In this document: piece by piece, positions 1-64,000 of the stretch
How positions within the stretch are numbered: position 1 is the first letter of the stretch
Layout of the letters: every line of letters begins with the position of its first letter
Assembly (NCBI RefSeq): GCF_007747445.1
Contig: NZ_CP036425.1
Location: forward strand, 372,001-436,000
Reading direction: 5' to 3'
From: Poriferisphaera corsica
GTDB taxonomy: Bacteria; Planctomycetota; Phycisphaerae; Phycisphaerales; Phycisphaeraceae
Length of the DNA: 64,000 nt
Notes under the pieces: generated by a model
Told to the model about the DNA's origin: nothing
Database searches by the model: none
The model's input: only the letters and a program-made list of their open reading frames with translations
Program-made: the position numbers and the translations under genes

Positions 1-699
1 CGTGACATGCAGAAGGTCGACCAGTTCGTCGTCTTCCAGTGCATCGGTCGTGAAGCAGGTTGGCTCCCAGCGGCATGCTCACTTGCAAAAGAATGTGATG
101 CAGACGCACCACACATCACACTCTTCCCCGAGCATGGTTTTGATAAAGCGAAATTCCTCGCCAAGGTTAAAGAAGTCTACGACAAATATGGTTTTGTATC
201 TGTCGTCTGCGGCGAAGGCATCACATACGAAGACGGAACACCTGTTTCAGCATCTGAAACACGCGATAAATTCAACAACGTTGAATTTGGCGCCATGGGT
301 GGCTCCGCTGTTGCAACCGTCCTTCACAAGATGATTGCGGACGAATTTGGATTCCGTGGCGAATTCCAAGTCACCGAATCACTCCCAATGTGTGCCGCTG
401 ACCGTGGCGTCCCGCAGGATTTCGAAGATGCATACCAGTGTGGCGTCAAAGCTGTTGAGCTCGCAGCCGCAGGTACCACCGGCGTCATGGTCTCCATGGT
501 CCGCGAAGAAGGTTCGGCTACCTCATCATTCGAAACAGCACCTCTTTGCGATGTTGCTGTTCGTGCGAAGCCAATGCCAAAGAACTTCTTTACTGAAGAC
601 GGCTTCGGCGTAACTGAAGAATACTTCAAGTACGTAAAACCACTCATCGGTGATCTGCCAAAATACACTAGGTTGGTTTACAAAACCGTTGAAATGTAA
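1..699 (+). CDS. 6-phosphofructokinase, C-terminal part (5' end outside window)
   Basis: Phosphorylates fructose 6-phosphate to fructose 1,6-bisphosphate in glycolysis, in the cytoplasm. The frame is open from base 1 (R-D before the first Met at base 7), so the N-terminal half with the nucleotide/PPi-binding glycines lies outside the window. What remains includes GREAGWLPAAC, a typical PFK substrate-binding segment, and a long C-terminal part like those of pyrophosphate-dependent enzymes. PPi rather than ATP use is likely but unproven, because the deciding residues are missing. It lies 89 bp upstream of a SIS-domain gene on the same strand, so the two may be co-transcribed in sugar-phosphate metabolism. 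Confidence 0.85.
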   Translation, partial: RDMQKVDQFVVFQCIGREAGWLPAACSLAKECDADAPHITLFPEHGFDKAKFLAKVKEVYDKYGFVSVVCGEGITYEDGTPVSASETRDKFNNVEFGAMGGSAVATVLHKMIADEFGFRGEFQVTESLPMCAADRGVPQDFEDAYQCGVKAVELAAAGTTGVMVSMVREEGSATSSFETAPLCDVAVRAKPMPKNFFTEDGFGVTEEYFKYVKPLIGDLPKYTRLVYKTVEM

Positions 700-788
700 T
701 TAACAAAAACAATCACGTTGGCTTGACCCTCGCGTCAGGCCAACGCTTTCCTAATTAATAAACATTAATTAAAAAACTGGATGTACCC

Positions 789-1808
789 ATGAAACTTTCA
801 GAAGAAAAATACGCAAAGTTCGCGCTCTGTAAAGAGATGCTCGAAACCGTTGAAGTCATCAAAAACTTCAAAGTAGATGGAATCGAAGAAGTTGTCGAGG
901 ATCTCAAGAAGACCGGCAAGCTCTTTCTCACCGGTGAAGGTTCATCACGTATCTTCCCAGCGAAGAACGCAATGACCAACGCTTTCCGTCACGGCCTCGA
1001 TCTCGACATCGCGACCGAAGGTGGCTGCCAAGCTTACGAATACGATCTCGCTAAAAAGACCGTTTTCGGTGCTTCAAACTCTGGTGCGACCAAAGAGCTC
1101 ATCGCTCTCTTTACCAAGCTCAAAGGCGAAGGCAAAGAGAACCTCTTCTCAATGACCGCAAACACCGACACAAAAGTCGAATCACTCTCCAAGAAGTGCT
1201 TCGTTCTTAACTGTGGTGGCGAAGATGCAGTCGCAGCAACTAAATCAGTTGCAGAACAGGCGCTCCTTTATCAGTCCATGCTCGTCAAGCTCGCAGGCGA
1301 AGAAACTCCTGCAGAAGCACTCGCAGAACTCGCAGCAAAGATCGAAACAGTCCTCACAATGGATATCGATCCAGAGATCACCAAGAAGATCGCTAACGCT
1401 GGCACAATCTACTTCGCAGGTCGCAACGACGGCGTTGCAGAAGAGCTCACACTCAAGACCAACGAAATTACGCGTAAGAAGTCTGACTACCTCGAAGGCA
1501 CATACGCTGTTCATGGTATCGAAGAAGTCATGAACGCTGATGACGTTGTCATCCTCGTCGATCCATTCGAAACTGAACTCGAAAAGATCAAGCAGACTCT
1601 CGCTGAAGGCGTTGGTCTCACCGTCGTCGCAATTTCTTCTAAGGAAACCATCTTCCCAACGATCACGATCCCAGAAGCAGGTTGCCTCTCAGGCTACGTA
1701 AACCTCGCAGCTGGTTGGAACATCCTCGTTGAAGTCGGCATCGCGCTCGGCATCGATCTCGACAAGCCAACACGTGCTCGTAAAGTTGGTAACGCTTTTG
1801 AAGGTTGA
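789..1808 (+). CDS. SIS-domain sugar-phosphate isomerase/deaminase-like protein
   Basis: 339 residues carrying two SIS (sugar isomerase) modules, as in the isomerase half of glucosamine-6-phosphate synthase and in AgaS/FrlB-type enzymes. GEGSSRIFPAKN (49-60) and SNSGATKEL (96-104) are the phosphosugar-binding loops of the first module; AGRNDGVAEELTLK lies in the second. There is no glutamine amidotransferase domain, so it is not a complete GlmS. The usual role of such stand-alone proteins is isomerisation or deglycation of an amino-sugar phosphate or fructosamine phosphate. The exact substrate cannot be read from the sequence. The upstream phosphofructokinase supports a role in sugar-phosphate catabolism. 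Confidence 0.8.
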   Translation: MKLSEEKYAKFALCKEMLETVEVIKNFKVDGIEEVVEDLKKTGKLFLTGEGSSRIFPAKNAMTNAFRHGLDLDIATEGGCQAYEYDLAKKTVFGASNSGATKELIALFTKLKGEGKENLFSMTANTDTKVESLSKKCFVLNCGGEDAVAATKSVAEQALLYQSMLVKLAGEETPAEALAELAAKIETVLTMDIDPEITKKIANAGTIYFAGRNDGVAEELTLKTNEITRKKSDYLEGTYAVHGIEEVMNADDVVILVDPFETELEKIKQTLAEGVGLTVVAISSKETIFPTITIPEAGCLSGYVNLAAGWNILVEVGIALGIDLDKPTRARKVGNAFEG

Positions 1809-1881
1809 TACTTAAAAAACCTCAAAGCTCCATTTATTGTTAATTCAAATTCACAATAGATGGCAAAACTAAAAAATAAAA

Positions 1882-1917
1882 AAGAAGGCCACTCGCAAGA
1901 GCAGCCTTCTTTTTTTT
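1882..1917. terminator. Bidirectional intrinsic terminator
   Basis: An 8-bp stem, AAGAAGGC (1882-1889) with GCCTTCTT (1904-1911), is followed by a run of T on the top strand and preceded by an A-rich run (1871-1881) that gives a U tract on the bottom strand. It sits between the convergent SIS gene and the discoidin-domain gene and can serve both. Confidence 0.85.
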
Positions 1918-1932
1918 ATAACTCATCATAAT

Positions 1933-4713
1933 TTACTTTGCTTCAAACACTCGCAATTCGACTAGGTGCATACTCGGATTCGAACTGTTATATAGCATCG
2001 TAATCTTCACATATCTTGCATCAATCGAATCAAACCTGTGCTCTCTCCCCCGCGGCGTTTCAATCTTCGTATTCTGACTCATATCCGCAATCACATTCCA
2101 TGTCTCACCATCAACCGAAACCTCAACCTGATATTGGTAGTATCGATTGCCGCCCCAGTATGGATACACATGCACGCGATCAATTGACTTTACTTCTTCA
2201 AGATCAATCTCTAGCCACTGCGGAGCAGGCGGCCCAACCCACCATGAACTCATCAAGCTGTGAGCATTGCCATCCACTGCTAACTGAGCCGGATGTGATC
2301 CTTCAATTCCAGAGATCTTTACTGGTTTGCCAACAGCAATCCCGACGATCTCCTTGCCATACAACTTGTTAAACGCAGCTTCGCGCCCTTCTGTATCCAA
2401 CCACGCAGGCGTCGTTACTTGCATTAGCTCGCCACCCTCTTTAACAAATTCTTCCGCCTTCTCACGATACGTTTGTTTATAAGCATCAATCGTTTCCTGG
2501 TAATTCAAAACAATCGACTTGTCCACATCCCACTTGAACACAACTTTCTTCACATCCGCTGGCAAAACAACTTTATCGACTAACATTCGAATAGGCGCAC
2601 AATCTGCGGTCACGCTCTTCAATTTCGCAGCAAACGGCACATGTATCACCACATTCCGCGGCTCAGTATGCCAATCACCATCAATCAAAACCTCAGCCCC
2701 ATCTTCCTTAAACGTGTACTCAAACGACACTGGCCCACATTCTGTTCCAGCATTTTTAAATACAAGTTTCTGCCCAGCCTTGATCCATTCCGGCGACAGC
2801 ACCGCACCAATATGAATCTCACGTTGCCCAAGCCCACCTTCGCCGCCACGTTCATGAATCAACATATTTCGCAGCATCAAATTAAACATCGCTGACCCCC
2901 AACCATGTGGTGGGTAATTCACAAATGCATCCCGGCTACTCCATGGCTCAACATTCCATTCGAACATTTCCCATGTCGAACCCATATGCGCCATGATCGC
3001 ATAAAAATGTTCAAGTGTTTCTAATTGCTCATCACGGAAAATATGACTCTGGGCTTCCTTCACTGTTAGATAATGGTGAATCGTACCCATGTACGTCATC
3101 ACACCTTCATCAAACTTCTCAGCATGCATCTTCGCAAGCGTCGCCCCCACATGCTTATCCCAAGGCTTCATCACCTCCGCAGGAAACACACCAATCAGGT
3201 TCCCCCAATCTTGTCCACCCTCAGCATCAAGCCCCGGCGTCAACGCACCATCAGAACCACTCTTCTTCTCAATCGCAATCATTAACGCGTCATACAAACG
3301 CTTGTATTCGGCCTCAAAAACTTTCGCATCTTCATCTTCCCTCAACCAGTTCGCAATACGCCATGCACTACGAATTCCAAGTAACGCCCAGAAGTTATGT
3401 CCTGTAAAGTGACCGCGAATCGCCTCATTATCCCCCACATCCGTAAACGGCATTAGTCCAAAATCATCCTCCGCACTTACCTTCTTTAACCAATCTAACG
3501 CAGGTATGAACATCGGGTAAATCTTTTCAGCATATTCCTTGTCCCCTGTGACTATTGCATGATTAGCCAGTACATATAAAGCTTGGCCAAAACCGTCTAG
3601 CTGGTTCGCATATGTGTAAAATAGCCCATTTACCCCTTGGTACTCAGGCATCACATCGAGCAACTTGCGTGCAATCTCATGATATCCCCATACATCATCG
3701 CTATGAATAATATAAGCCGCATCACGCAACCAGAATCCCTTGTACTGGAACTTGTTTACACCTTGCAACCACTTCCCATTATCCTTCGGATACACTGCTT
3801 GCCACGTATACATCAAATTCGTCATTCGGGCGTCGTTCACCGCCTCTTCAGGGATAAAAACCTGTGCTCCTTGGTTTTTTAATCCATTCCAATATCTAAT
3901 AGTTTGCTCTTTGTACTCATCATAATTAGCACTTTTAATTGCGCTAATAAATCCAATATCCTCTATTCCAATCGGCTCAAGCGGCATCTTAAATGTTGTA
4001 CTTATCTCTTCTCCAACTTCTAATGTTCCTTCGTGTTTTTTTACCCCAACCGGCGTGTCTTCTAATATATGCTTAGCCTTTCCGCTGAACATATCATGGT
4101 ATTTATCCCCTAATACAGCTTCTTTCTTTCCATTACTATCAAAAAAATAGACCACCTTATCACCGCGAATAAGATAATCATTGGCCATCTCATATGACCA
4201 ATTCACATCAAACCAACCTTGGTTCATTTCAACAATCCGGTGATCACCTGTATTAAAACGAAGTCCTGCAGCAAACCCAAATGGCTTCACCTCTGTCGAA
4301 ACGTTCTTCGCAGTTATTTTTGCAAACACAACTGCCCTCGACTCAGGCTTTCCGTCCAGCGTCATATAAAACGCTTCCACCTCATACGCTATCCCATCTT
4401 TCACCTGCACCATACTGACAATCGGCATCCATCCATCAAATAATCGCTTAGATCGATTCATCACCGCCTTATAATCCAGTCCATACGCAAAACACAGCTC
4501 CGCCCATCCCGTATATAGCGACCCATCAAACGTCACTTGGCACGCACGTTCCGATCCCATCATTGATAAACTTGTCGAACTTTTTGCGAGATAACTGAAT
4601 CTCCCAGAATCATCGATTGCCGGGTCTACCATCACTGGTGTTGAATCAGCTTTAACCATGCCACCAACCAGCAGATACAACAGGCTGCACACCATCAAGA
4701 TACAACGACGCAT
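1933..4713 (-). CDS. Secreted six-hairpin glycosidase-like protein with C-terminal F5/8 type C (discoidin) domain
   Basis: 926 residues. An N-terminal signal peptide (basic start, hydrophobic core, probable cut after VKA near residue 22) indicates export. The first ~250 residues look like a beta-sandwich. Residues ~300-640 are rich in W, Y and helical repeats (KGFWLRDAAYI, LDGFGQALYVLANH, GHFTGHNFWALLGI), like an (alpha/alpha)6 six-hairpin glycosidase. The last ~135 residues (HPAQLAVDGN, WLEIDLEEVKSIDRVHVYPY, ARYVKITM, LVELRVFE) are a clear F5/8 type C carbohydrate-binding domain. Probably degrades a sugar polymer outside the cytoplasm; family and substrate are not determined. A GH1 beta-glucosidase is transcribed divergently next to it. 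Confidence 0.75.
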   Translation of the reverse strand: MRRCILMVCSLLYLLVGGMVKADSTPVMVDPAIDDSGRFSYLAKSSTSLSMMGSERACQVTFDGSLYTGWAELCFAYGLDYKAVMNRSKRLFDGWMPIVSMVQVKDGIAYEVEAFYMTLDGKPESRAVVFAKITAKNVSTEVKPFGFAAGLRFNTGDHRIVEMNQGWFDVNWSYEMANDYLIRGDKVVYFFDSNGKKEAVLGDKYHDMFSGKAKHILEDTPVGVKKHEGTLEVGEEISTTFKMPLEPIGIEDIGFISAIKSANYDEYKEQTIRYWNGLKNQGAQVFIPEEAVNDARMTNLMYTWQAVYPKDNGKWLQGVNKFQYKGFWLRDAAYIIHSDDVWGYHEIARKLLDVMPEYQGVNGLFYTYANQLDGFGQALYVLANHAIVTGDKEYAEKIYPMFIPALDWLKKVSAEDDFGLMPFTDVGDNEAIRGHFTGHNFWALLGIRSAWRIANWLREDEDAKVFEAEYKRLYDALMIAIEKKSGSDGALTPGLDAEGGQDWGNLIGVFPAEVMKPWDKHVGATLAKMHAEKFDEGVMTYMGTIHHYLTVKEAQSHIFRDEQLETLEHFYAIMAHMGSTWEMFEWNVEPWSSRDAFVNYPPHGWGSAMFNLMLRNMLIHERGGEGGLGQREIHIGAVLSPEWIKAGQKLVFKNAGTECGPVSFEYTFKEDGAEVLIDGDWHTEPRNVVIHVPFAAKLKSVTADCAPIRMLVDKVVLPADVKKVVFKWDVDKSIVLNYQETIDAYKQTYREKAEEFVKEGGELMQVTTPAWLDTEGREAAFNKLYGKEIVGIAVGKPVKISGIEGSHPAQLAVDGNAHSLMSSWWVGPPAPQWLEIDLEEVKSIDRVHVYPYWGGNRYYQYQVEVSVDGETWNVIADMSQNTKIETPRGREHRFDSIDARYVKITMLYNSSNPSMHLVELRVFEAK

Positions 4714-6428
<1,715 letters not shown>

Positions 6429-6990
6429 ATGACTTGCGTCGATAATCAGTACCGTGTGTCAAAGAAAGCATTGAAGTCCCTCGCTCGCCTTGGTCGCTGC
6501 TCAATCGGCTTTAAAGTAGTCTTCAGAAGTCTGGAAGACTTGGTTTTGGGCACTAGTTTCTCGAAATCTGCCTTGTTGCGACAATGAATATTAAATGATT
6601 TTTGGATTGCAAGTATTTGCAAAAAAACAACTTACATATTCAGAGGTGGATATACTTTCATTTATGCAATTGACAATGAGGCAATCTACCTTAAATTGAA
6701 AGCAATAGTTGCTCTCTCGCTTTCGGAATTATCTGAACTGGTCTCATTGGCAATTTGCCTTATTGCTCGTGTTGTAAAAATGAAAACAAAATCAATTTGC
6801 TTCGGAATTGCCATCAAATCAAAACTCGCTCAGTAGTTTCTCATGTAGTCATGATTATTCGCCTAGCCTCATCTCTCTCTCGTCGGATTGATCATTTGTT
6901 CAGATCATTCATCGTATTACGGCGTGATAGACTCGATGTGTCTCATTGACAATTTTTCGAACACAAGGACGTACATCGGTAGCTAAAAAA
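6429..6990. other. Non-coding stretch with weak hairpin
   Basis: About 560 bp between the GH1 gene and a pseudopilin gene. AGTCTTC (6518-6524) and GAAGACT (6534-6540) form a 7-bp stem followed by TGGTTTT, a possible weak terminator for the GH1 gene. A 64-codon open frame at 6755-6949 has no recognisable features. The rest must hold the pseudopilin promoter. Confidence 0.4.
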
Positions 6991-7821
6991 ATGTTCAGCA
7001 ATCTATACCCAAGACAACCATTCGATCGGGCCTTTACATTGATAGAATTGCTTGTAGTCATCTCAATCATAGCGTTACTTATTGGAATACTTCTTCCCGC
7101 ATTAAGCGCAGCTCGCCGAACCGCTCGCATGGTGACTTGTAATACGAATCTCAGACAAATCTCGCTGGGCTATGTCATGTACGCAAATGACAACAAAACC
7201 TTTTATCCCGCAAGCACAGAGAACCTTACTTCATACACAAAAGATTTTGCAAACTTTCCTCTCGAAAGATATCTAAAAGGCTACATCATGAATGCTCAAG
7301 GTTCAGGCTGGAGTTCATCAACCGATTTCGCTGGCGGAGTTTTTCTTTGCCCCTCGTCAGGCATGTATCTCGAAACTGGCGCCTCTCAACCCGGCTATCG
7401 CCTCGAATCAGGTGAGCATCCCGCAGAGGGTCGCATACATAACGCGTACTACGGCCTCTTCCATCATTGGGTTCGCACACGTACCTCAGGCCCCGCCGGT
7501 CGTTACAAACCTAATGTCTGGCGTGAACCATATTTCTCGAAACCACACGGCGTACCCATCCAATACTGTTCCACTGCAAACGCTCAACGACCCAATTCTA
7601 TCTCCAGTACCTCATGGCATGGACCTGACGGGAAATACGGCAGACCAACAGCTTTTATCGACGGTCATACCGCCACACTCACACAAACAAAATACACCGA
7701 ATATTCTCAAACCATCATGAACGCAAATGCGATGTATCAAGGAGAATCCGCTCACGCATGGGTCGGCAAAGATGATGGCACGCTTCAACATGCCCGTGAC
7801 TACGAACTCGACGAATTTTAA
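6991..7821 (+). CDS. Type II secretion-like pseudopilin (prepilin N-methylation motif, DGH C-terminal motif)
   Basis: Planctomycete-style pseudopilin of about 276 residues. Near the N-terminus [19 protein letters not shown] is a class III prepilin signal with the invariant Glu five residues after the cut, followed by one hydrophobic helix. The residue before the cleavage site is Ala rather than the usual Gly. The C-terminal region carries [19 protein letters not shown], the H-X9-DG-like signature of this large family. The frame opens earlier with TTG at 6946, but ATG 6991 puts the signal at the normal distance. Presumed membrane-anchored; the function of these paralogues is unknown. A PEP-CTERM gene follows after 60 bp. 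Confidence 0.85.
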
Positions 7822-7881
7822 TAGCTATTACATCTAACGAATCATGTTATCTCGCAGCACAAATCATATGGAGGATGAAAT

Positions 7882-8556
7882 ATGAACAACAGTACACTGC
7901 GATTCGCCTTAGCAATCTATCTCTTGGCGTTCGCCACCGCTTATTCCACAAACGCCGCGATGCTCGAATTGATCCGCCCAGTTGCCTTGGGTACACACGG
8001 CTTCGTCCGAACATCGAACATGTTCGACATTGATGGCCTCGCCTACACCCCCGGTGTAGCTGGCAACCTTAACGATCCTTTTAATGTCGTCGATCCCGCA
8101 GCCCACCAAGGTTGGGGTTTTTCGGAAGACAACACACGTTTTTCATGGCTTGATTTCGGCGAAGATTGGGCCTCAATCAAAATCGCGCAAGTCTGGTCTT
8201 TATACCGACCCTTCTCTGCAACACAAGCGAACGGCATTGGCCTCTCATCTATGTGGTGGGACGATGATAACGACTCGACCAAAGATCCAACCGACGCTGA
8301 TGTAACTGAATTCGTATTTGGTAGCGCCGATCTAACTTCGAACGTGAATTCTCAAACCTGGCTGGCTGACATGACGACAACCGCAGGCAACGAAATATCG
8401 CTCGGGGGTAGATATCTGCTTATTCAAGGGCAACCCGGATTTCACGGACGTATTAATGAGATCGCTTTCGTTGGCTACGCCGATATCCCCGAGCCCGCTT
8501 CACTCTCATTGCTTCTAATTGGACTCACGTTACTTGCGCACAAACGAAAGCAATAG
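7882..8556 (+). CDS. PEP-CTERM sorting domain protein, unknown function
   Basis: 224 residues: signal peptide (cut near STNA-AML, residue ~25), an extracellular body without a recognised family but with acidic DDDNDSTKD, and a C-terminal sorting tail IPEPASLSLLLIGL followed by AHKRKQ. The tail is presumed to be processed by an exosortase so that the protein is retained at the surface. A good ribosome-binding site (GGAGG, 7871-7875) precedes the ATG. It forms a pair with the pseudopilin just upstream, an association that recurs in this window. Confidence 0.85.
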   Translation: MNNSTLRFALAIYLLAFATAYSTNAAMLELIRPVALGTHGFVRTSNMFDIDGLAYTPGVAGNLNDPFNVVDPAAHQGWGFSEDNTRFSWLDFGEDWASIKIAQVWSLYRPFSATQANGIGLSSMWWDDDNDSTKDPTDADVTEFVFGSADLTSNVNSQTWLADMTTTAGNEISLGGRYLLIQGQPGFHGRINEIAFVGYADIPEPASLSLLLIGLTLLAHKRKQ

Positions 8557-8601
8557 ACCTTCATCATAACTTTTGCCTCATTAACATGATGTAAAAGTTT
8601 T

Positions 8602-8620
8602 ATCTATCGCAAAGATAGAT
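8602..8620. other. Small hairpin between genes
   Basis: ATCTATC (602-608 of this kilobase) and GATAGAT (614-620) form a 7-bp stem with a GCAAA loop, about 45 bp after the PEP-CTERM stop. It lacks a T tract, so a terminator is not assured; it may be an mRNA 3' structure. Confidence 0.3.
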
Positions 8621-8710
8621 TGTCGTGATTCAATCTCCCACCTTCGCATCTTCAGCATGCATTGATTGAATCCTAACTATATGGTTGATACTTGTTACTA
8701 GAGATTGGTT

Positions 8711-10957
8711 ATGTTGAAAAAACTAACAACAGCCGCACTGACCTGTCTGCTTCTCGCAGGCTTTTCCCATGCCCAGGATCGACCCCTTGTCGATGCCGGC
8801 GAACCCTTCGGTAAGCTACCGTTAATCGATGAAATCGATTGCGCCACCGACACCGAACACGAGTTTTTCGAGTCCAAGTCCGGTGACTCGCAAGTCGTCG
8901 ATATTCTCGGCAAAAAAGCTCGCGTTCTCCCTCCTGAAGGTGATGCAAAGTTCTTCGCCTACCGTATCGGTGAAGAGATGGGCCTGCAAGCTCATAAATC
9001 ATATCTCATCACGGTCGAGTACCCAGATAACGCGCCTCGTACCACTTTCGTTCAAATCCGTGGCTGTGAAACGACACGCGGTTTCACAACCGGCTCCGCT
9101 CTCAGCGACACACTTTATAACTACACCGTTAACCACTGCGAATCCATCAACTTCCCAGTGACAAACAAATGGCATCAGTGGCGCATGCTCTTCAATCTTC
9201 ATGAAAAATACGCCGGTCTCGAACAGCCACGCGGCAATGCAAAGCCAAGACTCGAATCTCCCGAAGAAGGTTTTCTCGTCGTGATCACTCAAAGCGATCA
9301 TAAAAATGTTGCGCTTAGCGAAGGCGCAGCGGTTGCAAAGATTCGTCTATTCGAAGTCCCCGATCAATCACAATACTTCCTTAAACTAAACGCACCCCCA
9401 GAAGAGCTCCCACAACGTCACGTCTTTTACCGCGAAGAAATGGGTGACGGCCCCGTCAACTCTAAAGATCCAAATACCCGCGGTGTCAAAGACATCGGTA
9501 AGTACTATGAACACAAAGTCTGGATGAACAAATTCCTCGGCATCAACACATTTACTCGAGACCTCCTCGAATTTGGACACAACCAAGGCTTCGATCCCGC
9601 AAACTATGGTGGATACAACTGGTACATCACCGGCAATAAATCCGGATGGGCCAGCATCACCAAAATGCTTAAAAAGTACGATCAGTACATCCTCCCATAC
9701 TACGAGTACGCAGGCTCGACCGGTAGTCAGGGCATCGGTAAAAAGAAGTTTGCCAAACCCATCAACGGTGCCGAAAACTACACACGCATCGCATGGTCGG
9801 AAAAAATGAACGCTGATGTCACGCTCGATGCGACTTTCGAAGATGCCAAGAAACTTCTCGATTGCACCATCTCCGATTTTAATTCACAAGATCTCAAATT
9901 CATCGGCGCATGGTTCCGCCAGCGTCCTTCACACATGCCCGTCAGTTTCTCAAAAGATGCACTCAAAGAATTCGCCGCTGATACCAATCAGGAACGTAAA
10001 GTTCGTCTTTCAACGCTCGGCAACAGTGAAGACATGATGGATCAATACATCAAATGGTGGTTCGCTGAACGTAAAGAATTCCTCACCGGCCTCCGTGATC
10101 ATCTTCGCGGTAAAGGTGTCGATAATGCCTTCGTCATGCTCACCGCCGACGCTTCCGAACCCGGTCGCGCTATCCCCGGCACAGGCAAGAAAATGTTTGC
10201 AGAAGACCTCAGCGCATGGAAACAAGTTCTGCAAACCGGCGATCACCACAAGTGGACCAAAGTCCTTGGTATTCAAGACACCATCGACAAAGATTTGCAC
10301 GCCAAAGCACTCGTCCGTTGGCGTTCTGATGACTCCACCTCCATGTGGGGACACTCCGATCCTCCTCCAGACCCCGCCAATTTCAAAGACGAAGAAGGCG
10401 TTATGTTCACCATGTCATTCAAGCAATACTACACAGTCGCCTCGCCCAAACCGTTCGATATCTTCCGCAACAAGTCTGGTGTAGCCGCTGTTCGTCACAA
10501 CCCACTCAACGAAACCACCCAAAATAAAGCACTCGGCTACTTTAGCGCCGACGTCGAACGCCACGGCCCATACTCATTCATGCCCGAAGTATTAGCACTT
10601 GCAAATGGCGACCCACGCTATCTCGGTACTATGGCCGCCTCTATATATAACCGCGGTTTCCCCGTCTATGCACGCAACTTCCACGCCAACTTCCTTGCTT
10701 TGCCCGCTGTCCCCAGCGAAGTCATATCAGCTGCATCCAACGCGGATGTCATCGTCCGTGAATACAAGACCGAGAAACATGGCACGTGGTACGCCGTCAT
10801 CAATACCGGCCTCACAGACGCTAATGAAGTCACCGTCACATTCCCTGCCTCCGGCTCCACAACCTACGCCGCCACCGGCGAAGCTGCTCAAACCGCAAAC
10901 AACGCCATCACCCTCAACCTCTATCCATTCCAGGTACTCAGCTTTCATGTGAAATAG
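8711..10957 (+). CDS. Large secreted protein, possible glycoside hydrolase, family not recognised
   Basis: 748 residues from ATG 8711 (a TTG two codons earlier is possible). Signal peptide MLKKLTTAALTCLLLAGFSHAQ-DRP. Residues ~20-230 look like a beta-rich N-terminal domain. Residues ~250-600 are rich in Trp/Tyr and alternating motifs (NYGGYNWYITGN, YILPYYEYAG, LKFIGAWFRQR, NAFVMLTADASEPG) consistent with a TIM barrel acting on carbohydrate. The last ~90 residues (GTWYAVINTGLTDANEVTV) resemble the small beta-domain that ends many glycosidases. I do not recognise a family and cannot name catalytic residues. The gene ends in a strong terminator and precedes gmd. Role inferred from architecture only. 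Confidence 0.6.
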   Translation: MLKKLTTAALTCLLLAGFSHAQDRPLVDAGEPFGKLPLIDEIDCATDTEHEFFESKSGDSQVVDILGKKARVLPPEGDAKFFAYRIGEEMGLQAHKSYLITVEYPDNAPRTTFVQIRGCETTRGFTTGSALSDTLYNYTVNHCESINFPVTNKWHQWRMLFNLHEKYAGLEQPRGNAKPRLESPEEGFLVVITQSDHKNVALSEGAAVAKIRLFEVPDQSQYFLKLNAPPEELPQRHVFYREEMGDGPVNSKDPNTRGVKDIGKYYEHKVWMNKFLGINTFTRDLLEFGHNQGFDPANYGGYNWYITGNKSGWASITKMLKKYDQYILPYYEYAGSTGSQGIGKKKFAKPINGAENYTRIAWSEKMNADVTLDATFEDAKKLLDCTISDFNSQDLKFIGAWFRQRPSHMPVSFSKDALKEFAADTNQERKVRLSTLGNSEDMMDQYIKWWFAERKEFLTGLRDHLRGKGVDNAFVMLTADASEPGRAIPGTGKKMFAEDLSAWKQVLQTGDHHKWTKVLGIQDTIDKDLHAKALVRWRSDDSTSMWGHSDPPPDPANFKDEEGVMFTMSFKQYYTVASPKPFDIFRNKSGVAAVRHNPLNETTQNKALGYFSADVERHGPYSFMPEVLALANGDPRYLGTMAASIYNRGFPVYARNFHANFLALPAVPSEVISAASNADVIVREYKTEKHGTWYAVINTGLTDANEVTVTFPASGSTTYAATGEAAQTANNAITLNLYPFQVLSFHVK

Positions 10958-10986
10958 CATCGCCCCAATCCAGACATAACCTCCTC

Positions 10987-11016
10987 AGCAGCGGGCCACC
11001 ATACCCGCTGCTTTTC
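10987..11016 (+). terminator. Intrinsic terminator after the secreted protein gene
   Basis: AGCAGCGGG (10987-10995) pairs with CCCGCTGCT (11004-11012) in a perfect 9-bp stem with an 8-nt loop, followed by TTT. Confidence 0.85.
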
Positions 11017-11277
11017 ATTCCCATTCACTCAACATCTTTTCCCCATAAAGACTTCCACATCCCGCTTGATCTCGCCACACTTCGCAACTCCCCACCCCCC
11101 CTTCACTTACAAACCATACGACCCCACCTCCGATCCTCTCTATCATCCATCATCCGCACCATATCACTCAACTCTAACACTTTCCCTGCCGATAAGTTAA
11201 GCTAAAATAGGCAATCTATTAGTACGACCGTACTTAAAAAAATAGCGTCCATTCACGCTCGTTAGAGGAGAACAGCC
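11017..11277. other. gmd upstream region with palindrome
   Basis: Pyrimidine-rich non-coding stretch. AGTACG (11221-11226) and CGTACT (11229-11234) form an inverted repeat with a 2-bp spacer, about 45 bp before the gmd start, a plausible operator or promoter-overlapping site. GAGGAG at 11265-11270 is the gmd ribosome-binding site. Confidence 0.4.
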
Positions 11278-12339
11278 TTGGCTGAATCACGTAACTGCGC
11301 TCTCATTACCGGTATTACCGGACAAGACGGCTCATATCTCGCAGAATTACTTCTCGAGAAAGGCTACGAAGTCCACGGCCTCATCCGTCGTTCCAGCACC
11401 TTCAGCACAGAACGCATCGACCACATCTACGCCGATCCACATGAGTCTGGCGTACGACTTCACCTACACTACGCCGATCTCACCGACGGTGCCGGCCTCT
11501 CGCGCGTCATCCGTGAAGTCAAACCCACCGAAGTCTACAACCTCGGCGCCCAATCCCACGTCCGCGTTTCATTCGACCAGCCCGTCTATACCGCAGACGC
11601 TGTCGGCGTCGGCGCACTCAACCTCCTCGAAGCAATCCGCGATTACCAAGACCTCTCGGGAGAGAAAGTACGCTATTACCAAGCATCGTCCTCCGAGATG
11701 TTCGGCAAGGTCGCCGAAGTGCCACAAAAAGAAACAACACCCTTCCACCCACGCTCACCATACGGTGTCGCAAAGGTCTACGCTCACTGGATCACCGTCA
11801 ACTACCGTGAATCCTACGACATGCACGCTTCCTGCGGCATCCTCTTCAACCACGAATCACCTCGCCGCGGCGAAACATTTGTCACACGCAAAATCACACG
11901 CGCTGTTGGCCGAATCAAATGCGGCCTTCAAGACAAACTCTACCTCGGTAACATCGACGCGCTCCGCGACTGGGGCTTTGCCGGCGACTACGTCGAAATG
12001 ATGTGGCGCATGCTGCAACAAGACACCCCCGATGATTACGTCGTCGCCACCGGCGAAATGTACTCCGTCCGTCAGTTCTGCGAAAAAGCATTCTCACGTG
12101 TCGGACTCAACTACGAAGACTACGTCGAAGTCGACCCTCGCTACTACCGCCCCGCAGAAGTCGAGCAGCTCCTCGGCGACCCTGCGAAAGCCAAAAAACA
12201 ACTCGACTGGGTCCCTCAAACATCATTCGATGAGCTCGTCAACATGATGGTTGATAACGACCTCGACCTCGCCAAACGCGAAAAAACCCTACTCGATGCC
12301 GGCCACAACGTCAGTATCCAAGACGGTGTTAGGCACTAA
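11278..12339 (+). CDS. gmd: GDP-mannose 4,6-dehydratase
   Basis: 353 residues. Converts GDP-D-mannose to GDP-4-keto-6-deoxy-D-mannose, the first committed step to GDP-L-fucose (and GDP-rhamnose). Extended SDR enzyme: NADP-binding TGITGQDG (11-18), Ser/Thr region [11 protein letters not shown], and catalytic YGVAK (152-156). Length and [15 protein letters not shown] are characteristic. The start is TTG, supported by GAGGAG seven bases upstream and by the normal N-terminus. The next gene, fcl, completes the pathway, and the polysaccharide locus downstream is the likely consumer of the nucleotide sugar. Confidence 0.95.
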
Positions 12340-12360
12340 TCATTAGTTAGAACTATTTGC

Positions 12361-12394
12361 GAAACCCGGACAAACCTCCGGGTTTCGTTTTCTT
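12361..12394 (+). terminator. Hairpin terminator/attenuator between gmd and fcl
   Basis: GAAACCCGGA (12361-12370) pairs with TCCGGGTTTC (12377-12386), a perfect 10-bp stem followed by GTTTTCTT. It lies between gmd and fcl, so it would cut fcl expression relative to gmd. It also argues against the earlier in-frame start of fcl at 12357, which would place coding sequence across the hairpin. Confidence 0.75.
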
Positions 12395-12422
12395 AACGAA
12401 ACAAGCAACGAGAAGTTTCATT

Positions 12423-13388
12423 ATGCTCGATCTCAAAAACCAAAAAATCGTCATCACCGGCGGCGCAGGTTTCCTCGGCCAATTTGTCCAGAAAGCTCTC
12501 ATCTCACGCGGCGTCTCAAAAGACAACATCTTCATCCCCCGCCGCAAAGATTACGATCTTACACTCGAATCCAACGTCGTCCGCCTCTACGAAGACGCCA
12601 AACCCGACGTTGTCATTCACCTCGCTGCTGAAGTCGGCGGCATCGGCGCCAACCAAGATCACCCCGGACGCTTCTGTTTCGCAAATCTCTCTATGGGCAT
12701 GCACCTCATCGAACACGCCCGCATCAACAACATCAAAAAATTCGTCCAGACCGGCACCGTCTGCGCTTACCCTAAATTCGCACCCATCCCTTTCAACGAA
12801 CGTGATCTCTGGAACGGGTTCCCCGAAGAAACAAACGCACCCTACGGCGTTGCCAAAAAAACACTCTTCGTTATGCTCGATGGCTACAAACGCGAATACA
12901 ACCTCAACTCCTCAGTCGTTCTCCCCGTCAACCTTTATGGCCCCGGCGACAACTTCGACCTTCATACCTCACACGTCATTCCCGCACTCATCCGCAAATG
13001 CATCGAAGCCCGTAACCGTAACGATGAATTCATCGAATGCTGGGGCACCGGCTCCGCTTCACGCGAATTCCTCTATGTCGAAGACGCCGCTGAAGCGATT
13101 GTAGTGGCAACCGAGAAAATGGACGATCCTACCCCCATCAACCTCGGCACATGCAACGAAATCAAAATCAAAGACCTCGTCGAGCTCATCGCAAAACTTA
13201 CGGGTTTTAAAGGCCAAATCCGTTGGGATTCATCCAAACCCGACGGCCAGCCTCGCCGTTGCCTCGACACCACCAAAGCCAAAGAACTCATGAACTGGCA
13301 AGCACAAGTCGGTTTTGAAGAAGGTCTCAAGAAAACCATTGAGTGGTTCGAATCACAAGACTCAATCCGCGAAATCGTCTACGGATAA
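12423..13388 (+). CDS. fcl: GDP-L-fucose synthase
   Basis: 321 residues. Epimerises and reduces GDP-4-keto-6-deoxymannose to GDP-L-fucose using NADPH. Extended SDR fold: GGAGFLG (13-19) binds the cofactor, YGVAKK (141-146) holds the catalytic Tyr and Lys, and HLAAEVGGIGAN and VNLYGPGDNFD are hallmarks of the WcaG/Fcl family. ATG 12423 gives the standard N-terminus. Downstream of gmd by 83 bp with a hairpin between; the pair supplies activated fucose for surface polysaccharide. Confidence 0.95.
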   Translation: MLDLKNQKIVITGGAGFLGQFVQKALISRGVSKDNIFIPRRKDYDLTLESNVVRLYEDAKPDVVIHLAAEVGGIGANQDHPGRFCFANLSMGMHLIEHARINNIKKFVQTGTVCAYPKFAPIPFNERDLWNGFPEETNAPYGVAKKTLFVMLDGYKREYNLNSSVVLPVNLYGPGDNFDLHTSHVIPALIRKCIEARNRNDEFIECWGTGSASREFLYVEDAAEAIVVATEKMDDPTPINLGTCNEIKIKDLVELIAKLTGFKGQIRWDSSKPDGQPRRCLDTTKAKELMNWQAQVGFEEGLKKTIEWFESQDSIREIVYG

Positions 13389-13425
13389 TCAATCCGCTCC
13401 CCCATACAAATCAACAAATATCATG

Positions 13426-13448
13426 CCGCAGTCAACACTGCGGTTTTT
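13426..13448 (+). terminator. Intrinsic terminator after fcl
   Basis: CCGCAGT (13426-13432), loop CAAC, ACTGCGG (13437-13443), then five T: a compact canonical terminator 38 bp after the fcl stop. Confidence 0.85.
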
Positions 13449-14254
13449 AATTGAATATCTCACCATGAATACCAATCACCCTCTCCTGCATTCTTAACGA
13501 GTCGATTGTTAAGCATCACCTCAAGCCCACGACCGCCGGTCGTGGGGTGTGTTGCAAATCACATCAACAGTCAATGACGAGTATTGAGGCCAATAATAAA
13601 CAATAGCCGCCGTTCAGTACATCACGCAAGCCGCACTCATAAAATCAACCACAAACACCCATCAATTCCATTGTGCACAACAACTTACGCGATTATTAAT
13701 AAATCAGCCATAGATAGATTCGCTAACTAACAAATAGATAGTAAAAAATAACAGAATTTGATACCGATCTATAAGGCATTAAAAATTAACAAGCACGCAA
13801 TCACAATGACGAACCATTGAGAAACCTATTCAATCTAGGATACACGTTTAGAAAAAAATACCTAAACAAACAAAACCTCACAGGCTTTCATCAGAACGCG
13901 CGCATGTGCGCGCACACCACATAGATATCCCGCACCTAATCTGAAAACTCTTCACAATTGTCTCCACATTTAACGTGCGCACAAAACCATGCGATTCTAA
14001 TTGCAACATCCGAGCAACAAGCGATTACACAGTAACTTACGCGCATTTCAAATCGTTAAATTAGAAAACGCAGTTTGTGGCAAAAATCAGCAGTCATTGA
14101 AAGAAATTACCCAACTTTCTTGAATTGTGATGCGTTTGCATCAAAAAACATTCAAAAACAGCAAGTTAAAAATCACCTATCATGCGCATAGAAATCAAAA
14201 TGCGCGCACAAGAACGAATGAATATTTCACCTCAAACACCATCACTTGGTTACA
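13449..14254. other. AT-rich gene-free region between convergent genes
   Basis: About 800 bp between fcl and a convergent glycosyltransferase gene. It is AT-rich with A-tracts and holds the REP-like hairpin (13521-13557), a perfect GCGCGCA-TG-TGCGCGC palindrome (13898-13913), and further TGCGCGCA-type words near 13975 and 14203. Open frames at 14127-14526 lack codon character and a family and overlap the end of the glycosyltransferase. I see no RNA gene. Confidence 0.5.
13521..13557. repeat. REP-like hairpin, copy A
   Basis: TCAAG, then CCCACGACC (13526-13534), GCC, GGTCGTGGG (13538-13546), then GTGTGTTGCAA. A perfect 9-bp stem. A second copy with the same flanks and loop but compensatory stem changes lies at 48647-48682, which marks a dispersed structured repeat. 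Confidence 0.7.
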
Positions 14255-15514
14255 TCAAACAGCCCCTGCGACCGCCTCAGGTTCCGCAGCCGTCTTGGCG
14301 AACATCTCATCCAGAAGCTCATCAAACTGTTCATGCGTGGCGACGTCGTTGTACGCCTTATCAAACGCTTCACGCGCGTTCACCTGATACATGGCCAACT
14401 TCTTTTTATCTGCGATCAGCTCACGTACAAATCGTTCCATACCATCCACATCGCCCTCGCGGACTGACAATCCCGCTTCATGTTCTGTTACCGCGATGTC
14501 CACGTTCGATTTCAACGGTCCGCTAAACAGCACCGGCAAACCCATCGCTAGGTTCGCATGAACCTTGCTCGGTGAAGCCATCCCAGCACAATCATTTCTT
14601 AAGGTGATGTACGCCAAGTCGGCAGAATTCATGACCGCAGGCAATTCCTCGAAAGGCACGTAACCGTTGAAAATAAAATTGCTTAACCCGTCACGCGCCG
14701 CTGCTTCTTTCAGAACAGGCATCCGTTTTCCACCGCCGTTAATTAGAAACTTTACAGGCAGATCTGCTATGCGCTGCGCGAGTGCGAGTAAATCATCGAA
14801 CTGATGCACGATCCCCAAGTTACCTGTATATAGAATCACAAATTGATCTTTAAGGCCTAGTTCATCCGCCTTATGCCACGGCTTAACATCCATGTTTTGT
14901 GGATACTTCGACATCGGCTCCCAGTTCGGGATTACCGTCGTGCCAAACTTTGTTCCCGCATGGCCATAAAGCTTATTGAGCAAATCGCCCATCGCGGGAT
15001 CCAGTACTGCTAGATGATCCAGCTTATTAAAGATCCTGCGATTAAACATACGCAGCACCTTTGAGATCAGTCCGCCCGGCTTTTGCATCCCAGTCACCTC
15101 ACCAATCTCCGGATGCACATCCATAAACCATAACGCCAACTTGGTTTGCCGACTCTTCATCTTGTGAAGATTGCCCGCCAACCCAATCCAAGGCGGCGTT
15201 GTCATCGAAAAAATGATGTCCTGTTTTGGTAACCGTAATGCCCGAAGAAAAGCACCCAGGTTAAAGCAGCCGTAATCGATCGCGCGTGAGAGCAGATTTT
15301 TCTTACCTAGGGCAGGGGTCCAGCAGCGATGGACACGTACGCCGTGATCCAGCGATGACTTGGCAAAATCAGCCCCCTCAACGTATCCACCTTGTGAAGC
15401 GACAACCGTCACCTCATGTCCCTTTGCAGCCCAATGCTCAGCCAACGAAGCAGCCAAGTTCGCAGTGGGGCTGATATCCGGCTTGTAAAACTGATTTAGG
15501 ATCGTAATTCGCAT
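14255..15514 (-). CDS. Glycosyltransferase family 4, WcaI/WbuB-like
   Basis: 419 residues, GT-B fold. The N-terminal QFYKPDISPTANLAASLAEH and the FMDVHPEIG segment match the WcaI/WbuB group that acts in colanic acid and O-antigen synthesis. The C-terminal domain has YTGNLGIVHQFDDLL, FNGYVPFEELPAVMNSADLA and SPSKVHANLAMGLPVLF, the nucleotide-sugar site. Transfers a sugar (in relatives fucose or N-acetyl-fucosamine) to a lipid-linked oligosaccharide at the inner membrane. The nearby GDP-fucose genes fit this, but the donor is inferred. The ATG is at the normal N-terminus of the family. Confidence 0.88.
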   Translation of the reverse strand: MRITILNQFYKPDISPTANLAASLAEHWAAKGHEVTVVASQGGYVEGADFAKSSLDHGVRVHRCWTPALGKKNLLSRAIDYGCFNLGAFLRALRLPKQDIIFSMTTPPWIGLAGNLHKMKSRQTKLALWFMDVHPEIGEVTGMQKPGGLISKVLRMFNRRIFNKLDHLAVLDPAMGDLLNKLYGHAGTKFGTTVIPNWEPMSKYPQNMDVKPWHKADELGLKDQFVILYTGNLGIVHQFDDLLALAQRIADLPVKFLINGGGKRMPVLKEAAARDGLSNFIFNGYVPFEELPAVMNSADLAYITLRNDCAGMASPSKVHANLAMGLPVLFSGPLKSNVDIAVTEHEAGLSVREGDVDGMERFVRELIADKKKLAMYQVNAREAFDKAYNDVATHEQFDELLDEMFAKTAAEPEAVAGAV

Positions 15515-16252
15515 AAATGCCTTTAATATATAATGTTAGCGATCTTTATCCAGTCCCTCTCCTAAGCCAACGAATCAAGCGGACAGGTATCTAGGCAATG
15601 AGATGCTGCGAGAAACCAGCCGGAATCTGGTAGATGTACAGCATCGATTGCTCATTACGTGAGCAATATGATGGATGTTCAATATACCACAAGTATTGGA
15701 TGAACCAAGAGTTAGAAATTGATAATCAAACCGCCATGGTGTTATTACGTCATCTGTATCATTTGTATCGATTGAGCGCTTTTTCGGTCGTTTGCATCAA
15801 TCAATACGAGAATTTGTAATTGCGTAAATCACTGCAAATAAATAGATTAATCGTCTTTATATCCTGATAACAACATGAAGATGATGTAAAACCATTTTCA
15901 TGTGTTTCTGAAATGTAAGAATGTACTAATTAGGTGGTTTGATTGCTCGATCGAAGCAAACAAGGTTTGCGTTGTTACCGTAATATGTGAAGATGGGGAT
16001 TTATGTGCCCGATATTCGGGTTAAGCGCTGTCATTTTGATTTAAGTTATTGCGCTTACAAGCACTTAGGTTAACTATATGTCTGTATGTCAGGCGTGATC
16101 CAGAGCGTTAAAAACGCTCTGGGGCGAGGATGAGGCTTTCAATTTGTCGGATAGTATCGCAGTCATTGCTGTAAACCATTGTTATATTGCAAGATACAGA
16201 TCAAGCAATGATTGTCGTGCGCAGTTCCAGACTGCAGTCAGGGGGGCGTTGT
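15515..16252. other. Divergent promoter region of the polysaccharide locus, with palindromes
   Basis: About 740 bp separating the divergent WcaI-like and flippase genes. Two perfect palindromes stand out: ATTGCTCA-TTACG-TGAGCAAT (15647-15667) and a 10-bp hairpin at 16100-16122. A 61-codon open frame at 15634-15819 has no family. The length suggests complex regulation. Confidence 0.45.
16100..16122. promoter_or_regulatory. Perfect 23-bp hairpin/palindrome upstream of flippase gene
   Basis: CCAGAGCGTT (16100-16109), AAA, AACGCTCTGG (16113-16122). The stem is strong but no T tract follows (GGCGAGG instead), so it is more likely an operator or leader-RNA structure than a terminator. It ends 130 bp before the flippase start. 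Confidence 0.45.
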
Positions 16253-17662
16253 ATGCCGGATAGCCTGATTGCGGATCAAAAATCCCTCACAGATCAATTA
16301 CTCACACGAGTCAAGAATTCTCCCCTGCTAAAACGTGTCCTCGGCGGTAGCCTCTGGATGCTCTTTGGCGGAGTTCTTTCCAGCGCAGTCCGCCTCGCAA
16401 CAGGTGTTGTCATGGCCCGAATCCTTGGTGGTGATGGTTATGGCAAGCTTGGTGTGATCATGGCGACGATTGCAATGTTCACAGCGTTTGCGGGGTTTGG
16501 GATTGGGGGGACGGCGACGCGGTATGTGTCGAAGTATCGGAATGAGAATCCGCGACGGGCGTGTGAGATTTTGAAGCTGGCGAATATTGCGGCGATGATG
16601 ACGGCGCTTGTGGGGTGTGGGGTTTTGCTGGCGTTTGGGCCGAACTTGTCGAAAGACATTTTTGTCAATTCGGATTTGCTGTTTGAATTTAATATCTGTG
16701 CCATCATTATCTTTTTTATAACAATTAATGGTGCTCAGATTGGTTGCTTGCAGGGGTGTGAGGCATTCAAGGCGAGTAGTATTGTTGCGTGTGTGACCGA
16801 TATATTGATTGTTCTGTTGATGGTTAGTGGTGCTTATATTGCGGGTGTTCGGGGGGCAGTGATCGGCAATGCGATTGGTTGGGCGATTCGTTGGGGGACG
16901 TACTTTGTTGCTTCAAGGCGAGTGTTGAGAGCTTGTGATTTGAATGAAGTTGTTAGTGCGAAAGATTCATTGAAATCGTATCCGGTATTATTGAAATTCA
17001 GCTTGCCATCATTTTTGTGCAATATATTGATTATGCCGATCAATTTTACGTTGATGGCGCTATTGACGCAGTCGGGACATGCGTATCTTGAGGTTGGGAT
17101 TTATAACATTAGTAATCAGTGGCGTTTCGCGATATTGTTTGTGCCAACAGCGGTGATGTCAGCGGTGTTGCCGGTGATGTCGAACACGTTGGGTGCGAAG
17201 CGATACGGATCGTATAACAAGGTTTTATTATTAACAATTCTGGGGATGTTGGCGGGTGTGGGTGTGTTAGTGGTGGTATTGGGGGGCGGATCGCCTTGGA
17301 TTGCGTGGATGTATGGTGAGAAGTATGTGGGGACGGGTTTGGTGGCGATCTTGTTGATGACGTTTATGGTGGGCGGTTTGGATGCGGTGAACCGAATTGC
17401 GGGGATTGACATGATGTGTCATAACCGTGTGTGGGTGGGTGTTGGATTCTGTGTGGTGCTGTCGGGTGTAGTGATTGGCTGCGGGTATATGTTTGCGGAT
17501 GAGGGTGCGATGGGGATTATGAAGGCGCTATTGATTGGATATTTGGTACACACGCTGAATCAGGCGGTGTATTTGGCTTACTCGTATATGAAGACGCGTG
17601 GTGAAGCGGTGCGGCAGTTATGTGGTGTTGAGGAGAGAGTTGTTATGAAGGAGGGTGTGTGA
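16253..17662 (+). CDS. Polysaccharide flippase, Wzx-like (MOP superfamily)
   Basis: 469 residues with about a dozen hydrophobic segments, an integral inner-membrane protein. Flips lipid-linked repeat units to the periplasm in Wzx/Wzy-type polysaccharide export. The N-terminal motif SLWMLFGGVLSSAVRLATGVV and ARILGGDGYGKLGV are typical. I choose ATG 16253, preceded by AGGGGGG; TTG 16187 would add 22 unlikely residues. It overlaps the next gene by 4 bp (GTGA). Base composition changes inside the gene near 16.4 kb: the first ~170 bases are C-rich on the top strand, the rest strongly G-rich. Confidence 0.9.
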   Translation: MPDSLIADQKSLTDQLLTRVKNSPLLKRVLGGSLWMLFGGVLSSAVRLATGVVMARILGGDGYGKLGVIMATIAMFTAFAGFGIGGTATRYVSKYRNENPRRACEILKLANIAAMMTALVGCGVLLAFGPNLSKDIFVNSDLLFEFNICAIIIFFITINGAQIGCLQGCEAFKASSIVACVTDILIVLLMVSGAYIAGVRGAVIGNAIGWAIRWGTYFVASRRVLRACDLNEVVSAKDSLKSYPVLLKFSLPSFLCNILIMPINFTLMALLTQSGHAYLEVGIYNISNQWRFAILFVPTAVMSAVLPVMSNTLGAKRYGSYNKVLLLTILGMLAGVGVLVVVLGGGSPWIAWMYGEKYVGTGLVAILLMTFMVGGLDAVNRIAGIDMMCHNRVWVGVGFCVVLSGVVIGCGYMFADEGAMGIMKALLIGYLVHTLNQAVYLAYSYMKTRGEAVRQLCGVEERVVMKEGV

Positions 17663-18831
17663 AGATGAAGATTTTGTATGTATCGACGGTTTATCCGCCA
17701 GACAATGGATGGGGTGGGATAGGAACTTATGCGTATCACATTGCACAGGGGATGCATCGTTTAGGGCATGATGTGTACGTGTTATGTGGCGTGGTGGACG
17801 AGCCATATCGGCAAACAATTGATGGTGTGACGGTTGCGAGAGAGTTGGTATCCGATCGATCGAATTTGGCTGAGATGCGTGAAGAAATCGCGGCAAAAGT
17901 TGAGAGTATGATCAGAGATGAGAAGATTGATTTGGTCGAATTTGGTGAGTATTCGGCAGATGGGATTGTTTTTCAGGAGAGGAATCCGGATTTTCCAACA
18001 GTTGTACGGTTGCATGCGAACTCGAAGATGTGCGCATTGGCAGGGGTTGGGCTGGTTCAGAAAACATACATGCATATGCGCGGTCGGATGAAGGGGTTAC
18101 TTGAGATTGATCGTTTAGAGAGAAAGTCTGCAGAGAGTGCGGATTTAGTGACGTCGCCGAGCCATTGGTTGTCAGATTTTTGTGTTGGAGAGGGATGGAA
18201 GATTTCGCCACGGGTTATCGCAAATCCTATTCTTGTGCCGGATGATGGGTATGAGCCGAGTCTGAATGAAGAACTGAAAGTTGTGTCAGTAGCGAGGCTC
18301 TGCACGCTTAAGGGTGTGGATCAATATGCAGGGATCATTAATCGGGTTTGTGGTGTTGATGATCGCGTCACGTTTGACCTTGTTGGTCAGGATACGGGTT
18401 ACGGGATCGGGCGAAAGAAGAGGTGGTCTGAGTGGTTGAAGAAGCGTATCAAGCGTGAGTATTTGGATCGCGTGAATATCAGAGGTGGTGTGCCACATCA
18501 TGAGATAGAGGGGTTGTTGCGTGGATGTGATATTGCATACTTCAACTCTGTATTTGAGAATTTTCCATACTCACATCTAGAAGCGATGGTGAACGGTTTA
18601 TATACCGTTGTCGGGTCGAATGGTGGTGCGCAAGAACTGGGTGAGGATGGCTGTTCGGTTGTTAGAGTTGTGCGTGAACCGGGTGCGATCGCGGAAGGCA
18701 TTTTGGGGGGATTGCGCGATCAAGAAAAATGTCTTGAGGTTGGTAGGGCGGGATGTGAATATGTGCGAGAGCATTATCATGCTCCCAATATTGCGAAAAG
18801 TATGATGGCGTTGTACGAGAGTATCGTTTAG
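17659..18831 (+). CDS. Glycosyltransferase family 4
   Basis: 390 residues. N-terminal MKILYVSTVYPPDNGWGGIG with the Gly-Gly loop that opens GT4 enzymes, and a C-terminal half with ARLCTLKGVDQYAGI and the donor-site segment SVFENFPYSHLEAMVNGLYTV (first Glu of the E-X7-E pair visible). GTG 17659 overlaps the flippase stop; ATG 17665, ten bases after AAGGAGG, is equally possible. Translational coupling with the flippase is likely. Adds a sugar to the growing repeat unit; donor and acceptor unknown. Confidence 0.87.
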   Translation: MKMKILYVSTVYPPDNGWGGIGTYAYHIAQGMHRLGHDVYVLCGVVDEPYRQTIDGVTVARELVSDRSNLAEMREEIAAKVESMIRDEKIDLVEFGEYSADGIVFQERNPDFPTVVRLHANSKMCALAGVGLVQKTYMHMRGRMKGLLEIDRLERKSAESADLVTSPSHWLSDFCVGEGWKISPRVIANPILVPDDGYEPSLNEELKVVSVARLCTLKGVDQYAGIINRVCGVDDRVTFDLVGQDTGYGIGRKKRWSEWLKKRIKREYLDRVNIRGGVPHHEIEGLLRGCDIAYFNSVFENFPYSHLEAMVNGLYTVVGSNGGAQELGEDGCSVVRVVREPGAIAEGILGGLRDQEKCLEVGRAGCEYVREHYHAPNIAKSMMALYESIV

Positions 18832-18857
18832 ATTCAGATACAGAAGAGACAAATCGT

Positions 18858-20252
18858 ATGTTATGGATTACTTGTTGGTTTATATCGATCGTTTGCTTGG
18901 CAGGCTCTTTTGTGTTTTTCAAGCGTAGTGGTTTATCGATGAAAGAGTCACTGTTTTTCAGTGCGCCATTCTTTTCGAGCCCGTTGTTTGTTGCGATTGG
19001 TGGGCCGAACAGTTTTGTGTATTTGTTTGATTTATTCGTACCGTTTTTGATCGTATCGGCGGTGAAGCAGTATCGTAATGCGACGGTGGATACGAAGCGG
19101 ATGTTCTGGGTGATTATGTTGTTGGCAGGGCTTATACCGTTACTATCGGTATTTGTATCGAATCCAACGCATAGCCGATTTATCCGTAATACGTTGATTA
19201 ATACATGGCGAGTTGGTGGTGGGATGTGTTTATTCCTGTTGGCGGCGACATGCCGATTCAAGGTTAAAGGAACGCTGCAGCGGTCGTTCTCAGTTGCGTT
19301 ATTGCCGATGGCGGTGTTTACGATCTTCATTTTTATTGCGGCGTTTTTGCAATACAAGCGTTATATCAATGCGAATCTGCTATATGGATTATTTGCGGGG
19401 ACATTTGGAAGCAATGAAGAGACGACGCATGCGTTGTCGGTGGCGGGATTGTTCCGTGGGTCGATGGGGATCATGGGGGCGCTGGCGATTTGTACGATTT
19501 TCTGCATAAAGGATGCGAAGCCGTTTGAGAATGCGATCGCAGTTGCGGGGGCGTTAGCCGGAATTGGGTTGATTTTATTGTCGGGCTCGAAAACTTCATT
19601 GGTGATTGCTGTTGGTATTGCAGGTCTTAACATTTTCCGTTTGAAATCGATCGGTATTAAGCAGACATTCTATTTGGGTGTTGCTGGTTTTATTGGATTT
19701 TTTAGTTTACCGATGTTGTTGGTGATGCTGCCGCAGAAAGCGGTGGAGCGAACGCTTGCGGTGTTTTCGGGTGAAACGTTTTCGGCTGAGACGTTCTTAA
19801 CGCGTATGCATCGATGGACTGCGGCGTTTGAGCGGTTCCAGGAATTTCCGGCGGTGTTTATGGGGATCAATCCGGTGAGTCCAGATATTGAGACGATCGG
19901 TTTTTATCATAATGACTGGATTGGTTTGCTCATGCACGGTGGTGTGTTCAATTTGGTTTTATACATTGTGATGATCTGGATGGGCTTGTTTTACATTTGG
20001 CGATGGCGTGGACGTCCGAATGTGATGCGATCGTTTGGCTTTTTTGTGATTGCGAATTTATTTGTTCAAGGATTCTCGGTTAGCGGGTTGTTGCCGGGGT
20101 ATTTGTTTGTGTCAACGGTTGCGTTCCAATTGATGTACTTTGGTTTTGTATTCAATATGCAAAGTGAAGAGTCGTTGATAGCTGAGGATGCGAGTGTGAG
20201 TGTTGATGAAAAAGAAACAGAACGATTGCGAACAATCGGCGCTGCATATTGA
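18858..20252 (+). CDS. O-antigen ligase/polymerase-like membrane protein (Wzy or WaaL type)
   Basis: 464 residues with 11-12 hydrophobic segments and, between residues ~290 and 360, a larger non-membrane loop (AVFSGETFSAETFLTRMHRW, then FMGINPVSPDIETIGFYHND), as in the Wzy_C/O-antigen ligase family. LLSGSKTSL is the conserved motif before the loop. Polymerises or ligates repeat units on the periplasmic side. Follows the glycosyltransferase by 26 bp in the same operon. Sequence alone cannot separate polymerase from ligase; partnership with the flippase favours polymerase. Confidence 0.8.
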   Translation: MLWITCWFISIVCLAGSFVFFKRSGLSMKESLFFSAPFFSSPLFVAIGGPNSFVYLFDLFVPFLIVSAVKQYRNATVDTKRMFWVIMLLAGLIPLLSVFVSNPTHSRFIRNTLINTWRVGGGMCLFLLAATCRFKVKGTLQRSFSVALLPMAVFTIFIFIAAFLQYKRYINANLLYGLFAGTFGSNEETTHALSVAGLFRGSMGIMGALAICTIFCIKDAKPFENAIAVAGALAGIGLILLSGSKTSLVIAVGIAGLNIFRLKSIGIKQTFYLGVAGFIGFFSLPMLLVMLPQKAVERTLAVFSGETFSAETFLTRMHRWTAAFERFQEFPAVFMGINPVSPDIETIGFYHNDWIGLLMHGGVFNLVLYIVMIWMGLFYIWRWRGRPNVMRSFGFFVIANLFVQGFSVSGLLPGYLFVSTVAFQLMYFGFVFNMQSEESLIAEDASVSVDEKETERLRTIGAAY

Positions 20253-20304
20253 TTCGTATACACATGAGGCTGTGTGAGGTGATTAGAATCAGAAAGGCTG
20301 TACT

Positions 20305-21195
20305 ATGAATCGATTGGGATTGATGCAAATCGCTTTGATGATTGCTTTGATGTTGGTTGTGTGTGATATGGTTAGGGGTGAAGACAGTGTAGAGGGGGAT
20401 GGTCCTCGTGTGACGAAGGCCTCTACGTTTGTGATGTTTAATGGATTGATTTTAGAATCGGATCGGCCGGTGGATTTGTCGATGCTGGGGATGAAGCCGA
20501 TTCAGATTATGTCGCCATCATCGTTGTGGGATACGAAGAATGGACAGGATTATTTTAATACGGACTTGAATCGTTATCGTGCTTATGCGAGATATTTGAA
20601 ACGGCATGAGGGGATTGTCTGTTTGGATATTGAGCATTACCAAACGGATGCGCGTCAGATTGGGAAGAATGGTTTTACGAAGCAGAAGCTTGATCGCAAC
20701 ATCAAGATGTTCAAGACGATTGTTGATGTGATTCATCAGGCAGAGCCGGAGTTACGGATTGGGTATTACTTGTTGTTGCCGGTGCGGGATTATTGGTCGC
20801 CTGTTTATGGTCATGAGAAGGATATTGAGAAATGGCAGAAGGCGAATGACGCGTTGATGCCGTTGGCTGATTCGGTGGATGTTTTGTTTCCGTCGTTTTA
20901 CACGTTCAACAATGATCCGGTAGGGTGGTTGAAGTATGCGAAGGCGAACATGGAGCAATCACGGCGATTCCATAAGCCTGTGTATGTGTTTTTGTACCCG
21001 AAGTATCACGAGAGTAATAAAGAGCTTGGCGGTACGTTGATTGATGGCGAATTTTGGGCGAAACAGTTGGAGTTTGTTTATGAGAATGCGGATGGTGTTG
21101 TGATATGGGGGCCGTTTAAGAAGCATGAGTGGGGGCCGGGTGTAGGGTGGTGGGATGCAACAGTTAAGTTTGTTGAGAAGATAAAAGAGGAGTAG
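20305..21195 (+). CDS. Exported TIM-barrel-like protein in the polysaccharide operon
   Basis: 296 residues with a signal peptide (hydrophobic core LMQIALMIALMLVVCDMVRG, probable end near residue 26). The body reads like a (beta/alpha)8 barrel: GIVCLDIEHY, RIGYYLLLPV, VDVLFPSFYTFNND, KPVYVFLYPKYH and ADGVVIWGPF are successive strands ending in acidic or aromatic residues, as in hyaluronidase-like glycosidases. No known family is assigned with certainty. Its place inside the glycosyltransferase operon suggests a glycan-trimming or chain-length role outside the cytoplasm. Confidence 0.65.
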   Translation: MNRLGLMQIALMIALMLVVCDMVRGEDSVEGDGPRVTKASTFVMFNGLILESDRPVDLSMLGMKPIQIMSPSSLWDTKNGQDYFNTDLNRYRAYARYLKRHEGIVCLDIEHYQTDARQIGKNGFTKQKLDRNIKMFKTIVDVIHQAEPELRIGYYLLLPVRDYWSPVYGHEKDIEKWQKANDALMPLADSVDVLFPSFYTFNNDPVGWLKYAKANMEQSRRFHKPVYVFLYPKYHESNKELGGTLIDGEFWAKQLEFVYENADGVVIWGPFKKHEWGPGVGWWDATVKFVEKIKEE

Positions 21196-21202
21196 AGGAT
21201 AG

Positions 21203-22111
21203 ATGGGATCACCAACAGTTACGATTTTAGTTACAACGAAGAACCGAAAAGATGAGTTGGGTGTGGCGCTCGATTCGTGTGTTAATCAGGCTGGGGTCAA
21301 TGAAGTATTCGTACTGGATGACGGTTCGGATGATGGTACATATGAATATGTACAAGAGAACTATCCGTCGATTAGAATTGAGCGGCAAGAAGAATCGCTT
21401 GGTGTGATCCGGGCAAGAAACTACGGGGTGGAGCGTGCGAAGTCGGATGTGGTGATCACGATCGATGACGATTGTGTGTTTCAGAACAATGATGTGATTG
21501 GGAAGTTGGTTGAAGAGCTCTATGAGGATGATCGGGTGTGGGCGGTGACAATCCCGTCGATTGATGTGAAGATTAATCCTGATCGTGTGATACAGAAATC
21601 GCCAGGAGAGGATGCGATTTATTTGGGGTCGGCGTATCGTGGTGGATGCCATGCGGTGAAGCGGGAATTGTTTGTGGGGAATGGTTCGTATTATGGTGAA
21701 ATGGTGCGGCAGGGTGAGGAGAGTGATATTTGTATGAGGATGATTGGGAAGGGATATTTTGTGAGGTTGGGTAATTCGGGGATGCTACATCATTATGAAT
21801 CGCCGGTGAGGAATTATAAGGTGATTGCGCATTACAATGTGCGTAGCAATATGTTGGTGATGTGGCGTAACATTCCGATGCCGATTTATATGGTGCATGG
21901 CTTGGTGACGCTGCTGAATTTGTTAAAGTTTTGCGTGAAGAAGAAACAGTTTAAGTCGTTTTTTACAGGGCTTTTTTCGAGTCTGGGTGTGATTCTGTCT
22001 GGAAAAGCAGGGCGGCAGTCGATGACAATTCAGCATTATCATTTGTTTGAAGCGATCAAACGTGGGAAGGTGAAGACGCTTGATGAGGCGGTGGCTTGGT
22101 TAGAGCATTAG
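21203..22111 (+). CDS. Glycosyltransferase family 2
   Basis: 302 residues, GT-A fold. TVTILVTTKNRKDELGVALDS opens the domain; FVLDDGSDDGTYEYV and the metal-binding VVITIDDDCVF (DDD) bind the nucleotide sugar; GGCHAVKREL and GEESDICMRMIGKGY are the acceptor-side motifs of this family. A weakly hydrophobic C-terminal stretch may touch the membrane. Seven bp after the TIM-barrel-like gene, with AGAGGA upstream of the ATG, so last gene of this sub-operon. Confidence 0.9.
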   Translation: MGSPTVTILVTTKNRKDELGVALDSCVNQAGVNEVFVLDDGSDDGTYEYVQENYPSIRIERQEESLGVIRARNYGVERAKSDVVITIDDDCVFQNNDVIGKLVEELYEDDRVWAVTIPSIDVKINPDRVIQKSPGEDAIYLGSAYRGGCHAVKRELFVGNGSYYGEMVRQGEESDICMRMIGKGYFVRLGNSGMLHHYESPVRNYKVIAHYNVRSNMLVMWRNIPMPIYMVHGLVTLLNLLKFCVKKKQFKSFFTGLFSSLGVILSGKAGRQSMTIQHYHLFEAIKRGKVKTLDEAVAWLEH

Positions 22112-22166
22112 GCTAATCAGTGGATAGGCAAGTTTTTGTCGGAGCAAAATGTGATATTTTGTTTGG

Positions 22167-23342
22167 CTATAGTGTGGCTGAGGTGAAGTCGTTGGCGGGG
22201 TTACCGCGGAGTGCGTTTTCAATAATCTGAACTTGTTTGTGCGGATTCCAGAGGCGATGGATGATAGCGGTGCAGTTGTCTTTGATTTGCGGTGAGTTGT
22301 CGGGGGTTTGTGTCCAATTTTTGATGGCGGCCTGGAGGGTTGGGATGTCGTTGTTTGTGAAGAATGAACCGTTTTTGTTGGGGATGATCGCTTCCCATTC
22401 GGGCATTTGGTGCGCGTAGTCGTCGTGGGTGATGACAGGTGTGCCGAAGTTGAGTGATTGCATGGCGGTGAGGCCGACTTCGCCGGGCATAACGGTGACT
22501 TTGGAGGCCATGATGAGTTTTGCGAGTTGTGTTTCATCGTAGCATGGGCCGAAGAGGTTAAGTGATAGGTTGGCGTTTTGTGCTTGTTTTTTCAGGTTAT
22601 CTTTTTCGGGACCGTTGCCGATGAGGAGGATGTTGAGGTTGTGACCTTGCTTTTTGAGGTTGGCGGCGGCTTCGATGAGGAGGTGGAATTTTTTGAGTTT
22701 TGTGAGACGGGCGCAGGCGACGATGATGGGTGCGTTGCTGTTTGGGAAGAGTTGTTGGCGGGTTTGCTGGATGTCATCTTCGGTGATGGAATCGCGGATT
22801 TGGTTTTGCTTGTCGAAGTCGAGTGAGTTGTAGATAACGTGTAGTTTGTCGGGGTTGATGCCTTCGTTGATGGCGAGGCATTTGGACATGTGGCCGTAGA
22901 GGAGGTTGCCGTGGGGGAGACGAAAGAAGGCGTTGTAGAGAAGGGATTTGATGCCAGATTCTTTTCGATACCAGCCGTGGGTCCAGAAGTAGGTTTTTTT
23001 GCCGAGGCTTTTGGCGATGAGAACGGAGAGCCAAGTGCAGGGCCACCAAGGGTTGCCGTGGTAGATGATTTGGTGGACGTCTTTTTTGAAGGGAAGTGTG
23101 ATGAGCTTGGGTTGGAGGAGGATGCGGTGTTTGAAGAAGAGGTAGCAGGGGAGGTTGACGAAGTTTGGCTGCTTGCAAATTTCTGAGGATTCGATGAGAT
23201 CACCTTTTGAGACGTAGGGATCGAACTTGTTGGCGGCGTAGAAGAAATTGAAATGCTTGCTTTTATTGAGCTCGTTGAAGACGGGTGTGCGATAGTGCGG
23301 GAAGAAGTTGTATGCGATGTAGACGTTTTGTTTACGATTCAT
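22167..23342 (-). CDS. Glycosyltransferase family 4
   Basis: 391 residues from ATG 23342; an earlier in-frame Met at 23489 would add 49 low-complexity residues and is unlikely. N-terminal QNVYIAYNFFPHYRTPVFNEL, a central ARLTKLKKFHLLIEAA and the donor-site segment VMPGEVGLTAMQSLNFGTPVI identify GT4. Convergent with the upstream GT2 gene, so separately transcribed, but clearly part of the same surface-glycan locus. The top strand stays G-rich here although the gene is on the bottom strand. Confidence 0.85.
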   Translation of the reverse strand: MNRKQNVYIAYNFFPHYRTPVFNELNKSKHFNFFYAANKFDPYVSKGDLIESSEICKQPNFVNLPCYLFFKHRILLQPKLITLPFKKDVHQIIYHGNPWWPCTWLSVLIAKSLGKKTYFWTHGWYRKESGIKSLLYNAFFRLPHGNLLYGHMSKCLAINEGINPDKLHVIYNSLDFDKQNQIRDSITEDDIQQTRQQLFPNSNAPIIVACARLTKLKKFHLLIEAAANLKKQGHNLNILLIGNGPEKDNLKKQAQNANLSLNLFGPCYDETQLAKLIMASKVTVMPGEVGLTAMQSLNFGTPVITHDDYAHQMPEWEAIIPNKNGSFFTNNDIPTLQAAIKNWTQTPDNSPQIKDNCTAIIHRLWNPHKQVQIIENALRGNPANDFTSATL

Positions 23343-23493
23343 GACAAGCTCAAAAGGTGTGTGATGGGTGATGGGCATGCGGGATGAGTTTGGTAGGGAA
23401 ATTATAACATCTGATGTGGTGGAGGGATGTGGTATTAGAAGGAAGTGATTTGAGTTGGTGGGGGTGTATGGGTTGTGGGAACTGGTCAAAGAA

Positions 23494-23520
23494 AAACGGC
23501 TCGCGTAGGGCGGGCCGTTT
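23494..23520 (-). terminator. Intrinsic terminator for the PEP-CTERM SGNH-like gene
   Basis: AAACGGC (23494-23500) pairs with GCCGTTT (23514-23520), extended inward by TCGC/GGCG-type pairs; the bottom strand then reads TTTTTCTTTG. It lies 33 bp after the stop of the minus-strand gene. Confidence 0.75.
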
Positions 23521-23552
23521 AGGGGGGTATGTTTGGTTTTGCTTGTTGGGGT

Positions 23553-24548
23553 TTAGTGTTTTGCGGGTCGGCGGCGGATGGTGAGGAGGGTTGCAGGGAG
23601 GAGGAGGAAGGTGAGGGATGCGGGCTCTGGGACGGCGGTGAAAGCGTGGGTGGAGACGGTGTCCCAGATGATGTCGTTGAGCTGAGCGGCGAGCTCGGGT
23701 GTGAGGGTTTGGAGTTTTTGGGGTGAGTCGTTGGTGAAATATGTGGGGATTGCGTCAAGGTTGGGAGGGGGCTGTTTGAGTATTGTGGCGAGTGTGGTCA
23801 TGGATGCGATATAGCTGCCGATGTCGCCGAGATGTTTATCGTCTTTGTAGATGTCATCGATGCGGGTGATGGGGTTTGATGTGGATTGGCTGAGGATGGT
23901 GATGTTGTTGTTGAGGATCTCGTTGTTGATGTTGTTGAGTACTTCGCCGATGGGGATGACGTTGACGGTGAGAGAGGGGTTTTGTTCGCGGAGTGTGGTT
24001 GCGAGATTATCGAAATATTCACGCGAGAGGATTGTGTTTTGCGATGGATTGGTGGATGCGGGGCGGAGCCAATCGGTTGCGAAGTCTGTGGTTTTTTGGG
24101 GCCAAGCTGCGTAGATGAGGAAGGTTGTGTTTGCGTTTGCAGGGTTGGTGTGGGTGAGGTCACGGAAATGATTGAATGCGTTGATGTCGGTCTGGAAGGT
24201 TGAGCCCCAGTCGCTGTAGGGTTGGAAGGTGACGTAATCCCATTGATGGTTCGGGAGAGCTTCCGTGTAGAAGCCGAAATCTGGGTTGGCGGGTACGCAG
24301 GTGATGTCGGGTTCTTTTTGGATGTATTCGAGTGAGGAGCCGCAGCGGATGTGGTAGCCGGTATCCCATTGAAGGCCGAGCTGTGTAGCAGTTTGTGCGA
24401 ATGAGATGTCGGGGTTGCTATTCCAAGTGAGTGAGTTACCGATGTGGTAGGAAGTGATGTTGGCGGTGATGGGTGTGGATGTGAAGGCGCATACGAGTGA
24501 AAAGCATGTCGCTAATAACGCGATGTGGCGGTGGCGGATAGATGTCAT
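23553..24548 (-). CDS. PEP-CTERM protein with SGNH/GDSL-hydrolase-like N-terminus
   Basis: 331 residues from ATG 24548, which has GGGAGAAGAG upstream (ATG 24587 is possible but gives a poor signal peptide). Signal peptide ends near TPITA. HIGNSLTW resembles block I of SGNH hydrolases, with Ser as the putative nucleophile; DDIYKDDKHLGDIGSYIAS near residue 250 has the D-x-x-H spacing of the catalytic Asp-His. So an extracellular esterase, perhaps a glycan deacetylase, is plausible. The tail VPEPASLTFLLLPATLLTI-RRRPAKH is a PEP-CTERM sorting signal. It lies inside the polysaccharide locus, next to acyltransferase genes. Confidence 0.75.
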   Translation of the reverse strand: MTSIRHRHIALLATCFSLVCAFTSTPITANITSYHIGNSLTWNSNPDISFAQTATQLGLQWDTGYHIRCGSSLEYIQKEPDITCVPANPDFGFYTEALPNHQWDYVTFQPYSDWGSTFQTDINAFNHFRDLTHTNPANANTTFLIYAAWPQKTTDFATDWLRPASTNPSQNTILSREYFDNLATTLREQNPSLTVNVIPIGEVLNNINNEILNNNITILSQSTSNPITRIDDIYKDDKHLGDIGSYIASMTTLATILKQPPPNLDAIPTYFTNDSPQKLQTLTPELAAQLNDIIWDTVSTHAFTAVPEPASLTFLLLPATLLTIRRRPAKH

Positions 24549-25077
24549 TCTCTTCTCCCGGATCCATTTGGATACGTATGGGTACATCAGTGTCAGAAAA
24601 CTGTATTTATGATAATAGAAATAGGCTTTAAAACAACGTTTTGAATTACTTTTGAGGGATGTGCCTATTGGTGTATTGGGTATTAAGTTTTAGTTAATCT
24701 GGGCAACCTTCGGGGGTATTGATTGATAGAAATTGCGGATATTGGAGGGTTGTTTTTTGTGTGTGATGTGGGATATGTTGTGAGCTGAATAGGATCGGGA
24801 TCAAGCAGGTGGGGGGATGGTTCGATAATTGTTAAGAGGTGGTGGGGTGCTGTTGCGCATGGATTTAGAACGTCTTGCGAAATGACTTGTTTCGTTGACC
24901 AGTAGATCGTTATGTAAAAAAACGCTTCTCGCATGAACCTGCTCCCGATTGTTTCGCAGGACATGTGGCACGTCATGATGCAACTTGCTCTTGGGGGAGG
25001 GAGAAAATGCGTGCAAGTGGGGGGCGGAGCGTTAGAATGAGGGGAATCAGGGTAAGTACATGTTTTAGCAGAGGATT
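24549..25077. other. Divergent promoter region inside polysaccharide locus
   Basis: About 530 bp between the divergent SGNH-like and acyltransferase genes. No convincing coding frame or RNA gene. AGAGGA just before 25078 is the acyltransferase ribosome-binding site. Confidence 0.4.
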
Positions 25078-25647
25078 ATGGCGAAAAAAATATTTCAGCA
25101 GCTGGATCAATGCGAAGGGTTTCCGTACACGCGGAAAGAGTATTTGATGCGCGCGCTGTGGGGTGTGGTGTATTGGATTGGGTTTCGGTGGAGCCCGGTG
25201 AGGTGTTATGGCTATCGGCGGTTTTTGCTGCGATTGTTTGGTTGTGAGATTACGGGGAGAGCGGGTGTGAGGCGGAGTGTTAGGATTACGCATCCGTGGA
25301 AACTGAAGGTTGGGGACTGGTCGATGATTGGCGATGGGGTAACGGTTTACAATCTGGGCGAGGTGCGGATCGGTGAGCATACGGTGGTGTCGCAGCATGT
25401 GCATTTGTGTGCGGGGACACATAATTATCGTGAACGGAATTTACCGCTGATGCGATCGGAGATTGTGATTGGTGATGGGGTTTGGTTGTGTGCTGATGCG
25501 TTTGTTGGGCCGGGGGTTGAGGTGGGTGACAATGCGGTGGTAGGGGCGCGGGCTGTTGTGGTGAAGGATGTTGGTGATGGGGATGTGGTGGGTGGAAATC
25601 CGGCGAAGGTTGTTGGTAGGCGGTGTGAAGAAGAGGGGGGGCGATAG
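25078..25647 (+). CDS. WcaF-like hexapeptide acyltransferase
   Basis: 189 residues of left-handed beta-helix type, with repeated I/V-G-x-x-x hexapeptides (VGDWSMIGDGVTVYN, VRIGEHTVV, IVIGDGVWLCADAFVG) and the acetyl-CoA/active-site segment HLCAGTHNY, where His is the likely base. Closest in style to WcaF colanic-acid acetyltransferases: O-acetylates a sugar of the repeat unit. Immediately followed by a GT4 gene. The C-terminal domain of the protein encoded at 26766-28238 is a clear paralogue. Confidence 0.88.
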   Translation: MAKKIFQQLDQCEGFPYTRKEYLMRALWGVVYWIGFRWSPVRCYGYRRFLLRLFGCEITGRAGVRRSVRITHPWKLKVGDWSMIGDGVTVYNLGEVRIGEHTVVSQHVHLCAGTHNYRERNLPLMRSEIVIGDGVWLCADAFVGPGVEVGDNAVVGARAVVVKDVGDGDVVGGNPAKVVGRRCEEEGGR

Positions 25648-26769
25648 TTGGAAGAGCGGCTGCATGTATTGCATATATTGAAGCGTGATGAGTTGGGAGG
25701 CTTGTCGCGGTATGTGCGTGATTTGTCGCGAGGGTTGATTGAACGGGGTGTGCGTGTGACGATTGCGTGTCGGGCAGATGATGGGATTGATTCGTTTCAG
25801 GGGTTGGATGTCGAGGTGCTTGATTTGCCGATTGATGAGGGGTTGGGTGGTGTGCTGAAATCTGGGATGTGGCTGAGGAAATGGGTGAAGAAGAATCATG
25901 TGAATGTGCTTCATGTTCATCATCGTTCTGCTGCGATGGTTGCGTTGCCCTTGCGGAAGTTGTGTGGTGTGAAGTCGTTGTATACGCTACATCTGACTCA
26001 CTTGCCACGATTTCGTGAGGTGAATGCGTTTGTTGCGATGGGTGATTATTATCATGTTCCGTCGAAGATGGCGTTTGATTGGTTAGTGGAGCAGGGGGTT
26101 GATGAGCGAAAGATACAGCTGATTGTGCATGGTATTGATATGGATCGATATCGATTGCCTAGTGCAGAGGAGCGGAAGACGGCGCGGAAACGATTTGGTT
26201 TTGATGATGATGTTGTTGTGGGTGGTTACGTGGGGCGATTTGAAGATCCGAAGAATGAGGATTGGTTGCTTGATGTGGCTATGCAGATGAAGAATGAGAA
26301 GGCTGGGTTTTTGTTTGCTGGCGGGGGGGCGGGGAAGGATGCGTTTGAAAGAAAGTTGAAAGATTTGGGGCTAGGGAATCGGGCGGTGAGTTTGGCGAAT
26401 GTCGATCCGCTTGAGGTGTATTGGGCGATGGATTGTTTTTTGCTGCCGTCAGGGATTGAAGGATTTTCTTTGGCGACCGGTGAGGCGATGGCGTGTGGGT
26501 TGCCGGTGTGTCGAACGAGGACGGCGGGGTGTGAAGAGTTGGTGTTGGATGGGGAAACAGGCGTGAGTGTGCGGATTGATCGAGAGGCCTTTGTGAATGA
26601 AGCTGTAGGTTTGATGAGGATGAAGAGGGAGGCATTGCTGAAGATGGGGGGGCAAGCATCTTCGTATATACGTTCGCGATTTACGGAGGATGAACAAGTG
26701 GCGGATACAATGGCGTATTATGAGAAGATCGCAGGGGTGGCAGACCGGAAAGCGGGGTTAGATTCATGA
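25648..26769 (+). CDS. Glycosyltransferase family 4
   Basis: 373 residues. HVLHILKRDELGGLSRYVRDL is the N-terminal acceptor loop; GYVGRFEDPKNEDWLLDVA and LLPSGIEGFSLATGEAMACG (E-X7-E donor motif) are GT4 signatures. It starts with TTG directly after the acyltransferase TAG, with a poly-G ribosome-binding site (GAGGGGGGG) upstream, and overlaps the next gene by 4 bp (ATGA). Three-gene operon with tight coupling. Confidence 0.88.
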   Translation: MEERLHVLHILKRDELGGLSRYVRDLSRGLIERGVRVTIACRADDGIDSFQGLDVEVLDLPIDEGLGGVLKSGMWLRKWVKKNHVNVLHVHHRSAAMVALPLRKLCGVKSLYTLHLTHLPRFREVNAFVAMGDYYHVPSKMAFDWLVEQGVDERKIQLIVHGIDMDRYRLPSAEERKTARKRFGFDDDVVVGGYVGRFEDPKNEDWLLDVAMQMKNEKAGFLFAGGGAGKDAFERKLKDLGLGNRAVSLANVDPLEVYWAMDCFLLPSGIEGFSLATGEAMACGLPVCRTRTAGCEELVLDGETGVSVRIDREAFVNEAVGLMRMKREALLKMGGQASSYIRSRFTEDEQVADTMAYYEKIAGVADRKAGLDS

Positions 26770-28238
26770 AAATATCGGTGCTGATACGTACGTTGGATGA
26801 AGAAAGAAATTTGCCTTCATTGTTTGAGAACATTGAATGGTGCAAAGATGTTGTGGTTGTGGACTCGGGGAGTACAGATCGATCTATTGAGATTTCTGAG
26901 GCGGCCGGCGCACGTGTGTATCACAAATCTTGGGAAGGTGATGAAGGCGCGCATTTTACGTGGATATTTAATAATGTTCAGTTTGAGAATGAATGGGTGT
27001 TGTTGTTAGATGGTGATGAGCGAGTGACGCCTGAATTGTATTTGGAGTTGTGCGCGATCGCGGGGCAGGAGGACGATCAAGGTGTTGTGGCGTATTATTG
27101 TGGCCGCAAGAATTTGCTGATGGGCAAGTGGTTGAAATATTCGATGCCGCCGACACCAGTGATGCGTTTTTTTAAGAAAGATCGGATCAGGTTTGAGCGT
27201 ACGATAAATACGACACCGGTGGTTGATGGGAAGCATGGGTACCTAAAGAACCTACTGGTACATCATAATTTCAGCAAAGGGATATCAGAGTGGGTGGATC
27301 GTCATAATCGTTATTCAACACATGAGGCGATTGAGACGCTAAAGGATCGGAACACGAATTCGGTTCACTGGATTAAACTTTTTTCATTTGATCGAGCTAC
27401 GCGTGGGCATGAGGTTAAGAAGTTATCGTATCGATTGCCATTTCGGGCTTCGTGTAAATTCTTTTATATGTACGTTATACGTGGCGGGCTTTTGGACGGG
27501 CGTGCAGGGTTTATATACTGTATTTTGCAGTATTTATATGAGTGGTTGATTGTATTGAAAATCGCATCGTTGAAATATAAGGCGAATGATTTTTATGGTG
27601 TAGAGATCGAACCTATTGTCGTGAATGGAAAAGCTAACGGGGCTTCTATTGATCGTCAGAATCATAGTGTTGATGAATTTGTATGGAGGCATGAGATGGA
27701 GAATCGCATGCGAAGCCCTTGGACGTTTAAAGAGAAGGTTTTGCGCGTCGTATGGGGTTCGGTAGAATCTACCTTGTTTAGGTATTCATTTCACAATATG
27801 TATCGCTGGCGTAATTTTTTGTTACGTCTATTCGGCGCTAAGATTGGCAAGAATTGTTCGATCCGTCGTACTGTGAATGTTTATATACCATGGCATCTAG
27901 AGATGGGGGATTGGTGTACGATTGGTGATGATGTAATTTTATATCCGTTGGGTCAGATTACGATCAAAGATCGTGTGATGATTAGCCAGATGGCGCATTT
28001 GTGTGCAGGGACACATGATTTTACGCGCATGGATATGCCGTTGTTGAGGCCGCCGATTGAAGTGGGGTCAGATACATGGATATGTTCGGATGTTTTTGTT
28101 GGGCCTAATGTGAAGATCGGTGATGGTTGCGTGATTGGTGCGCGATCGAGCGTGTTTCATGATTTGCCGGCTTGGCAGATTTGTGTTGGGAATCCTGCTA
28201 GGGCAATGAAAGATCGGGAGTATGACGGCAAGCGTTAG
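26766..28238 (+). CDS. Fusion: family 2 glycosyltransferase + hexapeptide acyltransferase
   Basis: 490 residues. Residues 1-~270 are a GT2 enzyme of the LpsC/WaaE group (VLIRTLDEERNLPSLFENI, VVVDSGSTDRSIEI, WVLLLDGDERVTPEL with the metal-binding DGD), ending in a helical segment near LYEWLIVLKIASL. After a linker (~275-340) residues ~345-490 form a left-handed beta-helix acyltransferase (MGDWCTIGDDVILYPLGQI, HLCAGTHDF, WICSDVFVGPNVKIGDG), paralogous to the stand-alone enzyme at 25078. One chain could therefore add and acetylate a sugar. The reading frame is continuous, with no sign of a frameshift. Confidence 0.87.
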   Translation: MKISVLIRTLDEERNLPSLFENIEWCKDVVVVDSGSTDRSIEISEAAGARVYHKSWEGDEGAHFTWIFNNVQFENEWVLLLDGDERVTPELYLELCAIAGQEDDQGVVAYYCGRKNLLMGKWLKYSMPPTPVMRFFKKDRIRFERTINTTPVVDGKHGYLKNLLVHHNFSKGISEWVDRHNRYSTHEAIETLKDRNTNSVHWIKLFSFDRATRGHEVKKLSYRLPFRASCKFFYMYVIRGGLLDGRAGFIYCILQYLYEWLIVLKIASLKYKANDFYGVEIEPIVVNGKANGASIDRQNHSVDEFVWRHEMENRMRSPWTFKEKVLRVVWGSVESTLFRYSFHNMYRWRNFLLRLFGAKIGKNCSIRRTVNVYIPWHLEMGDWCTIGDDVILYPLGQITIKDRVMISQMAHLCAGTHDFTRMDMPLLRPPIEVGSDTWICSDVFVGPNVKIGDGCVIGARSSVFHDLPAWQICVGNPARAMKDREYDGKR

Positions 28239-28285
28239 CGGCAAGCGTGATGAATGGGTGGGGAATGAATTGGATATAGACATGA

Positions 28286-28323
28286 AAAAACCTCTGTTCG
28301 GCTTATGCCTAGCAGAGGTTTTT
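28286..28323. terminator. Bidirectional terminator between fusion gene and tRNA
   Basis: AAAAACCTCTG (28286-28296) pairs with CAGAGGTTTTT (28313-28323), an 11-bp stem with A/T ends that works in both directions: for the plus-strand polysaccharide operon and for the minus-strand tRNA. Confidence 0.85.
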
Positions 28324-28326
28324 AAA

Positions 28327-28398
28327 AGCGGGTGATGAGATTTGAACTCACGACATTCACGTTGGCAACGTGACGCTCTACCACTGAGCTACACCCGC
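28327..28398 (-). tRNA. tRNA-Gly (anticodon GCC)
   Basis: On the bottom strand the 7-bp acceptor stem GCGGGTG/CACCCGC closes a full cloverleaf: D-arm AGCTCAGTGGTAGAGC, anticodon arm CACGTTGCCAACGTG (GCC in the loop) and T-arm GTGAGTTCAAATCTCAT. The discriminator base is U, usual for bacterial glycine tRNAs; CCA is not encoded. Reads GGC and GGU codons. Confidence 0.95.
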
Positions 28399-28710
28399 AT
28401 TGGTGTCTCATTTAGAGAGAGGTAGTTTATCGCAAATTTTGAGTGATGCAAGTTGGTGAATCAGAGAAACAGGCTGTGAAGAATGTGTGGAAGACTAAAG
28501 TGCTAGGGGTGTTGATATCAGGATTTATTTGCTCTAAATGCAATAAATATATGCGCTTATGATTTGTTTTTGATTTTATGGGTGAGTATAAATTGGCTTT
28601 ACTGGGTGGAATGGGATGAAATTGATTGGGGATAATTGACGGCCAGAATTTGAGTCGGTATGTTGAGTTGAACTTATTGGTTAGCAATTTTTTTGTTTAG
28701 ATAAAGTTGC
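28399..28710. other. AT-rich gap between tRNA and riboswitch
   Basis: About 310 bp with no convincing coding frame. It should hold the promoters of the tRNA (reading left) and of the riboswitch transcript (reading right). Nothing more specific is visible. Confidence 0.4.
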
Positions 28711-28714
28711 TTGA

Positions 28715-28930
28715 AAAGAGAAGTGAGGTGAATCCTTCCCCGCTGTTAGGCAGTGGGTTAATGGGATGAATCCTTCGCGGACGCGCCGCCGTGATGAGCT
28801 GGTGAGATGACTGAGGTTGTCAGCCACTGAGTCAAACGCGATAGTCACTGATTGATCTGCAATGGATCGATTGGGAAGGCAAGCGATTGATGAAGTAGAA
28901 GCTCTAAGCCGGAAGACCTGCCAATGGGTG
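28715..28930 (+). ncRNA. Cobalamin riboswitch aptamer 1
   Basis: Conserved parts appear in the right order: GGTGAATCC near the start, GAATCC followed by GCGGACGCGCCGCCGTGA (28768-28794) for the P4-P6 core and L5, GCCACTG (28823-28829), GGGAAGG (28873-28879), and the B12 box AGCCGGAAGACCTGCC (28907-28922). The core is nearly identical to the second copy at 31820-32025. It lies 200 bp upstream of a PEP-CTERM gene on the same strand and should lower expression when adenosyl- or methylcobalamin is abundant. Confidence 0.92.
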
Positions 28931-29082
28931 CCTATTGTGGATCCTCGCGAATCGGGATCGGAAGGCGCAAGAGTACAGTACTGATCAATAATCGGCTGTA
29001 CGTCATCCCTGCATGGCTTGTCCTTTCTAGATTTGTGCAAATGCACTCCCCGCGATGATCAAGATTATTTTATTGGGCAGGG

Positions 29083-29108
29083 CTGTTCTGCGCGTTGTTC
29101 GGAACAGA
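29083..29108 (+). promoter_or_regulatory. Riboswitch 1 expression-platform hairpin (L13-like, kissing loop)
   Basis: CTGTTCTG (29083-29090) pairs with CGGAACAG (29100-29107), enclosing CGCGTTGTT. GCGCGT (29090-29095) is an exact complement of ACGCGC in aptamer loop L5 (28781-28786), as expected for the known L5-L13 kissing interaction of cobalamin riboswitches. The hairpin ends 15 bases before the ribosome-binding region, pointing to translational control. Confidence 0.7.
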
Positions 29109-29125
29109 ATTGATTTACATACAGG

Positions 29126-29908
29126 ATGTTCATGATGAAGAGTCGTATATCGCTTTTGGCTATCGTATGCGCTAATGCGGGTTTTATTGGTTTGATTGAT
29201 TGTACTAATGCAGCACCGATTACTGCAGATCGTGTTGTGAACCATGAAACTGGAGAACAATTTTCGGGATGGAGTGTGCCTTGGGATCCGTATTACACAA
29301 ACCCCGAAGTTGTTTTGGGTGAGATGGATCGAACTACGAGTTTTTGGGGTCGTGAATACTTAGTTACAGAAGGAAATCCGTTATTTAAGACCTCGCAAAT
29401 AACATTTCTAGGACCTAACGCAGAGATAGTTCTTGAGATGAGTGAGGATGTTGTAAGTGACCCGGTTGGGCCAGAACTTGGTGTTTATACTGCGAACGGT
29501 ATGAATGACAGTGCACAAAATGCGGTTGTGAGTGTTAGTGCAAACGGTACAGATTGGTTTGTGGTTACAGATGTTGTAGGGAATCCTGGTGTGAAATTAG
29601 ATGCAGGTTTCAATGCTTTTAAACAGAAGCCCGGTGGAAAGGAATTGGATAATTTTGGCAATGGAAGGGCGGCAGATTATAACGAGATTGTCTTTGATGA
29701 TCCTGAGGAGGGAGAGGGAAATTGGTATGACATTAGTGGTACAGGGCTTGAGTATATTCGATATGTGAAGATTGAAGTGCCTTCGTTTAATTCAGTGCAA
29801 TCACCCGTTCGTCTTGCAGGTGTCTATGCGGTTCCAGAGCCGATGAGCTTGTTGTTAATCGGGGTGGGTGGATTAATGATTGCAATGCGACGGCGTCAAT
29901 ATAAATAA
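29126..29908 (+). CDS. PEP-CTERM surface protein under cobalamin riboswitch
   Basis: 260 residues. Signal peptide (hydrophobic core ISLLAIVCANAGFIGLI). ATG 29126 is very close to the AGG at 29123-29125, so translation may really begin at 29132 or 29135. The body has ITFLGPNAEIVLEMSEDVV and VVSVSANGTDWFVVTD, a beta-sandwich pattern also found in the proteins encoded at 33338 and 62556. The tail VPEPMSLLLIGVGGLMIAM-RRRQYK is a PEP-CTERM signal. First gene behind riboswitch 1, so inferred to act in uptake or binding of cobalamin at the cell surface. Confidence 0.85.
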   Translation: MFMMKSRISLLAIVCANAGFIGLIDCTNAAPITADRVVNHETGEQFSGWSVPWDPYYTNPEVVLGEMDRTTSFWGREYLVTEGNPLFKTSQITFLGPNAEIVLEMSEDVVSDPVGPELGVYTANGMNDSAQNAVVSVSANGTDWFVVTDVVGNPGVKLDAGFNAFKQKPGGKELDNFGNGRAADYNEIVFDDPEEGEGNWYDISGTGLEYIRYVKIEVPSFNSVQSPVRLAGVYAVPEPMSLLLIGVGGLMIAMRRRQYK

Positions 29909-29923
29909 ACATCCCCTTTTCCC

Positions 29924-29956
29924 GCCTGTTGTTTGCGAGAGTAAACAACAGGCTTT
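29924..29956 (+). terminator. Intergenic hairpin with conserved C/T leader, copy 1
   Basis: GCCTGTTGTTT (29924-29934) pairs perfectly with AAACAACAGGC (29943-29953), then TTT. It is preceded by ACATCCCCTTTTCCC, a leader repeated after other genes of this cluster. Probably a partial terminator or mRNA 3' stabiliser within the operon. Confidence 0.65.
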
Positions 29957-29990
29957 GGTAGGCAATCTGTAACAGTTTTTAAAGGATAAG

Positions 29991-30737
29991 ATGATGAGAG
30001 ATGGTAAAACAATTCAATTATTTGTTAGTGCTTTACTAGTCACGTTGTGGACAACTCAAGCGTATGCGGGTATTGGTAGTTTCGATGATATTAGTTTTTG
30101 GGTTGGTGAGGGTGCTAATGAAGCAGCTTTAGTGATTGAGTGGGGAGACGATAAGGGAAAAGGAATGGTCTGGGGATATCGATGGGACGGTGAGCAAACA
30201 GGGGAGGACATGGTGGAAGCGATAGCTGCTGCGGACCCATCTTTGTACTACATGAGTAAGCGTGGAACGCAGTATGGATCGAATCTAGCTGGATTTGGCT
30301 ACGATATTGATCAAGATGGAGAATTGGGTGTTATTGGTCGAGTTGGTTTGGATTTTGCGGGTCTCGTGAGTAAGCCGGACGAAAGTGGTTTTATTGATGT
30401 TGTTGATGCGTATACAGATTCGGATATGTGGGAGGCATTAGATGCAGACGATCATCATGCATCAGGTTGGTACACAGGCTATTGGTCGTACTGGACTTCG
30501 TATGAGACGAATCCATTTGATGGAGGTGAATGGAATTATTCACCATTAGGGATGAGTTCCTTGGAGTTGGAGAATGGTGGCTGGCAGGGTTGGAGCTACA
30601 GTAATTTCTCAGAGGTCGGTTCGGGGCAAGCTCCTTCAGATGTGATTTCGGCTCCTGTGTTAGCGGTTCCTGAGCCTGCTTCGATTTCACTGTTAGGTTT
30701 GGGTTGCGTACTTGTTTTATGCCGGCGCAATAAATAG
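29991..30737 (+). CDS. PEP-CTERM surface protein, cobalamin-riboswitch cluster
   Basis: 248 residues. Signal peptide ends at AYA-GIG (residue ~26). The mature part begins IGSFDDISFWVGEGANEAALVIEWGD and continues with KGMVWGYRWDGEQTGEDMVE; this wording is shared, as far as I recall, with uncharacterised surface proteins of other phyla. It ends in VPEPASISLLGLGCVLVLC-RRNK, a PEP-CTERM tail. ATG 29991 and 29994 are both usable behind AAAGGA. Located 82 bp after the first gene. Role in B12 handling is inferred from the riboswitch only. Confidence 0.83.
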   Translation: MMRDGKTIQLFVSALLVTLWTTQAYAGIGSFDDISFWVGEGANEAALVIEWGDDKGKGMVWGYRWDGEQTGEDMVEAIAAADPSLYYMSKRGTQYGSNLAGFGYDIDQDGELGVIGRVGLDFAGLVSKPDESGFIDVVDAYTDSDMWEALDADDHHASGWYTGYWSYWTSYETNPFDGGEWNYSPLGMSSLELENGGWQGWSYSNFSEVGSGQAPSDVISAPVLAVPEPASISLLGLGCVLVLCRRNK

Positions 30738-30750
30738 AACATTCCTTTTT

Positions 30751-30786
30751 CCCGTCCGTTGTCTGTGAAAACAGATGACGGGCTTT
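30751..30786 (+). terminator. Intergenic hairpin with conserved C/T leader, copy 2
   Basis: CCCGTC (30751-30756) and TCTGT (30762-30766) pair with ACAGA-TGACGGG (30771-30782) around a GAAA loop with a small bulge, then CTTT. Preceded by ACATTCCTTTTT, a close match to the leader of copies 1 and 4. Confidence 0.55.
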
Positions 30787-30819
30787 ATTTAGCAATAGCA
30801 AGTTAGATCGGATTATTGT

Positions 30820-31638
30820 ATGTACGTAAGCGAAAGAAAACGAAAAACCAGTGGGTTCACGTTGATTGAGTTGCTTGTAACTATCAGTATTATTTCGATT
30901 TTGATCGGTATTTTATTGCCTGCACTGTCTGCTGCACGTATTGCGGCCAGAGCGTCACTGTGCTTGTCCAATATTAGACAGCTTTCGATTGCAACATTGA
31001 ATTACACGAGTGCCAATGATGATTACATGCCACATTATCTACATCGCGAAACAATGGATACAACCAAATATTGGTTTGGTGAAGAGAATCAACGATACGT
31101 TGGGCCCGGATCTACTATGCGAAAGTTAGACCTTGCAGATGCTATTCTGGCAAGCTTTCTATCTGGTGCGATGGATGAAAGGATAGTGTGTCCAGATTTT
31201 CCGTACGATGCCGATGGTTATTTTGAGAAGTTTGATAAACAGGCCGCTAGTTATGGCATGAATGCATATGTTACAGGTGTTCAGTACACGCCGATAAGTT
31301 TGTGTAAGAAATTCAATTTGCCGATCACGCCATATTTTAGAATTACACAGTTTTTTCGTACGAGTGAAATTGTGATGTTTGCTGATGGGGTTCATTTAGA
31401 TGGTTTAGGTGACAAGCAGTTCAATGATGCGATATATCTAAAGGTGGAGAATCAATTCGGTGGGTTTGCACACTTTCGGCATCATGGGAAAACGAATGTG
31501 TCTTATCTTGATGGGCATGCGAGGGCAGAGGGGTTTGAGACGATTGAGCGGATGTATGAGGATATTGGCGGGGATGGTGCGGGGAATCTGACACATGGTG
31601 ATTATGGAATGGATACGCCATATGGCAGTTTGGAATGA
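30820..31638 (+). CDS. Pseudopilin with DGH motif, cobalamin-riboswitch cluster
   Basis: 272 residues. [20 protein letters not shown] after a short basic leader is a class III prepilin signal (cut after Gly12, Glu17 conserved). CSNIRQL-type segment [17 protein letters not shown] and the C-terminal [19 protein letters not shown] (H-X9-DG) place it in the planctomycete pseudopilin family. Last gene of the first riboswitch-led run. A role as a tip or carrier for the surface proteins encoded beside it is conceivable but untested. No obvious ribosome-binding site precedes the ATG. Confidence 0.85.
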
Positions 31639-31819
31639 TTGTTGATTTAGGTGTGAAATGGGGTGGCTTAGCTAGAGTGAGGTGTGTTGGGAGTCACAGT
31701 TGGGTGGAATTTGGGTTGTGATGGAGATACCGAATTGCATTGGGGAGCAGATCGGGTTACGTTGTATGGACTATCAGGTAAAGCAGCAAAGAATATTGAT
31801 TTGCTTTATGAAAATAGGG

Positions 31820-32025
31820 AAGTGAGGTGATTTGACCGTTACGGATTATGAAATTCGTGATGTGTTGAAGAATCCTCCGCGGACGCGCCGCCGTGATGAG
31901 CTGGCCAGATGAGATCTGGCTGATCATAAATCGCGTTAGTCACTGACTGATCTGCAACGGATTAGTTGGGAAGGCAAGCGATTATATGAAAGCTCTAAGC
32001 CGGAAGACCTGCCTGAGAGTGCTAT
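31820..32025 (+). ncRNA. Cobalamin riboswitch aptamer 2
   Basis: GGTGATTTG near the start, AATCC then GCGGACGCGCCGCCGTGA (31879-31896), a TCACTGACTGATCTGC stretch shared with copy 1, GGGAAGG (31968-31974) and the B12 box AGCCGGAAGACCTGCC (31998-32013). The stretches from GCGGACGC to ATGAGCTGG and from GCTCTAAGCC to CTGCC are identical in the two copies, while peripheral stems differ. It precedes the second run of PEP-CTERM genes. Confidence 0.92.
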
Positions 32026-32140
32026 GAGTTGTCCTCGCGTATTGGGACACCGCACGGAAATCTGCTATTACCTCCTTGCATCAGATTTATGTTCGGTTAT
32101 TTGCCTATACGAGGACTGAAGTTTTTTTACTTCGGAGGTC

Positions 32141-32167
32141 GTTCCGCGCGTAACGGGACAGGGAGAG
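32141..32167 (+). promoter_or_regulatory. Riboswitch 2 expression-platform hairpin abutting the ribosome-binding site
   Basis: GTTCCG (32141-32146) pairs with CGGGAC (32154-32159) around CGCGTAA. GCGCGT (32146-32151) exactly complements ACGCGC in aptamer loop L5 (31883-31888). The 3' arm touches AGGGAGAG (32160-32167), the ribosome-binding site of the next gene, so ligand-stabilised kissing could block translation. Confidence 0.72.
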
Positions 32168-32172
32168 TTTAG

Positions 32173-33267
32173 ATGCATAAGGCAGTTTTTCGTTTTTTAG
32201 GTCGTTCCGCTTTGGTTGCAACCATGATGATGGCAGGCCACGCCAATGTACAAGCAGGTTTGGCTGAGGGTTTAGAACTCACTTCGACGGGTTTCGGTGC
32301 TATTGGTCAATTCTCAGTAGGTGATGGCAAGATTCATGGTTGGGGAGCCTATAAAGATGAGAGTGGTCAAAATCACAAATCCTATCTGGCATATGATTTA
32401 ACGACTGGTGAAAAAACCATTTTTGGTGCTCCACCTAACGGTGTTAATTCGAATGGTTTTGGCGATCCGTTTGGTGTTTACGATTCGGTTAATAATCGTT
32501 TTCATTTCGCTGCTTATTCGGATGGATCACGTAGTGATGTTTATACATATGATGTCAGCTCGAGTGCATGGGTTACGCCGGGTAAAAATGGCGTTCAGAT
32601 GATCAATGCTTATGGAGCTGATGTTAGTAACGGCCAGTTGTATGTATCTGGATTGGCCGAGCCATGGAATGGTGGTACGGGGCAAGATAATTACATTTTT
32701 GCATTTGATCACAATGCGGGTGTTACTGATGTGGCGCGTCACGATACGCTTATCAAAACAGCGGGTAATTCAGCCTATGTAGCTGTCGCGTCGAATGGTG
32801 ATGTTTACTATGCAACTTATGATTTCAGTAATAGTAAGTTGTATAAGTGGACCGCTGATCAGGTTGCTTCGGTTACCAATGATCTTTACGCGGGTGAAGC
32901 AGATACTTATTTAGATGTTGAAGATGGTGAGATGCTGCTTTCGCTCCCAGGTGGTGGTAATGGTATTGCAGTTGATGATGCGGGGCATGTATTTTTCACG
33001 GCGAACTCATTCACTTCAGGCAGTGTTCTTGGCATGCTCGATGCTTCTGATCCTAAGGGGTATCGTGAGATCTATACAAAGACACCTGACGAAGGTTTTG
33101 CTTGGTTTGGCCCAATGGCTATTGAGGGCGATTTCCTCGCAGGTGATCCACTGATTGCTTCAAGTGTCGCGACTGGTGGTTTCTCGATGATTACTATGGT
33201 TCCAGAACCTACAAGCTTAGCGCTGCTTGGCTTGGGTGGTGTGATGTTGTTGTGTCGCCGCAAATAA
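32173..33267 (+). CDS. PEP-CTERM beta-propeller-like surface protein, candidate cobalamin binder
   Basis: 364 residues. Signal peptide ends near ANVQA-GLA (residue 28). The body shows blade-like repeats roughly every 50 residues: YLAYDLTTGE (71-80), VYTYDVSSSA (123-132), IFAFDHNAG (175-183), LYKWTADQ (223-230), each a beta-strand followed by a D-x-x-T/S/A turn, consistent with a beta-propeller. The tail VPEPTSLALLGLGGVMLLC-RRK is a PEP-CTERM signal. First gene behind riboswitch 2 with AGGGAGAG seven bases upstream. The layout recalls BtuG, the surface beta-propeller that captures B12 in Bacteroides, but homology cannot be proven by eye. Confidence 0.82.
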   Translation: MHKAVFRFLGRSALVATMMMAGHANVQAGLAEGLELTSTGFGAIGQFSVGDGKIHGWGAYKDESGQNHKSYLAYDLTTGEKTIFGAPPNGVNSNGFGDPFGVYDSVNNRFHFAAYSDGSRSDVYTYDVSSSAWVTPGKNGVQMINAYGADVSNGQLYVSGLAEPWNGGTGQDNYIFAFDHNAGVTDVARHDTLIKTAGNSAYVAVASNGDVYYATYDFSNSKLYKWTADQVASVTNDLYAGEADTYLDVEDGEMLLSLPGGGNGIAVDDAGHVFFTANSFTSGSVLGMLDASDPKGYREIYTKTPDEGFAWFGPMAIEGDFLAGDPLIASSVATGGFSMITMVPEPTSLALLGLGGVMLLCRRK

Positions 33268-33280
33268 AATCCCCTTTTTT

Positions 33281-33314
33281 ATCTGCTGTTTGTTACCACG
33301 GACAGTAGATTTTT
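33281..33314 (+). terminator. Intergenic hairpin with C/T leader, copy 3
   Basis: ATCTGCTGT (33281-33289) pairs with ACAGTAGAT (33302-33310) with one G-U, then TTTT. Preceded by AAATCCCCTTTTTT, related to the leader of the other copies. Confidence 0.6.
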
Positions 33315-33337
33315 AGCGTTTTTACAGGAGAAAAACG

Positions 33338-34339
33338 ATGAAAATGCAAACGGCTTACTTGTTGGCTGCGGGGCTTTCGATGATCACCGCTTCATCTGTA
33401 TATGCAGGCCCTTATTCGCCAGGCAAGGGTGGTGCAGGCGAAGCAGGTTATATTGATGCGGGTATTCCGGGATTTGTGGGTGATGCTGGCGATGGTGTTC
33501 AGGCGACTGATAGTAATGGTAATTTCGTCAACCCAATTTTTAAGAGTTGGGCGACGGGTGTGCAACTATATAAGCCTTCGGATGAAGTGGGTACTTATGG
33601 CATGAATGGAATCGGAAGTCAGTTTGCTGATCCTTCACTTGCGACAGGTGCAGTTACCGGGAAGAACATGCATACGGTGTCGCTTGGTGACATGGATGCT
33701 GATGAGATTGCAAATCATCTAACGAATCCAACTGCAAATCCTGCAGGCACGCTTGTGTTGACCTTCGACAAGGCAATTACAAATGGTGAGGGCGCGGACT
33801 TTGCTGCTTTCGAGAATGGTTTTGTATCAAACTATAACGCTAGTGGTGGAGCAACGGCAGGTTTAATGTTTGCCGAGCTGGGTTTTGTCGAGGTTTCAAC
33901 GAATGGTATTGATTTTGCACAGTTCCCAAGCACATATCTGAACTATGAAAATGGTGACGGTTTGCCAAGCAACTATGCGTACCTTTCGCAGGACGTGAGC
34001 AATGTACACAATTTAGTTGGCAAGCATTCGAACGCGTATGGCGAGAGTTGGGGGACGCCGTTTGATTTGAGTGATCTTGAAAATCATGAACTTGTGTTGT
34101 CGGGTGTGGTTGATCTTGATGAGATTAATTATGTCAAAATTGTAGATATCGCTGGCAACGGCACTTTTCAGGATAGCGAAGGACGTGCTATTTATGACGC
34201 TTGGGTTACGTGGGGATCTGGCGGTTTGGATTTTGAAGCGTTGGGTGTCATTAACCAGGTGCCGGAACCCGGGGCCGCAACGATGTTGTTGGCATTGGGT
34301 TTGTTGGGATGTTTTTCAAACAGATCAAAGCGTGCATAA
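33338..34339 (+). CDS. PEP-CTERM surface protein of cobalamin cluster
   Basis: 333 residues, signal peptide to VYA-GPY (residue ~24). The central block runs VSLGDMDADEIANHL, GTLVLTFDKAITNGEGADFA, AFENGF, FAELGFVEVSTNGIDFAQFP, a pattern I associate with a widespread family of uncharacterised cell-surface proteins having a predicted beta-sandwich. YVKIVDIAGNGTFQDSEGRAI suggests a metal- or ligand-binding acidic loop. PEP-CTERM tail VPEPGAATMLLALGLLGCF-SNRSKRA. AGGAG lies seven bases before the ATG. Second gene after riboswitch 2. Confidence 0.85.
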   Translation: MKMQTAYLLAAGLSMITASSVYAGPYSPGKGGAGEAGYIDAGIPGFVGDAGDGVQATDSNGNFVNPIFKSWATGVQLYKPSDEVGTYGMNGIGSQFADPSLATGAVTGKNMHTVSLGDMDADEIANHLTNPTANPAGTLVLTFDKAITNGEGADFAAFENGFVSNYNASGGATAGLMFAELGFVEVSTNGIDFAQFPSTYLNYENGDGLPSNYAYLSQDVSNVHNLVGKHSNAYGESWGTPFDLSDLENHELVLSGVVDLDEINYVKIVDIAGNGTFQDSEGRAIYDAWVTWGSGGLDFEALGVINQVPEPGAATMLLALGLLGCFSNRSKRA

Positions 34340-34412
34340 ATAAGTAAAACTTCTTCGTGCAGCTTGAGAAGAGTTGGTACAAGCAAATTCATAAAAATGA
34401 GAGGGAAAATTG

Positions 34413-35192
34413 ATGAAGATCGCAATTGTTACAGCAACGATAATGATAACAACCGGAACGGTGGCGAATGCCAATACCGTTGTTGATTTTGATGGTTTGG
34501 CGTTGGCTAATAATGAGAGTTATTACAACGGTAGTGACGAAGCGGGCAGCTTTCAATCTGGCCCTGTAACGTTCTTTAATAATTACAACAGCGCATACGG
34601 TTCATGGGATGGCTTCGCGTACTCCAATATGAGTGATACGACGACTGCTGATTTTAGCAATCAGTACAGTGCGATTACGGGTCATGGGGCAGGTGCTGGT
34701 GATGATATTTATGCGGTTGCATATTACTCAACATATGCGTCAATGAAGCCAACTTTTAGCTTAGATGAAGCGACTACCGTATCGGGTCTGCAGATTACTA
34801 ATGCAACATATACGGCGTTATCGATGAAGAACGGTGATTCTTTTGCTAAAAAATTTGGTGGGGCTACAGGTAATGACGCAGATTGGTTGAAGGTTACTTT
34901 TACAGGCATTCTTTCAGGGCAATCTGTCGGTGACATCGATTTTTATCTAGCGGATTACCGCTTTGATAATCAATTGGATGATTATATCGTCGATAGTTGG
35001 GAGTGGGTTGACCTTTCTGCATTGGGTTTGGTAGACAAAATCGAAATCACGATGACATCTTCAGATGTTGGATCATTTGGTATCAATACGCCAACGTACT
35101 TTGCAATTGATAACGTTACGCTCGTGCCAGAGCCCGCGGGTGGGGTATTGCTTGGCATTTCTGGTCTGGCATTATTACGACGTCGTGAATAA
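34413..35192 (+). CDS. PEP-CTERM protein with DUF4465-like body, cobalamin cluster
   Basis: 259 residues from ATG 34413 (TTG 34410 is an alternative); GAGAGGGAAA precedes it. Signal peptide to ANA-NTV. The mature part has the DUF4465 pattern: VDFDGLALANNESYYNGSD, FNNYNSAYGSWDGFAYSNM, GLQITNATYTALSMKNGDSF, DWLKVTFTG, VGDIDFYLADYR, DYIVDSWEWVDLSALG. DUF4465 proteins occur in Bacteroidetes B12-transport loci, where to my recollection they bind cobalamin at the surface (BtuH-type). It ends in VPEPAGGVLLGISGLALL-RRRE, a PEP-CTERM tail. Confidence 0.83.
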   Translation: MKIAIVTATIMITTGTVANANTVVDFDGLALANNESYYNGSDEAGSFQSGPVTFFNNYNSAYGSWDGFAYSNMSDTTTADFSNQYSAITGHGAGAGDDIYAVAYYSTYASMKPTFSLDEATTVSGLQITNATYTALSMKNGDSFAKKFGGATGNDADWLKVTFTGILSGQSVGDIDFYLADYRFDNQLDDYIVDSWEWVDLSALGLVDKIEITMTSSDVGSFGINTPTYFAIDNVTLVPEPAGGVLLGISGLALLRRRE

Positions 35193-35211
35193 TAGAACAT
35201 CCCCTTTTCCC

Positions 35212-35245
35212 GCTCGTTATCGATGGAAATCGTTAACGAGCTTTT
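35212..35245 (+). terminator. Intergenic hairpin with conserved C/T leader, copy 4
   Basis: GCTCGTTATCGAT (35212-35224) pairs with ATCGTTAACGAGC (35229-35241) with one mismatch around GGAA, then TTTT. Preceded by ACATCCCCTTTTCCC, identical to the leader of copy 1 although the stem sequences differ. Confidence 0.65.
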
Positions 35246-35269
35246 GCCGAAACCTTGAGATAGTAGTTA

Positions 35270-36100
35270 ATGCGAAAAGAAGCTCAACAAATAGGGTTTA
35301 CTTTGATTGAATTGCTGGTGGTTATCAGCATCATCGCTCTGCTTATTGGCATTTTGTTACCTGCATTAAGTTCAGCTAGGCGTACAGCGCTGACGATTGT
35401 TTGTAGTTCGAATATCAGACAGCTGGCGATTGCAAATACGAGTTACTCAGTCGACAACAAAGATTTCTATGTCCGTGCAGCCAATGTTGAGGATCCTTTT
35501 GTCTGGACAAACAAGGAGCGTTGGCATGGTAAACGCGATACCAATAATACCAGTGAGCCATTTGACTATAAACGCGGCGACTTAACGCCGTATTATGGCG
35601 AGACCGCTGAGGTGAAGGAATGCCCGCAGTTTATTAAAGAAGAGAACTATCAACCGGGCTTTGAGAATAGTTGTGGTGGTTACGGCTACAACCAGCAATA
35701 TATCGGCGGGCGTAATGATCTGCACGGAATTGGCACGTTTGCTGCTAGCCAGAGTGCTCGTTCGGCTGATGTTAGAAACCCAGCGCAAACCGTTATGTTT
35801 ACTGATGCTGGATACGTGATTGACGATAACAAGGATCTGTTTTCGGAATATTCATTCTGTGAACCACCGTTTTGGCAACTAAATCCTGGTCCGCCTAGCA
35901 CGATGCGCCCAAATCCGACAATAAATTTTAGGCATAGTGGTACGACAAATGTTGCATGGGTAGATGGGCATGTTGATCGGCAACAGATTGAATTTAGCGT
36001 TAGCTATCAAACACATAGTGTTGTTACTGGTGACGAAGCTTTGGAGCTGGGATTTGGCTGGTTTGGCCCTCAATCGAATGAACTGTTTGACTTGAACTAA
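35270..36100 (+). CDS. Pseudopilin with DGH motif, cobalamin cluster
   Basis: 276 residues. [20 protein letters not shown] (cut after Gly9, Glu14) is the prepilin signal and transmembrane helix. [19 protein letters not shown] and the C-terminal [18 protein letters not shown] (H-X9-DG) define the planctomycete pseudopilin family. It closes the run of PEP-CTERM genes behind riboswitch 2, mirroring the position of the pseudopilin in the first run. Function unknown. Confidence 0.87.
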
Positions 36101-36131
36101 TCGACAGTTAGGTGATTCTGAATTAACTGTT

Positions 36132-36371
36132 ATGAATATCGATCGTTGTCTATGTTATAAACGTTTGTTTGCAGACTTGTCTGAAAAGATGAACAGGCGA
36201 GGGCTGTCGCTTGAGCAAGTCATGCAGGAAACAAGTGTTGGGTCAGGTTGTGGGTTATGCGTGCCGTATTTATACGAGATGCGTCGAACGGGGCAGGTGG
36301 CATTTGATCGGATTATTTCGGAGGATGAAGTTGTACAATGTACTTCATCATGCGATGGTTGTGATAAGTGA
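36132..36371 (+). CDS. BFD-like [2Fe-2S]-binding protein
   Basis: 79 residues. Cys7-x-Cys-type start (RCLCYKRLF) and a second pair in VGSGCGLCVPYL match the C-x-C and C-x2-C arrangement of bacterioferritin-associated-ferredoxin domains, which carry a [2Fe-2S] cluster. Three more Cys near the end (CTSSCDGC) are unusual. Only 31 bp after the pseudopilin, so probably the last gene of the riboswitch-2 operon. It could supply electrons for reducing the corrinoid cobalt or sense iron/redox state; this is inference. Confidence 0.75.
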   Translation: MNIDRCLCYKRLFADLSEKMNRRGLSLEQVMQETSVGSGCGLCVPYLYEMRRTGQVAFDRIISEDEVVQCTSSCDGCDK

Positions 36372-36399
36372 ATTGAGTGTTTGATTTAAATCCTAAAAA

Positions 36400-36430
36400 G
36401 AAAACACCCGCATAAAATGCAGGTGTTTTC
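36400..36430. terminator. Bidirectional terminator closing the cobalamin cluster
   Basis: GAAAACACC (36400-36408) pairs with GGTGTTTTC (36422-36430), with inner GCAT/ATGC pairs, between the convergent BFD-like and protease-like genes. The A/T-rich stem ends give U tracts both ways. Confidence 0.8.
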
Positions 36431-36452
36431 CGTAGGAGGAGAAAGATCAAAT

Positions 36453-37364
36453 TTAAGCCCGACGGCGTTGCCGTGTCGTAAGCAAAGGTACGAGAGTAGC
36501 AGCAAGTAATGCGATGCTGCCCGGCTCCGGGATAATGTTGTAGATCTGATCTCTGTAAACTGAAAGATCAGACCAAGCCGTCAGGTTGTTGTGGACAGCA
36601 GTATTATTCGGCTGCCCTTCTTCACCTAGTATAAAGTGAGCGAGCCCAGCTAGCACCCATTCATCGTCATTATTTTTGACAAAAATGGACGAGCCAGAAT
36701 CTTTGTTCGCTGCCTGTCCTGAGGGTTCAAGCACGCTGAACTGTGTGAAAAACAAATGTTGCAAATTCAACGGTACATCAGAGAGAGTCGGCGAATTGGT
36801 AACCTCAGTAGGTGACCACTTCTTTGCACGTTCTGTGGTGCTAACGTTGAATCCGTTTTCAATCACGCTACCAAATGCTAAATCTGGTGTTGCGCTATTC
36901 TGCGTATAGCCTGTGCCAATAAAGATACCGTCGGTACCTGAAGTCGGCGTCGTGTCTGCAATTTCTAATACCGGTAACGAGGCAATCGGATCAGTGACTG
37001 GGATATTCAGTTTGAATATATACAGATCCGTTAGCGTGCCATCAGGGTTAAGTAACTGCTGGCCGGTACCACCAAGAGCGTTGTACTGTGAACCGCCAAG
37101 CATGATTGAGCCTTTTCCGCCCACATGATTTGCAGTTAATGCCCAGCCATTGCCTAGATACACGCCAGTCGCATTATCAGAACTCATGGTTCCCATACGA
37201 CCAACATGAGCCCATCCCGGATCGTCAGCCGGTGCGGTTTCATTTAACGGTGCACTATCTCCAAATCCCCCTGAAATAATCACTGCAGATGCAGTGTAAG
37301 GTGCTGCCGCTACAAACGTAAGAACAGCTGCTAGGGATAGTTTTTTTACAAAATATTGAGTCAT
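36453..37364 (-). CDS. PEP-CTERM trypsin-like serine protease homologue
   Basis: 303 residues from ATG 37364, which follows a strong AAGGAGAGG site; an upstream Met at 37424 lacks one. Signal peptide to ASA-VII. A chymotrypsin-fold triad can be read: His80 in WALTANHV, Asp113 in LTDLYIFKL and Ser223 in KDSGSSIFV (usual GDSGS). The Gly before Asp is replaced by Lys. The tail IPEPGSIALLAATLVPLLT-TRQRRRA is a PEP-CTERM signal, so the enzyme would be retained at the surface. Transcribed toward the cobalamin cluster. Confidence 0.8.
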   Translation of the reverse strand: MTQYFVKKLSLAAVLTFVAAAPYTASAVIISGGFGDSAPLNETAPADDPGWAHVGRMGTMSSDNATGVYLGNGWALTANHVGGKGSIMLGGSQYNALGGTGQQLLNPDGTLTDLYIFKLNIPVTDPIASLPVLEIADTTPTSGTDGIFIGTGYTQNSATPDLAFGSVIENGFNVSTTERAKKWSPTEVTNSPTLSDVPLNLQHLFFTQFSVLEPSGQAANKDSGSSIFVKNNDDEWVLAGLAHFILGEEGQPNNTAVHNNLTAWSDLSVYRDQIYNIIPEPGSIALLAATLVPLLTTRQRRRA

Positions 37365-37682
37365 CGCCTCTCCTTCTACTCCTCGTGTCGAGCGTGAAAT
37401 GCTGCTATCTCGACAGATCTGCACGCTTAATATACCAGATTAATCGACTCGATCCGAGTACTATTTCAAAAATATAATACGGATCAGTGTTAGCGTGTTT
37501 TATCGGGTCATGTCTGTGTTTGTAGTTCGTTAATTGCACGTGAGGAATCATCAAAAAACACTAACAGCAGTGTATTGCCTCTGATAAACTGTTGTCTCGA
37601 AAATATTCGCAGGCTACCTCGAATTGATCTATGTAGGCATTGAATATTTCATTCACATCACAAACGGGACAAGGTTGATTTA
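37365..37682. other. Divergent intergenic region
   Basis: 318 bp between the divergent protease-like and GH42 genes. I see promoter-like AT-rich sequence but no defined operator, RNA or coding frame. Confidence 0.35.
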
Positions 37683-39734
37683 ATGTCATTGCATATTTTT
37701 CCAACTGTAAAAGATTTACTCTTAGGTGGAGATTACAACCCTGATCAATGGCTTCATCGCACTGACATTCTTGATCAGGATATTGATGTCATGCAATCGC
37801 TTGGTGTGAATGCCGTCTCATTGGGTATTTTTGCATGGTCTACACTTGAGCCTGAGGAAGGCCGATTCGAATTCGATTGGCTTGATGAGAGAATTGATAA
37901 ACTAGGTAAAGCAGGTGTCCACGTTTTTCTCGCGACGCCGACTGCTGCTCGTCCGATGTGGCTTGCATGTAAGTATCCGGAAGTTTGCCTCACACTTAAA
38001 GACAACTCGCGTGAGTATCCCAAGAACCGCCATAATTTTTGTTGGACTAGCCTAGTCTATCGTGAAAAAACCGCTCGCATTATTGATCAAATCGCTCATC
38101 GTTATGCCAACTGCGAAACCGTTATTGGTTGGCACATCAACAATGAATACGGCGGCTACACCGATTGGGCTCGTTGCTACTGCGATCGCTGTATTGCATC
38201 TTTCCAAAGTTGGCTCAAGCAGCGTTATAACAATGATCTCGAAGAATTGAATCAAGCGTGGTGGACACATTTCTGGTCACACACTTACCAGAATTGGGAT
38301 CAGATTCGGCCGGGTGATCATTCAATCGAAGCACTTGGTCTTAATTGGTATCGCTATAACGCAGACATCATGTGCAATTTCCTTAAACATGAAATCGCCT
38401 CGATTCGTACTCACTGCAGCAAGCCTGTGACGACCAATATGCATGGCCACTTACAACTCGCTGACTACGTTAAGCTCGCACCTGAACTCGATTTTCTTTC
38501 ATACGATTCCTATCCCCGGACCTATGGCAAACCTGATGAGGAACTTCATAACTTGTATCAGGAATCCTTATTCTTGAATGCTATTCGTTCCCTTAAGAAA
38601 GATCGACCGTGGTACCTCATCGAAAGTTGCCCCAGTGTCCCACAATACTTCCATCCACAACGACTCAAGCGACCCGGCACACACGAAATGCACAGTCTTC
38701 GGGCGATCGCTCACGGCTCCGATAGCGTCATGTACTTTCAATTCCGTGCCGGTCGCGGCAGTATCGAAAAGCATCACGGCGCCATCCTCATTCAAGACGG
38801 CCCAACCGATACACGCGTCACACGTGAAGTAAGATCTCTTCGTCAAAGATTATCTAATCTAAATAAAATTTTAGGTTCGACATGTAAAACTAAAGTCGCC
38901 ATCATTTTTGATACAGAATCTATCTGGGGGTTAGAAAACAATCATGGCGGCCCTACTGCAGATCAATACAACGAAATCATTCTCAAGCACTACCGGGCCC
39001 TGTTAGAACTCGGTCTTGATGTCGATGTCATTGATCAAACCGCCGATTTCACGGACTATCAATTCATCACCGCTCCAGTCGCATACATGCTCCAGCCCAA
39101 TTTTGTCGAACGCATCAAATCATTCGTCAAGCATGGTGGCCACTTCACCACAACCTATTGGTCGGGTATCACCAACGATGATCTACTTTGCTCACCCGGT
39201 GGCAGGCTCGGTGACCTGCGTGATCTACTCGGGATCTCGTCGGAAGAAGTGGATTGCTTGCGTGAGGATGAACGGGTCAAGCTCGAAGATAGCGGTGACT
39301 GGCTCGGTGACCATTCAGAGTCGTTGTCGGGGCAGCAATATTGCGAACTCATTCATCTAAACGCTGCCGAGCAACTCGCCATCTATGCTTCCGAGTTTTA
39401 TGCGGGCCGTCCCTCACTCACGCGAAACCAACTCGGCCAAGGCGCCGCCTACTATCAAGCGATCGGCCTTCCCCGCGATCTGCTCCGAAATTGGTACCGC
39501 AGCCTTCTTCAGCGTGCTGGCCTAGTTGAGTTCATCACCAACATGCCACACGGCGTCATGATGACTCAGCGTCACAAACAAAACAAAACATACCTTTTCG
39601 TCATCAATATGCTCGGTTCCACGACTCAATGCGATCTCCCCCGAGATAATTGGACTTCATTTGCTGACAATTCTCCCGCTCAATCGACATGCCTCAGGCC
39701 CTATGATGTGCAAATCTTTGTTAAATCCCAGTAA
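37683..39734 (+). CDS. Glycoside hydrolase family 42 beta-galactosidase
   Basis: 683 residues, normal GH42 length, no signal peptide, hence cytoplasmic. Hydrolyses terminal beta-D-galactosides. LLGGDYNPDQW opens the TIM barrel; acid/base Glu155 is in HINNEYGG and nucleophile Glu314 in WYLIESCPS. Cys165, Cys167 and Cys170 (ARCYCDRC) are part of the zinc-binding cluster of many GH42 enzymes. Residues ~400-610 form the trimerisation domain and the rest the small C-terminal beta-domain. Monocistronic by spacing. Confidence 0.93.
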   Translation: MSLHIFPTVKDLLLGGDYNPDQWLHRTDILDQDIDVMQSLGVNAVSLGIFAWSTLEPEEGRFEFDWLDERIDKLGKAGVHVFLATPTAARPMWLACKYPEVCLTLKDNSREYPKNRHNFCWTSLVYREKTARIIDQIAHRYANCETVIGWHINNEYGGYTDWARCYCDRCIASFQSWLKQRYNNDLEELNQAWWTHFWSHTYQNWDQIRPGDHSIEALGLNWYRYNADIMCNFLKHEIASIRTHCSKPVTTNMHGHLQLADYVKLAPELDFLSYDSYPRTYGKPDEELHNLYQESLFLNAIRSLKKDRPWYLIESCPSVPQYFHPQRLKRPGTHEMHSLRAIAHGSDSVMYFQFRAGRGSIEKHHGAILIQDGPTDTRVTREVRSLRQRLSNLNKILGSTCKTKVAIIFDTESIWGLENNHGGPTADQYNEIILKHYRALLELGLDVDVIDQTADFTDYQFITAPVAYMLQPNFVERIKSFVKHGGHFTTTYWSGITNDDLLCSPGGRLGDLRDLLGISSEEVDCLREDERVKLEDSGDWLGDHSESLSGQQYCELIHLNAAEQLAIYASEFYAGRPSLTRNQLGQGAAYYQAIGLPRDLLRNWYRSLLQRAGLVEFITNMPHGVMMTQRHKQNKTYLFVINMLGSTTQCDLPRDNWTSFADNSPAQSTCLRPYDVQIFVKSQ

Positions 39735-39924
39735 AACCGTGCGATTTGCAACCGAAAATATCGGGAATATATTGTTTCGTTCAAGCATTAGTCAAAGTAG
39801 TAACAGGCAATAAACCCAATCGCGATTAATGGCTGAGTGGTTGATGTGATCCTCTATCATGCCTAAAATCGTTGTTGACCTCTGCAAGACGCACCGGTCT
39901 AACACAACTACCAGGAGATCTATC

Positions 39925-40251
39925 ATGGCAAGCGATGCTGTGCTCGAACTGACAGACGATAATTTTGAACAGGAAGTGGTTAGCAGCGACCTCCCTGTAT
40001 TAGTTGATTTCTGGGCTGAATGGTGCATGCCTTGCCGTATGCTCGCTCCTGTCATTGACGAATTGGCTGGCGAATTTGCAGGCAAAGTCAAAGTTGGCAA
40101 AGTGAATACCGACGATAGCCGCGAAGTTTCCGTCAAGTACGGCATCTCTGCGATCCCAACCATCATCCTCTTCAATAAGGGTGAAGTTGTCCGTAAATTC
40201 GTCGGCGTCACACCAAAATCCGATTTTGCTGAAGAACTCAGCAAATATTAA
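39925..40251 (+). CDS. trxA: Thioredoxin
   Basis: 108 residues, exactly the usual size, from ATG 39925 behind AGGAGA; an earlier in-frame ATG (39859) would add 22 odd residues. Reduces protein disulfides in the cytoplasm. Active site WCMPC (33-37) replaces the common WCGPC, and the cis-proline loop SAIPT is present. The Met between the cysteines may shift redox potential. Followed by a strong terminator, so a single-gene unit. Confidence 0.92.
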   Translation: MASDAVLELTDDNFEQEVVSSDLPVLVDFWAEWCMPCRMLAPVIDELAGEFAGKVKVGKVNTDDSREVSVKYGISAIPTIILFNKGEVVRKFVGVTPKSDFAEELSKY

Positions 40252-40273
40252 TCGGATCCTACAGTGATATATC

Positions 40274-40307
40274 ACCGGTGCATCTTCTTGGATGTGCCGG
40301 TTTTTTT
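40274..40307 (+). terminator. Intrinsic terminator after trxA
   Basis: An 11-bp stem (40274-40284 with 40291-40301, two G-U pairs) with a TTCTTG loop, followed by a run of seven T. Confidence 0.9.
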
Positions 40308-40396
40308 ATACCTGTAACCACTTATGCCTCGCTAGTCGTCACTCTCTCAACCCGATACAATGCGGCCTCAATAGCACCCACCCGGAATCAATTTTA

Positions 40397-41626
40397 ATGA
40401 GCATCCAATTCAAACACACCACACTCCCTAACGGCCTCACCATCGTCGCCGAAATCAATCCCGACGCTCACACCGCCGCCGTCGGCTACCTTGTCAAAAC
40501 AGGTGCACGCGATGAAACCCCCGCTGACATGGGTGTCTCGCACTTCCTCGAGCACATGATGTTTAAAGGCACGCAGCGCCGTACCGCAGACGATGTAAAC
40601 CGTGAATTCGACGAAATGGGTGCCAATTACAACGCCTATACCTCACATGAAGTGACCTTCTACTTCGCGCATATTCTCCCCGAGTATCTCGCACCATCCA
40701 TCGATCTTCTCGGCGACATCATGAGACCCTCTCTCCGCGATGAAGAGTTCAATATGGAGAAAAACGTCATCATCGAAGAGATCGGCATGTATGACGATCG
40801 ACCTCATTGGCGTCTACAAGACCAACTCCTCGAAGATTTCTTTGGCTCACACACCCTTGGCTTCCGTGTTCTCGGTACACCCCAAACGATTACCGACATG
40901 ACCGCATCACAGATGCGAGCCTATTTTGCCGAACGCTATTCGCCCGACAACATCATTGTGGCCGCCACAGGCAAAATCGATTGGAACCAACTCGTCGAAG
41001 AAGTTGAAAAAATCTCCGGCCATTGGGCGCCTTCCGCCACAAAACGTCAGTACATCACACCCAATTTCACCGCTTCAGCCCGCACTGTCGCTGATGATCG
41101 CACGAATCGCCACTACATCGGCCTCATGGCACCCGGCCCATCCGCTCAAGACAATGACCGCTATGCCGCAAAAGTATTAGCCGATTATCTCGGCGATACC
41201 GAAGGTTCCCGCATCTATTGGTCACTCATTGATCCCGGCCTCGCCGACGAAGCTGACATGGCCTTCCTCGGGTATGACCAAATCGGCTCATTCTACGCCT
41301 ACGCATCCTGCGATCCCGATAAGGGCGAGCAAGTCGAATCCATCCTCATTGATGTCTTGAATCACGCGATCGACGAAATTGATCCCAGCGAAATCGAACG
41401 TGCCAAAAACAAGCTCGCAACACTCGCCACACTCCAAGGCGAGCGTCCGCTCGGTCGAATGCAAGCCATCGCCGCGCAATGGGCCTATCAAGGCGAATAT
41501 CTTACGCTCTCTGATGAGCTCGCTCGGTTCGCAACCATTGATCGTGATGACGTTCAACGTGTCTTTAATCAGTATCGATTCAGCCCTCAAACCATTCTTC
41601 GACTGACACCCGCAGAATCGTCCTAG
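40397..41626 (+). CDS. M16 family zinc peptidase (insulinase-like)
   Basis: 409 residues from ATG 40397; the open frame extends upstream across the trxA terminator, which cannot be coding. TTLPNGLTIVAE and the inverted zinc motif HFLEH (49-53), followed by KNVIIEEI with the third ligand Glu, define the active M16 half; the C-terminal half has the LRLTPAE-type ending. Similar in size to the YmxG/mitochondrial-processing-peptidase-like bacterial proteins. No signal peptide, so probably cytoplasmic. Degrades peptides; physiological substrate unknown. Confidence 0.9.
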   Translation: MSIQFKHTTLPNGLTIVAEINPDAHTAAVGYLVKTGARDETPADMGVSHFLEHMMFKGTQRRTADDVNREFDEMGANYNAYTSHEVTFYFAHILPEYLAPSIDLLGDIMRPSLRDEEFNMEKNVIIEEIGMYDDRPHWRLQDQLLEDFFGSHTLGFRVLGTPQTITDMTASQMRAYFAERYSPDNIIVAATGKIDWNQLVEEVEKISGHWAPSATKRQYITPNFTASARTVADDRTNRHYIGLMAPGPSAQDNDRYAAKVLADYLGDTEGSRIYWSLIDPGLADEADMAFLGYDQIGSFYAYASCDPDKGEQVESILIDVLNHAIDEIDPSEIERAKNKLATLATLQGERPLGRMQAIAAQWAYQGEYLTLSDELARFATIDRDDVQRVFNQYRFSPQTILRLTPAESS

Positions 41627-41768
41627 TCGTATCGCAACTGAAACGATAAATAATTATTAAGTATTGCGAAATCTTGCTGATTGCGGCATCATGTCTTATG
41701 CAATATCAAACCAGCGTGTGAGTCCCTGATTTTGCCCGCTTGTATTCACTGACTTCAGGAGAGTAATC

Positions 41769-42020
41769 ATGAGTGAAGGACAAATCCCCGGCGCAGATAA
41801 AAAAGTTCTAGCTGGCATCCTCGGCATCCTCTTAGGTGGCCTTGGCCTGCACCGTTTCATCCTCGGTGATCCCGTCGGTGGTATCCTCCGTATCGTCATC
41901 ACGATCCTCACCTGTGGTTTAGGATCGCTCATCGGCCTCGTCGAAGGCATCATCTACCTCACTAAATCCGACCAGGAATTTGTTGACGAATACATCACCA
42001 ACAAAAAAGCTTGGTTCTAA
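41769..42020 (+). CDS. TM2 domain membrane protein
   Basis: 83 residues. After a short soluble start, two hydrophobic helices (VLAGILGILLGGLGLHRFILG and GILRIVITILTCGLGSLIGLVEGIIYL) are joined by the short G-x-H-R-F turn and followed by a D-x-E, the TM2 domain hallmark. Role of the family in bacteria is not established. AGGAGAG precedes the ATG. Followed by a terminator. Confidence 0.88.
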   Translation: MSEGQIPGADKKVLAGILGILLGGLGLHRFILGDPVGGILRIVITILTCGLGSLIGLVEGIIYLTKSDQEFVDEYITNKKAWF

Positions 42021-42176
42021 AGCAAATTGCGTGATTATTCACAGGTCTTGCTGAAGTGAGTAAACAGTAAAATAGCTTACGCTACCTCATCAAGTCACAA
42101 ACGACCTTCTGGTCAACAAGTGAGTCTTTACGCAAGACGTTCTAAACCTCTCCTGTTCCAAATATTCAGAATTTTC

Positions 42177-42207
42177 AGCCCGTTATCGCACATAATGGGC
42201 TATTTTT
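42177..42207 (+). terminator. Intrinsic terminator after TM2 gene
   Basis: AGCCCGTTAT (42177-42186) pairs with ATAATGGGCT (42192-42201; one G-U), then ATTTTTAT. Confidence 0.78.
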
Positions 42208-42262
42208 ATGCGCAAACAATCACAAATTCGACTTTATCCCACAACTACCCGAAAATACCCTT

Positions 42263-43447
42263 ATGGAAATCATCCCAGAAATTCTCGACGAACTCCGCCA
42301 AGGCCGCATGATTATTCTCGCCGACGATGAATCGCGTGAAAATGAGGGTGACCTTGTTTGTGCTGCCGAATTCGCAACCCCAGAAAACATCAACTTCATG
42401 CTCCGTGAAGGTCGCGGTCTCCTCTGCGTCGCGCTTTCTGGCGAAGTTTGCGATCATCTTGATCTTGGCCCTCTTGCCGCCGTCAATACCTCACAACTCA
42501 CGACTGCATACACAGTTACCGTCGACGGCCACGCCCGCTTCGGTGTCACCACCGGCGTCTCAACACTCGATCGCTCCATTACGTGCAAACTCCTCGCCGA
42601 CCCCAATACTAAGATCCACGACCTCGCACGTCCCGGCCACGTTCAGCCCCTACGCGCTCGTGACGGTGGCTGCCTTGTCCGCGCCGGACAAACCGAAGGC
42701 TCCGTTGACCTCTGTAAACTTGCCGGCCTCCAGCCCGCTGCGGTCATCTTTGAAGTCATGAACCCTGATGGCACCATGGCTCGCCGGCCCGAACTCGAAA
42801 AATTCTGCAAAACCCACAACATCAAAATGTGTACCACCGCAGACGTCATCGAATACCGCATGCAACGCGACAAACTCATCACCCGCATTGCCGAACAACC
42901 CATAGAAACGCCCTATGGCACATTCACCCTCATCGCCTATCGTTCGCAAGTTGACCCCTTCCCGCACGTTGCGCTCGTTTGCGGCGATGTGGGTACGCTC
43001 GACGGCACCGGTAACCCCATTGAACACGATGACCCCATTCTCGTTCGCATGCATTCCCAAAACATCCTCGGCGATGTTTTTGGTGATCAATCCCAACCCT
43101 CAGGCGTCACACTTCACAAAGCCATGCAAAAAATCCAATCCAATGGCTCCGGAGCCATCGTCTATCTTCGCCACGACTCTATGGGCACAGGCGTCCTCAA
43201 AGACCTCCAAACCGCATCACTCCCAGCTAACCATGAGTTAGCCGGTGAAGATCGCATCAAGATCGGTGCCGCCCACGAAACCCCCGGGATCAAGCCCCCG
43301 AAAGACAAACGCGAATACGGCATCGGTTCCCAAATCCTTCGCGATCTTGGCGTCCGTAAACTCGATCTTCTCACCAACCACCCCTTCACCCCCACAGCCC
43401 TCTCCGGCTTCGGCCTTGAGATCGACAACTTCGTCCCGATCAAATAA
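42263..43447 (+). CDS. ribBA: RibBA-like protein: DHBP synthase with degenerate GTP cyclohydrolase II domain
   Basis: 394 residues. The N-terminal ~200 residues are 3,4-dihydroxy-2-butanone-4-phosphate synthase (RibB, riboflavin pathway): [11 protein letters not shown] metal site, [11 protein letters not shown], and [12 protein letters not shown] with the catalytic Glu; the usual GHTEA is GQTEG (Gln143). Residues ~205-394 align with GTP cyclohydrolase II, but the three zinc cysteines of the H-S-E-C and C-D-C-G motifs are Asn267, Gln278 and Ser280, and the QEGRGIG loop reads HDSMGTG (304-310). This half is therefore probably inactive or regulatory, and another RibA should exist elsewhere. Confidence 0.88.
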
Positions 43448-43483
43448 CTCCCTCCCCCCGCCATCCTTCAGTATTGCCAAACA

Positions 43484-43509
43484 AAAACCACGCAGAAATG
43501 CGTGGTTTT
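43484..43509. terminator. Bidirectional terminator
   Basis: AAAACCACGCA (43484-43494), GAAA tetraloop, TGCGTGGTTTT (43499-43509): a perfect 11-bp stem between the convergent ribBA-like and CPBP genes. Confidence 0.9.
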
Positions 43510-43530
43510 CTTATGATTATCCTGTCTCAT

Positions 43531-44586
43531 CTAACCGTTGCTTAGTGAATACTGCAATACCACAAACCCAAAATTAAACGCATTAAACAACGCATGCAGA
43601 ATGATGCACGGCCACAACGACCCTCTTCGCTCATATAACCACGCCAAAATCAATCCCAACGTGAAATGTCCGACCAATGGCTGCCAACTCGGCACAGCAC
43701 TCATATGGATCGACATAAACACAATCGCTGACACAAATACAACGCCCCACCTCACAATCAATTCCATGCGTTTATCATCGGCATGACCTCTAATCAACAG
43801 ATTGAATAAAGTGGTCTGCATCGCACCACGAAACAAAACCTCTTCCACGATCGGCGCAACCACAATCGCACTCACACCAAAAATCGCAATGGCTCCCATC
43901 GACTTGCTCTGCGAGATCGTGATCAGAATCTCGTGTCCCAATAATTCCACCGTGCCGCCCAGCATCACCGTCCCCGCAATCGCAATGGCAAGCATCCCCA
44001 GGATCACCGGCATCCCCGCTACAAACGCTAATACCCCCGCCAACACATCGCCCCCAACCGAGCGAGGCTGTAACCCAAATTCCTTCAGCCCGCCTTTGCC
44101 CTGCAAGCATTTCCACACCACATACCACACCGGCGGTGAATACTGCATCAGTTGACCAATCAAACTGATCGCCGCCTGTTGCTCAATGGACCCAAACCGC
44201 ATCCCTCCATCCCCAAGGGTCATGCCCGGCAACATCCCTCGTGATACCACTTCAACCAAACCTAACGAAAATACCGCCCCTCCCATCAGCCACAACCCGA
44301 ACACGATCAGTAAATCAAACACGCCCCAGCTCGCCAAATGTCTCGGCGACCCATCGAACGCATGTCTACTTAGTCGCTTGCTCCATATCCAATACCCCAC
44401 GATCAATACAGCAACGGGAATCATCACAATCTGCCCGCCCAGCTCGTTTAACGACGATATAACCTGCCTGCCGCTATCGCTCGCAACCTCACCGCCCGCC
44501 TCTGCAATCATCTTCATCACATTCATCACATCAGCATAGACCATCACCTCATTTTTTGCACCCAGCCAACATGTTTCTGTGATCAC
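43531..44586 (-). CDS. CPBP family intramembrane glutamic protease
   Basis: 351 residues with about eight hydrophobic helices. EEVLFRG (248-254), the later FMSIHM and the final HALFNAFNF are the three conserved motifs of the CPBP/Rce1-like (Abi) family, which cleaves peptides within the membrane; Glu248 and Glu249 and the two His are the catalytic set. The GTG start at 44586 has AGGAGG only two bases upstream, so ATG 44544 may be used instead. Substrate unknown. Confidence 0.87.
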   Translation of the reverse strand: MITETCWLGAKNEVMVYADVMNVMKMIAEAGGEVASDSGRQVISSLNELGGQIVMIPVAVLIVGYWIWSKRLSRHAFDGSPRHLASWGVFDLLIVFGLWLMGGAVFSLGLVEVVSRGMLPGMTLGDGGMRFGSIEQQAAISLIGQLMQYSPPVWYVVWKCLQGKGGLKEFGLQPRSVGGDVLAGVLAFVAGMPVILGMLAIAIAGTVMLGGTVELLGHEILITISQSKSMGAIAIFGVSAIVVAPIVEEVLFRGAMQTTLFNLLIRGHADDKRMELIVRWGVVFVSAIVFMSIHMSAVPSWQPLVGHFTLGLILAWLYERRGSLWPCIILHALFNAFNFGFVVLQYSLSNG

Positions 44587-44947
44587 ACCCTCCTAAAATC
44601 ACCCTTGAATGTACCAGCCTGAGTGATGACACATCGGGACTCGCAGGTATATGATCAAGCCAAATATCAGTTCATGACCGCAATCTATATAACGACCTAC
44701 CAGTCAACGCGTGAGCCATGACAAATGACACTCAAAAATGACCCTTTTTGTCAAGTTGCTCAGTAAAAGCATGTGGAAGAACCATCACTATTGCAGTTCA
44801 ACGTGGGCTCATGTAGGCTGAAGGGTTTGGGAATCAGCTCCACACAGCCGACTCCCCCTCCAACCCACTTGCGCATGACGTCCACGCGGCAACACAATCA
44901 TGCTCAGGATTTTTATCAGTACACAAATTCAGCGAGGGAACGCTTAG
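44587..44947. other. Divergent promoter region
   Basis: 361 bp between the divergent CPBP and SNF2 genes. No coding frame, RNA or clear palindrome. GAGGGAA (44934-44940) is the ribosome-binding site of the SNF2 gene. Confidence 0.4.
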
Positions 44948-47900
44948 ATGTCCTTGATGACGATCTGGTCTCCGTTTTTCCAGAGTGCTGTCCGAATGAG
45001 TGGACGCACCCTGCAACTTGATGGCAAAGTCAAACGCATCGACCCTGTCGGTGAAGAGCTTGTCCGCGCTATGATCGACGACAACGAAACTCATACCGTC
45101 ATCATCGAACAAGACGGAAAACAAGCAGCCGCTGACTGCACATGCCCCCACTTTCAGTCCGGCGCATACTGCAAACACGTCTGGGCAACACTCGTTGACG
45201 TTCAAAACTCTTCCTCAGGCCCCGGCGCTTCAAAGCAAGACCTGATGAGGCTTCGCGCACGCGCACTCAAAGCTAAAAAGCGCGCCGCCTCCGCAGCGCC
45301 CCGCAGGCCAAAAGAACCCGAATGGGTCACACGCCTCTCGCTCCTCCGCGTTCCCTCCTACGAACGCAAAGCCCCCACGCCCCCAGTCCTCCCTTCGCAA
45401 CGTCAAATCTGCTACGTCGTCATCCCCAATCTTTCGCACCGCTATCAATCCCTCGTCATCGAACTCCGTCAGCGCTCCAGCCAATCCTCTGGTTGGTCAA
45501 AGATGAAACCACTCAAAGTCAACGACGACCTCATCGGCACACTTTCCGATCCCATCGACCGCGAACTCACATCACTCGTCATCGGCGGCGCTCAAGTCTC
45601 CGAAGACGATGACTCCGACTACCCACGCGGCGGCCGCCCGCACGCAACCTTCCGGCTCCCTTCGGGCGCTCAACACATGATCGTCCAGAAGATGATCCAG
45701 ACTAGCCGCTGTTTCATCGATCTCGGGGATGACATCTCCGGCCCTGATGAATTCCCCATCCATTGGGACGACAACGGCACATGGCGACTCTGGATGGTTG
45801 GCACCGAAGTCGAAGATGAACTCGTCATCAACGCACAACTTCGCCGCAAAGATCAAACCCTCCCCATCGCTTACCCCAAACTCATCATCGGCGGCTCACA
45901 CGGCCTCATCTACTACGACAACTTCATCGCACCCTTCGATGACCGCGATGCCTACCGCTGGGTCTCACAGTTCCGTGAGCACGATCGCAGCGAAGACGAA
46001 ACAAAAACACACGCCATCCACATCCCCAACGACGACATCAACCGCTTCCTTGAGCGCCTCTACATGCTCCCGCAGCTCCCCGAGATCGACCTCCCCGCTG
46101 GCTTCGGCCGCGAAGAGCGTCACGTCGAACCCAAACCACACCTCGACTTATTCTCGCCCGGCACAGCAGAAGCTTCCGCCGTACTCAACTCAAATGCACG
46201 CAACCAACTCGCCGCTCGCGTCTGGTTCGAATACGACGGCCGCCGCATCTACCCATCGCAAGCCGGACGCTTCGTCCCCATGACACCAGGCACACTCATC
46301 AACCCACCAGAAGATGCTGCCGAAGCAACCCCCCCAGACGAAGACCCCAACGCAATCGCTATCACTGCCGCGCCAGACACGCGCGCCGAAGCATTCGTCA
46401 CACCTGAATCACCCGAAGACCCAGCCGCCATTGAAGGCGATGAAGAAGTCATCGAACTCCCGCCGCAAGGCGTCCTCATCCGCCGCGATCGCAAAGCCGA
46501 ACGCGACGCCATCGCCCAGCTCGCAACCTGCGGCCTCCGCCAAGCCAACGCCGCAAACCCCGACATGCTTCTCCTCCCATACAAGCAGATGGCATTCGTC
46601 GTCACACACCTCATGTCCAACGATTGGATCATCTCAGCCGACCGACTCAACGTCCGCACCGCAGGCCCGCCAAACCTCTCCATCGCATCCAACGTCGATT
46701 GGTTCGAACTCCGCGGCACAGTCAAATACCACCGCGCCGATGGCGAAGAACAAGAAGTCTCATTACCAGAAATCCTTGCCGCTGCTCGCAACGGCGAATC
46801 CATGATCACACTCGGTGACGGCTCACAAGGCCTCCTTCCCGAGCAATGGCTCGATGAACACGGCCTACTCACCGCAATGGGTGAACTCGAAGACGATCAC
46901 CTCCGCTTCAAAGCCTCCCAGGCCGCGCTCCTTGATTCGCTTCTCGATGAACGTGAACTCGTTTCTGTCGACGAGCAATTCAAAGTCGCTCGCGATCAAC
47001 TCAAAGCCTTCGAAGGCATCAAGCCTCTCGACCCCGCGCCCGGTAAGTTCCACGGAACACTCCGCCCTTATCAGCGTGAAGGTCTCGGCTGGTTCAAGTT
47101 CCTCCGCACCTTCGGCATGAACGGCATCCTCGCCGACGACATGGGGCTCGGTAAAACCGTCCAAGTCCTCTCCATGCTCGAAGCCCGTTATCTCGGAATC
47201 GAAGATCACATCGACCAAACACTCAACGGTGAAAAACCAAAACACCGTCCAACACTCGTTGTCGTTCCCCGTTCCGTTGTTTTCAACTGGATCGACGAAG
47301 CCGAAAAGTTCACACCCGACCTCCGTGTCATGGCCTACGCCGGCGCTGATCGCATCGCACTCCGTAACGCCTTTGACGATCACGATGTTATCGTCACATC
47401 CTTCGGCCTCATGCGCCGCGATGTCGAAGAACTACAACACTACCACTTCGACTACATCGTCCTCGACGAAGCGCAAGCCATCAAAAACCCAGCCTCGCAA
47501 TCAGCTAAATCCGCACGGCTTCTCCGGTCTAATCACCGATTAGCCCTGACCGGTACGCCGATCGAAAACCATCTCGGCGACCTATGGTCAATCTTCGAGT
47601 ACCTCAACCCCGGCATGCTCGGGTCAAACGCACGCTTTGCCGACATCATCCGTCAAGGCTCACGCGTGACTCAAAAAGAAGAAGATTCCGAAGAAAACGA
47701 AGCAAAAACAACCATGCTTCAACAGATCGCCTCATCACTCCGCCCCTTCATCCTCCGACGTACCAAGGCGCAAGTCCTCACCGATCTACCACCGAAGACC
47801 GAACAAACCATCCTCTGCCACATGGAACCTGAGCAGCGCAAAGTCTACGACGACATGCGCAGCTACTACCGGCAAAACCTCATGAAGCAGCTCGACTCTT

Positions 47901-48532
47901 CCGCGCCAAGCCCTACAGGCTCCGCGATGGGCAAGTCAACCTTCATGGTGCTCGAAGCGCTGCTTAGACTCCGTCAGGCAGCCTGTCACCCCGGCCTCAT
48001 CGACGAAGCCCGCGCAGACGAAGCCTCTGCAAAACTTGATGTCCTTCTCGAACGTGTCGCTGACATCATCGAGGAAGGCTCCAAAGCACTCGTCTTCTCG
48101 CAGTTCACTTCCATGCTCTCTCTCGTCCGGCGCAAGCTCGACGAACGCGGCATCCCCTACTGCTATCTCGACGGCCAAACCCGCAACCGACGTGAAGTTG
48201 TTGAGAAATTCCAGACCGACGAGAAGATCCCACTTTTCCTCATCTCCCTCAAGACCGGTGGTCTTGGCCTCAACCTCACCGCCGCCGAATACGTCTTCAT
48301 TCTCGACCCTTGGTGGAACCCTGCCGTCGAAGCCCAGGCCATTGACCGTACTTACCGTATCGGTCAGACCAAGCCTGTCTTCGCTTACCGCATGATCTGT
48401 GAAGACACCGTCGAGCAGCGCATCGCAGAAATGCAGGACAAAAAGCGTAAGCTCGCAGACGCAATCGTCGGCGGCGAAGAAAACATCCTTCGCTCACTCA
48501 CCCGCGACGACCTCGAAAAACTCCTCTCCTAA
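44948..48532 (+). CDS. SWIM zinc-finger SNF2-family helicase/ATPase
   Basis: 1194 residues. An N-terminal SWIM finger (Cys64, Cys66, Cys75, His77 in CTCPHFQSGAYCKH) is followed by a long beta-rich middle region with an acidic linker (~440-500). The C-terminal ~500 residues are a Snf2 motor: Walker A DDMGLGKT near 732, DEAQ box near 839, ALTGTPIENHLGDLWS, then the second lobe with SLKTGGLGLNLTAA and QAIDRTYRIGQTKPV. Uses ATP to translocate on DNA, probably in transcription or repair. This HepA-like bacterial type is often single-gene. Followed by a terminator. Confidence 0.93.
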   Translation: MSLMTIWSPFFQSAVRMSGRTLQLDGKVKRIDPVGEELVRAMIDDNETHTVIIEQDGKQAAADCTCPHFQSGAYCKHVWATLVDVQNSSSGPGASKQDLMRLRARALKAKKRAASAAPRRPKEPEWVTRLSLLRVPSYERKAPTPPVLPSQRQICYVVIPNLSHRYQSLVIELRQRSSQSSGWSKMKPLKVNDDLIGTLSDPIDRELTSLVIGGAQVSEDDDSDYPRGGRPHATFRLPSGAQHMIVQKMIQTSRCFIDLGDDISGPDEFPIHWDDNGTWRLWMVGTEVEDELVINAQLRRKDQTLPIAYPKLIIGGSHGLIYYDNFIAPFDDRDAYRWVSQFREHDRSEDETKTHAIHIPNDDINRFLERLYMLPQLPEIDLPAGFGREERHVEPKPHLDLFSPGTAEASAVLNSNARNQLAARVWFEYDGRRIYPSQAGRFVPMTPGTLINPPEDAAEATPPDEDPNAIAITAAPDTRAEAFVTPESPEDPAAIEGDEEVIELPPQGVLIRRDRKAERDAIAQLATCGLRQANAANPDMLLLPYKQMAFVVTHLMSNDWIISADRLNVRTAGPPNLSIASNVDWFELRGTVKYHRADGEEQEVSLPEILAAARNGESMITLGDGSQGLLPEQWLDEHGLLTAMGELEDDHLRFKASQAALLDSLLDERELVSVDEQFKVARDQLKAFEGIKPLDPAPGKFHGTLRPYQREGLGWFKFLRTFGMNGILADDMGLGKTVQVLSMLEARYLGIEDHIDQTLNGEKPKHRPTLVVVPRSVVFNWIDEAEKFTPDLRVMAYAGADRIALRNAFDDHDVIVTSFGLMRRDVEELQHYHFDYIVLDEAQAIKNPASQSAKSARLLRSNHRLALTGTPIENHLGDLWSIFEYLNPGMLGSNARFADIIRQGSRVTQKEEDSEENEAKTTMLQQIASSLRPFILRRTKAQVLTDLPPKTEQTILCHMEPEQRKVYDDMRSYYRQNLMKQLDSSAPSPTGSAMGKSTFMVLEALLRLRQAACHPGLIDEARADEASAKLDVLLERVADIIEEGSKALVFSQFTSMLSLVRRKLDERGIPYCYLDGQTRNRREVVEKFQTDEKIPLFLISLKTGGLGLNLTAAEYVFILDPWWNPAVEAQAIDRTYRIGQTKPVFAYRMICEDTVEQRIAEMQDKKRKLADAIVGGEENILRSLTRDDLEKLLS

Positions 48533-48559
48533 TCCCCTCCCTCAATAACCGACAAACAA

Positions 48560-48597
48560 AAAAAGCTGTACTCCAAAAGAGTGCAGCTTTTTCTTTT
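48560..48597 (+). terminator. Intrinsic terminator after SNF2 gene
   Basis: AAAAAGCTG-T-ACTC (48560-48573) pairs with GAGT-G-CAGCTTTTT (48579-48592), followed by CTTTT. Confidence 0.88.
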
Positions 48598-48646
48598 AAT
48601 CATATCATCGAACGCTTACTAAATTGATTGAACGATGGCGTTTCTT

Positions 48647-48682
48647 TCAAGCCTGCCACCGCCGGTGGCAGGGTGTTTGCAA
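48647..48682. repeat. REP-like hairpin, copy B
   Basis: TCAAG, CCTGCCACC (48652-48660), GCC, GGTGGCAGG (48664-48672), GTGTTTGCAA. Same flanks and central GCC as copy A at 13521-13557, with three base pairs of the stem exchanged in a compensatory way. Confidence 0.7.
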
Positions 48683-48744
48683 CATAAGCAATCAAAGTTT
48701 CCGTGCAGCCAAAGTTAAATACAAAATACCACCCAATAACCTAA

Positions 48745-49530
48745 TTATTGGTTAGACCGTTGCTGATGTAATAACGTCATCCACGCTTTCCCATCATTCT
48801 GTTTTTCAATTTCACCAAGCATTTCCTTCACCCAGTCCCCTTCAAACATTTCAGCATGCCCATCTAAAAATACAACCACCATAAATTGCGAATCCCTCAC
48901 AAGCGGATTGCTAAACATCACCACACGTTCGCTTGCATTCCCGCCTTCAACAATCGGCACGAACACAAAATCAGACTGCACACGAATCAACTCCCGTTTG
49001 TCTTCAAAAGTCATCTGCGCAAAATCTGCCCGAATGCTCCGACCCGATTGTGGCATGTAAAACGTCGCCTCATTCACGCCACTCTCCGCCAAATCCCCAA
49101 TCGTTCCCGGCCACGCACCCTTGTCTTCGTGATACACATGCACCGCCAGCCCCAACTCCCTTCCTTGATCCATCACAACCATATCCTGCGCCTTCACTCG
49201 CATCGCCTCAAACGCAGGCACCACCGTAAACACCAGCACGACTGGGACAATCACACAACCAATCAGCCCAGCTAAGATACCAACCGTCATCATCCCTTTC
49301 CCAATAAGTTTCCCCCCAGATTTTTGAATCGCGCCTCGCGCCATCAATCCCAACACCACTGCCAAAAAAGCAATCGGTATCCCCACCACCACGAACGACA
49401 AGAACATTCCTCCAACCCCAAGCAACATTGCCCACAGCGCCAACTTCGATCCCTTTGAGATCGCAACACCAGCTTCGCCCTGAGCTTCCGCAGCATCAGC
49501 CACAACAGCTGCACCTTCAGTCTCTACCAT
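48745..49530 (-). CDS. Membrane protein with pseudopilin-like DGH C-terminal region
   Basis: 261 residues. An Ala/Glu-rich cytoplasmic start is followed by two hydrophobic segments (LALWAMLLGVGGMFLSFVVV, and VGILAGLIGCVIVPVVLVFT), like DUF4190-type membrane proteins. The exported remainder has QGRELGLAVHVYHEDKGAWP and ends with FMVVVFLDGHAEMFEGDW, the DGH signature of planctomycete pseudopilins. It lacks the FTLIE prepilin signal, so it would not be processed like a pilin. Unrecognised function; the combination suggests a permanently membrane-bound relative of the pseudopilins. Confidence 0.75.
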   Translation of the reverse strand: MVETEGAAVVADAAEAQGEAGVAISKGSKLALWAMLLGVGGMFLSFVVVGIPIAFLAVVLGLMARGAIQKSGGKLIGKGMMTVGILAGLIGCVIVPVVLVFTVVPAFEAMRVKAQDMVVMDQGRELGLAVHVYHEDKGAWPGTIGDLAESGVNEATFYMPQSGRSIRADFAQMTFEDKRELIRVQSDFVFVPIVEGGNASERVVMFSNPLVRDSQFMVVVFLDGHAEMFEGDWVKEMLGEIEKQNDGKAWMTLLHQQRSNQ

Positions 49531-50013
49531 CTTGTTTGCCCTTTATCTTGATATGTTGCCCGATTCCCACGCAGTTGGTTGCCAGCCAAATTACAAATTC
49601 ACTTTAAGGAGAATACAAAGCTTATCATGAATCATTTTTATAAATGTGCCTTCACACGCCAGTATCGCGTAACTTGGGATAACCCGCAACCAAAAACCGG
49701 ATCAAAACCCTTGCATCATTCACCCATCTTCAGGTATAGATAACATGATGATTGTGGTGTGAGCGGGTGCATGTCTTTTCGCCACCCGAGCCAGCCATGT
49801 GTTCTACGCGCTTTGTTGTTGTTGATTCATATTTGTTTTTGTTCCAATACGCCAACAAGCCGGCAAGTTTCGCTTCTTCAGACGATGTCGTTTTTCCGTT
49901 GCCATTTTTTCCCTGCGTCTGGTCGCTCAACCCAATCACTGTCGCCTGCTTGATGACCCGATCTCTCGCGGCTGCCTGTGTCTTCGGGATGACTGCTTCA
50001 GGACTCGTTTAAT
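49531..50013. other. Long leader/promoter region of the RRM gene
   Basis: 483 bp between the divergent membrane-protein and RRM genes. An 86-codon frame (49752-50012) and overlapping shorter frames have no family and odd composition, so I read them as non-coding. A long 5' leader is plausible for an RRM gene. No terminator or clear operator. Confidence 0.4.
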
Positions 50014-50292
50014 ATGGTCAATATCTACGTCGGAAATCTCCCATACTCTGCCACCGCTGATGACCTCGGCAAGCTCTTTCAGACCTTCGGCAACGTCGAC
50101 AAAACGATCATTATCGTCGACCCACAAACCGGCAAATCACGTGGCTTTGGCTTCGTCGAAATGACCACCCGTGAAGAAGGCCTATACGCCATCGAACAAC
50201 TCGCCGGCAAAATCTACAACGGACGGCACTTAACCATCAACGAAGCACGTAAAACCAAAAAGAAAAGCGAAGAACCCACGCAAGCTTCCTAA
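50014..50292 (+). CDS. RNA-binding protein, single RRM domain
   Basis: 92 residues: one RNA recognition motif with RNP2 IYVGNL (4-9) and RNP1 RGFGFVEM (43-50), followed by a short Lys-rich tail. Such small glycine-poor RRM proteins are common in cyanobacteria and planctomycetes and bind single-stranded RNA, often in cold response. Cytoplasmic. The 480-bp upstream gap may contain a regulatory leader. Confidence 0.93.
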   Translation: MVNIYVGNLPYSATADDLGKLFQTFGNVDKTIIIVDPQTGKSRGFGFVEMTTREEGLYAIEQLAGKIYNGRHLTINEARKTKKKSEEPTQAS

Positions 50293-50420
50293 TCACCATT
50301 CTCCCGCGCCCAAAATTCAACACATTTCCCATCTAGTACAGGCCCCGTTCGCCTCATGTGCGACCGTAATACGCTGTTTTTCATGAAACATGAACCAGGG
50401 TGCGCGATTTATGTTTATCA

Positions 50421-50441
50421 GTTGCGCAAATCGAGTATAAT
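50421..50441. promoter_or_regulatory. Putative promoter of araC-type gene with GTTGCGC site
   Basis: TATAAT at 50436-50441 is a good -10 box about 100 bp before the regulator's ATG. GTTGCG (50421-50426), the inverse of the CGCAAC word repeated upstream of the two downstream PEP-CTERM genes, lies about 15 bp before it, consistent with autoregulation. Confidence 0.45.
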
Positions 50442-50544
50442 TTTAACAATAATATATGTACTCTTGATGAAACAATCCGGGGCTCATGCGTACGTACCTA
50501 CGCATGCTTTCGCTGCCATTCGTATCCCCTAGGAAGTCATCATC

Positions 50545-51522
50545 ATGTCCCTCTCCGCCATTTCCGCTCAGCACACCCCCGATATCGCTTCGCTTCCTGC
50601 CTATGGCAACCCCGATGATATTTTCCAAATCTATCCCGTCCTCGAAATGGGCTCCGTCGCGCCACACATCCATAACAACTTCTACGAAGTCCAATACTTC
50701 GCCCGTGGCAACGCCATTCTCCGTCACCAAGGCGGCGACATCCCCCTCCGCACGCCTTGCCTCCACATCTGCCCTCCTGCCCCCGTTTGGCATGAAATCG
50801 TCTGTGACCGCTCTACCGTCTGGACCGCCTCTATCGCCATCTATCCCCGCTTGCTGAAGCGTGATGACATCGATGTCCCCGACCACCATGAAGCGGTCAT
50901 GACCGACGTTTTCCAGACCCTCCTGCAGCTCGCTCAGCTTGATCCACCCATGACCGAGCTAAAACACCCCGCCGCCCGTCGTATCGAGCGCCTCATCACT
51001 GTTATGTCCGAGGAATTCCGCCTTCGTCTCCCCGGCTACCTCGTTCGGCTCCGCTCTTGCCTCGAAGAACTCATCATCATCGCCTACCGCGAGCAGCACG
51101 GCATACACGTCCACCCATCCATCATCAACACCTCCACCGAGAACGAATCCCAATCCTCGCACAAGCTCGGCGACGAAATCCAACTCGAACGCGACCGCCG
51201 TGTCGCCAATGCCATCAAATGGATGCGATCCAACCTCCATGATGTCGTTTCCAACAAAGACATCTCCCACTCACTCAAACTCACTGAAAAGCATTTCGTG
51301 CGCCTCTTCTCCAACGAAGTAGGTATTTCACCCCAACGCTATCATCTCCGGCTTCGTCTCGAAGCTTCCGCCGAATACCTCATCAACACCGAGATGTCTG
51401 TCTCCAGTATCGCACAAACCTTTGGCTTCAAGCACCCTTCCCATTTCCACCGACGCTTCCGTGAGTTCTATGGCTCCACCCCCTCTCTATACCGCTATTT
51501 TAACCGCCAGCAAACCTCGTAA
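50545..51522 (+). CDS. AraC family transcriptional regulator
   Basis: 325 residues. N-terminal half is a cupin-like sensing domain (APHIHNNFYEVQYFARGNAIL). The last ~100 residues carry the two helix-turn-helix units of AraC/XylS: VVSNKDISHSLKLTEKHFVRL and the signature ISPQRYHLRLRLEASAEYL, VSSIAQTFGFKHPSHFHRRF. Binds DNA direct repeats, usually in response to a sugar. ATG has AGGAA upstream. The two PEP-CTERM genes downstream carry 21-bp-spaced repeats and are candidate targets. Confidence 0.92.
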   Translation: MSLSAISAQHTPDIASLPAYGNPDDIFQIYPVLEMGSVAPHIHNNFYEVQYFARGNAILRHQGGDIPLRTPCLHICPPAPVWHEIVCDRSTVWTASIAIYPRLLKRDDIDVPDHHEAVMTDVFQTLLQLAQLDPPMTELKHPAARRIERLITVMSEEFRLRLPGYLVRLRSCLEELIIIAYREQHGIHVHPSIINTSTENESQSSHKLGDEIQLERDRRVANAIKWMRSNLHDVVSNKDISHSLKLTEKHFVRLFSNEVGISPQRYHLRLRLEASAEYLINTEMSVSSIAQTFGFKHPSHFHRRFREFYGSTPSLYRYFNRQQTS

Positions 51523-51923
51523 TCCAAGCTAATCCCTTCGGTATCTCATATACCATTTCATGTGAGTTCTATGCTCAAGGCTATCGCTGCGCAACTTTTA
51601 GTAAATTTTACGCAACCCCTGAATACATTTTATACATTCTCGCATTTTGTACATGCGTTCTATCCGTACACTGTTATCTTTAATTTTTAGAGAGACATTT
51701 TCTTGACGACTGATATCTGTTTCAGAGCCTATTACACGGTTAGATTATTTTTTTCGTTTCATATTCATCTTTCATAACCGTGATCTAAGCAGTGCCCAGG
51801 TTCTTTTATTCAATCAAATTCAACCTGATTTTTCAGGTCATAATTATTCTGCATCTACTTTTTGAGTGATATTCACTATTAGTTGAAATTTTAAATCTCC
51901 TACAATTAACAAAGAGAGGGAAA
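51523..51923. other. Intergenic region with direct-repeat operator
   Basis: 401 bp, AT-rich, non-coding. Holds the CGCAAC direct repeats (51590-51616). No terminator for the AraC gene was found. Confidence 0.5.
51589..51617 (+). promoter_or_regulatory. Candidate AraC-type operator 1
   Basis: CGCAAC at 51590-51595 and 51611-51616, start-to-start 21 bp (two helical turns), with A/T-rich spacing. The block matches one upstream of the paralogous gene at 53350, including AGT-N-AATT between the repeats. About 310 bp before the PEP-CTERM start. Confidence 0.5.
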
Positions 51924-52763
51924 ATGATGATCAAGAATTTTACATCTTGCTTGACCGCACTCGGCCTCGCCGCAACCTGCAGCCTCACCGCTTACGCCGG
52001 CAGTTTCTCCGATTCATTCGACTATGTTGACGATTCATGGCCATGGACTAGCTTCGAAGATGCGAACGGCGGCAACTGGGTCTACAACACCCCTGCCTCA
52101 AACGGCAACAAACTCAACATGAATGCCGTCGGCGTCAACCTCAACCAATACTGGGGTAAAGCAGAGTACTATGCCCCTTCAACCTCCGATTTCCTCGACG
52201 GCTCCGTCTCCGCTACCGTCAACTTCGATTCTTTCGAAGCACCTCTTGGCGCGCATTCCTCATACGTTGGCGTCACCGCTCGCACGCAAGCCTCCGGTAA
52301 ATCCATTCAAGCAACCATCACCGCACAACGTATCGATCCCGCAACCTCGCCCGGCGTCAACGGCGAAGACACCTGGTACAACCTCTTCTTTAACGTCACA
52401 GGTACAGACATCAGTACACACTGGATCAACACCATGTCTCGCGCCAACGAAGTCTACACCGGCAAAAACCTCACCATTCAACTCGATCTAGCCGGCGATG
52501 ACGTCTCCGTTTCGCTCATCATGGATAAATCAGGCGACTACGGCAGCACCTGGGAAGTCGAAACAAAAACACTCACCGGCAAAGTCACCGACGCAGACCT
52601 CCTGAACGCTGGTGCAGCGGGCATCCACATCAATCAAATCGGTGCACCCGGGTCACATCACATGTACGGTGCATTCACTAATTTCGAAGCAGTCATCCCA
52701 GAGCCCGCCTCACTCGCCCTTCTCGCCATCTCTGGCCTCGCGATGCTTCGTCGACGTCAATAA
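51924..52763 (+). CDS. PEP-CTERM protein, paralogue 1
   Basis: 279 residues, signal peptide to AYA-GSF (residue ~25). The body looks like a concanavalin/LamG-type jelly roll: FSDSFDYVDDSW, NWVYNTPASNGNKLN, DFLDGSVSATVNFDSF, VYTGKNLTIQLDLAGDDVSVS. Tail IPEPASLALLAISGLAML-RRRQ is the sorting signal. ATG 51924 or 51927 behind AGAGGG. Clear paralogue of the protein at 53350 (shared MSRANxVYxGK, DKSGDxG, GAAGIxxNxxGAP). Presumed carbohydrate-binding surface protein, possibly controlled by the adjacent AraC regulator. Confidence 0.83.
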   Translation: MMIKNFTSCLTALGLAATCSLTAYAGSFSDSFDYVDDSWPWTSFEDANGGNWVYNTPASNGNKLNMNAVGVNLNQYWGKAEYYAPSTSDFLDGSVSATVNFDSFEAPLGAHSSYVGVTARTQASGKSIQATITAQRIDPATSPGVNGEDTWYNLFFNVTGTDISTHWINTMSRANEVYTGKNLTIQLDLAGDDVSVSLIMDKSGDYGSTWEVETKTLTGKVTDADLLNAGAAGIHINQIGAPGSHHMYGAFTNFEAVIPEPASLALLAISGLAMLRRRQ

Positions 52764-52796
52764 CATCCATAACGCATAATCGCCTCTACACGCATG

Positions 52797-52824
52797 AAAG
52801 CTGTCCAACCAGGGCAGCTTTTTC
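52797..52824 (+). terminator. Intrinsic terminator after PEP-CTERM paralogue 1
   Basis: AAAGCTGTCC (52797-52806) pairs with GGGCAGCTTT (52812-52821; one G-U), then TTC. Confidence 0.82.
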
Positions 52825-53349
52825 TATAACCCATCATTTCCTATTGCAATCACAATCTAGTTGCCCCAATTTGCCTAATTTATAGTGCTGCACCTCAGTC
52901 GCACGGATATCACTACCAGTCATGGACTGTACACCTGCGCAACTAATGTACACGCCGTTATAGTCGTTGCAACTGTTACAACCCAATCTTTCACCCCTTG
53001 TTACGCGTACATCTTCCCCCTCTTAACACGCTTTAAATATTGTATTTACAGATATTTATTAGTAATGCTGTCTAATCGCTTCTCAGTGCTTGTTTTGAAA
53101 CAATCAGCGCAACATCACCCCATATTTTTGATTCTTACATCCGTATTCGCCTTCGTCGCGCAACTTAAAGTTAATTAGATGCAACCTATACATACATTTA
53201 CCTAGTTTTTAAAGGTTCGTCCTAGATTCCCCCATTCCTTCGTGTAATGTTGAACCATCTGACGCATAGAACACCTAAAAGCACTTCTGTTTTTTAGGTG
53301 ATTAAAAGAATTTCTAAAATTCATTTTCTTTTCAAGAGAGGGAAACTAG
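52825..53349. other. Intergenic region with CGCAAC words
   Basis: About 525 bp, non-coding; an open frame at 52885-53178 has no family. CGCAAC occurs at 52938, 53108 and 53159, with TGCAAC at 52968 and 53180. TGTACAC is also repeated at 52928 and 52947 (19 bp apart). Confidence 0.45.
53158..53186 (+). promoter_or_regulatory. Candidate AraC-type operator 2
   Basis: CGCAAC (53159-53164) and TGCAAC (53180-53185), again 21 bp apart and with AGT-N-AATT between, matching operator 1. About 165 bp before the PEP-CTERM start. Confidence 0.5.
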
Positions 53350-54159
53350 ATGACCAAGCTATCACAATCTTTCGCAGTTCTCGGCCTCGGTGCAGCACTT
53401 TGTGCAACAACTTACGCAGCAGATTTCACCGACGATTTCAGCACGTATGCAAACGGTGAACTCGAAGCTGTTTCCAACGGTGCATGGGTTTACAACGGCA
53501 ATGTCCCACACGCAGCTGGCAACAAACTCTCCGTCGCAAACGGCGCAGTCAACACTAGCAGCATTTACTACAAAGCTGCTGGCTACAACGCCGCTTCAAC
53601 TGCCGATTTCCTTAACGGCCGCGTCGAAGCTTCGTTCACACTCGATTCCATCACTGGTGGCGGCGGCGAAATCGCTATCACCGCTCGCGATCAAGGCGAC
53701 AAGCGCATCCAGCTCTCCATGGTTGCTTCTAAAGTCGACCCGCCTGCAGAGTACGCAGACGATACCACCGACTGGTTCAACTTCACCATGTATGCCTACA
53801 ACACCGACATCGCCTACTCATGGTGTGACACCATGTCCCGCGCTAACGATGTCTATGCTGGCAAAACATTCTCACTCTTCCTTGACCTCGATGGCGAAAA
53901 TGTAACCGCTGGTTTTGTTCTCGATAAGTCCGGCGATTTCGGCGAAAACTGGACCGTTGCTGAACACATCTTCACCGGTACAACAGCCATCACCGATGCA
54001 GGCGCAGCAGGTATCTACGCGAACAACTGGGGTGCTCCAACAACACAACACCTCAACGCAGTTATGGATGAATTTAAAGTCACTGAAGTCGTACCAGAAC
54101 CAGCATCACTCGCTATGCTCGGTCTTGGTGGCCTCGCGATGCTACGTCGCCGTAAATAA
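53350..54159 (+). CDS. PEP-CTERM protein, paralogue 2
   Basis: 269 residues, signal peptide to TYA-ADF (residue ~24). Jelly-roll-like body parallel to paralogue 1 (DFTDDFSTYANGELE, WVYNGNVPHAAGNKLS, TADFLNGRVEASFTLDS, VYAGKTFSLFLDLDGENVT). Tail VPEPASLAMLGLGGLAML-RRRK. GAGAGGGAAA lies before the ATG, as in paralogue 1. The pair arose by tandem duplication and kept a similar upstream element. Function unknown beyond likely glycan binding. Confidence 0.85.
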   Translation: MTKLSQSFAVLGLGAALCATTYAADFTDDFSTYANGELEAVSNGAWVYNGNVPHAAGNKLSVANGAVNTSSIYYKAAGYNAASTADFLNGRVEASFTLDSITGGGGEIAITARDQGDKRIQLSMVASKVDPPAEYADDTTDWFNFTMYAYNTDIAYSWCDTMSRANDVYAGKTFSLFLDLDGENVTAGFVLDKSGDFGENWTVAEHIFTGTTAITDAGAAGIYANNWGAPTTQHLNAVMDEFKVTEVVPEPASLAMLGLGGLAMLRRRK

Positions 54160-54234
54160 TACGACGACACCCAGCGATACATCGATCAATGAATCGCACC
54201 AAACACAATATGTGTGATTGAATGCAATCAGATT

Positions 54235-54264
54235 AAGGGCTGCTCAAAGCAGCCCTTTTCTTTT
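54235..54264 (+). terminator. Intrinsic terminator after PEP-CTERM paralogue 2
   Basis: AAGGGCTGCT (54235-54244), loop CAA, AGCAGCCCTT (54248-54257), then TTCTTTT. Confidence 0.9.
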
Positions 54265-54371
54265 GCGCTCATTCCATCACTCAACGAAATACACTTGTAA
54301 TATCGTTATAAAAAAACCACACGGATTTTCACCATAAGCGTGCGGACAATGAGCTGGTTGGACAACATAAA

Positions 54372-55226
54372 TTATTCTTTATCAGAAACCTCGGGCTTTT
54401 CCGCCGCTTCCACCTCAACAACTTCTTCTACGTTCTCGCTTTCACGACTTGGCAGCAACACAACATCTTCATTTTGAATCACGCCCAACGCATTCATTTG
54501 TTCAGCAATCAATTCATCCTTGCCCGCCATTCGTTCCGCTAACGAACTGCGTAATTCATTTAATTTGTTTTGTAGTCGCTCGATTTGTGTCTGCGTGATC
54601 TCGGTACGTATATCAAATAACTCATCCAGCGTGTCTTCCAGCATGCGTTCAGTTTGTATCGCCAATAGTTCATCCCCGACACTTAACGCTTCGCGGTACT
54701 TCACCGATAAACGATTCAATTCGCTGGTTAGACGGATATCCTCGACCCGCAGATCAAACAGGCCCGGATCATATCGTTTCATCTTCATAAACCATTCAAG
54801 CCGCGGAAATCGTTCCTGTAATATGCGGCCGACCTCACGTGGATCATACTGCAACTGCTCTTCTAACTCGATCCCCATCGGTGGATCAATCCGCTTAAGC
54901 ACCTCAACCGCTTCCCTCACATCCTCAAGCTTCATCTCCGGCCGCATCTTTCGGCCGCTCAGTTCCCGCGTTCCCGCTTCCCCGCCCGGCCCCATCTTGC
55001 CGCCGTGCATACCACGCATCCCCTCACCATTTCGCATCCCCCTCCCGGCCCCGCGCTCGAGTCCGTTATTTCGCTTGCCCGCAGCGCTATCCTCATGCAT
55101 CTCCCGCCGGGTCTCGTCATGGCCCGCATCTTGTGCGATCACATCACCACCAGTCCACACCAATCCCAGTGTGCTGATCATCCCTGCCCAAATGCATGCT
55201 TTAATTGTCCTTGATCGATCTTTCAT
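54372..55226 (-). CDS. Periplasmic coiled-coil protein of sigma-factor operon
   Basis: 284 residues. Signal peptide (IWAGMISTLGLVWTGGDVIA, cut near AQDA). Residues ~35-85 are low-complexity Gly/Met/Arg (RGMRNGEGMRGMHGGKMG). From ~95 to 250 the chain is charged and helical, with long heptad-like stretches (LTSELNRLSVKYREAL, RTEITQTQIERLQNKLNELR). The end is acidic. No family is certain; shape resembles CpxP/Spy-type periplasmic sensors, which bind metal or unfolded protein. Third gene after a sigma factor and a putative anti-sigma factor, so likely part of envelope-stress sensing. Confidence 0.65.
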   Translation of the reverse strand: MKDRSRTIKACIWAGMISTLGLVWTGGDVIAQDAGHDETRREMHEDSAAGKRNNGLERGAGRGMRNGEGMRGMHGGKMGPGGEAGTRELSGRKMRPEMKLEDVREAVEVLKRIDPPMGIELEEQLQYDPREVGRILQERFPRLEWFMKMKRYDPGLFDLRVEDIRLTSELNRLSVKYREALSVGDELLAIQTERMLEDTLDELFDIRTEITQTQIERLQNKLNELRSSLAERMAGKDELIAEQMNALGVIQNEDVVLLPSRESENVEEVVEVEAAEKPEVSDKE

Positions 55227-55278
55227 CGTTTTACTCTAATCTTTTTGATCTTTCTCATAAACGCCCATTGTTAATTTT

Positions 55279-55322
55279 CTTCTAATGGATGATTAGGCTT
55301 ATCTCTAATCAATCATTAGAAG
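55279..55322. promoter_or_regulatory. Long imperfect palindrome in sigma operon
   Basis: An 18-base arm starting CTTCTAATGG (55279-55296) faces CTAATCAATCATTAGAAG (55305-55322), 16 of 18 positions pairing, with an 8-nt loop. It lies between the anti-sigma-like and coiled-coil genes. No good U tract follows on the bottom strand, so processing or partial termination are both possible. Confidence 0.5.
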
Positions 55323-55326
55323 TTAA

Positions 55327-56031
55327 TTAAAAATAGTATGAATCCGCGTCCATCATTTCCTGCAACTGATAATCCAGCACAGCTAGCTCCATCGTCGTGT
55401 CTGTATCTGCAATTTTCTGTTCGGTCTGCATGGTATCTAGACGCATCGCGATCAGGTCGAGTTGCGAGTCGACGTACGAATCGTAACTCGTGTCATCCAC
55501 ACCATCGACATCAAAACGGACTTCTTCACGTAACGCCGGCACAGCCGCTAGCCTCGTATCAAGTGCGGCAAGCTTCTTCGCAACCGTTTCCGCATCAACC
55601 ATTTGCACGCCATTTTGACCACCCATTTTCGGATCGGTTTGTGCGATTCCGGGTTGATCAGCAGGTTCTTTGAAATCGCTGACACTGGTTAAAGCCCAGA
55701 TGATAGCACCTGCGCCGACGATTGCGATCACAGCAGCGATGCGGCGGAAGTACGTTAAATCAATACGACGTATGGTGTTAAGTTTTTGCTGTTCGAATTG
55801 AGGCATCGTCTGGCTAATGATCTGATCAGCCATGTTGGCAGGGACTTCAATCTGGCCCATCGCCTCATCGAGCAAGTCCTCCATCTGCAAGTCAGCCTGT
55901 AAGTCATATTCAGGTAAAGACATAGACTCGTCTTGTTCGTTCAGTTCTGGCGCATCATCTCTATCATCCGGGCGATTGACGCCAGACTCATCGGGAGGAG
56001 GGAACTGGTTTTTGTTTTCTTCATGGTCCAT
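55327..56031 (-). CDS. Single-pass membrane protein, putative anti-sigma factor
   Basis: 234 residues from ATG 56031 (TTG 56043 possible). The first ~90 residues are acidic and cytoplasmic, with DLQMEDLLDEAMGQIEVPANM; then one helix (RRIAAVIAIVGAGAIIWALT, ~105-125), then ~110 external residues with many Asp, heptad-like (VAKKLAALDTRLAAVPALRE). One-helix topology directly after an ECF sigma gene is the classic anti-sigma layout, but no zinc-binding HxxxCxxC is present. 66 bp after the sigma gene. Assigned by context. Confidence 0.6.
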   Translation of the reverse strand: MDHEENKNQFPPPDESGVNRPDDRDDAPELNEQDESMSLPEYDLQADLQMEDLLDEAMGQIEVPANMADQIISQTMPQFEQQKLNTIRRIDLTYFRRIAAVIAIVGAGAIIWALTSVSDFKEPADQPGIAQTDPKMGGQNGVQMVDAETVAKKLAALDTRLAAVPALREEVRFDVDGVDDTSYDSYVDSQLDLIAMRLDTMQTEQKIADTDTTMELAVLDYQLQEMMDADSYYF

Positions 56032-56097
56032 GATTTTGTCCAATCATCGTGTGGTTTCGTGTTTTTGCGATGTTGTAAGTCGTTAATTTACATTTAG

Positions 56098-56766
56098 TTA
56101 ATCATCGGGTGAGTCGAGCAGTTGACGGAGTTTTTTGATTGCCCGATGTGAGCGGGCGAGTACTGTGCCGATGGGTTTTTCTTGCATTTCCGCGATTTGA
56201 GCGAAGCTAAGTCCTGCTGTGTGACGGAGATAGACAATTTCTTGATCGGCTTCGTTGAGTTGCTCGACGGCGGCTTTGAGGCGTTGAATTTGCTCGTCGC
56301 GGATGAGTTTATCTTCAGGACGTTGAGATTTAAGTGGTTTGAGGTTAATGAGTTGCGATTCATCGCCGGCCCATGTGGGGGCGCTAATTCCGTTGCTCAT
56401 GGAGCCGTCATCCTGACGTGATGATGCGGCGGGGGACATGTCGGTGGGTCTGGCTTGTCGTTTTCGGCGTCGCATTTCATCGCGGAGGCGGTTGGTGGCG
56501 ATGAGGAAGAGCCAGGATTCGAATCGGCCGCGTTCTTCGTAGCCCTGATTGTCAAGGAGTTTTTGGGCGATGGTGACGAAAGTGTCTTGCGTGATTTCTT
56601 CCGCTAACTCTTTGTCACGGCATTGCTTAAAGATCAGGCCGAACACGCGTGGTGAGTAGTTGCGCACCAGAGATGCCCATGCTGCGCCATCGCCCGCGGC
56701 CGCTTGCCGGAGCATCAGGTCCTGTGCATGCTGGTCGGCGGGTGATTGCGACGTATGCTCGGCCAT
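56098..56766 (-). CDS. RNA polymerase ECF-type sigma factor
   Basis: 222 residues from ATG 56766, six bases after AAGGA; ATG 56772 would leave no spacer. Region 2: WASLVRNYSPRVFGLIFKQC, ELAEEITQDTFVTIAQKL, RFESWLFLIATNRLRDEMRR. Region 4: LNEADQEIVYLRHTAGLSFA, QIAEMQEKPIGTVLARSHRA. A longer-than-usual linker (~110-160) separates them. Directs RNA polymerase to a small regulon; the two downstream genes probably control its activity. First gene of a three-gene operon. Confidence 0.93.
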   Translation of the reverse strand: MAEHTSQSPADQHAQDLMLRQAAAGDGAAWASLVRNYSPRVFGLIFKQCRDKELAEEITQDTFVTIAQKLLDNQGYEERGRFESWLFLIATNRLRDEMRRRKRQARPTDMSPAASSRQDDGSMSNGISAPTWAGDESQLINLKPLKSQRPEDKLIRDEQIQRLKAAVEQLNEADQEIVYLRHTAGLSFAQIAEMQEKPIGTVLARSHRAIKKLRQLLDSPDD

Positions 56767-58081
56767 TTGCATTCCTTGAGTAGAACGCCCAGCTGAAATG
56801 GTTATTGCAGGTGGGATCTATCTCATTTTCTATGGGTTTGCGGCGAAAGGGAAGTGCGACATTTGGAGAGGTGAGATGTGTGCGCACAAATATGCATGAA
56901 ACAGTGGTCTTATGGGCCATAAGTGTATTATATATAATAGATTACGGCAATGCGTTCCCGGGATTGAGAAAATGTATTGTTTCATCGATTTTTGGCAAGG
57001 AATGGTCAGAAAGAGCCCAATTTTGATGAGAAAGGGTGAGATAAGCTCAGACTTTGGGAAGTTGAGGGTTCGGGGTGAGACGGAGGCTGCGCAGTATGCG
57101 CGCACAAAAGCGGATTTTGTGAAAGAGTCCGTGATCTAAGTGGCAGTGTTTCGTGATGTATGAATGGCATGGACTTGATGGAGCGATTCGAGAGATTCTG
57201 TCTATGTGAAGTGATTACGCGTTTTGAGATTGAAGCGTCGGGAGCGTGGTGGGAATGGAAGCAGTGTGACTGGAGATTGGCATGGCGAGGCGAGGATGAA
57301 CATAGGAATTAGATGGTGCGTTAATCATCCGGGAAATGGAGAGGTGGTTAGGGGAGGGAAAGGGTGGGTGAGCAGGACGCGGGCTTTGAGGTTGGGGTGA
57401 GAGTTTACGTATTGATGCTGGGGCTTGTCCGATACGTATGTGTTGTATGAGTGGGGTCAGTCATTCATGAACTAACTAATCATTAGTTAGATTGAAAATT
57501 AATATTGTTAATCTTTTGGATTTTGAAGTGGGGATTGAATTGATTGCTTTAAGAATCTTGCGGGGGAGCATAAGTGCTATCGTTTTGTTCAGGGATTAGA
57601 TGGTGTGTGCGGATTGTTTTTGAAAAGCGTTGTTGGTGGCGGGTATCGATGAGAATTGGATTGTTGAAGTACGCTTTATGCCTTATGTGGTCTATGCGAT
57701 AAGAGTATGCATGTTGAGATGAGCAGGAATATTTAAAAGATTTAAGACTATTCTGGTTGTGTTGATTCGCGTCATAAAACGTTCGATAGAACAGAGGACG
57801 ACACGGTTTTGATGCGTTCGGTCTATCCTGCTGAAAGTTATCCATGCTGTGTGTTGTTTTGTTTTAAGGGTGGGGATTGAGGAGAGAATCGGGATGGTGG
57901 GTCATGCTGGGAAGAAGCGGGGGAGGAGCCGGGGTTTGTGCGAGACCGGCATGCCTGTGTTGTGAATGTGATAGAGATATAGGGCAAGTTTCTATGAAAT
58001 AACAGGGCTTGCGAAGGCTATCGCATGGATAGAACGAAGTGAAGGCTGCGTAAAGTGTGGCCACAAAGCTTGGAGCCAGGT
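56767..58081. other. 1.3-kb gene-free divergent region
   Basis: Between the divergent sigma-factor and chemoreceptor genes. Several short open frames (e.g. 56805-57139, 57549-57845) lack ribosome-binding sites and families. Notable words are TGTGCGCACAAA (56879) and TGCGCGCACAAA (57099), and the perfect palindrome at 57472-57490. I see no tRNA, riboswitch or transposon remnant. Confidence 0.45.
57472..57490. promoter_or_regulatory. Perfect 19-bp palindrome
   Basis: CTAACTAAT-C-ATTAGTTAG. Size and symmetry fit an operator for a dimeric repressor such as TetR. Fifteen of its bases recur at the 3' end of gmd (12336-12350). Confidence 0.45.
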
Positions 58082-59722
58082 ATGTCGATACGTTTGAGAT
58101 TGATCGGGATTGTGTTTGTTTTAGTGTTGTTGCAAGTCGTGACGATCGGCGCGACGTGGGTTGTGCTGCGGGGTCAGAAAGCGGATGGTTTGCAGATTAA
58201 TCTCGCGGGTCGTCAGCGGATGTTAAGTCAGCGGATGACGAAGGAAGTCTTGATGTTGGTGGAGGCGAAGGATGAGAAAGCATTGGGTGCGGGTCGTGAG
58301 ATGTTGGGGGGCACGATCAGCTTGTTTGATCGGACGTTGAATGCGCTGCGTGATGGTGGGGAGACATTGAATGGAAAGATGGAAGTGGCGGTGATACCGG
58401 CGGCGGAAGATGCGGGTGTGATTGCGGCTTTGGATGAGGGTAAGGCGATGTGGGGGCCGGTGTATGCGGGGCTGAAGGATTTGAGTGTGGGCGCGTATGA
58501 GGTAGATAGTGAGCAGGGGCGTATAGCGATTGATAAGGTTTTGGCTGAAAATATTGGATTGCTGAAGGTGATGAATAAGGCAACGGGCGCGTTCCAGAAG
58601 GCGAGTGAAGCGAAACAGGCAAAGCTCAATTGGATACAAGGGATTGCATTTTTGAGTGCGATGGGTTTGATGTGGTTGGCGTATTGGGTGGTGATGTCAG
58701 GTGTTGTGAAGCCGATCGGGGAGGTTGTGGCGAAGATCAAGGATATTGCGACGGGAAGTGGGGATTTGGGACAGCGCGTTGAGGTTCATAGTAAGGATGA
58801 GCTGGGTGAGCTGGCGAGTGAGTTTAACGAGCTGGTGAGGAAGTTTGAAGAGGTGGTGTTGACGGTGAACGAGTCGTCGGATGAGGTGGCGATGGTGGCG
58901 AGTGAGATCGCGCATAGCAGTGAAGAAATGATTGATGGGATGGGAAGACAAGGCGAACAGATTGGCCAGATTAATCGTGCGATGGATGAGATGACCCAAG
59001 CGGTGGTTGAGGTGGCAAGGAAGTCAGCGGAGGCGGCGGAGAACGCGTCGGTGTCGGGTGATTATGCGGAGGAAGGTGAGCGGGTTGTGGGCGAAACGAT
59101 TGAGGGGATGAAGCAGATTTTTGATGTGGTTGAATCGGGAGCGGCGGGCGTGACGCAGTTGGGTGAGAAGAGTGAGCAGATTGGTGAGATTGTGAAGGTG
59201 ATTAATGAGATTGCGGATCAGACGAACTTGTTGGCGCTGAATGCTGCGATTGAAGCGGCGAGGGCAGGGGAGCATGGTCGTGGGTTTGCGGTGGTGGCGG
59301 ATGAGGTGAGGAAGTTGGCGGATCGGACGACGGTTGCGACGGATGAGATCGCGGGTGCGATTGAGATGATCCAGGGGCAGACGGAGGATGCGGTTCGGCA
59401 GATGACGGCGGGGACGGGGCAGGTTGAGATGGGTGTTGAGAAGGCGGGGCAGGCAGGTGAGAACTTGCAGAAGATTGTGGGGAGTACGCATGAAGTGGCG
59501 GGCATGATTCAGTCGATCGCGGCGGCAGCGGAAGAGCAGAGTGCATCGAGTGAGGAGGTGGGGAGAAGTGTTGAATTGATCACAGAAGCGTCACGCGAAA
59601 CAGCGGAGGGCGCGAACCTGACGGTGCAGAGTGTGAGACAGTTGTCTGAGAAGGCGGCGGGGCTACGCGCAACAATTGAGAATTTTGGGTTGCATGCGAA
59701 GAGGCATGAAGAAGCTGCATGA
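58082..59722 (+). CDS. Methyl-accepting chemotaxis protein with PilJ-type sensor
   Basis: 546 residues from ATG 58082, six bases after GGAG (GTG 58055 is an alternative). First helix ~8-30, then a periplasmic domain opening with [14 protein letters not shown] (39-52), the P-box of PilJ/NarX-type sensors. Second helix ~188-208, HAMP, then the cytoplasmic signalling coil with tip [20 protein letters not shown] and [18 protein letters not shown] (~375-415). Signals to CheA/CheW; PilJ-type receptors typically steer type IV pilus twitching. No che genes are nearby. Single gene with terminator. Confidence 0.93.
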
Positions 59723-59752
59723 TGAGATAACTAATGGTTGAATAGATGTAAG

Positions 59753-59777
59753 GCGGATACGAAAGTGTCCGCTTTTT
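59753..59777 (+). terminator. Intrinsic terminator after chemoreceptor gene
   Basis: GCGGATAC (59753-59760), GAAA, GTGTCCGC (59765-59772; one G-U), then TTTTT. Confidence 0.85.
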
Positions 59778-60441
59778 ATTTGTCAGCGATGTTGCAGTCC
59801 CATTCGTTGTGGAACTGCTTGAGGAAGGTGAGCAGGAAGTCGTGCCGTTGTTGGGCGATATGCTTTGCGGCAGGGGTGTTGATGCGGTTGATGAGCAGGA
59901 GAAGTTTTTCGTGGAAATGATTGATGGTTGATGAGCGTGAGGATTTGTAGTCTTCGAATGAGGTGTGTTGTGTGGGTGATTCGTCGGGGGTATGGATGGG
60001 GGAATCATGTGCGCCGCCATAGGCGAAGGTGCGAGCGATGCCGATGGCGCCGAGGGCGTCGATGCGGTCGGCGTCTTGGACGATGCGGGCTTCGAGAGAA
60101 TCAGGAGCGGTGTTGACGTGTGCGCCTTTGAAGGAGACTTGGGAGATGATGTGGAAGATTTGTTCGATTGTGGGATGGTCGAGGTTGAAGTTGAGGAGGA
60201 TTTGTTGAAGTTTTTGCAGGTCTTTTTCAGGGGTTTCTGTGAGTTTGAAATCCGCGTAGTCGTGGAGGAGTGCGGCGGATTGGATGAGGAAGAGGTTGCC
60301 GCCTTCGAGAGATTGAAGGTGAGTTGAGAGCTTGAAGACGCGGGTGATGTGATGGTGATCGTGGCCGGTGGTGTCGTGTGCGTGGTGATCGGCGACGAGT
60401 TGCTGGATTTGGGTGATGATGGTTTGATCTTGGGTAATCAT
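59776..60441 (-). CDS. HD-domain phosphohydrolase
   Basis: 221 residues. GHDHHHITRV (26-35), the HD pair in AALLHDYADFK (His60-Asp61) and a later DADRIDALG give the metal-binding H...HD...D pattern of HD hydrolases of the YedJ type. Cleaves phosphate esters or nucleotides; substrate unknown. Cytoplasmic. 73 bp downstream of the TetR-type gene on the same strand, so possibly co-transcribed. Confidence 0.9.
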   Translation of the reverse strand: MITQDQTIITQIQQLVADHHAHDTTGHDHHHITRVFKLSTHLQSLEGGNLFLIQSAALLHDYADFKLTETPEKDLQKLQQILLNFNLDHPTIEQIFHIISQVSFKGAHVNTAPDSLEARIVQDADRIDALGAIGIARTFAYGGAHDSPIHTPDESPTQHTSFEDYKSSRSSTINHFHEKLLLLINRINTPAAKHIAQQRHDFLLTFLKQFHNEWDCNIADK

Positions 60442-60514
60442 GGGCTATTCGATGGTTAGGGTAATATGAGGATCGGTATATCGTAAAGATAGTGTCGAGG
60501 ATGGGATGGGGGGA

Positions 60515-61147
60515 TTAGTCGTCGAGTGCGAGGAGGCCGGCGAGGATGAAATCGGAGTAGAGGTTGCAGATTGAAGCGATTTGGTTGGGGGGGATTGGCT
60601 CGGTGTCGCATTCCCAGATGCGTGTGAAGATGCCGATGATTGCGCAATGGAGACAGTGGAAGAGGTCTTCGACGGGGCGTTTGGGGAAGTCGCCTTCATT
60701 GATGCCGCGTTGAAGGACGGAGATGACGAGTTGGTTGATATTGTCTTCGATTTGTTCGATTTGATTGCGTATGTCGGGTGTGAGTTTGGATTTGAAGTTG
60801 GGGGCAAAGGCGTGGTGATCGATGGTGCCGATGACGCGGTGGGATTGTTTGTAGGCGAAGGCTTTGGCGATCATGTCTTTGATGATGATGGGGGCGGGTT
60901 GATTGAAATTTACGGCTTCAAGTTCGCTAAGGAGCTGTAAGCGGAATCGGATGTAGAGCTTGGCGAGGAGATCTTCTTTGGTGTTGATGTGATTGTAGAT
61001 GGTGCCCTTGGAGATGCCGGTTTGTTGGGCGATTTGATCGATGGTGATTTGATCGAAAGGTGTGCGATTGAGGCGATGGGTAAGCGCATCAAGGATTTCG
61101 CTTTCTCGGCGGACAAAATCACGTTGTTTGTAGGTGGCGAGTGACAT
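60515..61147 (-). CDS. TetR family transcriptional regulator
   Basis: 210 residues from ATG 61147, behind GGAGA. The N-terminal HTH reads FDQITIDQIAQQTGISKGTIYNHINTKEDLL, the TetR signature. The C-terminal ligand domain is unclassified. A TGACT-GAT-AGTCA palindrome 40 bp upstream is a likely autoregulatory site. The HD hydrolase follows on the same strand. Confidence 0.93.
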   Translation of the reverse strand: MSLATYKQRDFVRRESEILDALTHRLNRTPFDQITIDQIAQQTGISKGTIYNHINTKEDLLAKLYIRFRLQLLSELEAVNFNQPAPIIIKDMIAKAFAYKQSHRVIGTIDHHAFAPNFKSKLTPDIRNQIEQIEDNINQLVISVLQRGINEGDFPKRPVEDLFHCLHCAIIGIFTRIWECDTEPIPPNQIASICNLYSDFILAGLLALDD

Positions 61148-61186
61148 GGCGTTCTCCGTGGGCGGGTTATACGAGAGGTCATATTG

Positions 61187-61199
61187 TGACTGATAGTCA
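61187..61199. promoter_or_regulatory. Putative TetR autoregulatory operator
   Basis: TGACT (61187-61191), GAT, AGTCA (61195-61199), 40 bp upstream of the TetR start codon, the usual position and form of such sites. Confidence 0.55.
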
Positions 61200-61296
61200 T
61201 TTGGTGTCAAGAATGGGGGTTTGGGGTAGCTTGTGGTGTTGAAATCGTGCTGAGATGGGGGTGGGAATACGGATTTGGGAGTGGTGGGAGGGGCAA

Positions 61297-61324
61297 CAAA
61301 AAAGCAGCCTTAGAAGGCTGCTTT
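61297..61324 (-). terminator. Intrinsic terminator (minus strand)
   Basis: AAAGCAGCCT (61301-61310), TAGA, AGGCTGCTTT (61315-61324). On the bottom strand it ends in TTTTTT. It lies beyond the second PEP-CTERM tail, so the transcript of the 61542 gene would include that tail. Confidence 0.85.
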
Positions 61325-61349
61325 AGGATTATGATGCTTGGTTTGTGGC

Positions 61350-61541
61350 TTAGTGTTTGCTGCGTAGTAATGCGAGTGAGCCGAGGCTGAGGAGAGCAAG
61401 TGAGGCGGGTTCGGGGATGGCTGAGTATGAGACGTTGTCGATGTGAAGTTCTTGTCCACCGATGGAGAAATTGTTGATGGGGCCAGTGAAGGTGAAGGAG
61501 CCGGTGGTTAGGCTGGGGTGGTGGAGATGAATGTAATAAAT
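61350..61541 (-). pseudogene. Orphan PEP-CTERM tail, in frame after the preceding stop codon
   Basis: Reading on from the TAG of the gene at 61542, the same frame stays open for 63 codons and encodes LTTGSFTFTGPINNFSIGG, HIDNVSYS, then IPEPASLALLSLGSLALL-RSKH and a TAA at 61350-61352. This is a complete C-terminal third of a PEP-CTERM protein without a start codon. It resembles the end of the preceding protein (TGTLTIT, LYIDSITFTEIPEPTS), so it is probably the remnant of a tandem duplicate. Confidence 0.7.
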
Positions 61542-62285
61542 CTATTTATGAGTTAGATTGAATTGTGAATGATGACGGCGACGGATGAGGGTGAGAGAAG
61601 CGAGTGTAAGGAACGCGAGGGATGTGGGTTCGGGGATTTCGGTGAAGGTGATAGAATCGATATAGAGGTTGGATGAGCCGAAGGAGAGGCTGAGGATTTG
61701 GTCGACGGGAGAGGTGGGTGTGATTGTTAGTGTACCGGTGTATTGGTTGCCTGAGGTGTTATGGATGGTATTGGTTAGCGTTGCGCCGTTGTGATTCCAT
61801 GGAGAGAAGATGCCTAGGCTTTTGAATCCTGCACCAAGGTTTGTTTGTAAAAAACGGGGAAAATTGCTGGCGTTGTAAATGGCGCCGTCTTCTGATGATA
61901 GGTCAGGTTTAATTTCGACGTAATCGATCGTGACTTCGGTTGGTGGGGCGATGCCGTTTTCTGCGAAGTCGATATGTAGGATGGTGCTGTTGAGGAAGAG
62001 GGAGTTGGTGGACATGCCGAAGGAAGGTGCGGTAACGGTGGCGCCGTCAGTGGTGTAGAAGGTGCCGTTGAAGACGTTGTAGTAGTGGTCGAGGCGGAGG
62101 GTGTAGCCGTTGGATGTGAAGGTTGTGATGGGTTGGGTATTAGAAGGGGTGATGGGGCCGAGGACGGGGATTGTGGTTCCGGGCGTGAGATCGTTGAAGG
62201 TGATGTTGCCAGCGTTTAGGTTTGTGGTTAGCAATGATATGACGCATGCAATGATCGCGCAGGTTAGTGTTTTGATGTTTTTCAT
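61542..62285 (-). CDS. PEP-CTERM protein, unknown function
   Basis: 247 residues from ATG 62285 (GGGAA upstream; the frame opens earlier at 62438 but that part is not protein-like). Signal peptide to NLNA-GNI. Mature part starts ITFNDLTPGTTIPVLGPI and includes NGYTLRLDHYYNVFNG and TEVTIDYVEIKPD, a beta-sandwich pattern. The sorting tail IPEPTSLAFLTLASLTLI-RRRHH is followed by an unusual ten-residue extension (SQFNLTHK at the end) and a TAG. A second PEP-CTERM tail follows in the same frame. Confidence 0.8.
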   Translation of the reverse strand: MKNIKTLTCAIIACVISLLTTNLNAGNITFNDLTPGTTIPVLGPITPSNTQPITTFTSNGYTLRLDHYYNVFNGTFYTTDGATVTAPSFGMSTNSLFLNSTILHIDFAENGIAPPTEVTIDYVEIKPDLSSEDGAIYNASNFPRFLQTNLGAGFKSLGIFSPWNHNGATLTNTIHNTSGNQYTGTLTITPTSPVDQILSLSFGSSNLYIDSITFTEIPEPTSLAFLTLASLTLIRRRHHSQFNLTHK

Positions 62286-62503
62286 TTCCCGTCTCTCTGG
62301 GTTGAATGGGTAGAAGTTATGAACTTGCGTAGGAGGCAAGCTTGTTGAAAGGATGTCGGTCAGAAGGCTGCGGTGACATGACACAGACGTATGCGATGCA
62401 GCCGGAGCTAAAATATGTGATATAAGGAGGGGGATCAATGGGGTGAGCCGCAGTTTTGATAGGGATTTTTAGGTTGTTTTTGCAGATTTTAGATATGACA
62501 AAA

Positions 62504-62528
62504 AAACCGCTTCGAGGCGAAGCGGTTT
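62504..62528 (-). terminator. Intrinsic terminator (minus strand)
   Basis: AAACCGCTTCG (62504-62514), AGG, CGAAGCGGTTT (62518-62528), with a T-rich run on the bottom strand after the hairpin. It serves the PEP-CTERM gene ending at 62556. Confidence 0.88.
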
Positions 62529-62555
62529 GTGCTTTATTTGATACTTAAAACGTAG

Positions 62556-63140
62556 TTATTTACAACGGCGGATTATGACGAGTGAGCCGAGGCCGAGTAG
62601 GGCAAGCGAGGCTGGTTCTGGTACTGGTGCGTCGATTGAGTTTTGAGCAAACACGTAGTCGATTTCAGCACCATTTGATGTGTCGCCATCTTCTGTGATG
62701 TCGGTGATTCGGACGTATCGGAACTCGTCGATACCAGAGGCGATCACAACGGAGTTGATGTCGAACAGTTCGCTGGCTCCGCCGGCTTTTGATCCGAGTG
62801 AGTAGTAGGTTGTGTTGTCAGCACTGATTTCGACCATGTAGTCATCAGCACCGCCATGCTCTCTGATTTTAAGGTCGTCGCCGGTGCTGTCGACGAGTCG
62901 GTTATCGAGAAATTCTACTGTGAGTGTACCGCCTGCACCTAGTGTTACAGCATGCCCGGCGGCAGGTGAATTCCATGCGCCAAGCGCTCTGGTTGGGTCA
63001 GCATGTGAAGCTAGAGGATCAATATTGGCGCCAATGGTGAAGTTTGTAACAACGTCAGCGTACTTGTCTGCTGAGGCGGTTGATGTAAGTGCTGTTGCAG
63101 CTAACGCGGCCACTGCTGTGGTCATCAGTAATGATTTCAT
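62556..63140 (-). CDS. PEP-CTERM protein related to cobalamin-cluster surface proteins
   Basis: 194 residues from ATG 63140, eight bases after AGGGAGA. Signal peptide to TASA-DKY. The body has AVTLGAGGTLTVEFLDNRLV, DYMVEISADNTTYYSLG and FRYVRITDITEDGDTSNG, the same beta-sandwich wording as the proteins at 29126 and 33338. Acidic TEDGDTSNGAEIDYV may bind a metal. Tail VPEPASLALLGLGSLVII-RRCK. A pseudopilin gene lies upstream on the same strand. No riboswitch is visible near it. Confidence 0.83.
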   Translation of the reverse strand: MKSLLMTTAVAALAATALTSTASADKYADVVTNFTIGANIDPLASHADPTRALGAWNSPAAGHAVTLGAGGTLTVEFLDNRLVDSTGDDLKIREHGGADDYMVEISADNTTYYSLGSKAGGASELFDINSVVIASGIDEFRYVRITDITEDGDTSNGAEIDYVFAQNSIDAPVPEPASLALLGLGSLVIIRRCK

Positions 63141-63357
63141 AAAAGGTCTCCCTAAGATACATGAAATTTGAATGTCACATGCTCTTAAATCAAGTAGGCC
63201 AAGCAAGAATAGATATGGCAAAACATGTGGGTACGATATGAGTCAGATGGCAATCATTGCAGGAAACCAATCAGGTTTCAACGGATTAACCTGTGAGTGT
63301 GAAATATGGTATTGAGTGTGGGTTAATAGATATATTTTTGGGGGATTGGTTATGAAA

Positions 63358-64000
63358 TCAATAGATATCCCACATGTTGTTTTCAGTTGCGCCGGCGGAT
63401 TCGTGGTATCCGAGGGAGTCAGCGGCGTATGGGCCGTTATCGATGTCGGGGAGTGGTTTTTCTGATTTACTGCTGACGGGTTCTGCGTGTCCGTCGACGA
63501 AGGCGACGTTGATGCTTGTGCTGCCGTGACGGGGGTGTGGTTGACCGAAGAAGTTGTCGCCAGATGCAGTTAGGATTCCGGATTGAACGACGCCGGGGCC
63601 GTTGGTGCCTTCGTAACCACGGGCTTCCCAATCTGAGACCCAGCCGTCGGCAAAGAGGAGGGTTTTGGTTGGGTTTCGGACTTCGCTGACGCGTCTTGAT
63701 GATTGGAATGCGCTGACGGTGAAATCTTTGAGGCTACCTTGTGTGATGTCGCCGCTGTTGTTGAGTTCGAGGTATAGGCGCGTGCTGAGCCAATCGATGT
63801 TGATGCCGTAGTGGGCACGTTTCCATCGGATGTCGTGAGCTCTTTCTACGGGTACTTCGGTGATGACGTCCCAACCTCTGCCGCGTACATCATCTAGAAA
63901 GCGTGGGCAGGTGAACATGTCAACGGGGATGCCGTAGTCATGGTAAAGCATGGCGGGCCACCATGCTTCTTCAGATGTTGCTGAGGCCCAAGGGCCACGG
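63358..64000 (-). CDS. Pseudopilin with DGH motif, C-terminal part (5' end outside window)
   Basis: The frame is open to the last base, so the N-terminal prepilin signal is outside. The visible ~213 residues contain WWPAMLYHDYGIPVDMFTCP, a NPTKTLLFADGW segment, and HPRHGSTSINVAFVDGHAEP, the H-X9-DG signature of planctomycete pseudopilins. 217 bp upstream of the PEP-CTERM gene at 62556, repeating the pseudopilin/PEP-CTERM pairing seen elsewhere in the window. Confidence 0.85.
   Translation of the reverse strand, partial: RGPWASATSEEAWWPAMLYHDYGIPVDMFTCPRFLDDVRGRGWDVITEVPVERAHDIRWKRAHYGINIDWLSTRLYLELNNSGDITQGSLKDFTVSAFQSSRRVSEVRNPTKTLLFADGWVSDWEARGYEGTNGPGVVQSGILTASGDNFFGQPHPRHGSTSINVAFVDGHAEPVSSKSEKPLPDIDNGPYAADSLGYHESAGATENNMWDIY

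Follow-up and report, generated by a model that had tools for sequence, protein, structure and literature searches.

Genes and Riboswitches of the Locus

The window analyzed here is a stretch of 64,000 nucleotides from the genome of Poriferisphaera corsica, which consists of one contig of 4,291,168 bases. It includes two adjoining operons, each with a cobalamin riboswitch in front of it, and these two riboswitches are the only matches to RF00174 in the genome. The open reading frame for the propeller protein is present as it had been described in a first-pass annotation of the DNA; it was placed there behind riboswitch 2, and the RF00174 match does end 142 nt before its start codon. Downstream of the propeller gene, this operon encodes a conserved surface protein designated G5, a DUF4465 protein and a type IV pilin-like protein, successive genes being 70 to 77 nt apart. 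The coordinates of all features are given in Table 1.

Table 1. Riboswitches and genes of the two operons (positions in the window)
Feature	Position	Strand	Evidence and remarks
Cobalamin riboswitch 1 (RF00174)	28661–28939	+	cmscan 58.5 bits, full model
PEP-CTERM protein, family without a name, behind riboswitch 1	29126–29908	+	NCBIfam 23.7 bits (cut-off 16); Pfam 20.2 bits, just below 20.7
PEP-CTERM protein, family without a name, behind riboswitch 1	29991–30737	+	Pfam 22.3 bits (cut-off 20.7)
Type IV pilin-like protein, first operon	30820–31638	+	N_methyl 34 bits (cut-off 21.2)
Cobalamin riboswitch 2 (RF00174)	31759–32030	+	cmscan 59.0 bits (gathering score 31.5), full-length match
Predicted secreted β-propeller with PEP-CTERM tail	32173–33267	+	ATG start, 364 residues
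G5, conserved PEP-CTERM surface protein	33338–34339	+	PEP-CTERM 22.8 bits
DUF4465 protein (BtuJ-type B12-binding family)	34410–35192	+	PF14717, E = 3.9e-55, 187.4 bits (cut-off 25)
Type IV pilin-like protein with C-terminal GWFGP..NELFDL motif	35270–36100	+	N_methyl 26.3 bits (cut-off 21.2)

The two PEP-CTERM proteins behind riboswitch 1 have no relatives in the PDB at E ≤ 0.05 (29126–29908) and E ≤ 0.1 (29991–30737), and they may be further surface proteins that handle corrinoids. No cobalt transporter or enzyme domain was recognized among the operon proteins with Pfam and NCBIfam. The RNA fold between riboswitch 2 and the start codon was uninformative (z = -1.36), and scans for promoters and terminators gave fewer sites than were obtained with shuffled sequences. 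A trypsin-like protein with a weak PEP-CTERM tail is encoded next to the riboswitch 2 operon on the minus strand (36453–37424; PF00089, 27.6 bits).

The propeller protein begins with a stretch that, by eye, reads as a signal peptide and ends in a PEP-CTERM tail that scores above the cut-offs of both Pfam (21.5 against 20.7 bits) and NCBIfam (24.6 against 16 bits). Its sole cysteine, residue 361, is inside this tail, and the protein has neither a lipobox cysteine nor a lipoprotein export signal. Secretion with a sorting tail, as proposed in the first-pass annotation, is supported by the tail scores. In its tail the protein resembles the surface proteins of PEP-CTERM/exosortase systems, and the genome has three exosortase matches. 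It is strongly acidic, with 38 Asp and Glu residues, 14 Lys and Arg residues and a pI of 4.2.

The DUF4465 protein encoded two genes downstream (34410) is assigned by PF14717 to the BtuJ/DUF4465 family and matches the PDB entries 9HMU (1.2e-28) and 9FCT (BtuJ1; 1.7e-24), both of which are structures with bound B12. The propeller itself does not belong to this family; it often occupies the place of DUF4465 in relative operons. According to PMC13398666, DUF4465 proteins bound B12 in six of six newly tested cases, including one from Mucisphaera calidilacus, and 40% of the members of one DUF4465 cluster adjoin PF16819 propeller proteins; the propeller of the window is not detected by the PF16819 model. 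The tail of the window DUF4465 protein is weak (NCBIfam 16.3 against 16 bits, and under the Pfam cut-off).

Predicted Fold and Comparison with BtuG

An AlphaFold2 model of residues 26–344, calculated from a seven-row alignment of the window sequence and six relatives, has a β-propeller structure with a pLDDT of 82.3 and a pTM of 0.86. The repeating units that the first-pass annotation had pointed out near residues 71, 123, 175 and 223 (YLAYDLTTG, VYTYDVSSS, IFAFDHNAG and LYKWTADQV) are present and coincide with strands 42–50, 96–102, 147–153 and 197–201 of the model, in which residue 1 corresponds to residue 26 of the protein. The periodicity in the single sequence is not significant, the best ungapped self-match at offsets of 40–60 being reached by 36 of 500 shuffles, and the assignment as a propeller is based on the predicted structure and the family instead of the repeat. 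A Foldseek comparison of the model with the PDB gave 472 matches at E ≤ 0.001; those listed, which judging by their titles are propellers or enzymes with propeller domains, have modest TM scores of 0.46–0.59 by query and up to 0.73 by target. The best VIA-align match was Pizza6-SFW (Z = 25.1, root mean square deviation 2.6, 242 aligned residues), and PknD was matched with a Z of 24.4; both are six-bladed propellers. The model and both structural comparisons therefore point to the fold that the annotation had proposed, and the propeller is probably six-bladed, the number of blades being deduced from the best structural matches. The closest folds are NHL-type six-bladed propellers (the PknD sensor domain and Pizza6), but these are only about 15–17% identical to the window protein and have unrelated functions, and the likeness in fold is uninformative with respect to the ligand. 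Propellers bind many different ligands. The conserved positions over 21 aligned members of the family are mostly structural glycines and aspartates, and no corrinoid pocket was identified.

The first-pass annotation had suggested that the protein is an analogue of BtuG, which belongs to PF16819 (DUF5074). No PF16819 match was obtained in 18 members of the propeller family at E ≤ 0.1 or in the window protein at E ≤ 1, and the 17 genomes that carry the propeller family gave only two weak PF16819 matches, under the cut-off and at other places. The family profile matched 40 PDB sequences, of which YncE was the best (E = 0.0026) and none was named as a BtuG2 chain; one relative (L078) matched the model of seven-bladed YncE weakly (24 bits, cut-off 400). 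BtuG2 is also missing from the 50 matches listed by Foldseek and VIA-align, an absence that is evidence neither way. Membership of the BtuG family is unsupported by Pfam, by the genome search and by the profile search of the PDB.

Like BtuG of Bacteroides (BtuG2, BT1954), the window propeller is predicted to be exported and is encoded under a cobalamin riboswitch in a multigene B12 locus (PMC6143338). BtuG2 is described as a seven-bladed propeller in which the face that binds corrinoids is negative (PMC10404256), and the overall acidity of the window protein is a parallel that carries little weight. In contrast to BtuG2, the best structural matches of the window propeller are six-bladed, the lipobox is missing and a PEP-CTERM tail is present; moreover, no sequence relation to BtuG is detectable, and no BtuB-type receptor was found in the genome. 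From the earlier proposal, the fold, the secretion and the B12 context are retained, whereas kinship with the BtuG family is not supported, in view of the missing PF16819 match, the six-bladed matches, the lack of a lipobox and the failure to find a TonB plug. It appears likely that the protein works like BtuG, and "analogue" is the right word for it.

Propeller Family and Its Operon Plan

A plain search for relatives gave matches in 35 of 151 genomes, but most of these are confined to the C-terminal part and the tail; besides the protein of the window, the propeller is covered in one match only (G081). This relative is 46% identical over residues 31–361 and is encoded behind a cobalamin riboswitch, upstream of which its contig (also designated L034) encodes an ABC ATPase and a flavodoxin. 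With a two-sequence profile, the phylum yielded three matches in 392, namely the window protein and two weak ones, L053 with a riboswitch and L054 without; no relatives were found in the viral contigs searched. An eight-row propeller profile was run on 347 genomes of the class and gave matches in 37 of them, and 36 of the 37 matches other than the window protein were fetched with their flanks (G287 was left out). A cobalamin riboswitch is present upstream on the same strand in 17 of these 36 loci, 14 of the first 20 by Rfam and three of the other 16 by a riboswitch model built in the course of the analysis, and in 13 of the 15 best matches (E ≤ 1.2e-6). Control PEP-CTERM loci, which match in the C-terminal part only, gave no riboswitch in 20 cases by Rfam and none in 28 by the newly built model. 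The enrichment (17/36 against 0/28) has a Fisher p of 7e-6, to be read with the proviso that the control loci reach only ~1.5 kb beyond each end of the match and the propeller loci had longer flanks, so that an upstream riboswitch of a long gene could fall outside the control.

In the 14 Rfam-positive loci, however, the riboswitch is at most 461 nt ahead of the open reading frame as called and at the other extreme lies 76 nt inside it. The thresholds used detect no riboswitch in the remaining 19 loci, which are mostly weaker matches and of which several may be unrelated propellers. In two (L077 and L117) the sequence ahead of the propeller frame is ~350 and ~150 nt long, and a riboswitch may be cut off; another (L086) has a stretch resembling a B12 box, is matched weakly by the model (13.2 bits, E = 0.087) and was left uncounted. 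The link of the propeller with B12 is strong and family-wide; with riboswitches at 17 of 36 relatives and a DUF4465 neighbor, it is far stronger than the annotation had recognized. In another part of the phylum, a secreted propeller of 446 residues is encoded behind a cobalamin riboswitch in L053 (6948–8741), without a match to G5 or the pilin.

The arrangement of the operon recurs. All 14 Rfam-positive propeller loci have the order riboswitch, propeller, G5, with the propeller as the first recognized gene; the pilin-like gene is next in 11, and the other three meet the end of the contig. The three loci found with the newly built riboswitch model have the propeller, G5 and the pilin as well. 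None of the 14 contains a DUF4465 match. Iterated profiles over 39 sources detected the propeller in 30, G5 in 34, DUF4465 in eight and the pilin in 26, and a propeller directly behind the riboswitch is seen in just one of the eight DUF4465 sources, the window. G5 is better conserved than the propeller (72% identity), and a scan with it gave 17 loci encoding relatives in 16 records, labeled as Planctomycetota, Verrucomicrobia, Desulfobacterales/Deltaproteobacteria and a cyanobacterium. Eleven of the 17 have a cobalamin riboswitch; seven of these 11 encode DUF4465, and five have a propeller match somewhere in the locus, in some cases distant. Many relatives of the G5 operon thus carry DUF4465 in place of the propeller, which is therefore not indispensable; the two appear to substitute in part for each other at a single position of a common plan, and both are present in the window. 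A literature search found no report of this recurring B12-regulated operon.

Single open frames that combine the propeller with G5 (L034, 1996–4368; L120, 3192–5483) or G5 with the pilin (L080, 112–2088) may be real fusions or the result of assembly errors or indels. L039 (8862–13019) has the order riboswitch, DUF4465, G5, pilin, followed directly by a gene for a CobT-type phosphoribosyltransferase (PF02277); the frame at 6856–8703 of the same locus, suspected from its position to encode a receptor, gave no Pfam match at E ≤ 0.1.

No convincing relatives of G5 were found in the PDB by sequence. Its AlphaFold2 model (pLDDT 79.4, pTM 0.84) weakly resembles discoidin/CBM32 sandwiches, among them the CBM32 of AlyQ, with a best Z of 9.4. 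AlyQ has been noted as a modest structural neighbor of the B12-binding domain of BtuH, a likeness taken there as unrelated to B12 binding (PMC8941943), and for this reason the resemblance of G5 to AlyQ is treated as a lead only.

The C-terminal part of the pilin-like protein, with an H-X9-DG region and the GWFGP..NELFDL end, is common to 14 aligned loci. In the P. corsica genome, a profile of this part scores 138.8 bits on the pilin-like protein of the riboswitch 2 operon and 32.0 bits on the next best protein, which makes the former a dedicated copy rather than a common pilin-like gene. No other element of the system is as surprising as the part of this protein in the operon, and none has less support.

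Proposed Corrinoid Capture and Alternative Readings

The genome has four B12-binding domains, and CbiC, the only cobalamin synthesis gene looked for, was not found in it or in any of the 17 genomes that carry the propeller family, some of which are incomplete; the best reading is that the host is a B12-using bacterium without CbiC. One FecCD permease is encoded next to a Peripla_BP_2 protein, a pair consistent with a BtuC/BtuF-type importer, its substrate not being proven. A search of the genome, a single contig that is 95% complete, revealed no TonB Plug domain (PF07715), and plugs are present in nine of the 17 family-bearing genomes and were not found in eight, so the family is neither tied to TonB receptors nor excludes them. 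B12 has a mass of about 1.36 kDa. The limit quoted for porins is lower, at roughly 600 Da (PMC5394234), and TonB with its receptors was reported in no more than four of the planctomycete genomes studied in PMC3422733. Pilus-like fibers that bind dextran and an uncharacterized route of macromolecule uptake have been described (PMC5394234).

We consider it probable that the propeller is an exosortase-sorted surface protein that catches corrinoids as part of a B12 acquisition operon, together with DUF4465, G5 and the pilin-like protein; corrinoid binding by the propeller is an inferred element of this reading. The exported and probably six-bladed protein would be sorted by the exosortase system to the cell surface or the extracellular matrix, and because a cobalamin riboswitch precedes its gene, it would be made when B12 is scarce. 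Capture of corrinoids by the propeller and its partners would constitute the first step of acquisition. The captured B12 would cross the outer membrane by a route that is apparently independent of TonB receptors and would then be handed to the BtuF/BtuC-like ABC importer encoded elsewhere in the genome for entry into the cytoplasm. Propeller-type capture of B12 would thereby extend beyond BtuG, whose homologues were reported only in Bacteroidetes (PMC6143338), to an apparently separate family in Phycisphaerae and their relatives that has a different anchor.

A residual chance is left that the role of the propeller is structural or adhesive, within a surface coat regulated by B12. The corresponding alternative, in which DUF4465 and G5 bind B12 and the propeller is a co-regulated structural or adhesive protein that does not, is doubtful. 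It is favored by the published B12 binding of the DUF4465 family (PMC13398666) and by the rarity with which propeller and DUF4465 occur side by side, which among the eight DUF4465 sources is seen only in the window. However, in all 14 Rfam-positive loci the propeller is the first recognized gene and DUF4465 is missing, so there the propeller would have to take the binding role, and in L053 a riboswitch and a propeller occur without a match to G5 or the pilin. Less probable still is a true but diverged BtuG, in which the PEP-CTERM tail replaces the lipid anchor and B12 is passed to a BtuB-type receptor. The propeller fold, the riboswitch, the BtuJ-family neighbor and the weak YncE matches of L078 and of the family profile would agree with such an origin, but the 18 members without PF16819, with two weak matches at other places in the 17 genomes, the better match to six-bladed structures and the failure to find a plug domain in the window genome and in eight of the 17 argue against it. 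Cobalt uptake and B12-independent enzymes are further targets of cobalamin riboswitches, and this would allow for an operon with a different ligand, for example cobalt or a precursor of B12, or for one that makes a surface coat repressed by B12 and has no part in uptake; this is very improbable in view of the DUF4465 neighbor, the CobT-type gene directly behind the relative operon in L039 and the operon proteins, in which neither a cobalt transporter nor an enzyme domain was recognized.

A more far-reaching form of corrinoid capture would be a new kind of B12 uptake, in which the exosortase-sorted propeller, DUF4465 and G5 catch corrinoids at the surface and a fiber or pseudopilus of the dedicated, riboswitch-controlled type IV pilin-like protein carries them, or presents them for passage, across an outer membrane without a TonB-dependent B12 receptor; we regard this as unlikely. 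The recurrence of the pilin poses the question of how B12 passes the outer membrane without a TonB receptor, and a pilin-like gene that recurs in operons with B12 riboswitches provides a concrete handle on that question. A literature search found no paper that links PEP-CTERM/exosortase sorting to B12 acquisition. It brought up a single paper that names both PEP-CTERM and a cobalamin riboswitch, in which the PEP-CTERM genes adjoin c-di-GMP riboswitches (PMC12530212). In one of the relative loci (L036, 6906–9021), a DUF4465/G5 operon is preceded by a tandem array of three matches to the cobalamin riboswitch together with one c-di-GMP-I riboswitch.
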